Part shown: one piece after another, positions 1-33,665 of the stretch | How the letters are laid out: the number at the start of each line of letters is the position of its first letter | How positions within the stretch are numbered: the first letter of the stretch is position 1 | Origin: a virus | IMG/VR virus record: IMGVR_UViG_3300031660_000022 | Location: 1 to 33,665 of that record | Reading direction: 5' to 3' (one strand) | Length of the DNA: 33,665 nt | Position numbers and translations under genes: made by a program | The notes under the pieces: generated by a model | What the model saw: the letters and a program-made list of their open reading frames with translations, nothing else | Database searches by the model: none | Told to the model about the DNA's origin: nothing

Positions 1-138
1 TGGATTTCTACGTTTAGTTCCTTCCGTGAAAGAAACAGTACAATTAATCATTTCATCAACAGAAGTGTCGTGTCTTAGCTCTGGAGCTTGTTGGCTAACG
101 GCATTAACAAGTGATGGTATAGTTTGATTAACTTCCAT
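1..138 (-). CDS. Tail tubular protein B / nozzle (T7 gp12-like), 5' fragment
   Basis: Only the first 46 codons are in the window; the reading frame runs off the left edge. The start is ATG at 138-136, preceded by a strong AAGGAG ribosome binding site. The N-terminus has the pattern of T7 gp12: a short Q-x-I-x-x-L stretch, then V-S-Q-Q-A-P-E-L-R, then a segment ending T-E-G-T-K-R-R-N-P, matching the ISQQPDILR and TEGLQKRPP landmarks of gp12. In T7, gp12 forms the nozzle below the gp11 adaptor. Its position directly after the gp11-like gene supports this. The rest of the protein (T7 gp12 is about 794 aa) lies outside the window. Confidence 0.8.
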   Translation of the reverse strand, partial: MEVNQTIPSLVNAVSQQAPELRHDTSVDEMINCTVSFTEGTKRRNP

Positions 139-148
139 AGATTACTCC

Positions 149-730
149 TTAAATTGGTAGTGGGTTAGATGTTCTAGTCATAACTCTTGATGTGACTGTA
201 TCGTCAAAGATTGAATAGTCACCTGATGTGATATCCTCAGCTCTTACTGCAGTTGTGGCATCTTCTACTTCCTGTACAAATACCTTATATGCAGTATCTA
301 CGCCTACTACTCTTGTGTATAACTTCATCTTAGCTTTCGCTACTACTAGAATCTGTATGATAGGTTGTAGGTCATTGAAGTCAATAGCCCACGTAATATC
401 TGCCAATACAGTTTCTGTGAAGACATAACTCATTGTTGCTTTGTTGTATAGCTTAGCACTCTTCATAATATAATCAGATGAAGTAGTAGAAGCATCTACT
501 GAAATAGCTCCTGCTGGAATAGCGATGTTACCAGAGGTATCTGGAACAAGCTCCCAATCAGAGTCTGTGTTAAAGTTGTAACCAAAGGCGAGTACTTCGG
601 TTAAAGATTCACTAATAATAGTGTCGGCTAATTCAGCCTCATAGTGACCAACTATAGAGGTACTAGCGGGGATAGGACTCTCGCCTATTGTTGTTAAGCA
701 AATATTAATTGCGTCGTTGTATCTGTTCAT
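149..730 (-). CDS. Tail tubular protein A / head-tail adaptor (T7 gp11-like)
   Basis: This 193-aa protein is close to the 196 aa of T7 gp11. It begins MNRYNDAINICLTTIGESP, the typical opening of the family (an N-terminal helix, then a 'IGE.P' turn). In T7, twelve copies join the portal to the nozzle. The order capsid, this gene, then gp12-like matches T7 genes 10-11-12. The start ATG at 730 follows an AGAGGT ribosome binding site. A tetraloop hairpin separates it from the capsid gene, so its expression may be set below that of the capsid. The assignment rests on length, N-terminus and synteny. Confidence 0.85.
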   Translation of the reverse strand: MNRYNDAINICLTTIGESPIPASTSIVGHYEAELADTIISESLTEVLAFGYNFNTDSDWELVPDTSGNIAIPAGAISVDASTTSSDYIMKSAKLYNKATMSYVFTETVLADITWAIDFNDLQPIIQILVVAKAKMKLYTRVVGVDTAYKVFVQEVEDATTAVRAEDITSGDYSIFDDTVTSRVMTRTSNPLPI

Positions 731-754
731 AGTACCTCTTTATTTAATGTGGAT

Positions 755-778
755 GAAGCACCTCCGAAGAGATGCCTC
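755..778 (-). terminator. UUCG-tetraloop hairpin between capsid and adaptor genes
   Basis: On the minus-strand RNA, arms 778-769 and 764-755 form a 10-bp stem with two G-U pairs around a UUCG tetraloop (768-765). It lies 22 nt after the capsid stop codon and 25 nt before the adaptor start. T7 has its late terminator T-phi directly after the capsid gene, so the position suggests a partial terminator. There is no U-run after it, so it could instead be a processing or mRNA-stabilising structure. Confidence 0.55.
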
Positions 779-799
779 AAAATTGTCTAACTAACTAAC

Positions 800-1690
800 T
801 TAAGCTACTGACAAACGGATAGAACAACCAGCGTTAAGAACGCCTTCGCCCATCGCGTAAGAAGAAACCATTAACGTACCTAATTTCTCAGGAATGTAAT
901 TAGCTTCAGACTTGATGTCTAATAACTTAACAACGCCTACAGCGTGTGGTGTGAAGATGTAACCCCACTTACCAGCTGGTACGTTGTTAGAAGTCATAAT
1001 TGGGATACCAGCGATTTTGAATACTGAACCAGTATCAATACCACCATTACCATTTGTCCAATCACGATTTACTGCTTTGTCTGACTGTACTAAGTTGTAG
1101 TAAGCTTCAGGATTTAAGATACAAACCTTATCGCCTGCGATGTCCTTACCTTCCATAGTTGCTGCAGCATCAAATAATGCTTCAACAATAGCGTTAGCAG
1201 TTGGAGTAGCACCAATAACCAAATCAGCGTTAACTGCTGGTTGACCTACTTTAGGAGTAGCTGTCTCACAAGCGTCAAGCTGTGTAATAATAGCTTTGTC
1301 TACTTTCTTAGCTAGAACATTACCCATCTCAGTAGAGTACTGACCACGAGTCTCGTAATGAGACATAGCTTCTTCATAATCGTCTACAAATACTGAAGCG
1401 TATTTACGAGCAGCAATAGTAATTACTTGCTCGTTAGAACCGATTGAAGAAGGAACTACGTCATCACCAGGAGTGTGAGTCTTAACATCAGAAGAATCTG
1501 ATAGGTTACCAATTACTGGGAACTGTGCAGACTTACCTGAGTTAATTGTACGTGTGTTTACTAGCGGCATAAATACGTTCTTAGATGCGAATGCTGTTAG
1601 CACCTCGCCAGAGAAGATTTTTAACGCTAGGTCTTTGTTTCCCGCTGTTCCACCGAAGTCGAAGTTGGGATTTGAAGTTGTAAATGCCAT
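800..1690 (-). CDS. Major capsid protein (T7 gp10-like, HK97 fold)
   Basis: This 296-aa protein is the major head protein. The evidence is its position after the scaffold and before the tail adaptor, plus family landmarks: an N-terminal LALKIFSGEVLTAF segment, the FPVIG strand near residue 58, and a C-terminal domain with an ILNPEAYYNLVQ stretch (about 190-203) and IAGIPIMTSNNVP (about 227-239), typical of T7-like capsids. It is shorter than T7 gp10A (345 aa), and I see no frameshifted 10B-like extension. The start at 1690 follows an AGGA about 10 nt upstream. A compact hairpin (1721-1735) in the leader may stabilise this highly expressed mRNA. Confidence 0.92.
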   Translation of the reverse strand: MAFTTSNPNFDFGGTAGNKDLALKIFSGEVLTAFASKNVFMPLVNTRTINSGKSAQFPVIGNLSDSSDVKTHTPGDDVVPSSIGSNEQVITIAARKYASVFVDDYEEAMSHYETRGQYSTEMGNVLAKKVDKAIITQLDACETATPKVGQPAVNADLVIGATPTANAIVEALFDAAATMEGKDIAGDKVCILNPEAYYNLVQSDKAVNRDWTNGNGGIDTGSVFKIAGIPIMTSNNVPAGKWGYIFTPHAVGVVKLLDIKSEANYIPEKLGTLMVSSYAMGEGVLNAGCSIRLSVA

Positions 1691-1720
1691 TTTAATATAT
1701 CCTATATATAAAGTTTAAGT

Positions 1721-1735
1721 GTGACAAAATGTCAC
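1721..1735 (-). other. Short hairpin in the capsid mRNA leader
   Basis: GTGACA and TGTCAC form a perfect 6-bp inverted repeat around a 3-nt loop, about 30 nt ahead of the capsid start. A second short dyad (TTCCC/GGGAA, 1785-1800) lies between it and the scaffold stop codon. Neither is followed by a T-run on the minus strand, so leader structure or RNA processing is more likely than termination. No copy of the 20-bp phage promoter motif is present in this gap. Confidence 0.4.
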
Positions 1736-1830
1736 GGTTTAGTTTATATAATAATACATAGTGTTTTAAAGGGTATCTCTCAGCTTCCCCCTCGAGGGAA
1801 ACATCAAGGCAATTATACTTACTTGTTTTA

Positions 1831-2619
1831 CTATAAGAATGTCGACAGGGCCAGCTTACGTTGAACTTCCGCTCTGTAAGTGTGGTCTGTCTTGTACTTC
1901 GAGCTACTCATAGCATCCATCATATCACTCTTTGTGGTATAACCTCTACTACTAGTATTTGTATCACCCGAAATACGGTTACCACCAATCAGTGTAGGAT
2001 TGGCAGCCTTGTAACGAGCGTTAAGCCCTTGGATTGCGAACTCAGCACTCTCTGCATTATCTAGAGTTGCGTTGAATTGCGTCTGTTCACTATCCGTTAA
2101 GTTCGAACCAGCCCATTGTATCATAGCCTGGTATTCAGCTTCTCCGCCAACAGCCTTTTGTAGCGTGTTAACTTGTTGTTGCTGAATGGCCTCTTGACCT
2201 TGTATGTAAGAATCAACCACCTCCTTTGATAATCCTGCCTGTTCAAGGTTGGAATACGTCTCAGTTGATAGCGTACCGTTCTCACCATACTCACCGTAAA
2301 GACCATCGAAATCTATTCCTTTGGCCTCCACTGTTTCTTTAGCTTCTTCTACTGACTCGGTAGGAGCAGGAGTTTCCTCTTGCTTTACTTCCTCAGTAGT
2401 TTCAGCTGGTTGGCCCATCTTAGATTGAAGCTCTGTGTAAGCCTTCTCTAATTCACCAACATCTTTGTACTTACCTGCTAGTAATACATTCTCAGTATCA
2501 CTTCTTAGCTCGGTGTTTGTTTGTTCCTCGCTTAGGTTTGCTTTGTCCACCATCGCTTGGTCGTGCTCGTTTAGTTGAGGTGTTTCCTCCACTGGGTTTG
2601 TTACTTCTAGTTCGCTCAT
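1831..2619 (-). CDS. Capsid assembly scaffold protein (T7 gp9-like)
   Basis: This 262-aa protein is very rich in Glu, Gln and Thr and low in aromatic residues over its first 110 residues. The middle is helical, and the C-terminus is basic (KYKTDHTYRAEVQRKLALS). This is the make-up of a T7-type scaffold, whose acidic body fills the procapsid and whose basic C-terminal helices touch the capsid shell. It sits between portal and capsid, as T7 gene 9 does (307 aa). The start at 2619 follows an AGGAG site. Sequence conservation in scaffolds is weak, so the call relies on composition and synteny. Confidence 0.85.
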   Translation of the reverse strand: MSELEVTNPVEETPQLNEHDQAMVDKANLSEEQTNTELRSDTENVLLAGKYKDVGELEKAYTELQSKMGQPAETTEEVKQEETPAPTESVEEAKETVEAKGIDFDGLYGEYGENGTLSTETYSNLEQAGLSKEVVDSYIQGQEAIQQQQVNTLQKAVGGEAEYQAMIQWAGSNLTDSEQTQFNATLDNAESAEFAIQGLNARYKAANPTLIGGNRISGDTNTSSRGYTTKSDMMDAMSSSKYKTDHTYRAEVQRKLALSTFL

Positions 2620-2678
2620 CTTCCGTCTCCTTTATAACGTCATCATTGGTATATATTTTCCATCTGATTTCTGACATA

Positions 2679-4181
2679 TTACCCCTGCATTGATTGCTGA
2701 CCTAATTGAGCACCAGCTTCCTGTCCACCTGCTTGTGCAGCACTATCAGCTGCTATTTGAGCCGACTGTTGACCCGCCTGTTGCTCTGCTTCCTGTTGTA
2801 GTTGCTCTTGAGATTTAATAATCCCTTCTGCATCTAAACCAAGAGAAGTAGCTACTCGACTAATCACAGCATCTACATTAGCGTGTTGGGCAAATATTTC
2901 AGGCCCTAGCAACTGCTGTAGTGTTTGTGCAAACATAACAAGTTTGTTGTAATCGTGTCCTCTTCCTAATGCCTCTAGACCAGTAACAATAACTGGTTCT
3001 ACTAGACCTTCAGGTAGTGGTGTTTTACTGTTCTTAAAGATAATCTTAACAAGTGGTAGTTGAAGTTCCTGTGATAGAATTGAATAAATTCCACCTAAGG
3101 CATCTTCTAACTCACCTGCTACTAGACGTATCTCTTCAGCAGTAACACGCTCAGCATTACGAGTAGCACCCTGAGTTAACAGGAATGCACTAGCTAATCG
3201 TTGTTGTATCTCTTGTGCTAATTGATAAGGTATCTGCATATCATTACCCTTCTGCACTTGCAGAGTAGTAACATCACTTGCTTTACCTTGAACAAAGTCA
3301 CCTGACCTAGATTTAGCTAAGTCACGGGCTCTAGTAGTACCAGTAGGGTCAACTAAGAATACAATCTTAGAGGCTGCCGCTGCACCTTCTACCATACCTT
3401 GGTTAAGTGCTTCTAAGCTTCGTAAGTCACCTAGATACTGCTCTACTAAACCACGTCCATAGTCTTCACCATTAATGGCTGTCCACCTAAGTGCTAAGAA
3501 AGGACTGTCTTCAGCCTTAATAACACCTTCTGAACCAGGGACTACTTCACCGAGAACCTCTTGGTAGAGGTCATACTTACCGTCTGGTAAAACCTTAATA
3601 GACGTATATAAGTCTGTTTCATCATCGGTTAGGTCTAGCTCAGGTACATCACTAGGATGCACTGTCTCTTTAACAATTACTTCTACTACCTTACCAAGAG
3701 CATTACGTTTAACCACATATTCATTGAGGTTATAAACTCTTAACTCTTCATCTTCAAAGCGAAGTAAAGCATTACCAGTACCAATAAGAAGTTTTAAGGC
3801 TTCAAACAAAGGTACTCTATATGCTTTCTTCTCAATGTAGGTGTATAGGTCACGCTCATAAGAGGATAGTGCTTCTTCTAACTCAGCTTCTTGTTGAGTA
3901 TCAAGTTGTGCTATATCCTCTTCATTAGGCATTAACCTAAAGAAGGGAGCGTTAGGTGGTAACAAAGTAAGTAGTAACTTACTAGCGAGGTGATTAACTG
4001 CTCGTGCACCAAGTGATTGGTATGGAGTAGCTAATGTATCCTGTTCAGTATGTCCTTGCTTCGTTAACAGCGAAGGAATAGTAAGAGCAGCACAGTCTCG
4101 GGCCTTATCTAGTACAGTTGTTTTATCACCTTCTAGCTTAGACCACCTAGCCTTGAGGGTTGTTGTGCGTTCTTCTGCCAT
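2679..4181 (-). CDS. Portal / head-tail connector (T7 gp8-like)
   Basis: This 500-aa protein (T7 gp8 is 536 aa) makes the twelve-subunit ring through which DNA enters and leaves the head. The N-terminal part contains the family segment around LGARAVNHLASKLLLTLLPP (about residues 55-75), followed by F-F-R-L. Further on are the ALRWTAINGEDYGRG stretch (about 230-245) and the RNAERVTAEEIRLVAGELE segment (about 340-358), both typical of T7-type portals. The C-terminal tail is Gln/Ala-rich and probably disordered. The start at 4181 follows a GGAG site. It is the second sizeable late gene after the phage promoter at 4560-4588. Confidence 0.95.
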   Translation of the reverse strand: MAEERTTTLKARWSKLEGDKTTVLDKARDCAALTIPSLLTKQGHTEQDTLATPYQSLGARAVNHLASKLLLTLLPPNAPFFRLMPNEEDIAQLDTQQEAELEEALSSYERDLYTYIEKKAYRVPLFEALKLLIGTGNALLRFEDEELRVYNLNEYVVKRNALGKVVEVIVKETVHPSDVPELDLTDDETDLYTSIKVLPDGKYDLYQEVLGEVVPGSEGVIKAEDSPFLALRWTAINGEDYGRGLVEQYLGDLRSLEALNQGMVEGAAAASKIVFLVDPTGTTRARDLAKSRSGDFVQGKASDVTTLQVQKGNDMQIPYQLAQEIQQRLASAFLLTQGATRNAERVTAEEIRLVAGELEDALGGIYSILSQELQLPLVKIIFKNSKTPLPEGLVEPVIVTGLEALGRGHDYNKLVMFAQTLQQLLGPEIFAQHANVDAVISRVATSLGLDAEGIIKSQEQLQQEAEQQAGQQSAQIAADSAAQAGGQEAGAQLGQQSMQG

Positions 4182-4192
4182 TCCTTACTCCT

Positions 4193-4399
4193 TTATAAGC
4201 CTTTAGCTGTTCCTGACTTAGTACCTGTTGTAGTTGCAATTGCTAAACGGCTTTTACCCTTCTTGATTGCTGTAAGTTTCTTCTGTTTCTTAGAACCTTC
4301 ATCGCCAGGTTTAAAAGTAGCCTGTTCTGTAGGTGCTGCCGAAGGTGGTGCTGGTGGTGGTGGTGTAGGTGCTTTAGAGCCGCCGAAAATTCCGCCCAT
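4193..4399 (-). CDS. Small Pro-rich/basic protein, possibly gp7.3-like tail assembly protein
   Basis: A 68-aa protein with an N-terminal glycine-rich start (MGGIFGGSKAP), a proline/alanine tract (residues 12-23), and a lysine-rich second half ending KKGKSRLAIATTTG. T7 gp7.3, encoded just before the portal, also has a small, disordered, Lys/Ala-rich body and a C-terminus of the type K-S-L-S-V-A-R-S-S-G. Position and C-terminal pattern suggest the same role in tail assembly and infectivity. The similarity is weak and based on composition. An AGGAG site precedes the start. Confidence 0.5.
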   Translation of the reverse strand: MGGIFGGSKAPTPPPPAPPSAAPTEQATFKPGDEGSKKQKKLTAIKKGKSRLAIATTTGTKSGTAKGL

Positions 4400-4401
4400 A
4401 G

Positions 4402-4566
4402 TTATTCTCCTGTGTTTTTAAGTTGTTTTAATAATCGAAGTAAGTCAATCACTCCTGCTTTCTTACCTCTTTCAAAATCAGACATTTGCTCAGTGACCAT
4501 TTGGTCAGGAAACATACGTTCTAATTCTTTAAGTAAGTCTAGTGTGTTACTTGGTAGTTTATTCAT
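4402..4566 (-). CDS. Small conserved-looking late protein (54 aa), start inside promoter
   Basis: A 54-aa open frame beginning MNKLPSNTLDLLKELERMFP and ending LLRLLKQLKNTGE. It is mostly helical and contains a GKKAGVIDLLRLL segment. I recognise its general look from the small genes ahead of the portal in T7-like phages but cannot name a function. Its ATG (4566-4564) lies inside the 29-bp phage promoter repeat and has no Shine-Dalgarno sequence. From that promoter it would therefore be nearly leaderless, or it is read mainly from longer transcripts. Later ATGs at codons 18 and 23 are possible alternative starts. Confidence 0.6.
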   Translation of the reverse strand: MNKLPSNTLDLLKELERMFPDQMVTEQMSDFERGKKAGVIDLLRLLKQLKNTGE

Positions 4567-4588
4567 TATATAAGTAGGGGTTTATAAT
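4560..4588 (-). promoter_or_regulatory. Phage RNA polymerase promoter ahead of the structural genes (copy A)
   Basis: A 29-bp sequence identical to that at 23945-23973; its 20-bp core also occurs at 15604-15623. Read on the minus strand, the core is TATAAACCCCTACTTATATA. The A-A-C-C-C and C-T-A/C-T-T-A pattern recalls the T3 promoter core (AACCCTCACTAAAG). Its location at the start of the structural block is where T7-type late promoters lie. The assignment is inferred from repetition, position and resemblance. Confidence 0.75.
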
Positions 4589-4782
4589 TAAAGGATTACT
4601 TTGCCAGTGCCGTTTGACTGGAGGTGACCTCCGCCACAAGTCTTGAATGGAGTAGTAGACATAATTAACTTAGTATCAGAACTAGTACATTCAGGGCATC
4701 TACCTGACTTCTTACGGTGAGCAATAGTGTTAGTTGTTACGTACTTATGCTCACACACGTTACACATATAATCGTATATCAC
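4588..4782 (-). CDS. FmdB-type zinc ribbon protein
   Basis: A 64-aa protein opening with MIYDYMCNVCEHKY and carrying a second cysteine pair, CPEC (C34 and C37), typical of the small FmdB/CxxC-CxxC-SSSS zinc ribbon family. C7-x2-C10 and C34-x2-C37 can bind one zinc ion. A third Cys occurs near residue 49 in a KTCGGGHL segment. Members in bacteria are suspected regulators, and phage copies are of unknown role. It is the last gene before the late promoter, and its stop codon touches the promoter repeat. It overlaps the upstream gene by 4 nt, so translation is likely coupled. Confidence 0.7.
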   Translation of the reverse strand: MIYDYMCNVCEHKYVTTNTIAHRKKSGRCPECTSSDTKLIMSTTPFKTCGGGHLQSNGTGKVIL

Positions 4783-4985
4783 ATTCCCTCCTTGTCTGTA
4801 TTATAATGTAGTCCATCATTACCATTCTGTCCTATGATGTCCATCCTATCGTCATTCCATTCAACTGCTTCCTTCATTCCTTGTTCAATACTATCAAAGC
4901 TAGATAACCCTGACCAGTATCTAAGCTTACCTTCTAGTACCTCAATTCTATCCTCTAAGTCTCTATACGTCGGTATCGTTGCCAT
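4779..4985 (-). CDS. Hypothetical protein with N-terminal coiled coil
   Basis: A 68-aa protein. Residues 7-24 (YRDLEDRIEVLEGKLRYW) have the heptad spacing of a short coiled coil. The rest is acidic and polar. No family is recognised. It overlaps both neighbours (23 nt upstream, 4 nt downstream), which indicates a tightly packed, translationally coupled string of middle genes. Confidence 0.6.
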   Translation of the reverse strand: MATIPTYRDLEDRIEVLEGKLRYWSGLSSFDSIEQGMKEAVEWNDDRMDIIGQNGNDGLHYNTDKEGM

Positions 4986-5265
4986 CTGTACACTCCTTCA
5001 TTCCTCTAGTTATAATAGACACAGCACCAATCTGTACTAATGCATCTACATCTTCATCTGATATCTCTATTGTAGTAGTCTTAGAACCTACCAAAAGAAC
5101 CTCGTTGTCCTTGTAAGGAAGGACCACATACTCACCTATGTGACCATCCCTAGCTTCCTTAACTAACACCTTCAGACCTTCTAAGAACATTAAGTTCTGC
5201 TCTTCTTCTGAGATATCATATAGTGTGAAGTCACATTTGTTTCTCTTACTCTCTGATACTTTCAT
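4963..5265 (-). CDS. Hypothetical protein (100 aa)
   Basis: The chosen start is ATG at 5265, which follows a clear AAGGAG about 7 nt upstream. The same frame is open for 18 more codons, but that upstream extension has no ribosome site and is low-complexity (PTHLPTNP). The 100-aa product has alternating helices and strands (EYVVLPYKDNEVLLVG in the middle) and an acidic stretch EISDEDVDAL. No known domain is recognised. It is the first gene after the 264-bp repeat-rich gap and may be read from the promoter-like site in it. Confidence 0.65.
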   Translation of the reverse strand: MKVSESKRNKCDFTLYDISEEEQNLMFLEGLKVLVKEARDGHIGEYVVLPYKDNEVLLVGSKTTTIEISDEDVDALVQIGAVSIITRGMKECTDGNDTDV

Positions 5266-5319
5266 CTTGTTTCTCCTTGGGTTGGTTGGTAGGTGGGTTG
5301 GTAGATAAACCCCTATCAT

Positions 5320-5583
5320 CCTACTCCTTTAGTATTAATCATCCTAATGTACAACGTATCACCTATAATCCTAGGCTAGTGTACTATATACTGTAGACTG
5401 TACACCTAGTAATGTATCATATATTAACCATTAGACCCCTTAATGTACACTAATGACTCGTATATTAACCATTATCGTATCATTTTATCGTGTATCGTGA
5501 TACGCAATATCTAGAAAAACATACTACTTTATCTAGAATTATATATCCAATACTATCCAATTATGTCAAGTTTTATGTGTACT
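5320..5583. other. Repeat-rich AT-rich gap with possible promoter and dyads
   Basis: No open frame is supported in this 264-bp stretch. It holds two 14-bp direct repeats (TATATTAACCATTA at 5420-5433 and 5461-5474), an imperfect inverted repeat (CTAGTGTAC at 5376-5384 against GTACACCTAG at 5400-5409), a GTATC-GT-GATAC dyad near 5491-5503, and a promoter-like site at 5540-5569. This density of repeats is unusual next to the compact genes either side. It could be a regulatory junction or a secondary replication site. Confidence 0.45.
5540..5569 (-). promoter_or_regulatory. Possible host sigma70-type promoter
   Basis: On the minus strand there is a perfect TTGACA (5569-5564) and, 18 nt on, TATATA (5545-5540). 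A TATAAT also lies at 20 nt spacing. The site lies ahead of the genes at 5265-4588. The -10 is off the ideal in sequence or spacing, and AT-rich DNA makes chance matches easy. Confidence 0.35.
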
Positions 5584-5706
5584 TTACTTGACATCCTTAC
5601 CACCTCTAAAGCAAGCATTAGTCTTACAACCATCACTAACTCCACACATATAAGCAATCACTAGTGCAGCTACTGCTAGTAAGCCTATGAATATATTACC
5701 TATCAT
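5584..5706 (-). CDS. Small single-span membrane protein (40 aa)
   Basis: A 40-aa product that starts MIGNIFIGLLAVAALVIAYM, a clear transmembrane helix, followed by a short hydrophilic tail with three cysteines (VSDGCKTNACFRGGK). Its ATG overlaps the TGA of the upstream gene as ATGA (5706-5703), a strong sign of coupled translation and so of a real gene. Together with its membrane-anchored neighbour it could form a membrane pair (lysis, spanin-like, or exclusion), but no signature decides this. There is no clean lipobox. Confidence 0.6.
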   Translation of the reverse strand: MIGNIFIGLLAVAALVIAYMCGVSDGCKTNACFRGGKDVK

Positions 5707-6095
5707 CGGTACTTCCTAAACCATACTGGCTTGCCATTACGTTTAATAGTTATAGTCTCACAATACTGGTTAGCACCACGGGCCTCAGCCTCAAGAGTCC
5801 TAATGTAACAGTCTCTAACTGAAGCACACTTCCAAGTACCTCCGCCTCCATTAGTCTTAACTACATCCATAGTGATGTTGTCCTCATAAGGAAAGTCGTA
5901 GAACTGACCAGCCTTAGCCTCACCTACTAACAATGCAAGTACAACAAATGTACCTACTACTATCCACTGCCATTTAAAGTCGTGTGTTTCATTCCAGCTC
6001 TTGTCTCTCAACTTAGTCCAGTCTGTTAACCCACTCCATCCTTTAGAAGAATGTAGTTTGTGCTTACTTCTCCAATCTTTATATCCTAATCCCAT
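5703..6095 (-). CDS. Membrane-anchored hypothetical protein (130 aa)
   Basis: The start is placed at the ATG at 6095 because AGGAG lies 7 nt before it; the ATG two codons earlier is almost inside the site. Residues 1-42 are Trp/Lys-rich and probably cytoplasmic. Residues about 43-62 (QWIVVGTFVVLALLVGEAKA) form one membrane span or an uncleaved signal anchor. The remaining 68 residues include three cysteines (KCASVRDC and YCE) and probably face the periplasm. The gene begins inside the end of nrdB and is coupled to the small membrane gene downstream. No family is recognised. Confidence 0.65.
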   Translation of the reverse strand: MGLGYKDWRSKHKLHSSKGWSGLTDWTKLRDKSWNETHDFKWQWIVVGTFVVLALLVGEAKAGQFYDFPYEDNITMDVVKTNGGGGTWKCASVRDCYIRTLEAEARGANQYCETITIKRNGKPVWFRKYR

Positions 6096-7051
6096 CCCCA
6101 TTCTCCTATCATTCCAGCCGCAGAGTAGTCTGTTACTGTACCTTCAAAGAAGTTCTTAAAGCTGTCACCAGCAATAATCCATTCCACCCAAGGTAAGGGG
6201 TTCTCTTTGACACCCCAATTAGGTTTTAACCCTAACATAATTAAACGTCTGTCCGCCAAATGGCGTATGTACTCTTTAACTTCAGCTTTATCGAGACCTT
6301 CCACAGCGCCCATTTCATAAGCCAAATCGATAACCTTATCCTCCAGGGAAACAGCGGTCCTGAACATTTCGTAGACTTCCTTCTTGAACTCATCATTAAC
6401 TACCCTCGGGTGTTCATTACAGAATGCTCTGAATAAGCGCGACATCCCTTCAACGTGCATACTCTCATCTCTAATACTCCATTCAACTACTTCACACATA
6501 CCCTTCATCTTACCACGTCTCTGGTAATTAAGTAGCATAGCAAACGCAGAGAACAACGACATACCCTCACTGACACACGTTTGTGCTAGAGCCTTAGCTA
6601 AGCCTTGGTGTGTATGTACATCGTTGTCCTGCATAAAGTTTACCTTATCTACCATAGCTTGGTAATCTAGGAAAGCCTCATACTCACTATCAGGAAACCC
6701 TAAGGTATCATTAAGTAATGCATATGCTCTCTGATGTGTACCCTCTCTATTACCGAAGGACATAAGCATATTCCTAATCTCGTGGTTACGAAACTTAGGT
6801 ATAAACAAATCACAATAGTTCTGTCCTACTTGTACATCAGACTGTGTAAACAATCTAAGTATCTGTGTGATGTGGTTCTTCTCAGCATCTGTAATCTTAC
6901 CCTGCTTCCATTGGTCTACATCTTCCTGAAGTTTTACCTCCCACGTACCCCAATGTACTTTCTCGTGTTCCTCTGCAATCTCCATAGCCCAAACGTGATT
7001 AAACGGTTTGTAACTTAGAGCCTCACCCATTACCCCTGGCAACTCAGACAT
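6086..7051 (-). CDS. nrdB: Ribonucleotide reductase class I small subunit (NrdB)
   Basis: This 321-aa protein makes the radical used by NrdA to turn ribonucleotides into deoxyribonucleotides. All metal ligands are visible with E. coli spacing: D72, E103, H106 (REGTH), E162, E196 and H199 (DESMH). The radical tyrosine is present as Y110, seven residues after the first Glu of the ExxH pair. So this is a normal tyrosyl-radical class I enzyme. The start at 7051 follows a GAGGAAG site inside the end of nrdA, and the 22-nt overlap couples the two subunits. It feeds phage DNA synthesis together with the thioredoxin at 9917-10195. Confidence 0.96.
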   Translation of the reverse strand: MSELPGVMGEALSYKPFNHVWAMEIAEEHEKVHWGTWEVKLQEDVDQWKQGKITDAEKNHITQILRLFTQSDVQVGQNYCDLFIPKFRNHEIRNMLMSFGNREGTHQRAYALLNDTLGFPDSEYEAFLDYQAMVDKVNFMQDNDVHTHQGLAKALAQTCVSEGMSLFSAFAMLLNYQRRGKMKGMCEVVEWSIRDESMHVEGMSRLFRAFCNEHPRVVNDEFKKEVYEMFRTAVSLEDKVIDLAYEMGAVEGLDKAEVKEYIRHLADRRLIMLGLKPNWGVKENPLPWVEWIIAGDSFKNFFEGTVTDYSAAGMIGEWGWD

Positions 7052-8808
7052 TCGTCTTCCTCCTTGAAATTTTCTAATTTTATACGCTCTACCTTCTTAC
7101 CAATCTGTTCACCTATACTAGATGAATTGGTACGTAGATAATATAAACCTTTAAGCTTAGCCTTCCAAGCCTTTAAGTGTACGCTATTAACGTACGTTTT
7201 ATCACTACCTGATGGAAAGAATAGATTAACTGATTGCCCCTGACAAATCATAGGCTGTCTTCCAGCTGCGTGCTCTACTACCCACGCCTGGTCTAATTCA
7301 AATGCTGTCTTGTACACATCCTTCTCCCAACTGTTCAGATAATCCAATTGTTGAACACTTCCTTCGTGGTGAATAATGTTAGTCCATTGAGCATCTAACC
7401 ATTCCTTCTCTTCACCCAATCTAAGTCTATGTTCCTCAAGTACATTACCCAAGTGCTCGTTCTTAACCAAGTGAGCACCCACCCTAGTCCTATGAGTGTA
7501 AGCGTTAGACTTAATTGGCTCAATACTAGCACTAGTACCACAAATAATACTGGAGTTAGCATTAGGAGCAATAGCAAGTAAGTGGCTATTTCTACGATTT
7601 GTTCCTTTACCATCTGGATACTCTCCTCTTGTATCAGCTAAGGCTGTAGTAGCTTCGACTGCTTGTTCTTTAATTGTCTTAAACATCTTAAGGTTCTGTC
7701 CTGTAGCCAGTGCAGACTCCCAAGGTATGTTCTTCTTCTGTAGATAACTGTGGAAACCCATAGCACCTAAGCCTAGTGAGCGTTCCATAAACGCACTGTT
7801 GGTAGCCCTGAATAATTCCTGCGGTGCTGCCTTAACAAACTCAGTTATAACATTATCCAACATAGTAATCAAGTCACATACTAACGAGGTTTCACTCCAT
7901 TCCTCATAGAGTTCAAGATTGACGCTGGAAAGGCAACATACTGCCGTCCTATCTTCGTTGGTTGCAAGATGAATTTCATTACATAAGTTGCTTCCTTTGA
8001 TTTCAAGTCCCTTCTCCTTTAACGGTTGTGGTAAGTGTCTGTTAGCCTCATCAATAAAGTTGAGGTATGGTTCTCCAGTTCTGAAGCGTACTTCGAGAAG
8101 TCTCTCCCATAGTCCCCTTGCTTTGACAGTCTCTCTAATAGTACCCTCATTATCAACCAAGTCCCAGTCACGATTATCAAGAACACTATCCATAAAAGCA
8201 TCAGTGATATTGACAGCATTGTTAATGTTAAAACACTTACGGTTGGCATCACCCCCTGTTGGCATTCTGATATTAATGAACTCCATAATGTCTGGGTGAC
8301 TGATGTTTGTGTATGCTGCATAACTTCCCTTCCTTGTTTTACCTTGTTTGTAAGCAGTCATAGCTGCATCTGCTACCTTAATGAATGGTATAGGACCAGG
8401 TGCTTTATCAGACACTGGTCTTACATCGCCCCAATGTCCACCTACTCCACCACCCTTTACAGATAGCCAAGCCAGCTCAGACTGGTGTGCAATGAGACCA
8501 TCAAGAGTATCAGGCACATAGCTAAGAAAACAAGAGATAGGTAGCCCATTAGGTTTATCCCCTGGTGCTGGTGCATTACTAAGTATAGGACTACTAAACA
8601 TAAACCAACCATTACTAACTGCATCATATAACCTCTGTGCTAAATCATTATCACCGTCACTATAGGCAACACAGGCTCTAGCATAAGCTTCCTGCGGTGA
8701 CTTCTCCTTACCTCTTAGATAGTAACCAGTCACCAATTCATTAGCCTGGTCTGACATACTCTTATCTCTTGTTCTATCTATAGTTATACCTAAGTATTCA
8801 GTCTTCAT
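7030..8808 (-). CDS. nrdA: Ribonucleotide reductase class I large subunit (NrdA), no ATP cone
   Basis: This 592-aa catalytic subunit has the expected residues: C93 (PISCFLS), the N274-x-C276-x-E278 radical site (SNLCNEI), a second active-site cysteine at C291 (TAVCCLSS), the Tyr pair in GLYYLRTNSS near the end, and a C-terminal C587-x-x-C590 (ECLSCQG) that passes electrons from thioredoxin. It is much shorter than E. coli NrdA (761 aa) because the N-terminal ATP-cone is absent, so dATP feedback inhibition should be missing. The gene overlaps nrdB by 22 nt and the exonuclease gene by 11 nt. A GGGAG site precedes the start. Confidence 0.96.
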   Translation of the reverse strand: MKTEYLGITIDRTRDKSMSDQANELVTGYYLRGKEKSPQEAYARACVAYSDGDNDLAQRLYDAVSNGWFMFSSPILSNAPAPGDKPNGLPISCFLSYVPDTLDGLIAHQSELAWLSVKGGGVGGHWGDVRPVSDKAPGPIPFIKVADAAMTAYKQGKTRKGSYAAYTNISHPDIMEFINIRMPTGGDANRKCFNINNAVNITDAFMDSVLDNRDWDLVDNEGTIRETVKARGLWERLLEVRFRTGEPYLNFIDEANRHLPQPLKEKGLEIKGSNLCNEIHLATNEDRTAVCCLSSVNLELYEEWSETSLVCDLITMLDNVITEFVKAAPQELFRATNSAFMERSLGLGAMGFHSYLQKKNIPWESALATGQNLKMFKTIKEQAVEATTALADTRGEYPDGKGTNRRNSHLLAIAPNANSSIICGTSASIEPIKSNAYTHRTRVGAHLVKNEHLGNVLEEHRLRLGEEKEWLDAQWTNIIHHEGSVQQLDYLNSWEKDVYKTAFELDQAWVVEHAAGRQPMICQGQSVNLFFPSGSDKTYVNSVHLKAWKAKLKGLYYLRTNSSSIGEQIGKKVERIKLENFKEEDECLSCQG

Positions 8809-9547
8809 CTTTAATCTCCCATAGTTTAATTATATCGTCACCATTGTATTCAGAAGGTCTTAACATCCTAGCTACTCTTGCTTGTACAAGTGCATCATCC
8901 TCAGTCAATCCTTTCTCTTCATATGTTTCTACAATAGCTTCCCATACTTCCTTCTCATTAGCCAAATCAAGGGTTTGAAGTATCTTCTCTGCCTTCTTTG
9001 GTCCAATTCCTGGACAGCCTTTATAGCCATCACTTGTATCACCTGTTAGTGTCTGCATATAGAATACATAGTCAGCTTCTTCCTGAGTTACTCTATAGCT
9101 GTTGAGCTTACCGTAGTTGTAGTGAGCTCCTGTAGCTTGATTTAAGTCCTTATCTATGTGACACACTACCCATTCATTAGGTTCTTCATACATCTTCCAC
9201 ACACAGTAATCGTCAGCCTCTGTGTAAGTAGGAGTATGTGTTACCATTTTCTTACTAAGGTATGCTCTAAGAGGTTTCAACAGTTCTAGCCTATGTTTAG
9301 GTGCTTTCCTGTTTCCTTTGTAAGAAGGGAGTACATCATATCTAAATGTTCTCTTAGGTGATAACACACAGAGGTAACCATCGGCATCTGTAGCTTCGAT
9401 GATGTCGTCTATGTTTCTCTTTAAGCCCCTTATAGCACGCTTCAAATCAGTAGTAGTAGTGGTAGTCTCTTCATCCCACTCTGTTACTTCTTGATTAATA
9501 GAAGCGTGTTTATAGATTAAGCTGTCGCTATCAATTAGTGCTTTCAT
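8798..9547 (-). CDS. 5'-3' exonuclease (T7 gp6-like, FEN/PIN fold)
   Basis: This 249-aa protein opens with ALIDSDSLIYKHA, the first acidic metal site. A second acidic cluster is YTEADDYCVWK (about residues 108-118), then HIDKDLNQ (about 130-137). The helix-hairpin-helix region GDTSDGYKGCPGIGPKKAEKI (about 170-190) is characteristic of the 5'-nuclease family. In T7, gp6 degrades host DNA and removes primers. It is slightly shorter than T7 gp6 (about 300 aa). ATG overlaps the upstream TGA as ATGA. It lies next to nrdA, so nucleotide salvage and new deoxynucleotide supply sit together. Confidence 0.92.
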   Translation of the reverse strand: MKALIDSDSLIYKHASINQEVTEWDEETTTTTTDLKRAIRGLKRNIDDIIEATDADGYLCVLSPKRTFRYDVLPSYKGNRKAPKHRLELLKPLRAYLSKKMVTHTPTYTEADDYCVWKMYEEPNEWVVCHIDKDLNQATGAHYNYGKLNSYRVTQEEADYVFYMQTLTGDTSDGYKGCPGIGPKKAEKILQTLDLANEKEVWEAIVETYEEKGLTEDDALVQARVARMLRPSEYNGDDIIKLWEIKDED

Positions 9548-9942
9548 AATGGTATCGTCCAGTTAGCCTTGTTATTGTCAATGTAACCTACCTTCTTGTC
9601 AACCCAATTAGCTTTACCAAAATCAGTGTGACTAGGTAGCCTCTTGTTCTCCCAGTTAAAGTTATACTCTTGCGAACATAGCTCAGATATATTAAACACA
9701 AGAATTATGTTAGGTGTTGATGCTATATACATAACAGTCTTCTCTTGCTTGCCTGCTTCATCCATCAACGACTCTAACTTACTGTATTCAATTATCTGTG
9801 TATTGTAATGGGCTCTTCTAGCCTTAAGTTCAACCAAGTAATCTGGACTCTCGGCATCCCATCTACAATATGTATCTTCTGTTTTAGTTATATCCCAGTG
9901 AAACGTATCTTGGATTTTAGTCAGTAATTGTGCTTCGTTCAT
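9544..9942 (-). CDS. Probable PD-(D/E)XK nuclease
   Basis: A 132-aa protein with the motif SPDYLVELKARR: E38-x-K40 preceded by D34 and D29, with E22 nearby. This fits the catalytic core of PD-(D/E)XK nucleases, the fold of T7 endonuclease I (gp3), which also has an E...D...E-x-K arrangement and a similar length (149 aa). It could be a gp3 counterpart that resolves branches and breaks host DNA, but a RusA-like resolvase is also encoded nearby, so the exact substrate is open. It overlaps the thioredoxin gene by 26 nt and starts after a GGAG site. Confidence 0.6.
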   Translation of the reverse strand: MNEAQLLTKIQDTFHWDITKTEDTYCRWDAESPDYLVELKARRAHYNTQIIEYSKLESLMDEAGKQEKTVMYIASTPNIILVFNISELCSQEYNFNWENKRLPSHTDFGKANWVDKKVGYIDNNKANWTIPL

Positions 9943-10195
9943 CTAGCATCTCCTTAAGAACTTGATAAGGCACATTACCTACTTTAATTTGGTAGCCTGC
10001 ATCATCAACAACGATAGTAGTAGGTACTCCTGTGATGCCAAAGTCACTGGCCATCTCTACACCATCATCTGTTTCAATATCATATGACTCAACAACAGCA
10101 TCAGGGAACTCACTCATAACCTTAACGAATGTAGGTAGATAATCTGCACATACCTCACACCACTCAGCAGTGAAGCGCATTATCTTAATGGACAC
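9917..10195 (-). CDS. Thioredoxin-like protein (GTG start)
   Basis: A 92-aa protein with a thioredoxin fold: active site W12-C13-E-V-C16 in FTAEWCEVCADY, a cis-proline at P58 (TGVPTTIVV), and the final strand/helix. It is probably the reductant for the phage ribonucleotide reductase, whose large subunit keeps its C-terminal CxxC. T7 DNA polymerase uses host thioredoxin as a processivity factor, so a polymerase role is possible but not shown. The start is GTG at 10195, chosen for the AGGAGG five bases upstream. Confidence 0.88.
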   Translation of the reverse strand: MSIKIMRFTAEWCEVCADYLPTFVKVMSEFPDAVVESYDIETDDGVEMASDFGITGVPTTIVVDDAGYQIKVGNVPYQVLKEMLDERSTITD

Positions 10196-10418
10196 GTGAA
10201 CCTCCTACCATTGTTGCTACATCCTCAACATAAGCATCATCCATCTCAGCTATATGAGGTACTAACTGTTGTGTAGTGTATATAGCATACATAATCTCCT
10301 CAACAGGTAAGTCGTGGTATGTTTCACTAAGTGCTTCTAGGTAATCAAAGACTAGGTCTTCAAAGCCACTAATAGGTAAGGCAACGCCTTCCTTTTCTAT
10401 GTATTCATCGTACGTCAT
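10185..10418 (-). CDS. Hypothetical acidic helical protein (77 aa)
   Basis: ATG at 10418 is preferred over the GTG one codon earlier because GAGGAA lies 6 nt ahead. The 77-aa product is acidic and predicted helical (FEDLVFDYLEALSETYHDLP, then LVPHIAEMDDAYVEDVATMV). No known domain is recognised. It lies between the DUF3310 and thioredoxin genes, overlapping the latter by 11 nt, so it belongs to the replication/nucleotide operon. Confidence 0.6.
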   Translation of the reverse strand: MTYDEYIEKEGVALPISGFEDLVFDYLEALSETYHDLPVEEIMYAIYTTQQLVPHIAEMDDAYVEDVATMVGGSRVH

Positions 10419-10420
10419 CA

Positions 10421-10630
10421 CTATTCCTCAGGTTTAGTTAATTCTAACATTATCTTGTTTAAGTACCATTGGGCTTTCTTCAAGTCCTCTAGTCCATTCT
10501 TATATTTGTAACGGCTTACATACTTGACCACATTACCTTCCAAGTAGTTTAGCTGTTGGTCGAGTATGAAGTCAATCACCTCTATGTTTCCTTGCTTATA
10601 ATGGCTAGGGTTTATGTTGTCCTTTGTCAT
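10421..10630 (-). CDS. DUF3310 family protein (T7 gp1.7 N-terminal-like)
   Basis: A 69-aa protein that is essentially one DUF3310 domain: NPSHYKQGNIEVIDFI at 7-22, then GNVVKYVSRYKYKNGLEDLKKA at about 32-53, followed by W-Y-L. In T7, gp1.7 carries this domain and phosphorylates dTMP and dGMP; other phages have it as a short stand-alone protein. Its place among nucleotide and replication genes agrees with a nucleotide kinase-related or nucleotide-binding role, but the short form may not be catalytic alone. AAGGAG lies before the ATG. Confidence 0.85.
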   Translation of the reverse strand: MTKDNINPSHYKQGNIEVIDFILDQQLNYLEGNVVKYVSRYKYKNGLEDLKKAQWYLNKIMLELTKPEE

Positions 10631-10778
10631 CCGTATCTCCTTTGCTTATGTATTTAAATCCTAATTCCTTTAATATTACCAAAGTACCTAGCATACTATC
10701 TATTACTTTATCATCAACAGGTAAGTTAGTAGTAGCTACTCTTCCTATTGCTACGTCAATATTAATCTTCGTATTCAC
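10605..10778 (-). CDS. Hypothetical protein (57 aa, GTG start likely)
   Basis: The GTG at 10778 lies 7 nt after a GGAG and gives a 57-aa protein. An in-frame ATG at 10808 would add a Trp-rich stretch that is only the shadow of the end of the resolvase gene. The product contains a helix VIDSMLGTLVILKELGF and a Lys/Asp-rich tail; no family is recognised. It overlaps the resolvase gene by 17 nt and the DUF3310 gene by 26 nt. Confidence 0.5.
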   Translation of the reverse strand: MNTKINIDVAIGRVATTNLPVDDKVIDSMLGTLVILKELGFKYISKGDTDDKGQHKP

Positions 10779-11181
10779 CCACCAACTCCACAACAGCGTA
10801 ATCTTCATCGCCTATTCCACCGAAGTCAGCTGAGAAGCCAACCACATACTCATAGTTATCATCTTTAATCACACCGTGCTCAACCATAGCATCCATTAGG
10901 AATTTATGAAGAGGAGCAACATAATTATCAACGTCCTTCTTACGCTTGTTGCTAAAGTGAAGAGTGTATTCAGGTCTAAGCACTTTAAACTTAGGTAACT
11001 GTTCACACCACTCCTTAACTATTGCGTGGTAATTCTGCTTGATGTTATTACGTTGCGTGTAGTGCATCGGTAACCAAGTGTTAGTAGATAATAGTAACTG
11101 TCGTTTCTTGTCACCCCTTCCTTTCCAATAGAGAGGTAGAGGTAGTATCGCTTTAATGCGTGTCGTACCAGGTTGTGCCAT
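10762..11181 (-). CDS. RusA-like Holliday junction resolvase
   Basis: A 139-aa protein starting MAQPGTTRIK; this ATG is chosen because AAGGAG lies 10 nt upstream, while the open frame extends 19 codons further into the polymerase gene without a site. The motif KRKKDVDNYVAPLHKFLMDA followed by GVIKDD matches the RusA family, in which paired aspartates bind metal and cut Holliday junctions. T7 uses endonuclease I for this step. The gene sits between DNA polymerase and small replication genes and overlaps the polymerase by 29 nt. Confidence 0.8.
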   Translation of the reverse strand: MAQPGTTRIKAILPLPLYWKGRGDKKRQLLLSTNTWLPMHYTQRNNIKQNYHAIVKEWCEQLPKFKVLRPEYTLHFSNKRKKDVDNYVAPLHKFLMDAMVEHGVIKDDNYEYVVGFSADFGGIGDEDYAVVELVGEYED

Positions 11182-12946
11182 CTTGTGCTTCTCCTTCAAG
11201 TTTAATTCTAAAATTAAGAAGTTTGGTAACTTCAGCAAACGAAGCCTCCGCTATTTTCTTAACTTCGTCTACTTGAGATACTAACACTTCCATCTGTACT
11301 TCATCGTGTATGTTTCCAACCATTCTAGCATCAAACCCTTTCAGGTTATTAGCTAATTGAACAGTATAATACTTCATCACATATGCACCTGCTGATTGCA
11401 GTAGTGTATTTAAAGCAGCGTGTGGACTACGTATGTACATCCTTCTGCCTGTGATACCTGTTATAAATCCCCTAGATGCTGACTTAGTAACAGCATTGAT
11501 TAACTTCTCTAGTGCAGGTAGTGTTTTGAAGAACTTAGCCTTTAGGGCTTTGCCTTCCTTAGCCTTACCTCCAACAATAGAACCAATCTTACCGTCACCT
11601 GCACCATATAAGAAGGCGTAAATAAATGTCTTGGCTTGTCCTCTGCCCTTATCGTACTCAGGAGAGCCCTTAACCCAGTCCTTATCCATTAAGCCTGCGG
11701 CAACACCATTAACATAGTGTATGTCTTCTTCTAGTACCTTCTGTCCATAGCTACCACCATCCCACTTAGCCATAAAGTGAGCTAACATCCTAAGCTCTAG
11801 TCCAGAAGCATCAACACCAACTATTCGATAGCCTTTCTTAGCCTTGTATAACTCTCTACATTCCTTACCCATAAAGGCTCGGGATGAAGGTGTCTGTGCT
11901 ACATTAGGCTTACGGTGAGTACATCTACCTGTTACTGCACCAACGGTATCAACCTGTCCGTGCATACGGTCATCAGCTCCTACTAGTTTTAACCAAGCAT
12001 TGTTACCCTCGGCTACCATACCTAGTAGTTTGTTTACATTAAAGTATTTAGAGAGCAGTCTAGCCTCAGGATACTTTAACTTACTAAGCACAGCCTCATC
12101 TACGATTGGGTTTCCCTTCTCAGACTTCTTAGGCTTCCAACCATACTGGTCACCTAGCCATTTAGCTATGTGGTTTCTAGACCCAGGATTAAAAGTAGTA
12201 AGCTGTATGCTGTTGTGTTCCCAATGTGCTATGCCTAGTCTATTGAAAGGTTCTTTCTTATACTGCTTAACACCCTTACTGAAGTACTTAGGCTTAAACA
12301 CCTTATGTAACTCAGACTCTAGGCTATTCTTCTCAGCCAGTAGTACTACGTGTAGTCTCTGTGCTAACTCTACATCAAACTCCCAACCATCAATAGTCTG
12401 CTGTGTTATTATCTTTGCAAACTCTTGCTCAATACGTAAGGCTTCAGCAGGTAACCAGTCTTTAGTCAGTAGCTTCTTATATAACTTAGCTGTTAGCTTT
12501 ACATCCTGCTCACAATACTCAAGCATCTCAGGTGTATATACATCCCAAGCATCATCCTGCTTACCAAAGTCACCTTTGTTATCATTCAATCTGTAACCAA
12601 ACGACTCAAGAGAATATCTCCCCTTTAGCCTAGGTGGTATATCAGACTGCTCATCAATAGAATGCATATTGTAGTAGGCTAGTTTAGCCAGTATCAAGGT
12701 GTCAACAACCTCACAGTTTAGCTCTACAGCTGGAAACAATTTATTAATAACAGGGATGTCATAACCAATGATGTTATGCCCTACTATGGTGTCATACTCT
12801 CCTAACTGAATTAGCCCATCAAGTACACCATCATAATCAAAGCTAAACATCTTGTCAGCTTCTACATCATAGAATACTAAACAGTGAATAGTGTTTACTT
12901 CACTAAGTAGTCCATTAGTTTCTAGGTCAAAAATCGCTGTCTTCAT
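11153..12946 (-). CDS. DNA polymerase, PolA family with 3'-5' exonuclease (T7 gp5-like)
   Basis: ATG at 12946 follows GAGGAG by 7 nt and gives 597 aa (T7 gp5 is 704). The proofreading domain has Exo I (IFDLETNGL, D7/E9), Exo II (GHNIIGYDIP) and Exo III (YCEQDVKLTAKLY). The polymerase domain has motif A (GVDASGLELRM, near residue 380), motif B (GQAKTFIYAFLYG, near 440) and motif C (GNIHDEVQ, near 548). So both activities should be intact. The gene begins inside the end of the primase-helicase gene, which couples the two replisome proteins. Confidence 0.96.
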   Translation of the reverse strand: MKTAIFDLETNGLLSEVNTIHCLVFYDVEADKMFSFDYDGVLDGLIQLGEYDTIVGHNIIGYDIPVINKLFPAVELNCEVVDTLILAKLAYYNMHSIDEQSDIPPRLKGRYSLESFGYRLNDNKGDFGKQDDAWDVYTPEMLEYCEQDVKLTAKLYKKLLTKDWLPAEALRIEQEFAKIITQQTIDGWEFDVELAQRLHVVLLAEKNSLESELHKVFKPKYFSKGVKQYKKEPFNRLGIAHWEHNSIQLTTFNPGSRNHIAKWLGDQYGWKPKKSEKGNPIVDEAVLSKLKYPEARLLSKYFNVNKLLGMVAEGNNAWLKLVGADDRMHGQVDTVGAVTGRCTHRKPNVAQTPSSRAFMGKECRELYKAKKGYRIVGVDASGLELRMLAHFMAKWDGGSYGQKVLEEDIHYVNGVAAGLMDKDWVKGSPEYDKGRGQAKTFIYAFLYGAGDGKIGSIVGGKAKEGKALKAKFFKTLPALEKLINAVTKSASRGFITGITGRRMYIRSPHAALNTLLQSAGAYVMKYYTVQLANNLKGFDARMVGNIHDEVQMEVLVSQVDEVKKIAEASFAEVTKLLNFRIKLEGEAQDGTTWYDTH

Positions 12947-14555
12947 CTGCAAACTCCTCTGCTACTTCCTCAACTAGTTCTATTCTACCTGTTTTGTGAT
13001 TATAGTTTAATGTATCTGCTCTTCCAAGCTGTCCACCAAACCTGTTCTTTAGGATGCGTACTCCTATATGGTCACCTTCGGTTACTGACTGAGCATCTCG
13101 CTCTAATCCAATAACTGCATCAGACAACTGAGCAATAGCACCTGAACCTCGTAACTGACTTAATGTAATCTGTGCACCATCTTCGTGACCTTTGTCTCCA
13201 GAGGCACGTCTTAGGTGACTGATTAGTAGCATACCTACATTAGTCTCTTCTACTACTGAACGTAACATAGTCATTAGGTTGTCAATAGAGCGTCTCTCAT
13301 CTCCACCTTCCATACCTGATATAACAATAGAGATATGGTCTAGGACAATGAAGTCAACACCACAGTTATGTATCATTACTCGTATCTTAGCTAGTAGGTT
13401 ATCAGTCTCCATTGAACCGAAGTGGTCATACAAGTAGAGTCTGTCTTTGCCAATAGTTTCTTCCCAAGCTTCTTTCTCTTCCTCAGGAGTTAACTCGTTG
13501 TCAAAGAACAAAGGCTTCTGACTATACATACCAAGGAACTTAGTCAGCGTACTACGCCAGTTCTCCTCCAAAGCAATGTAACCAATCTTCTTCTCTTGTC
13601 TAAGCATCAAGTCATATGCAATCTCTCGCACTACAGTTGACTTACCCATACCTGACCCTGCAGTGAATGTAACAAGTTCACCTTTACGTAAACCTTTAAA
13701 CATATCATCCATCTTAGGGTAAGGATACTTACAGGTTTCAAATACTTCCTTCTCTTTGTACTTGTCCCATAACTCAGAGCCATTAAGGATACCATCAGGT
13801 CTCCATTCCTTTGCATCGTAGGTTGCATTAACAACAGCAGAAGCACCCTCAGCTACTAACATCTCGTTAGCATCCTTATATTGAGTGTTAACTACCTTAA
13901 CCTTACCTGGGCTAAGTAAAGGCATTACAGCTTCTACTGCATCCTTGCCAGGCTGGTCATTGTCAAACCATAGAACAATAGTATTAAAGCCTTCTAACCA
14001 TTCTAAGTTCTTCTTAATAACTGTTGCTGCGGATTGAGCACCGTTAGGTAAGCTAACAACAGGATACTTACAGTCAAATGCTTCAGCTACAGATAAACAA
14101 TCTATCTCACCCTCTGTGATGATAACTTGTCTTCCTTTGTCTCTGAACAACTGCTTACCAAACATAACTGTTGGGTTAACTGTTCCTATTGCTCGGAACG
14201 ACTTATCTTTAAATCGTACCTTCTGTCCTACTAGGTCATTAGAGTTATCGTAGTAGTTAGCCAGATATACTGGACTACCATCAATCTCTGCTAAGTGATA
14301 CCCATACTTACGGCAGGTCTTAGCACTTAACCCACGCCCCTTTACAGCTACATATTCGCCGTGTATTAATTCGTCTCTCATTGTGTGTCTCCTTTGTGTT
14401 TTTACTTTTTGTTTGTTTTCGCCTGTGTAATTTGATTTGGAACAACTGAAGCAGTAAGTGTTATTTGTATATTCACTCAAAGCATCAGTTGAACCACAGT
14501 CAGGACAAGGGAGGTGAGCTCTTATTAACTCGCCATCATCATTATCCTGTCTCAT
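12927..14555 (-). CDS. Bifunctional primase-helicase (T7 gp4-like)
   Basis: A 542-aa protein (T7 gp4 is 566). The N-terminal zinc ribbon has C17-x2-C20 and C35-x2-C38 (CPDC, CFSC), which read the primer template. The TOPRIM primase core shows IITEGEIDCLS (about 140-150) and LWFDNDQPGKDAV (about 196-208). The RecA-like helicase has Walker A GSGMGKST near residue 300, Walker B FIVLDHISI near 400, and the LLISHLRR stretch. It unwinds DNA and lays primers at the fork with the polymerase encoded next to it. Its ATG overlaps the SSB stop codon as TAATG. Confidence 0.96.
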   Translation of the reverse strand: MRQDNDDGELIRAHLPCPDCGSTDALSEYTNNTYCFSCSKSNYTGENKQKVKTQRRHTMRDELIHGEYVAVKGRGLSAKTCRKYGYHLAEIDGSPVYLANYYDNSNDLVGQKVRFKDKSFRAIGTVNPTVMFGKQLFRDKGRQVIITEGEIDCLSVAEAFDCKYPVVSLPNGAQSAATVIKKNLEWLEGFNTIVLWFDNDQPGKDAVEAVMPLLSPGKVKVVNTQYKDANEMLVAEGASAVVNATYDAKEWRPDGILNGSELWDKYKEKEVFETCKYPYPKMDDMFKGLRKGELVTFTAGSGMGKSTVVREIAYDLMLRQEKKIGYIALEENWRSTLTKFLGMYSQKPLFFDNELTPEEEKEAWEETIGKDRLYLYDHFGSMETDNLLAKIRVMIHNCGVDFIVLDHISIVISGMEGGDERRSIDNLMTMLRSVVEETNVGMLLISHLRRASGDKGHEDGAQITLSQLRGSGAIAQLSDAVIGLERDAQSVTEGDHIGVRILKNRFGGQLGRADTLNYNHKTGRIELVEEVAEEFADEDSDF

Positions 14556-15196
14556 TAGAAGTCTAAGTCTTCTGAGTCTACTACTGAACCACCTGTATAT
14601 ACATCATCTGAAGCTACGCCTAGTGTAGCGGGAGCAACATAACCACCCTCTACAGCCTCGAAGCCTGCTGATGCATTACCATACGATACTAACTCGATGA
14701 TTTGTACTGCGTTTAAGCGGAAGCTGATACCTACTGTGTTAGTAGAAGCCATATAGTAAGCCTTAGGGTAAACCTTTGCTCTTACTCGACTACCGTTACC
14801 TACTAGAGGACAACCATTAGTGATATCTTTACCTTTGCTATCAACGATAGGCATAGACATATCTTCACCTTTAAAGTCTTTAGCATACTGCTTAGTACGT
14901 AGTTCTAACTCGCCTGTAAGATTACCTTCCTTATCCGAAGCTTCTTTAAATAATTCAGCTTTGGCTAACGACTTCTGCTTAGCAGGTTTAACCTCATTAA
15001 AGGTTTCATCATAGAACGCATCTAACATAGTTTGCATCTTACCCTTAAACTTTACTACTTCTTCAGGAGTAAATACAACACTCATTGAATACATAGGTGT
15101 AGGGTTAAACTTACTAGTTGCTGGCTCAGTTACCTTTGCCCATAATGCGTTACCTGTTGGTGTTACTACTGCTGTTACTTTCTTATTGTTTGACAT
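14555..15196 (-). CDS. Single-stranded DNA-binding protein (T7 gp2.5-like)
   Basis: A 213-aa protein (T7 gp2.5 is 232). It has a beta-rich OB-type body (ALWAKVTEPATSKFNPTPMYSM near the start; GNGSRVRAKVYPKAYYM and VGISFRLNAVQIIEL further on) and an acidic tail VVDSEDLDF ending in phenylalanine, as gp2.5 does. That tail contacts polymerase and helicase. It is the first main gene after the phage promoter at 15604-15623. AAGGAG precedes the start. Confidence 0.92.
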   Translation of the reverse strand: MSNNKKVTAVVTPTGNALWAKVTEPATSKFNPTPMYSMSVVFTPEEVVKFKGKMQTMLDAFYDETFNEVKPAKQKSLAKAELFKEASDKEGNLTGELELRTKQYAKDFKGEDMSMPIVDSKGKDITNGCPLVGNGSRVRAKVYPKAYYMASTNTVGISFRLNAVQIIELVSYGNASAGFEAVEGGYVAPATLGVASDDVYTGGSVVDSEDLDF

Positions 15197-15328
15197 TTTA
15201 CAGTCTCCTTTTATTTACTTATTGTGGCATTATTGCCGTTTATACATCTAACCTAAGATATATAAGTAGAGTAGTCAGGGATAGGAGGTCACTACAAACG
15301 TGATAACCTAACCACTCTCTTATATATC

Positions 15329-15454
15329 CTAGAATTTGATTTCATTTGTTATCCCACCACTACCCTCAGTGTCTCTCCAAGGATATACTTCACCTTGAAC
15401 AGAACAACCAGTACAGCTTAAAATAACAATTGATATTAAAACTAGTTTATACAT
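15329..15454 (-). CDS. Small putative lipoprotein (41 aa)
   Basis: A short gene with a strong AAGGAG site. The product begins MYKLVLISIVILSCTGCS, a signal peptide with one Lys, a hydrophobic core, and Cys at 14 and 17 suited to lipid attachment, then a polar tail rich in Gly, Thr and Glu. It would be a tiny membrane-tethered lipoprotein. In T7-like phages such proteins can be outer-membrane spanins (Rz1-like), but no spanin partner lies next to it. It is the first gene after the second phage promoter. Confidence 0.6.
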   Translation of the reverse strand: MYKLVLISIVILSCTGCSVQGEVYPWRDTEGSGGITNEIKF

Positions 15455-15544
15455 TACTTCTTCTTCTCCTTATTTAAAGATATTTTAATACTTATTTAGT
15501 TAACACTACTTCTACTATTACTATTTCTTTACTTAGTTATATAC

Positions 15545-15572
15545 TACTACTAACCATTATTCTTTAGTAGTA
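15545..15572 (-). other. Hairpin downstream of phage promoter B
   Basis: TACTACTAA (15545-15553) and TTAGTAGTA (15564-15572) form a perfect 9-bp stem with a 10-nt loop, about 30 nt into the transcript expected from the promoter at 15604-15623. No U-run follows. It could protect the 5' end or be a processing site between RNA polymerase and replication messages. The remaining gap DNA (15455-15662) is AT-rich and holds no other gene. Confidence 0.45.
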
Positions 15573-15603
15573 ATAGTTCTTACTTATTTTTGTTTTTTCT
15601 CTG

Positions 15604-15623
15604 TATATAAGTAGGGGTTTATA
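15604..15623 (-). promoter_or_regulatory. Phage RNA polymerase promoter ahead of replication genes (copy B)
   Basis: On the minus strand this is TATAAACCCCTACTTATATA, a perfect 20-bp match to the core of the repeats at 4560-4588 and 23945-23973. It lies 40 nt after the RNA polymerase gene ends, where T7-type class II transcription begins. Here the sequence after the core differs from the other two copies, which helps define the core limits. Confidence 0.75.
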
Positions 15624-15662
15624 GCACTCATTCACACCTTCTACTGTCTGTCAAGTAAATAA

Positions 15663-18200
15663 TCAACTAAATATATATTCACTTTCCCATACATCTTGTA
15701 TATCTAATGTGTACATCATAACCTCATCAGGATGTTTCAGTTTCACGTTAGGTAGCTTAGCTTGTAACTGCTCATACCATTCAAGTAGAGGCATAGACAT
15801 AAACAACTCAACATAACTATCTCTCACTGCTTCATTGAGGTGTTTTACTTCTGTACAAGGTACTGCAAAACTGTCGTGAATTAAAGCATAACTCTTAACA
15901 CCATATTCTTCTGCTAGTCTTTCAACTGTCAACATCATAAGTGTTGCATCAAGTGAATGGATGAAGTTAGGAGCAATCGAACTAGACTGCTTCCTACTAT
16001 CTATGTTATCAGTGAGGAACGAGAATTGTAACTTACCTAACTGACTCTCCATCTGCTTCTTCTTCATCTTCTGACTCGCCTGTATAACAGGGAAATCAAA
16101 CAAAGGTGTCTTCCACACAAGAGGTTTGTTACTTAAATTAAAGTGTTTGGTTATCTCTTTAATATACTCCTGCCCCACGATAGCACCCTTCACAACTTCA
16201 AAGATAGCCTGTGTGTTTAGATGTGTCAGTAGTTTAATACTCACCCACTTCTCACCCTTCCAAAACTCTTTACCATCATCTTGTGCCTCATCAAACAACT
16301 CTCTCAGTTGCTCGTACATACCTCTTTGTGTTACTGAGTATGGTTGTGTCATTACATTACGCTTAGTCTTCTTCCTGTCTATGTTACCTTTCAGACCTAG
16401 TGCTTCCCTATGTGTTTTAACCTCTGTGAAGTTACCTTCTGCATCTGTGAATGTAAACTCTTTAGGATAATCTCCGCTCATAAGTCTACGTTCAACTACA
16501 TCTGCTACCTCTTTATAGATGTCGGCAGGCTTACCTGTGTCATTATTAATAACATTAACGGCTCTTGCTCCTTCCTCATCCATCAGTAGTCCCGAGTAAA
16601 TCTGAATACCACTACAAGTAGCATCAAGTGGAACAGGATAATGTACTAACTTACCCTCTAACGCATCTGAGAGTGCCTTACAGCCACTTAAAAACATTAG
16701 TGGTTCATCTGCTTCAGTCCAGAACGAAACACGCTCTAAAGGGTTATTAGCAGACATCTGTATTTCCTCTATGTTCTCATCTACCCACGCTACTCTGTCT
16801 TCATATACTAATTTATCATAACCCATAGCATTTGCCAAAGCAACCTTCAGCCAATAAATACCATCAGCAGTTGGCTCTACTCCTTCTGCAAACTCCATCA
16901 ATGCTTTAACATTAGATGTTGCCTGTGGATTAAATACCTGCTGTACAGGATATAACCTACCTCTGAAGTCAGCTTTATATGAGAAGTAAAACTCATCATA
17001 CTTCTTAAACTGTTTAGCAATATCAAAAGCAACGGCATATATAACTCTTCTGCTGTTATTTGCTTCTAACTTCGCCAATACTTCCTCTCTACGTTTATAG
17101 TAGGCAGTGTAGTCAGCTCTATTCTCGTGTCTTGTGAAGCCTCTTTCATCTTTAAATGTTGTACCAAATTGCTCAGGCTTTACTAGGTCATCTACTTTAA
17201 CAAACTCTTGATAAGGTAGTCCTGCAATACACTTAGGATTGTCCTTAGGTTTTGAGTAATCAGTGATGTTATTCTCTACGATATTATCTACCACATCGAA
17301 TAACCAAGTATTAACCCTCCAAGGAGTGTCCTGAATGGAGTTAACGACCTTGTATAGACGGCTCAAATCCAAACCTTCTTCTATTAAACCACGGTATATA
17401 CCACGTTGCTTAGGGTTCTTTAGCTTAATAAACCCCTTACAGTCATTATGGTGATAACCACCACAACCACCTTCCTCCCAATCTCTAGGTTTAATAACCA
17501 AAGGTTTATAAGTAACGGCTAATTCAGTTAAAAACTGTTGTATATTTAATACAACTTTCTCTGCTTCATCAGTTAATTTATAATAATAGAGAGGTGATGT
17601 ACGTGCTCTCTGTGTATTAGCTGTATGTCTTTGAAACTTATCGATAAGTCCTAGGTTAGCCGCTACAAACAACTCTAACATAGCCACGCCTACTTCAGTT
17701 TCAATAGCCTCAACTTGTTCCTCAACCATTAGCTGTGCTAGTCGTTTCTTCCTAGAATTAACATAGTCTTGACCACGCTTCTTATACTCATACTCCAAGT
17801 ATGCAAATAACTTAGGCTCTTGTTCTTGAAATGTATCGAGCATCACATCATTCTTTAAAGACCGTAACAATAAACCAACTAACTGTTGACTAGATGCTGG
17901 TCTTCTCATAAGACTACCTATTATGCTAGATATAATTAAATAAGCAAGGTCAGCTTCCCGCCCTTTATAATGAAGTAAAGGCTTTCGCTTAGCACTGGCT
18001 CTACCTCTAATAGGGCTAGTGAAATACTCTTTAATAACAGTAGTAAGACGGTCAATACCAAGTTTCTGCAAAGCAATACCCTCAGCAGTAAGACCACCTT
18101 TACTATTCTCTACTAGGCTAAGGTAGTTTCTTAAAACCTTAGAACGTGCCTCACTTAGCTGTAAGCCTTCAAGTCGTTTCTGTTCTTCTACTAATCTCAT
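15663..18200 (-). CDS. Single-subunit DNA-dependent RNA polymerase (T7 gp1-like)
   Basis: An 845-aa enzyme (T7 is 883). Catalytic landmarks: motif A LDATCSGIQIYSGLL near residue 525 (T7 D537), the fingers helix KTKRNVMTQPYSVTQ near 613 (T7 K631 and Y639), and motif C YALIHDSFAVP near 775 (T7 D812). The C-terminus ends Y-I-F-S, close to the F-A-F-A foot of T7. All catalytic residues appear intact. It should read the three promoters of the TATAAACCCCTACTTATATA type. Its ATG overlaps the TAA of a 57-codon gene (TAATG), and GGAGGT in that gene is its ribosome site. Confidence 0.97.
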   Translation of the reverse strand: MRLVEEQKRLEGLQLSEARSKVLRNYLSLVENSKGGLTAEGIALQKLGIDRLTTVIKEYFTSPIRGRASAKRKPLLHYKGREADLAYLIISSIIGSLMRRPASSQQLVGLLLRSLKNDVMLDTFQEQEPKLFAYLEYEYKKRGQDYVNSRKKRLAQLMVEEQVEAIETEVGVAMLELFVAANLGLIDKFQRHTANTQRARTSPLYYYKLTDEAEKVVLNIQQFLTELAVTYKPLVIKPRDWEEGGCGGYHHNDCKGFIKLKNPKQRGIYRGLIEEGLDLSRLYKVVNSIQDTPWRVNTWLFDVVDNIVENNITDYSKPKDNPKCIAGLPYQEFVKVDDLVKPEQFGTTFKDERGFTRHENRADYTAYYKRREEVLAKLEANNSRRVIYAVAFDIAKQFKKYDEFYFSYKADFRGRLYPVQQVFNPQATSNVKALMEFAEGVEPTADGIYWLKVALANAMGYDKLVYEDRVAWVDENIEEIQMSANNPLERVSFWTEADEPLMFLSGCKALSDALEGKLVHYPVPLDATCSGIQIYSGLLMDEEGARAVNVINNDTGKPADIYKEVADVVERRLMSGDYPKEFTFTDAEGNFTEVKTHREALGLKGNIDRKKTKRNVMTQPYSVTQRGMYEQLRELFDEAQDDGKEFWKGEKWVSIKLLTHLNTQAIFEVVKGAIVGQEYIKEITKHFNLSNKPLVWKTPLFDFPVIQASQKMKKKQMESQLGKLQFSFLTDNIDSRKQSSSIAPNFIHSLDATLMMLTVERLAEEYGVKSYALIHDSFAVPCTEVKHLNEAVRDSYVELFMSMPLLEWYEQLQAKLPNVKLKHPDEVMMYTLDIQDVWESEYIFS

Positions 18201-18373
18201 TATTTTACCTCCGCTAAACTTAATTCAAATTGTTCCGTAATCCACTCTTCTCTTTGAAGTATGAAGTCATCATCTACTAGTTGAATACGTTTATCAACAT
18301 ATCCACGACCCTCTATATATTCTATGTTACCTAACTCTTCTTGCTCTAGTATGTAATCAGTTATTCTACTCAT
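18200..18373 (-). CDS. Small acidic protein coupled to RNA polymerase (57 aa)
   Basis: A 57-aa gene filling the gap before RNA polymerase. It has a clear AAGGAG site and begins MSRITDYILEQEELGNIEY. It is acidic in the first half and shows IQLVDDDFILQREEWI in the middle. Its stop codon overlaps the polymerase start (TAATG), so it probably sets polymerase translation by coupling. No family recognised. Confidence 0.65.
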   Translation of the reverse strand: MSRITDYILEQEELGNIEYIEGRGYVDKRIQLVDDDFILQREEWITEQFELSLAEVK

Positions 18374-18396
18374 CTCAGTTCTCCTTATTTGTTTAC

Positions 18397-18849
18397 TTAT
18401 GTATTTGCGTTAAATAGTTTCCAGTGTCCTTCTAAATCACCAATCATTCTTGCTTTCTGTATCTTTACAATAGATTTACTTGCTCTATGTTTTATCTCAC
18501 TTACACTCATCAAACCATTAACAGGCTTTAACACCTTAGCCACATCGTTGCCTTTTGTCAAAGTATTACTGAGTCTACACCCAGCAGTAGAATGAAGACA
18601 ACCTAGGTGCTCAGCTAGTTCTGCTACTGTCCAATAACTACCATCACTTAATAGGTAGGTCTTACCTCCTGATGTGTCTTGTACGCCCTTATAGATGTAT
18701 GTTGGGTTGGTGCTTCGTACTAGCCTGCTATAAGCAGTAGAACGTGCACATTTAAGCTTTGCCATAACATCTTCAGTTGTAACCGTAGTTCCATCATCCA
18801 ACACCCATTCTTTCATCTCTCTTACCGTACCATCTTTATTTAATCCCAT
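18397..18849 (-). CDS. Protein with two HTH-like repeats, candidate DNA-binding regulator
   Basis: A 150-aa protein with an internal duplication. Residues 17-45 and 67-93 share the pattern L-x-D-G-x4-T-x3-(V/L)-x3-L-x-C-x2-S-T-A-x2-R-L. Each unit resembles a helix-turn-helix with a polar recognition helix (CARSTAYSRL and CLHSTAGCRL), somewhat like the DNA-binding repeats attached to homing endonucleases, but with no nuclease domain. The C-terminal third is basic. It lies just before the RNA polymerase block, directly downstream of one copy of the TTACAGSCTGTAA palindrome and a good AAGGAG. A role as early regulator is inferred. Confidence 0.65.
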   Translation of the reverse strand: MGLNKDGTVREMKEWVLDDGTTVTTEDVMAKLKCARSTAYSRLVRSTNPTYIYKGVQDTSGGKTYLLSDGSYWTVAELAEHLGCLHSTAGCRLSNTLTKGNDVAKVLKPVNGLMSVSEIKHRASKSIVKIQKARMIGDLEGHWKLFNANT

Positions 18850-18882
18850 TATTCTTCTCCTTGTTGTTTAACTTATTAACTA

Positions 18883-18895
18883 TTACAGGCTGTAA
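18883..18895. promoter_or_regulatory. Early palindrome copy 1 (operator candidate)
   Basis: Perfect TTACAGGCTGTAA, an odd-length dyad centred on one base. It lies right after the stop codon of the gene upstream and 34 bp before the start of the HTH-repeat gene. The conserved block is wider (18878-18900), and the leader towards the ribosome site (TTAATAAGTTAAACAA) is nearly the same as for copies 2 and 3. Confidence 0.6.
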
Positions 18896-18899
18896 AACT

Positions 18900-19139
18900 T
18901 TATTTACATTCTGGTAATGTCTTCCATTGGTTGTATGCCATATTCTCACACATCTCCATAATCTTACGATACTTACTAGCATTAGCCCCACTAGCGTGAT
19001 AAGTAAATGCCATACTTCTTAGGTAATTCCTTAGAAACTTCTCATAACTCATAGGCTTACCTGCTACGTTCTTCATACTACGTAAAGCCTCACGCCGTTT
19101 AGTATCTTTCATAAATCTACTGTCCCTGTTAAAGTTCAT
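18900..19139 (-). CDS. Small basic hypothetical protein (79 aa)
   Basis: The ATG at 19139 overlaps the upstream TAA (TAATG) and gives 79 aa; four upstream codons open in frame are less likely used. Unlike its neighbours it is basic, with Arg/Lys-rich stretches (RDSRFMKDTKRREALRSMK near the start) and a C-terminal helix. It could bind nucleic acid, but no family is recognised. It ends against palindrome copy 1, so it is the last gene of the acidic-protein string. Confidence 0.6.
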   Translation of the reverse strand: MNFNRDSRFMKDTKRREALRSMKNVAGKPMSYEKFLRNYLRSMAFTYHASGANASKYRKIMEMCENMAYNQWKTLPECK

Positions 19140-19354
19140 TAGAATAACCACCCAAAACCATCTCTTTCTAGTTCAATCACCATACCTTCATCTAAGTATA
19201 GCAGGTATTCAGCCATCTTCTTATTCTCATCAGCCAACATCAGGTTCTCTTCCTTTAATTCTTCTATTTTGTGCAGTGCATAATCTCTGCTAATACAAGC
19301 TGACTCATACCTCAGTTCTAAGATTATTAAACTGTCTTCTGTTGTCTTATTCAT
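19139..19354 (-). CDS. Hypothetical coiled-coil protein (71 aa)
   Basis: A 71-aa mostly helical protein. Residues about 24-50 (ALHKIEELKEENLMLADEN and on) carry heptad-like Leu/Glu spacing of a coiled coil. The product is acidic and ends ERDGFGWLF. It overlaps the upstream gene by 4 nt and the downstream start by 1 nt. Function unknown; small early proteins of this type often bind host proteins. Confidence 0.6.
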   Translation of the reverse strand: MNKTTEDSLIILELRYESACISRDYALHKIEELKEENLMLADENKKMAEYLLYLDEGMVIELERDGFGWLF

Positions 19355-19542
19355 TCTACACCTCTCAGTTCTTTTAAATCCTTGTGCATAGCAACCTCAC
19401 TCTTGAAATTACATACCCACTCATAACAATCATACATTTGATTTAGCATATCCATTAACTCATCGTGAGTGTAACAGTCAATGCCCCTATCTCCATAGAC
19501 CGCTTCATATACTTCTTCTATTTGATATTCTGGTTCAGTCAT
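19351..19542 (-). CDS. Acidic early protein (63 aa)
   Basis: ATG at 19542 is chosen because AGGAG lies 7 nt before it. Counting residues, 16 are acidic against 5 Lys/Arg, so the net charge is about -11 in 63 aa. It contains Tyr/Trp-rich segments (YDCYEWVC). No family recognised. It is one of five consecutive strongly acidic small genes. Confidence 0.6.
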   Translation of the reverse strand: MTEPEYQIEEVYEAVYGDRGIDCYTHDELMDMLNQMYDCYEWVCNFKSEVAMHKDLKELRGVE

Positions 19543-19543
19543 A

Positions 19544-19726
19544 TTATTTCTCCTCATCTATGAAATGTACTTCAGATTTAACCCAAGCACCTGCACCTAT
19601 TGTGCTTTCTAAATCAGCCTCAACTAAGGCTATCTTCTCTGCTTCCTCTTCAGTATCCGCATCAACATATACATATATTGAACGTGTAACATCAACACCT
19701 ACGTGATATTTATTCATCTTATCCAT
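19544..19726 (-). CDS. Acidic early protein (60 aa)
   Basis: A 60-aa protein with the pattern KYHVGVDVTRSIYVYVDADTEEEAEKIAL, which looks like a strand-strand-helix of a small alpha/beta fold also seen in short DpnD/PcfM-like proteins. That is only a resemblance. About 15 acidic and 6 basic residues. The start overlaps the previous stop as TAATG, and GAGGT lies 7 nt before it. Confidence 0.6.
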   Translation of the reverse strand: MDKMNKYHVGVDVTRSIYVYVDADTEEEAEKIALVEADLESTIGAGAWVKSEVHFIDEEK

Positions 19727-19911
19727 TATTCTACCTCGATTCCCATATCAGTTGCAATCTCTACTAGTTCATCTAGATTCATATCGTGCATATAAGAGAA
19801 TGTTTCATCCCAGTGTGCCCTTAATAACTCTTTAATCTCTACAGTTTCACTTGCCTCATCTGCAATTGTATGACATAGATTGTTATGTTTCTTTAATTCT
19901 GCTTCGTTCAT
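19726..19911 (-). CDS. Acidic early protein (61 aa)
   Basis: The ATG at 19911 follows AAGGAG by 8 nt; the open frame extends 11 codons further without a site. 16 acidic against 4 Lys/Arg residues (about -12) in a 61-aa, predicted all-helical chain ending LDELVEIATDMGIEVE. No family recognised; see the acidic cluster finding. Confidence 0.6.
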   Translation of the reverse strand: MNEAELKKHNNLCHTIADEASETVEIKELLRAHWDETFSYMHDMNLDELVEIATDMGIEVE

Positions 19912-19912
19912 A

Positions 19913-20128
19913 TTATTTCTCCTTATTATCAAATTTAGCTTCACTTACTATATCACTTACATAATCCATATCAATCATACCTGCACTAGCTCCCTCCAGT
20001 CTACCTACCGCAACTAGCCAAACATCACGAGGGCATTCCATTTGGTCGTTGTCAACCCAGTCAAGCATTAATTCCTCATCCTTTAGATACATTTTATCTA
20101 GTAACTCAATTATTTTATCAACTCTCAT
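19913..20128 (-). CDS. Acidic early protein (71 aa)
   Basis: A 71-aa helical protein starting MRVDKIIELLDKMYLKDEEL, with about 18 acidic and 9 basic residues. Its ATG overlaps the TAA of the gene before it (TAATG), and only a weak GGGA site is visible, so it likely depends on coupling. Function unknown. Confidence 0.6.
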   Translation of the reverse strand: MRVDKIIELLDKMYLKDEELMLDWVDNDQMECPRDVWLVAVGRLEGASAGMIDMDYVSDIVSEAKFDNKEK

Positions 20129-20361
20129 TATATTGTCCCATTAAAGTCTGAGCCTAATTGCTCGTTAACTATTTCACCTATGTTATCGTGGTAACAATCC
20201 CATAGTGCTTTAACCATTTCCTCTCTGACTTGTCCGACATCATCGTTAAAGTCTTGCTCCCCGATGTCATCATCTAGATACATACCCGAACCTGCTAAAT
20301 CATATGCAATTTCAGCTTCTAGTAAATCAGTAGTAGCTAATTCAAATTCTAAATAGTTCAT
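20128..20361 (-). CDS. Extremely acidic early protein (77 aa), DNA-mimic candidate
   Basis: By direct count this 77-aa protein has 20 Asp/Glu and only 2 Lys/Arg, a net charge near -18, with a dense stretch MYLDDDIGEQDFNDDVG in the middle flanked by helices. Size and charge recall DNA-mimic proteins such as T7 Ocr (gp0.3), which block restriction enzymes, but there is no evident sequence match. Its start overlaps the upstream stop (ATGA) behind a GGGGAG site. Confidence 0.6.
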   Translation of the reverse strand: MNYLEFELATTDLLEAEIAYDLAGSGMYLDDDIGEQDFNDDVGQVREEMVKALWDCYHDNIGEIVNEQLGSDFNGTI

Positions 20362-20600
20362 AGCTTCTCCCCTGCTTCAGGTAGTAACAACCTGATTAAT
20401 GCCGTTAGCTCATCTAACTTAGTTGTTTCTCTCCAAGAGAACTCAACAAATGTAATAGTAACAGATGAAGACTCATCTAGTTTGTGTTCATAGTCTATAT
20501 CTATTCCTTCGTGGTCTTGATAATTAAAAACACCTCGTGCTAGTTTATAGATATTGTATGTGTTGCTAAAAGTACCTGTTGTATTTAATATAACTTTCAT
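20358..20600 (-). CDS. Hypothetical early protein (80 aa)
   Basis: An 80-aa, mildly acidic, beta-rich protein (VTITFVEFSWRE in the middle) with a C-terminal helix ELTALIRLLL. It is the first gene after palindrome copy 2 and starts behind AAGGAG. It heads a string of eight overlapping genes reaching 18900. No family recognised. Confidence 0.6.
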   Translation of the reverse strand: MKVILNTTGTFSNTYNIYKLARGVFNYQDHEGIDIDYEHKLDESSSVTITFVEFSWRETTKLDELTALIRLLLPEAGEKL

Positions 20601-20634
20601 AATTGTAACTCCTTATTGTTTAACTTATTAACTA

Positions 20635-20647
20635 TTACAGCCTGTAA
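20635..20647. promoter_or_regulatory. Early palindrome copy 2 (operator candidate)
   Basis: Perfect dyad TTACAGCCTGTAA, 34 bp before the start of the gene at 20600. The leader TTAATAAGTTAAACAA between it and the ribosome site is shared with copy 1, so the whole leader appears duplicated. Confidence 0.6.
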
Positions 20648-20651
20648 AAGT

Positions 20652-21371
20652 TTATTTAATGACAAAGCCTGTTGTATCCTTTCTTGCTTTGCCTTTTGCT
20701 TTTAATCCAACAATAACACCTTTGTCATCATCAAATCTAAAGTCATTAACATCACCGTCAATAACCTTTCTACCCATAAATGTAGTAGGTAATTTATCTT
20801 TAAAAACTACTGCAACATTATGTTTGGTTTCGTTTACTACTTTGTCAATTAGGTGCTTATAACCATCACGCCCACTATAACTAAAAGTCAGGTGATAATT
20901 ATCAGGTACTTCTTTAAAAGCCCATTTAACATTCTTTGTATAATCATAGAACTGCACCGTTGGAAACTTCTTAACTAATTTCATATAGTTTATATCCGAT
21001 AATACATTCAACCTAATCACAGGTTTAACGCCCTCCTTTTCACACTTATACTTAAAGGCATTTATATCACCCTCAACAGTAGCCATAAACGCTTTACGGT
21101 CATCTCTATAAAACTCTGTTTTACGTGTCCTTGCATTAATAACATTAGGGAAAGCACCTCGCCCAGCACTAAATAAACACCCTTTCTTACACCCTGCCTT
21201 ATCAGCCATTGCACATACATTCACACCCTCAACAGTATCAGCAGGTGCAAGAGATAATCCCGCTACTACATACTTCTCACCGTTGTCTTTAATTAATTTA
21301 GCGTTAGTACCTGCACTCATTAAAGCACCATTCCAACTACCGCTCCATTCCTTTTTAATTAACTTATTCAT
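20652..21371 (-). CDS. Gp88-like phage protein with Cys cluster
   Basis: A 239-aa protein. Residues 51-71 contain NVCAMADKAGCKKGCLFSAG, giving C53, C61 and C65, followed by R-x-R-K-T-E-F-Y-R-D-D-R-K-A-F at 81-95. This arrangement matches what I know of the phage Gp88 family (first named from mycobacteriophage), whose function is unknown; the Cys cluster may bind a metal or iron-sulphur centre. The second half alternates strands and helices, with NVLSDINYMKLV and VAVVFKDKLP. It is the only gene between palindromes 2 and 3. AAGGA precedes the start. Confidence 0.7.
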   Translation of the reverse strand: MNKLIKKEWSGSWNGALMSAGTNAKLIKDNGEKYVVAGLSLAPADTVEGVNVCAMADKAGCKKGCLFSAGRGAFPNVINARTRKTEFYRDDRKAFMATVEGDINAFKYKCEKEGVKPVIRLNVLSDINYMKLVKKFPTVQFYDYTKNVKWAFKEVPDNYHLTFSYSGRDGYKHLIDKVVNETKHNVAVVFKDKLPTTFMGRKVIDGDVNDFRFDDDKGVIVGLKAKGKARKDTTGFVIK

Positions 21372-21406
21372 AATTTATCCTTATTGTTTAACTTATTGTT
21401 TAACTA

Positions 21407-21419
21407 TTACAGCCTGTAA
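21407..21419. promoter_or_regulatory. Early palindrome copy 3 (operator candidate)
   Basis: Perfect dyad TTACAGCCTGTAA, 35 bp before the Gp88-like gene. The leader repeats a TTAAACAATAAG unit twice between the dyad and the ribosome site. Confidence 0.6.
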
Positions 21420-21427
21420 AACTTTAA

Positions 21428-21523
21428 CTACCAGCCGTGATATAACGCTATCGTTTCTAAAACATACACCCACATAATCATTAGGGCTAACCATATTACT
21501 GCATTTACCATAAATTTAGTCAT
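21428..21523 (-). CDS. Tiny membrane protein (31 aa)
   Basis: A 31-codon gene behind a strong AAGGAGG. The product MTKFMVNAVIWLALMIMWVY is almost all one transmembrane helix, ending LYHGW. The start is 3 nt from the stop of the gene upstream. Small early membrane proteins can alter host envelope functions or block superinfection; nothing here says which. The strong ribosome site supports expression despite the short length. Confidence 0.5.
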   Translation of the reverse strand: MTKFMVNAVIWLALMIMWVYVLETIALYHGW

Positions 21524-21525
21524 CA

Positions 21526-21762
21526 CTAATCCTCCTTTAAATAACTAATATCAACGCCACGCTCTTTTAATTCTAGCTCTACTTCCTTTGGTAGTGAATA
21601 TACACCATCATAATCATATATCGCACCATCTCTGAACCATAAGCCACCCCCTAAATTTTCACCTAATTCATTATGTTCAAAATATCCATATTTACCGTCA
21701 ATGGCAAGTGCCACAGTATATTTACCCGTATTTGTTACTTTATATGTTCTAGCTTCACTCAT
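21526..21762 (-). CDS. Hypothetical early protein (78 aa)
   Basis: A 78-aa protein with a compact beta-rich N-terminal half (YKVTNTGKYTVALAIDGKYG), a Gly-rich turn (GENLGGGLWF), and a charged C-terminal helix. This looks like a small SH3-like or beta-barrel fold, but no family is recognised. It begins behind AAGGAG, 13 nt after the cysteine-peptidase-like gene. Confidence 0.6.
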   Translation of the reverse strand: MSEARTYKVTNTGKYTVALAIDGKYGYFEHNELGENLGGGLWFRDGAIYDYDGVYSLPKEVELELKERGVDISYLKED

Positions 21763-21775
21763 ATTATTTCTCCTT

Positions 21776-22270
21776 TTAAAAACTACTCATTAATTCAGTT
21801 AATTCACTCAATGTATCACCAACACTTTCAACTATTACAGGCTGTAAAACTTGCTTACCAACTGGCGGTGTTAATTCCATAATAGATATAACTCTATTTC
21901 TTTTACCCGCTGTATGGTCTTCAATAACACCGTTAACCATTGCCAAGCTATGCCCCCTAACACCAATTATATAATTCTTATTAGCAGGTAGATATTTATT
22001 GCAATTTCCAACAGTCATAGTAGCACCATTTGTCCAAGACCTAATATCTTCACGTTCAGTATATTGTGCTTCATAATTATATTTCTTTGCTAAATCTAAA
22101 TTAATATTCTTTGTCATTGTTGGCATAACACCACGCCCACGCTTCCTGCCTTGACTGTCATAATGTTTAAGCATAATATCGTAATCAATGTTAAAAGCTA
22201 AAGATGATGCCACTACCGTGCAGCTATTATGGTCTAGATTATGAGATGTTTTCAAAGTATTATAATTCAT
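21776..22270 (-). CDS. Probable papain-like cysteine peptidase
   Basis: A 164-aa protein with a likely catalytic trio: C17 in HNSCTVVASSLAF at the start of a helix, H107 in VRGHSLAMVNGVIEDH, and D118 in the same segment. The order Cys, about 90 residues, G-H-x2-x-V-x-x-G-V-x-x-D is that of C39/papain-like peptidases and transglutaminase-like enzymes found in phages. An RKRGRGVMP segment (43-50) lies between. It is the second early gene, so it could cut a host protein or a phage product. Its 3' part contains palindrome copy 4. Similarity is from motifs only. AAGG precedes the ATG. Confidence 0.6.
   Translation of the reverse strand: MNYNTLKTSHNLDHNSCTVVASSLAFNIDYDIMLKHYDSQGRKRGRGVMPTMTKNINLDLAKKYNYEAQYTEREDIRSWTNGATMTVGNCNKYLPANKNYIIGVRGHSLAMVNGVIEDHTAGKRNRVISIMELTPPVGKQVLQPVIVESVGDTLSELTELMSSF
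21835..21847. promoter_or_regulatory. Early palindrome copy 4, inside a coding region
   Basis: A perfect TTACAGGCTGTAA inside the 3' part of the cysteine-peptidase-like gene, where it encodes L-Q-P-V-I. It lies about 73 bp ahead of the next gene start at 21762. Its full conservation within coding DNA argues that the DNA site itself is kept. Confidence 0.55.
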
Positions 22271-22314
22271 TGGTTTTCCTTATTGAGTGAAATATAGCCT
22301 GTTTCTAATAACTA

Positions 22315-22327
22315 TTACAGGCTGTAA
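22315..22327. promoter_or_regulatory. Early palindrome copy 5 (operator candidate)
   Basis: Perfect TTACAGGCTGTAA between the first and second early genes, 44 bp before the start at 22270. It sits just after the stop of the gene at 22334. Confidence 0.6.
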
Positions 22328-22333
22328 AACTTA

Positions 22334-22774
22334 TTACTTTTGCTTGATTGATAAATCAGTCTTAAATTTCGACTTCATTTTCTTCTTAAAATCTTCAATT
22401 TCTTCTTCAAGCGTTTTAATCGTTGGTGCTTTAACATCAACTATAACAAATAAATAAGGGCGTTCAGACTGTGGCAAAGTTGATTGTGGGTCGCGTTTTA
22501 GGCGTATTGTTTGAGTCAATGCTTCTTCTTCGCCAATATCAAAATGCAATTCTTGAGTTATTTTCTGGTTTAGGTTATTCTGAAATTTACTGATTTTAGT
22601 CTTGAATATGGCATCATTAGCTTGGCTATTGGCAAAGTTGACAAAGTCTGATTGACTTTCTTCAGTCTTTAAAATTTCAAGTATTGATTTTTGAATTACA
22701 CCCTTTACTTTATCCGCTTGGATGCATAAATCTAGTAGTTGATTGTAAGTCTTATTGTTAGTTGAGTTTTTCAT
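22334..22774 (-). CDS. First early gene, hypothetical protein (146 aa)
   Basis: The gene nearest the early promoter, so probably the first protein made after infection. The 146-aa chain is Lys/Glu/Gln-rich and mostly helical. The last 30 residues are a charged coiled-coil-like helix (TLEEEIEDFKKKMKSKFKTD). A central beta segment RPYLFVIVDVKAP could be a small folded core. No known family; there is no resemblance to T7 Ocr. Its codons are even more AT-rich than those of other genes. AAGGT lies about 10 nt before the ATG. Confidence 0.6.
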   Translation of the reverse strand: MKNSTNNKTYNQLLDLCIQADKVKGVIQKSILEILKTEESQSDFVNFANSQANDAIFKTKISKFQNNLNQKITQELHFDIGEEEALTQTIRLKRDPQSTLPQSERPYLFVIVDVKAPTIKTLEEEIEDFKKKMKSKFKTDLSIKQK

Positions 22775-22850
22775 TTTTGGTTTACCTTATGTAGTTATAT
22801 TATGTTTTGCTTATTTAGCTTCTTTTCTTCTTTTCTTCGTTGTTGGGATT

Positions 22851-22878
22851 ATTATAACAGGTCTAACCATAGAGTCAA
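22851..22878 (-). promoter_or_regulatory. Strong host sigma70-type early promoter
   Basis: On the minus strand: TTGACT (22878-22873), a 16-nt spacer, a TG extension, then a perfect TATAAT (22856-22851). Transcription would start near 22844 and give a leader of about 70 nt before the first early gene. This corresponds to the A1-A3 early promoters of T7, used by host RNA polymerase. Confidence 0.75.
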
Positions 22879-23038
22879 GCATTAATTACACTAATTGTTG
22901 AAAATAATTGAAAATAAATTAAAACCCTGTTAAATCAATGAGTTATAAGCCCAATTAGATTGAAAAATATATAGAATAAGCCAATAAGCCCATATATTGG
23001 ATTGTAGAGCCTTTAGCAGTAAAGCCTTGCAATGATAT

Positions 23039-23051
23039 TCACAGGCTGTAA
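23039..23051. promoter_or_regulatory. Early palindrome copy 6 (one mismatch)
   Basis: TCACAGGCTGTAA, matching the other five at 12 of 13 positions. It lies about 265 bp before the first early gene, about 35-45 bp downstream of the expected start of the promoter at 23092-23120. Confidence 0.5.
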
Positions 23052-23071
23052 AAGCAGGAATACTACAAATT

Positions 23072-23087
23072 GTTGCATAAGTGCAAC
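23072..23087. promoter_or_regulatory. Perfect dyad GTTGCA-N4-TGCAAC (operator candidate)
   Basis: A perfect 6-bp inverted repeat with a 4-bp spacer. It overlaps the start point predicted for the promoter at 23092-23120, the classic position for a repressor site. As RNA it would be a small hairpin at the very 5' end of the transcript. Confidence 0.45.
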
Positions 23088-23091
23088 GCTG

Positions 23092-23120
23092 TTCTTAGCA
23101 CAGTTTAATGATATTGTCAA
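23092..23120 (-). promoter_or_regulatory. Possible second host-type early promoter
   Basis: Minus strand: perfect TTGACA (23120-23115), 17-nt spacer, then TGC-TAAGAA (extended -10; hexamer at 23097-23092). The -10 hexamer is only a partial match, but the -35, spacing and TG extension fit. It points at the early genes. Confidence 0.4.
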
Positions 23121-23172
23121 GTTTATTTAAATATAAATATAATCAAGGTGAAAAATATATCTCACAAATAAA

Positions 23173-23216
23173 GGTGTATAACTATGTGGATAACTTGTGC
23201 ATAACTTTGTGGATAA
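23173..23216 (-). other. Cluster of DnaA boxes (putative replication origin)
   Basis: On the minus strand there are two perfect TTATCCACA boxes (23216-23208 and 23193-23185) with TTATGCACA between them (23204-23196), start-to-start spacing 11-12 bp, and a fourth box with one mismatch (TTATACACC, 23181-23173). Chance occurrence of three matches at helical spacing is very unlikely. An AT-rich stretch lies on one side and iteron-like repeats on the other, as in plasmid-type origins. Host DnaA binding is inferred. Confidence 0.7.
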
Positions 23217-23229
23217 CTATTGCCCTATA

Positions 23230-23311
23230 ATAACCAACTGTATTGGTCAACTACTAGCCCATAATAATAACCAACTGTATTGGTCAACTATATAACCAAC
23301 TGTTTTGGTGA
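23230..23311. repeat. Three iteron-like direct repeats (ATAACCAACTGTATTGG type)
   Basis: Copies at 23230-23253 and 23267-23290 match over 24 bp (core ATAACCAACTGTATTGGTCA); the third at 23292-23311 has a single change in its first 17-18 bp. Starts are 37 and 25 bp apart. Each contains CCAA-N5-TTGG, a small dyad. They start 14 bp from the last DnaA box. Repeated sites beside DnaA boxes look like iterons for a replication initiator, but no Rep protein is recognised in the window. Confidence 0.65.
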
Positions 23312-23477
23312 GGTATTCAAGACCCCTATGGGACAATGTGGCGTGTTTGTTTGTTTCCTACCCCCACGCATTTCTCTAATATTTTTAGAAAACATATGGT
23401 AGGTTATTGCTAAACATTGTGGTTGAATCCTGTCACCGAATGCTGTACCTTGTTTAACCTTAACAATAACCTTAAGT

Positions 23478-23650
23478 GATACTACTAGTTCTCCTGGAGA
23501 CTGAGGGGAGAAGAAGCAATAGTATCAAGTAAGGATACTGAGTATGTGTTAACCTGTGTAAGTTACCGATTAAAAACATACTTGTATTCAAACTAGTTAT
23601 TAACATAGGGGAGGAGAAGTAGTAGTCAGTACTTAAACTATTACTACTTC
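23478..23650. other. Two hairpin-forming inverted repeats
   Basis: First: GATACTA (23478-23484) with TAGTATC (23520-23526), and inside it TTCTCC (23489-23494) with GGAGAA (23507-23512). Second: GAAGTAGTA (23616-23624) with TACTACTTC (23642-23650), a 9-bp stem and 17-nt loop. They could be terminators, processing sites or packaging/end structures. No T-run identifies a standard terminator. Confidence 0.45.
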
Positions 23651-23721
23651 TAATACATATTAATAACTTATGTATATAACAATAACTATTACTATATCAG
23701 GGAGCTATTGTTTCTATACAT

Positions 23722-23809
23722 CGAGTAGGGGCTTAGAACATACTTACCTTCAATCAATGGTCATTTACTATATCGATACAGTCAACAGACTACAAGTAAG
23801 CCCCACTCG
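23722..23809. other. Long stem-loop with 13-bp stem (structured RNA or end-processing site)
   Basis: CGAGT-A-GGGGCTTA (23722-23735) pairs with TAAGCCCCACTCG (23797-23809): 13 bp with one bulged A around a 61-nt loop. The inner 8 bp resemble a tRNA acceptor stem, but no T-arm or anticodon arm is visible on either strand. A partial copy of the right arm occurs at 23879-23892, and TATCGATA palindromes at 23771-23778 and 23834-23843 lie in and beside it. Confidence 0.45.
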
Positions 23810-23944
23810 TATTAAAAACCAAGTAGTCCTCGTGTATCGATACGGTGTTCCCCATCTAAGGTGTATAGCGTATGCGCGTTAAGCCCCCACTACATCAGTA
23901 CAGCTGATTGATTTCCAGTGACATCGTATCGGGGATAATGATAT

Positions 23945-23973
23945 TATTCATTATATAAGTAGGGGTTTATAAT
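23945..23973 (-). promoter_or_regulatory. Phage RNA polymerase promoter after terL (phiOR-like, copy C)
   Basis: A 29-bp sequence identical to the repeat at 4560-4588, lying 21 bp past the terL stop codon and pointing into the noncoding region. T7 has phiOR in exactly this place, where it acts in replication and packaging-linked transcription. The same role is inferred here. Confidence 0.7.
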
Positions 23974-23993
23974 AGTCCTTAAGAATCAATGAC

Positions 23994-25700
23994 TTATAGC
24001 AGAGAATAACTGTCGAGGTAGTTAGTTCCTCTAGCCCTACCACCTGCTCCTACTCCGTGCATAAACCTTTCTAAATCAGCATCAAGCTGTTCTTCTTTGT
24101 ACCTAGCAAGGGCATCCTCACTGCTCACACCTACTGACTCAACAATGAATCCTAAGGCAATAGCTAGTGCGTCCAGACGGTCATCGTGACCTAGGCTACC
24201 CCTATCCTTAGATATGTGTGTTAGTTGGTGTATGAGAGAATATGGAAGCCTGGTGTAGTCTGCTACAGCTTCTTTCACATCCTTTCTAACAAGGGAAGCA
24301 TCAATAACTAGCTTATGACTATTCAATAGGGGTTCAAGTACATCAACAATACGCATTTCCTTCTGCTTATGGTTACGAACCTCTTCAATAGAACAAGGAT
24401 AGATTGACCGTAACACTGGTTTAAGTAGCTCAGAGAACATACCATCACCAAAGTTACTCTCGACAACCATTAACTTACAGCTATGTTGCTTAGCAATGGT
24501 AGCCATACGTGTTAGGTTCTCAGGAGTATAACCACCTTGTAAGCCACCTACCTCGCTTATATATATTTTTCCGTGGAGTTGCTTAATGACAGCATAACCT
24601 GTTTCATCCTTACCTCTACCAGAAGGGTCAATAGACATAATGGCATACTCATAAGGAACATACTCACTGTCTACGTGTCCTGCTCTGTAGAACTGGTCTC
24701 CTGTGAAGCCTATGTTAGGGATATCATCCATATATGATGAACGAGAACTAGAGTAGCTGATAGATATAGGACCTTTGTTATCATCTAAGTCGTGAACAAT
24801 GAAGTCAGCTGTCTTAAGTGGATACTTGTCAGCATCACTAAGAGTAGTATCTAGTTGATACTGCAGCCTAAACCAACTCCTACCAATAGAAGCTTCTCTC
24901 TCTACTAGGTCTTGGTGTGTAAACCTTGAGTCAGTACAGTCTCCTGCTTCTACATCACCCTTCTCGATAGGAGTAGTAATGTAGGAAGCTAGTGTACCTT
25001 GATATACTTCTATATCTTCAGGGTAGCGAGCAGGATATACTACAGTTCTAAAGCCTTTATCTCTCATCTTGTTATAAATAGACTCACCTGATTGAGGTGT
25101 TCCTAACATAATAATCTGAGCCTTGTCAGTAGTCTGTAGAATAGCATCATACTCAGCCACAGTAGCAAGTAGTTTAGCTCTCATCTGTTCAGTAGCAGAG
25201 TTCTGCATACCTTCTACGTCATCAGAAATCAATATTGAAGCTCTGTTACCTTGTAACTGGGATGTGATACCTAGTGACTTAACACTTGGTTGTACTGTTA
25301 CCTCACACCCTGTGACATCGAATGACTTCACAGAGTTTCTCATATCAGCACTAGGCTGTAAGTGTTCTAATATAGGAAGGTCGTAAATCAACCTCCTAAT
25401 GAACTGTGCAATAGCGTCTGAGTGAGCACCTGACTGAGATACAATAAGTACCTTCTCGTTAGGATTTCTCAGCAAACGCCAAGTAACATAAGCACCACAG
25501 ATGTAAGTCTTACCTACACCACGGAACGCCTCCAGAAGGAAACGCTTATCACCAGTCATTAACTGTGATGCTATATCTGTTTGAATGGGGGTGGGACAAG
25601 GTAGGTTAATACCCTCCCACACGTAATTAAGATAGGTTCTGAAGTCATTAACTAATGCTTTCAGTTCTTCTCTTGTTAGTTGTTTGTCATATATTGACAT
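23994..25700 (-). CDS. terL: Terminase large subunit (DNA maturase B, T7 gp19-like)
   Basis: A 568-aa packaging motor (T7 gp19 is 586). The ATPase has Walker A FRGVGKT at 59-65 and Walker B ILISDDVE at 156-163, followed by a LGTPQSGE coupling motif. The nuclease half has MSIDPSGRGKDETGYAVI near residue 350, VESNFGDGMF, and a SLGHDDRLDALAIAL segment near the end, supplying the acidic metal residues. It cuts concatemers and drives DNA into the head through the portal. It is the last late gene before the noncoding region. An AGGAG precedes the ATG. Confidence 0.96.
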   Translation of the reverse strand: MSIYDKQLTREELKALVNDFRTYLNYVWEGINLPCPTPIQTDIASQLMTGDKRFLLEAFRGVGKTYICGAYVTWRLLRNPNEKVLIVSQSGAHSDAIAQFIRRLIYDLPILEHLQPSADMRNSVKSFDVTGCEVTVQPSVKSLGITSQLQGNRASILISDDVEGMQNSATEQMRAKLLATVAEYDAILQTTDKAQIIMLGTPQSGESIYNKMRDKGFRTVVYPARYPEDIEVYQGTLASYITTPIEKGDVEAGDCTDSRFTHQDLVEREASIGRSWFRLQYQLDTTLSDADKYPLKTADFIVHDLDDNKGPISISYSSSRSSYMDDIPNIGFTGDQFYRAGHVDSEYVPYEYAIMSIDPSGRGKDETGYAVIKQLHGKIYISEVGGLQGGYTPENLTRMATIAKQHSCKLMVVESNFGDGMFSELLKPVLRSIYPCSIEEVRNHKQKEMRIVDVLEPLLNSHKLVIDASLVRKDVKEAVADYTRLPYSLIHQLTHISKDRGSLGHDDRLDALAIALGFIVESVGVSSEDALARYKEEQLDADLERFMHGVGAGGRARGTNYLDSYSLL

Positions 25701-25718
25701 ACTCAGTCTCCTTTAAAC

Positions 25719-25958
25719 TTAATTGAATTGAATGATATCGTCCAGTAACTCCTCAGCGGAATTATCCTTCATCTCTTCTACCAAACTCATCATTGGCTTA
25801 CTCTCTACTACGTCAGCTGTAATCTCATTCTGTTTAAGGAAGTTGTTTATAGCGGTAAGCTCAGCAGGAGATATTTCCCCCGACTGAAGCTTGTTGACAT
25901 AGTGAGAAGCAAGCAAATCGTGAATACTATTAAGTGTTTCTATATTTGCTTTACTCAT
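25719..25958 (-). CDS. terS: Terminase small subunit (DNA maturase A, T7 gp18-like)
   Basis: A 79-aa protein (T7 gp18 is 89) with the typical layout: an N-terminal helical part (LNSIHDLLASHYVNKLQSG), then ELTAINNFLKQNEITADV (about 33-50), the hallmark of T7-type small terminases, and an acidic C-terminus. It recognises concatemer DNA for TerL, whose gene begins 18 nt downstream. AAGGAG lies ahead of the start. Confidence 0.85.
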   Translation of the reverse strand: MSKANIETLNSIHDLLASHYVNKLQSGEISPAELTAINNFLKQNEITADVVESKPMMSLVEEMKDNSAEELLDDIIQFN

Positions 25959-25970
25959 TGTTACTCCTTG

Positions 25971-28900
25971 TTATTTACCTGCAAGTGATTCGTTAAGAGC
26001 TTTAAACATATCAGCAATAAAAGGAGTAGTAGTAATAGGTAGCCCACTGTTTTGCATTAGTGTTCTTCCATATACTGTCTTATATGCTGCGCTGTTACCG
26101 TCTGTAGGGTCTAAATCCATAGCTTGTAGTGTTTTTACTAGGTCGTTGATTCTACTAACAGTAGGACCACCGAAGGTTTGTGCAATATGACTGGCTCTGT
26201 AATCGCTACCAAGAGCCTCACCAGTGAATAAACTAGACATTGAGTTCATAAACAAGCTCATAGGAGCAAGTATAGAGTTAGTGTTCAGCATCTTAACTGT
26301 TAAGTTCTTAAAGCCTTCAGTGGAATCAAGGTTAAACTTCCTATCACCTTCATCCATAAGCCCAGTACCAATCTTAATCTCTTCACCAGCAACAACCATA
26401 ATACCTGTGAACACAGCAGAAGTCATAACACCTACTGCCATAGCCGCATTCTTCTCACTCCAACCACGCATAAGTAAAGACTCATAAGCGTGTAAAGGAT
26501 AGGACATAAACTGTGTCATCAAATGCAGTGCCCAGTTATCAGGGTTACTCCACCAAGAAGGTAGATGTTCCTTACCGCCCATTAGGATGTTTAAGTCACT
26601 GGCATTAGATAAACCCCTGTCAATCATTGCTCTGTTCTCATCACCTAGCTTAGTAAGGTCGTAATCTAACATATCTCCCTTACCTCTAGCACCGCCTTGC
26701 CAAGTAAATACTTCATCAGCTTTAGCTTGAATCTCTCTTAGCTTCTTAACATCAAACTGAAGACGTGTTAACTTAACAAGGTCAGCGTTCATCTTACCTG
26801 TGGCCTCAAAGTCATCCAAAGCCCTAATTAATCTAGGGTTATAGAATAGGTCATCAAGGAAGGACATACCAATAGCACCTCTAGCAGCAGTAGTAACTGT
26901 CGATAGGGGTAGAGTATTAGACACAAACTCAGTAGCCTTAGCTAGAAACTCATTAACTGGACTAGTCTTAGAATAACCCTCATCAATATCATTAGCATTA
27001 CGTGCTACCATACTGTGGTTAGTCTTATCAAAGCCGTGTGTAGCTAGTTGTAGTTTAGCACTAGCGGCATTAGCAGGCTCTTCTTCCCTATATATTTTCT
27101 TAAAGTCCTTCATAGTGGTTTTAATAGCCCTCATACCTACTTTAAAACCACCCATAACGATAGGTAATGCCATTTCGCCCATAGCAGCAGTAGCAGCAAA
27201 GCCACCACCAATAGTAGCGAAGTTTAAGTCCATAACACCCTTCTTCATCATCTGGCCCCAAGCAGGCAAGTCAGACTTCATCTGTGTTCCCCACAGCAAC
27301 CTGACATTACGTTCAAAGTATTCAGCCATCTTAGCCGCTTCCTTAGCACTTCCTGTTTCCTCAAGCACCCTATCCTTTAGTTGCTTAGTCATAGAGGTTA
27401 GTTCTTCTTCTGTGTGGAAGCCTAGTGACTTCTTAGTACCAATACGACCAGACATTCTGTAGGCCATCTTAGATAAGATATCGTTTGCATTCCTGTTAAC
27501 CAAGCCAAGTACATCGGCCTCGTCTAAGTCAATCGAACGTCTCTTAAGGGAGTTAGTAGAACCTGTCCATCCTTCACCAGTAACATTATCGTATAAACGA
27601 CCTGCTACCTTATCAGCTTCAGCTTCACTTAGGTCAAATGATTTACGTTGCGCTCTTAGTGCTTTAAGTTCAGCACGTATAGCATCTCTTGACTTACGTT
27701 CAGCAGTGCCTGCCTTTGTTTTCTTAGGTAGTTTGTCTCTTATTTTAATCTTAGCAGCAATCTTACGGTCAATATCAAGGAGAGCTTTAACACCTTCTCT
27801 TGCTTTGAAGTCACGCATAGCCTTACTTACTTGTTTAACAACAGCACTTCTACCAGCTAGTTCAAAGGCTCTCTGATTCCACTCACGGTGTAGGTAGTTC
27901 TCTTTAACAGGTAAGCCGACCTCTTTCATTTGTTTACCTGTTTGACTCATAGCCTTATCGAAAGCATCAACTGCTTTACCTAACTCACCATCAATGACAT
28001 CACCTTGTCTCTTTCGAGCAGAGGCATCATAAACCATCTCATTAAACTTCGCCTCATCCACATCCTTATAGAAGTTACGGTTAACCTGCTTAATAATGCC
28101 TTGTTCTTTATTGATGGCTGATTGAACAGTACGCATAACGTGCTGTGCAGTGTCGCCCATATAGGTAGCACCCACCTCTACGCCTGCAACACCACTTACT
28201 TGTAGTCTTGAGGCTATGTTACGTGCTGTATTAGACTCACTAGAGTACATCTTACCTAATAGAGAGTAACTAGCACTCGAGCCTTCAGGTATCTTACCTT
28301 CAAACACAGTCAGCTTACCATCAGCACCCATAACGAGTGCATCTTCAGTAGTGTTTAACGTATGTCCAGGTGGGAAGATAGTTCCTTCCGTTGGAGGTGC
28401 TAATCCATTACTTCTAGTGTCTGCAAGTCTTCTGCCAAACACACCATTAGCAACACCACCAAACAAGGAGGCAAATGCTGTTATGTTAGCCTGTGCTTCT
28501 TGGTTTACTAGTCCTGACCTACTCTGTCTGATGCCTTCATCAATATAACCAGTAGTACCTGATACTACCGCACCAACACCTATCCTAGATAGCCCTGACA
28601 TACCACCTGTCCAAGCCGCTAGTGCTAGTTCTGGAGCATTAACAGGGTTTAGTACGAAAGCAGGGATAGCCGCAGCAAAGTTAAGTAGTCCGTGGTTAGC
28701 ACTTAATACTTCTTGCTGGTCTCTGTCCCACTGTACTCTTGCTTTTAAGTTATCATAAGCAGCCTGTGAGCCCAGCTTACCATCCTCTGCGGCTTGGCTT
28801 AGTGACATAAAGTTTAAACCGTCCTTAGCTCGCTGTTCTATACTAGGAAGCTTCCACGCCATATCGACAGGAAACTCCATCTCGTGTAATACATTACCTT

Positions 28901-29057
28901 CTTCGTCCTGTGCCTGACCGTAGTCAAAGAAGGAGTTCATCTGACCCCACGTTGCCTTCCAAGTACCCAGCTCTGGGAATTTCTCCCCTACAAGAGTTTT
29001 ACGCTCTTGCTCATTAGCTGCTTCATTACCTGTTACGTTACTGATACCTTCAAACAT
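25971..29057 (-). CDS. Internal virion protein (T7 gp16-like) without a visible lytic transglycosylase domain
   Basis: A 1028-aa protein in the place of T7 gp16 (1318 aa), which is ejected into the host and forms the DNA channel across the inner membrane. It contains hydrophobic segments (LNFAAAIPAFVLNPVNAPELALA near 125-150; VMGGFKVGM near 640; AMAVGVMTSAVFTGIMVVAG near 880-900) and long charged helices between. The N-terminal transglycosylase domain of T7 gp16 is not seen, which accounts for much of the missing length. It is flanked by TerS and a small virion-block gene. AAGGAG precedes the start. Confidence 0.82.
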   Translation of the reverse strand: MFEGISNVTGNEAANEQERKTLVGEKFPELGTWKATWGQMNSFFDYGQAQDEEGNVLHEMEFPVDMAWKLPSIEQRAKDGLNFMSLSQAAEDGKLGSQAAYDNLKARVQWDRDQQEVLSANHGLLNFAAAIPAFVLNPVNAPELALAAWTGGMSGLSRIGVGAVVSGTTGYIDEGIRQSRSGLVNQEAQANITAFASLFGGVANGVFGRRLADTRSNGLAPPTEGTIFPPGHTLNTTEDALVMGADGKLTVFEGKIPEGSSASYSLLGKMYSSESNTARNIASRLQVSGVAGVEVGATYMGDTAQHVMRTVQSAINKEQGIIKQVNRNFYKDVDEAKFNEMVYDASARKRQGDVIDGELGKAVDAFDKAMSQTGKQMKEVGLPVKENYLHREWNQRAFELAGRSAVVKQVSKAMRDFKAREGVKALLDIDRKIAAKIKIRDKLPKKTKAGTAERKSRDAIRAELKALRAQRKSFDLSEAEADKVAGRLYDNVTGEGWTGSTNSLKRRSIDLDEADVLGLVNRNANDILSKMAYRMSGRIGTKKSLGFHTEEELTSMTKQLKDRVLEETGSAKEAAKMAEYFERNVRLLWGTQMKSDLPAWGQMMKKGVMDLNFATIGGGFAATAAMGEMALPIVMGGFKVGMRAIKTTMKDFKKIYREEEPANAASAKLQLATHGFDKTNHSMVARNANDIDEGYSKTSPVNEFLAKATEFVSNTLPLSTVTTAARGAIGMSFLDDLFYNPRLIRALDDFEATGKMNADLVKLTRLQFDVKKLREIQAKADEVFTWQGGARGKGDMLDYDLTKLGDENRAMIDRGLSNASDLNILMGGKEHLPSWWSNPDNWALHLMTQFMSYPLHAYESLLMRGWSEKNAAMAVGVMTSAVFTGIMVVAGEEIKIGTGLMDEGDRKFNLDSTEGFKNLTVKMLNTNSILAPMSLFMNSMSSLFTGEALGSDYRASHIAQTFGGPTVSRINDLVKTLQAMDLDPTDGNSAAYKTVYGRTLMQNSGLPITTTPFIADMFKALNESLAGK

Positions 29058-29074
29058 ATTCTCTCCTTAATCGT

Positions 29075-29386
29075 CTAAAACCCATACTTATACTTGAAGC
29101 CAGTGCCTTTAATAATAAACTTATGTCCCTTATTAGGAGCAGCGTCTGCACGCCCCTCACTCAAGAATACACCAGAGTTAATCTCTATAGTATTCCTTTT
29201 GTTCTTAGCTTGACATAATAGTTTAGCTGACCCCTGTAGCCCATCACAAGGCCCTGAAGCCTTGATTGGTTGTGGGTTCTCCTGTGCATCTATAGCTTTA
29301 ACAGCAAGACTTCCTTGTCCTGTATCAAGACCTAAGTCCCGTGAGCCATCAGCCCCAGTGTTTAGTTTATCTGTTTCTGTAGTCAT
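29075..29386 (-). CDS. Small protein between gp15- and gp16-like genes
   Basis: A 103-aa protein with a Gly/Asp/Thr-rich disordered N-terminus, then CDGLQGSAKLLCQAKNKRN (two cysteines, about 46-64), and a basic C-terminus FIIKGTGFKYKYGF. T7 has no gene here, but several marine T7-like phages do. It may be a minor virion component, since it lies inside the internal-core block. No family assigned. GGA lies before the start. Confidence 0.6.
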   Translation of the reverse strand: MTTETDKLNTGADGSRDLGLDTGQGSLAVKAIDAQENPQPIKASGPCDGLQGSAKLLCQAKNKRNTIEINSGVFLSEGRADAAPNKGHKFIIKGTGFKYKYGF

Positions 29387-29394
29387 ATTATTTC

Positions 29395-31833
29395 CTATTT
29401 ACTGTAAGGCATAATTGGTATAAAGGTACTCTTCTTAGGGTCATTAATCACAGACTCTTCAGTTACGCCTTCCCACCACTTAGATACCGACCAATCTGAA
29501 TCAAAACCTGCACCTTCATAGATGTTAGGGATTGGTACACTGTCTCTTGCGGTCTTGGCATCAGCAGCAACCTTCTTCCTAGCAGCGAAGTCCTTCTCGT
29601 GAGCCATTTTATCTTGGCCTTCTACAGCATCTCTGTCGCTTAGATTAGCCAGGTGCTGTTTAAACTGTAAGTTCATCTCATCGATATCATCGTTATCAAG
29701 ATATACTGTAACAGTTTGCTTATCGTCACCTATTAGCCATATGCCGTCAGTCCACTCTTGAGTAGTCATCACAACCTTCCAGTTGTTAGTACCTGAACGG
29801 CTAATCTTCATAGGTTGGAAGTCATCTGTAAAGCCTTCGCCTGCATCTAGTACTTGATACTCACCGCCTACACCTTTACCATACTTCTTCGTGGTAGCTG
29901 TCATACCTAGTTTATCTCTAATCCTTTTACTGAGGTCAGGATGAACATTAGCCATAGCATACATAAGAGCAGCTTGTGCGTAACCTTTATCTGCAGCGTC
30001 TTCACTGATTAAGCCTTTCCAAGCACCTGATTTAGGGATTTGAATATGACCACCCCAAATATCAGATACCCAGCCAAGTATTGGGTTATCAGCTAAGTTA
30101 CCAGAGAGTTTATGCTCACCTGCTTCCATACTTGTTTTAGGAGATACAGCCTTGTAGCTCATACCTTCTGCATACGTATCAAAGAATGTCGCCTTATCGC
30201 TACCTACGTTATAGTAATCCATAGACATACCAAACTTAACAATCGATTCTACTTCCCCAGGACCAGCCCAAGGTGCAGCCTCTCTCATCATTTTAGTATA
30301 GTTAACTTTAGCCGTATTATAGTTGTCCTCACCCATACTCGCTTTAAATTCTTCTTGTGTAGGAACAGGACGATTACCTCTAGCCGCCTCAATAAGGTCG
30401 TCTGGATTAACACCCGCTCTGTGGGCGTTCAATGTTAGTTCAAACTCTGGGCCAACTGCTTTCAGTAGTAATGTTCTTGTCTCAGAACCAATCTCAGTAG
30501 ACCATAAGGTATTAGAAGTATCCTGTAGGAACTGCTGGGCAGCCAACGGGTCTTTCTGGTCTATTGCATTTACCCAAGAAGATTTGAATTGGTTAGCAAT
30601 AGCTCCAATTGTTCTAGCCTGGTGCTGTGGGTTCTTAAGTAGGGTTTGCTGTAGTAGCATACCTGCATTTCTCTTGTCCTCAGGATTAGTAGAAGAAGAA
30701 GCTTGTTGTAACCACTCAGCAGACTTAGTAGCCATATGTTGAATGCCCGCTGCTTTAAGTTTAGAATCTTCAGCCTCACTACCAGTAGGCATTTGCGTTA
30801 ATAGAGAATCAAGGTCAGAGATACCTCTATCTAAACTGTCGTTGATAATCATACTATACTTAACACCTTTAATCTTAGATATAGATGTCTTAATACCTCT
30901 AAGTAAAGCAGTAGATTCAGTTGTGTTTAAACGTGCTATAACACCAACGCCATCTGTTCCTTCTTGTGTGATTGCTTCCTTTACTTTTAAATCGAACGCA
31001 GTAAGAGGATTAGATACATCCATCTTTGTTAACCTACTTTCTATAAGCTCTGCTTCTGTTACTATTGATTCTTGACCTTCGTGGGTCTTTGACTGTAACC
31101 ATTCCTTCTTAGTCATCCCTGAGTATCTAATATCAGCCGCAAGATTACGTGCTTCCTCTTGATACACTAATGAATAAGCAGCAAAGTCTTCCTTAAAGCT
31201 ATCTGCTTTAGTTGTGATACTAGCTGATACAGCTTTAGTCCAACCAGCGGACTGCTCGCTAGGAGTGTGTGTTGTCTTAGTGTTTATTTTGTAGTCATCA
31301 AAGGTTATAGTATCATCTTGTATGATAGCTGTTTCCATCTTCTGTGCTGTGTTCTTACGTAGCTCACCTTTGTTTGTAGCTATAGCCTGAGATGTCAATC
31401 CATTATATTTAGTTTGAATCAGGGACATAAAGGTATCTTTATAAGCTCTTGACAGAGAGTCATCAGCTTCGCCGTCGTTAGCCTCTCTTAATGAGGATAC
31501 AAGGTTTGTCATCTCCCCCATAAGGAAGTCTGGCATATCAGCAGAAGATACTTCCTGCTCCTTAGCCCTAAGAAGAGTATCCTCAGTGTAGTTATTAGCA
31601 GAGGCAAGTGCCTGTGTCTTCTGGTCTCTCATCTGCTGTTGATAATCATCTGTAGCGTGGTACGCTTGTATTCCTGCTTTAGTAGCATTTGAAAACTTGT
31701 TAGCCCAGTCAACATTCCTGCCACCTGTATTAACAAAACCTGCATCAATGAAACGTGATTGAGCCTGTTCTACCTCGCCTAAGTTAGCCTCTACAGCCGC
31801 AGCTGTTCTGATTTGCTTTCTCTGTTCTTTCAT
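29395..31833 (-). CDS. Internal virion protein (T7 gp15-like)
   Basis: An 812-aa protein (T7 gp15 is 747), predicted almost fully helical and soluble. Its N-terminus (RTAAAVEANLGEVEQAQSRF) and the segments around GNRPVPTQEEFKASMG fit the large periplasmic tube protein of the T7 core. It sits between the gp14-like gene and the gp16-like gene as in T7. Sequence conservation in this family is low, so size, helical make-up and order are the main evidence. The reading frame appears intact. AGGA precedes the start. Confidence 0.8.
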   Translation of the reverse strand: MKEQRKQIRTAAAVEANLGEVEQAQSRFIDAGFVNTGGRNVDWANKFSNATKAGIQAYHATDDYQQQMRDQKTQALASANNYTEDTLLRAKEQEVSSADMPDFLMGEMTNLVSSLREANDGEADDSLSRAYKDTFMSLIQTKYNGLTSQAIATNKGELRKNTAQKMETAIIQDDTITFDDYKINTKTTHTPSEQSAGWTKAVSASITTKADSFKEDFAAYSLVYQEEARNLAADIRYSGMTKKEWLQSKTHEGQESIVTEAELIESRLTKMDVSNPLTAFDLKVKEAITQEGTDGVGVIARLNTTESTALLRGIKTSISKIKGVKYSMIINDSLDRGISDLDSLLTQMPTGSEAEDSKLKAAGIQHMATKSAEWLQQASSSTNPEDKRNAGMLLQQTLLKNPQHQARTIGAIANQFKSSWVNAIDQKDPLAAQQFLQDTSNTLWSTEIGSETRTLLLKAVGPEFELTLNAHRAGVNPDDLIEAARGNRPVPTQEEFKASMGEDNYNTAKVNYTKMMREAAPWAGPGEVESIVKFGMSMDYYNVGSDKATFFDTYAEGMSYKAVSPKTSMEAGEHKLSGNLADNPILGWVSDIWGGHIQIPKSGAWKGLISEDAADKGYAQAALMYAMANVHPDLSKRIRDKLGMTATTKKYGKGVGGEYQVLDAGEGFTDDFQPMKISRSGTNNWKVVMTTQEWTDGIWLIGDDKQTVTVYLDNDDIDEMNLQFKQHLANLSDRDAVEGQDKMAHEKDFAARKKVAADAKTARDSVPIPNIYEGAGFDSDWSVSKWWEGVTEESVINDPKKSTFIPIMPYSK

Positions 31834-31841
31834 AAATTATC

Positions 31842-32333
31842 CTATAATGATTTGCCAGCGGCGTAGCCACTTGCACCCGCAGTGAATGCGTCTAATGAAG
31901 CTTCTAATGCACCCTTCTTCTTAGCCTGTGCTTGATTAATACCACTACGGGCTTGGTTGAACTTAGCCTCAGCTTGTTTACCAAAATCTCTTAATGTTGC
32001 CTCACCCTTATCTACAACTGTACCTTCTGTGAAAGCCTTCTGTTGTATTATATTAGTATAGGCATACAAAGCACTAGCACCAGCAGTATGAGACGTAGCC
32101 GTCTGCGATATACGCTGAGCCTGTTGCTTCATACTACTACGTTCTAATTTAGTTAAGGCTATTCCTACAACCTCTTTAGATTCCTTACCCTGGTTGCCCA
32201 GATTTATATACGATGCCTTAGTGTCGGCATTAATTTGTAACTGTTGCGCTAAGGCATTCTTATTACCTGCTCTTGTTCCTGCTATACTACTAGCAGCACC
32301 TACTGCCGCCATTCCTACTGCAACCCAAGCCAT
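31842..32333 (-). CDS. Internal virion protein (T7 gp14-like)
   Basis: A 163-aa protein (T7 gp14 is 196). It opens with a small-residue hydrophobic segment MAWVAVGMAAVGAASSIAG, then Gln/Ala/Lys-rich helices, and ends in a Gly/Ala-rich stretch AFTAGASGYAAG. This is the typical pattern of gp14, which enters the outer membrane during DNA ejection. It is followed by the gp15- and gp16-like genes, as expected. AGGAG lies before the start. Confidence 0.82.
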   Translation of the reverse strand: MAWVAVGMAAVGAASSIAGTRAGNKNALAQQLQINADTKASYINLGNQGKESKEVVGIALTKLERSSMKQQAQRISQTATSHTAGASALYAYTNIIQQKAFTEGTVVDKGEATLRDFGKQAEAKFNQARSGINQAQAKKKGALEASLDAFTAGASGYAAGKSL

Positions 32334-32334
32334 A

Positions 32335-32826
32335 TTATTCTCCTGTATCGCCTATAGCGATTGTATTATCAATTAATCCTAATTCTTCAAAGGTCTCTGC
32401 TATGACATCCTTCTCAATTAGAGGTAGTTTACTCTCTGAGTTGTGTTCTGTTATGTGTACATTAGTCCAAGACACGTCCTCTTCAATATAAGCTGCCTTC
32501 TGTACACCAGGTTCACTTACCCAAATATGAGGAGCTTCAATAGTAACCTTCTCACCATCAATGATAGTAGTAAACTTACCTTGTGATATTATATTTAAAG
32601 TTCTACCTTTATGTATCTTACCCACAGCTACTGTTCCTTTGGGAAGTTTCATCTCCCTAGCATAAAGGAATAGTCCTGATTTAGTATCGGGTACGAAGTA
32701 ATGGTTATGTTCTGCCTTAACCTCGTCATACTCACCACTAGCTATAGACTCTTTCATAGAAGCTGCGAGTGCTTTTATTTTAGCTCTCTCTTCAATCAAT
32801 GTAACATCATTCCTATTAGCCAACAT
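32335..32826 (-). CDS. Cupin-like phage protein
   Basis: A 163-aa protein whose second half has a small beta-barrel pattern: LPKGTVAVGKIHKGRTLNII, then GKFTTIIDGEKVTIEAPHIW, then VSEPGVQKAAYI and WTNVHIT. This is the arrangement of a short cupin-like family common in podoviruses, with no agreed function. The usual metal-binding cluster is only partly present (an H in KIHKG, H in APHIW, H near VHIT). It starts inside the previous gene (11-nt overlap) and lies just ahead of the gp14-like gene. Confidence 0.6.
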   Translation of the reverse strand: MLANRNDVTLIEERAKIKALAASMKESIASGEYDEVKAEHNHYFVPDTKSGLFLYAREMKLPKGTVAVGKIHKGRTLNIISQGKFTTIIDGEKVTIEAPHIWVSEPGVQKAAYIEEDVSWTNVHITEHNSESKLPLIEKDVIAETFEELGLIDNTIAIGDTGE

Positions 32827-33070
32827 ATGTATATAACCCCTCGTGTCCTTCTACAGGCTCACAATGATTTCTAAAATATTCAAATTTCTTTAACATAAAA
32901 TAGGTAGTAGAACCAAACGCTATCTTATGCTTCTTCCAAAGGTTAAACAGTGTTCTTCTATTACCTTCTGCGTGGACTAGGTATTTACCTTCCAGTCCAA
33001 TTAGAGGATATGCCTCAGTTACAACAAAGTAACTAGTGTCCTCTATAATTAATTCAGTCTCCAGTCTCAT
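32816..33070 (-). CDS. Small virion-block protein, perhaps gp13-like
   Basis: An 84-aa protein with a KYLVHAEGNRRTLFNLWKKH segment, an FGSTTYFMLKKFEYF helix, and an EGHEGLYTYV end. T7 gp13, in the same relative place (before gp14), ends with a similar run of aromatic and acceptor-like residues and has a GNAT-type fold. This protein is shorter (84 against 138 aa) and the similarity is slight. GGAGGG precedes the ATG. Confidence 0.5.
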   Translation of the reverse strand: MRLETELIIEDTSYFVVTEAYPLIGLEGKYLVHAEGNRRTLFNLWKKHKIAFGSTTYFMLKKFEYFRNHCEPVEGHEGLYTYVG

Positions 33071-33088
33071 ACACCCTCCAAGGCTCTT

Positions 33089-33433
33089 CTATAGTGATAA
33101 AGGATTACCTGTTGAATTAACTTTCGTATCAACTCTATCTTGGTCCTTTCTTAATGCTTTTAATTTCTCAGACAAGCTAATGATAGCACCTGAGTTTACT
33201 CTTGTGATTGCTTCTAAAGCAGTATCATCAAATGTGTATGTATAAGCAGGTGTCTTCTCGTGAGAGGTAACCTTCAAATCTTCTATATCAGATAACATAC
33301 CTTCGTACTTCTGTAACCCTAGCATCCCTGAGAATACTAAACCACCAATAGCAATAGCTATAGTAACAATCCAGCTTGCACTCATCTTCTTGCCTTCTAA
33401 GGCTTCCTTAATAAAACTGATTATTGCTTCCAT
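33089..33433 (-). CDS. Single-span membrane protein with coiled-coil tail (holin/spanin candidate)
   Basis: The ATG at 33433 is chosen because GGAG lies 6 nt upstream; ATGs five and four codons earlier have no site. The 114-aa product has an amphipathic start (EAIISFIKEALEGKK), a transmembrane helix at about 20-40 (SWIVTIAIAIGGLVFSGMLGL), and a soluble tail with a heptad-like helix (LSEKLKALRKDQDRVDTK). A holin or an inner-membrane spanin would look like this, but no signature decides. It overlaps the gene before it by 26 nt. Confidence 0.55.
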   Translation of the reverse strand: MEAIISFIKEALEGKKMSASWIVTIAIAIGGLVFSGMLGLQKYEGMLSDIEDLKVTSHEKTPAYTYTFDDTALEAITRVNSGAIISLSEKLKALRKDQDRVDTKVNSTGNPLSL

Positions 33434-33665
33434 ACCATTCTCCATCATTCATTTTAACATTATTATATCCATTAAGAATACCGCTGTCTGACATACCTAT
33501 CTCTTCATAGAACGCTTGGTTCTGATACCAGTCCTCGTTATCTTCCAACTCTACTGAGTCACTTAGGGTAATCCCTGTGTAACTACTTATATCAACCGTA
33601 TCCACCAATGCTATTTGATTCATAACATTAATTGATTTGATTAAAGCAAGTGTTTGTATCACTTG
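33408..33665 (-). CDS. C-terminal fragment of a late gene (5' end outside window)
   Basis: The frame is open from the right edge to a stop at 33408, with no convincing start inside: a GTG at 33662 has no visible ribosome site because the window ends. The 85 visible residues are acidic and rich in Asn, Tyr and Ser, ending NGYNNVKMNDGEWYGSNNQFY. This could be the end of a tail or fibre protein, or a small late protein. No family is recognised. Confidence 0.5.
   Translation of the reverse strand, partial: QVIQTLALIKSINVMNQIALVDTVDISSYTGITLSDSVELEDNEDWYQNQAFYEEIGMSDSGILNGYNNVKMNDGEWYGSNNQFY

Follow-up and report, generated by a model that had tools for sequence, protein, structure and literature searches.

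The locus described here raises the question of what a row of DnaA boxes is doing at the end of a T7-like phage genome. T7-like phages are the standard example of phages that replicate independently of the host and have constitutive early promoters. The original prediction held that this DNA may recruit or titrate host DnaA or may be a plasmid-type replicon module taken up by the phage.

The window, i.e. the whole stretch of DNA that was analysed, is a virus record (G000) of 33,665 bases with genes mainly on the minus strand. Its gene content is T7-like (RNA polymerase, single-stranded-DNA-binding protein, helicase-primase, DNA polymerase A and terminase), and the phage is a T7-related virus of marine bacteria. 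The nearest named phage by RNA polymerase is Lauvirus lau218 (40% identity; 74% for the terminase large subunit, TerL), which, unlike the window, has no box cluster. Related contigs, sought within bacterial genomes as a clue to the host, were not found there. The T7-type gene order suggests that the contig is permuted and that the gap between TerL and the first early gene (22775–23993) represents the joined right and left genome ends. The array sits between TerL and the early genes of a genome with phage RNA polymerase, T7-type helicase-primase and DNA polymerase, which is the context of a T7-type end (Autographivirales). A search for structured RNA gave no Rfam match and no tRNA. The features of the region are collected in Table 1.

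Table 1. Sequence elements in and around the gap between TerL and the first early gene.
Feature	Position	Strand	Remarks
First early gene, no assigned function	22334..22774	-	ORF; family search without match
Strong candidate sigma70 promoter ahead of first early gene, TTGACT-16-TATAAT	22851..22878	-	consensus scan
Candidate early sigma70 promoter P1, TTGACA-17-TAAGAA, weak -10	23092..23120	-	TTGACA common to L006-L009 and L012; missed by the consensus scan
AT-rich block, 90% AT	23104..23143		composition scan; highest of all 40-mers in the window
ATATATTTTTCACC element, possible right edge of terminal repeat	23147..23160	-	conserved in relatives with and without boxes
DnaA box TTATACACC, one mismatch	23173..23181	-	relatives have TTATCCACA or TTATCAACA
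DnaA box TTATCCACA	23185..23193	-	exact match
DnaA box TTATGCACA	23196..23204	-	exact match to TTATNCACA; relatives have TTATCCACA or TTATCAACA
DnaA box TTATCCACA	23208..23216	-	exact match; invariant in six aligned relatives
Palindromic repeat copy 1, core ACCAA-N5-TTGGT	23227..23253	-	27 nt, identical to copy 2
Palindromic repeat copy 2, core ACCAA-N5-TTGGT	23264..23290	-	27 nt, identical to copy 1
Palindromic repeat copy 3, diverged	23289..23315	-	74% identity; holds ACCAA-N5-TTGGT
CCCATAGGGG element, ~25 nt inside predicted end	23323..23332	-	common to Studiervirinae
T7-type concatemer-cleavage motif TAGAGAAATGCGTGGGGGTA, cut predicted at 23358/23359	23359..23378	-	matches AAAAATCTGAGTGGGTA|TCTCA at Studiervirinae terminal-repeat starts
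Imperfect hairpin, loop CAGTCTCC, ~100-180 nt before predicted cut	23464..23540	-	loop conserved in relatives
Putative phage RNA polymerase promoter, phiOR-like, directly after TerL	23945..23970	-	19-mer 3x in window, 0.03 expected
Terminase large subunit (TerL)	23994..25700	-	PHROG 38, E=5.6e-104

The four minus-strand boxes start 12, 11 and 12 bp apart. Exact TTATNCACA is found four times in the window, three times in the cluster, and shuffles give 2.25 per window; three boxes within 50 bp arose in 0 of 2000 shuffles of the window and in 0 of 20000 shuffles of the gap (dinucleotide shuffles in both cases). The tandem boxes with helical spacing proposed at the outset, three exact and one with a single mismatch, are therefore clustered beyond chance, and their regular spacing, which is kept in relatives, is fit for cooperative binding. 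The proposed AT-rich block is equally real, and 50-mers starting at ~23110–23120 are among the 0.2% least stable in the window. Boxes, repeats and the AT-richest 40-mer together span 23.10–23.32 kb within the long non-coding gap. As for the three direct repeats of 17–24 bp that had been claimed, three copies are present, but they are 27 nt long, palindromic and irregularly spaced (37 and 25 bp), and for these reasons they are unlike plasmid iterons. The motif ACCAA-N5-TTGGT is confined to these repeats and has no other occurrence in the window. The repeats were also considered as phage promoters and rejected, because the putative promoter 19-mer is a different sequence, ATAAACCCCTACTTATATA, present three times, and the repeats occur at this site only.

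There is no support for a plasmid-type replicon taken up by the phage. Like DnaA-dependent plasmid origins of the RK2 oriV type, the locus combines DnaA boxes with direct repeats and AT-rich DNA, all inside 200 bp, and the AT-rich block lies beside the boxes. It differs from them in the irregular and palindromic repeats in place of regularly spaced iterons, as well as in the lack of a Rep initiator gene and of plasmid homology: no Rep or partition gene was found among the early and replication proteins scanned and no Rep-like family among 30 proteins of the window, and plasmid DNA matched only in box-like stretches of 22–52 nt.

The position of the array relative to the genome end can be predicted by comparison. 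After TerL follow the putative phage promoter, the hairpin with loop CAGTCTCC and the motif AAATGCGTGGGGGTA; the contigs of some relatives (L016 and L018) stop near this hairpin, 414–484 nt past TerL. In Studiervirinae records AAAAATCTGAGTGGGTA stands immediately before the terminal repeat, with CCCCCATAGG or a run like it ~25 nt further on. This arrangement is also that of the window and its relatives, in which the cleavage motif and the CCCCATAGGG element are placed as in Studiervirinae. As the cleavage motif lies ~140 nt upstream of the boxes, the boxes belong to the left-end control region; with the predicted cut they would occupy +143 to +186 of the left end. The deposited ends of Shigella phage A7 are an exact 177-bp repeat, which begins at the point corresponding to this cut. 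Terminal repeats in deposited Studiervirinae records are mostly 158 to 222 bp long, and in P-SSP7 the repeat measures 206 bp and the leader ahead of the first ORF 728 bp (PMC3350473). Given these lengths, the boxes are probably located inside the terminal repeat, of which the contig holds one copy. The left end is probably the first to enter the cell. A linear end of the T7/P-SSP7 type, with direct terminal repeat, resembles the present one in the TerL–early gene gap, the cleavage motif and the phage promoter after TerL. The end positions given here are predicted, unlike those of such phages, and no report of DnaA boxes in Autographiviridae, Berlinvirus or T7-type ends was found in a literature search for which subscription journals were mostly beyond reach.

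Some further elements were seen in this part of the genome. The palindrome GTTGY-N6-RCAAC occurs at left ends in the window (23072–23087) and in L017, L025, L032, L035, L036 and L040 (13 against 0.17 expected). A palindromic leader element, TTTTACAGNCTGTAATAGTTA, recurs ahead of early genes (18850–18899, 20601–20651, 21372–21525 and 22271–22333 of the window). The early gene at 20652–21371 belongs to the GP88 family (PF17338), relatives of which are found near DnaA-box arrays in other contigs.

Conservation was followed in 41 relatives collected by TerL. Loss of the boxes in close relatives had been named beforehand as a refuting result, and the outcome is mixed: the array is in the same place in L009, L010, L014, L015, L017 and L022 and is absent from the nearest relatives, L006 and L007 (in both, TerL is 100% identical to that of the window), and from L008, L012 and L013. 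On the TerL tree this distribution needs at least three changes. The best conserved alignment blocks are the cut motif, CCCATAG, the box array and the ATATATTTTTCA element, and the repeats adjoining the array, as well as its flanks, differ among the uncultured relatives that keep it. Among the clustered 9-mers of the stretch from TerL to the early genes, TTATCCACA ranks first, with 12 of 36 loci; the runner-up among words unrelated to the box reaches 4. The expected conservation of box spacing is borne out, all box-to-box distances up to 60 bp in a sample of ten loci being 11, 12 or 23 bp. A second box position, directly after TerL, is used in L025, L032, L035, L036, L040 and L054. A phage promoter beside these boxes in L035 and L036 is not established, as the candidate occurs only once per record.

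Similar arrays are present at the left ends of the T7-like Berlinvirus (Studiervirinae; Escherichia phages P483 and nasanit, Shigella phage A7, Enterobacter phages NJ2 and vB_SEqdws-315). Here 3–5 copies of TTATCCACA form a cluster which, like that of the window, follows closely on the cleavage motif in the gap separating TerL from the early genes, and nearly all TTATNCACA sites of these genomes fall in this region; in A7 the boxes lie inside the exact terminal repeat. The record of vB_SEqdws-315 lists E. coli K-12 as host. Unlike in the window, they are on the opposite strand with a less regular spacing of 11–45 bp, and palindromic repeats of the window type are absent. The Berlinvirus arrays are an independent recurrence. 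The array is not a general feature of T7-like phages, since a box pair after TerL was found in only 2 of 79 broader relatives and 2 of 80 Studiervirinae-type loci; its absence from most of both groups makes the gain look repeated and patchy. Other viral contigs that encode T7-like replication proteins also have arrays close to the terminase or to early genes. In the viral collection at least 120 contigs have a triple DnaA array versus 1 for the reversed-pattern control. Box orientation is mixed in these other lineages, some of which have about ten boxes. In the phage collection DnaA-box arrays were also seen in microviruses, in Lactococcus 949-like phages and in large (~107–121 kb) enterobacterial phages looking T5-like. 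Perfect consensus, cooperative-type spacing, an array kept while its flanks differ and recurrence in Berlinvirus make recruitment of host DnaA likely, as judged from sequence comparison, and this part of the original prediction is well supported.

Where boxes are missing, and sometimes beside them, consensus matches for other host regulators were found in the same region. They are parS sites (L020, L021, L022, L031 and L056), Fur-like sites (L012, L013, L020, L031 and L033), sigma54-like sites (L031, L032, L035 and L036) and NtrC-like sites (L035 and L036). Compared with shuffles, parS sites number 4 vs 0.0, Fur sites 12 vs 1.0, sigma54 sites 12 vs 0.8 and NtrC sites 5 vs 0.03, all identities being consensus matches from a motif panel partly chosen after the sequences had been seen. 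Sites for seven other regulators (CRP, FNR, LexA, PhoB, NrdR, PurR and ArgR) were not enriched in the same-region scan. In 120 contigs picked solely for triple arrays, a sample with some near-duplicates (L221 and L323) in which DNA far from the array is mostly coding, all 14 exact sigma54 or Fur sites (11 and 3, respectively) lie within 500 bp of the array, and the remaining 883 kb contain 0.

Individual sites may be listed as follows. Exact parS-type palindromes TGTTYCACGTGRAACA follow TerL in T7-like contigs at L020:8083, L021:8083, L022:8399, L031:3800 and L056:5936 (0 expected); in L022 the palindrome stands between two DnaA-box arrays, and L342 and L348 have parS plus five DnaA boxes. Exact sites of the sigma54 -24/-12 type and NtrC-type palindromes occur near the left end of lytic phage contigs (L031:3845-4001, L035:8497-8717, L036:3718-3938 and L230:7686). 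Fur-box-like arrays or single sites lie in the region that holds the DnaA boxes in the window, at L012:6559-6700, L013:8660, L020:8246 and L033 ~2750.

Our best explanation, a tentative one that falls a little short of an even chance, is that the array serves cooperative binding of host DnaA at the left-end control region, with an effect on early transcription and, through it, on genome entry. The left-end region of this lineage would then be an exchangeable docking area for host DNA-binding regulators, i.e. DnaA here and proteins with ParB-, Fur-, NtrC- and sigma54-like sites in relatives. Upon entry of the leading end, host DnaA would bind the four phased boxes beside the first early promoters, and the bound DnaA may modulate early transcription and hence transcription-coupled genome entry. 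DnaA boxes in a segment that controls entry have a precedent in T5 (PMC13250531). Because relatives either keep the array or swap it for sites of other regulators, the region has the look of a docking site for host proteins rather than of a borrowed plasmid origin, and the frequent replacement of a missing array by such sites speaks for a general docking or regulatory role. Several observations stand against this explanation. The -10 box of P1 is weak, and TTGACA is missing at this place in the array-bearing L017 and L022. The box orientation is opposite in Berlinvirus and mixed elsewhere, and in L025, L035 and L040 the boxes directly after TerL are ~600 nt before the cut motif. To our knowledge, parS has no obvious role in transcription.

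It is unlikely that the array serves as an auxiliary DnaA-dependent origin, at which DnaA would melt the adjacent AT block and load the host helicase, so that a first replication round could start near the left end ahead of the synthesis of phage enzymes. The four tandem boxes, with gaps of 2–3 bp like those of cooperative DnaA arrays, would suit such an origin, as would the window's AT-richest 40-mer, 30–70 bp on their 3' side, and there is a precedent in an origin with DnaA boxes proposed by prediction in another lytic phage (PMC11512268). Against this stand the loss of the array in relatives with identical TerL, the varying box orientation between lineages and the phage's own T7-type helicase-primase, DNA polymerase and RNA polymerase. 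In addition, the array is replaced by Fur or NtrC sites, which do not start replication. Since Fur, NtrC and sigma54 work in transcription and play no part at origins, the exchange favours regulation over an obligatory origin. An origin that the phage cannot do without is difficult to square with the exchange of DnaA, Fur, NtrC/sigma54 and ParB sites in one region, which agrees with a docking region where host proteins act on early transcription or entry.

The same exchange among sites of unrelated host regulators would also fit a decoy, where the many array copies present after replication titrate host DnaA (Fur, ParB or NtrC in relatives) and thereby halt or reprogram the host. The lineages with about ten boxes agree with this, but four boxes per genome are few, titration needs no fixed place beside early promoters, and the sigma54 promoters point to transcription beyond mere binding; we consider a decoy improbable.

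The injection stop signal of T5, which like the present locus lies near the leading end of a lytic phage, has been described as containing DnaA boxes together with repeats and palindromes (PMC13250531). Elements of these three kinds are present at the predicted leading end here, and host proteins bound to the first-entering DNA may act as a ratchet or may hold up genome transfer for a time. Such an anchor could be any binding protein that is abundant, which would explain the exchange of sites. T5 is an unrelated phage, and its two-step transfer with the A1 and A2 proteins is a T5 feature; we know of no T7-like phage with transfer of this kind. Since an anchor also leaves the sigma54 promoters unexplained and the entry polarity is itself deduced, this possibility is quite improbable. 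Finally, a signal for end processing, with DnaA at the concatemer junction helping to duplicate or protect the terminal repeat during packaging, would agree with boxes adjoining the predicted cut and hairpin and lying within the A7 terminal repeat, but is very improbable, as most Studiervirinae and many close relatives process their ends without boxes.

For T7-like phages in general, it is possible, if rather doubtful, that several lytic lineages use the first-entering end as an exchangeable panel for host regulators (DnaA, ParB/parS, Fur and NtrC/sigma54), entry, early transcription or a dormant carrier state then depending on the replication, iron or nitrogen status of the host. A left end with host DnaA sites, or with parS, Fur, NtrC and sigma54 sites as in relatives, would mean that these phages sense in what physiological state the cell is. 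A simple cultured model for the question of why DnaA boxes recur in unrelated lytic phages, T5 included, would be Berlinvirus grown on E. coli K-12.
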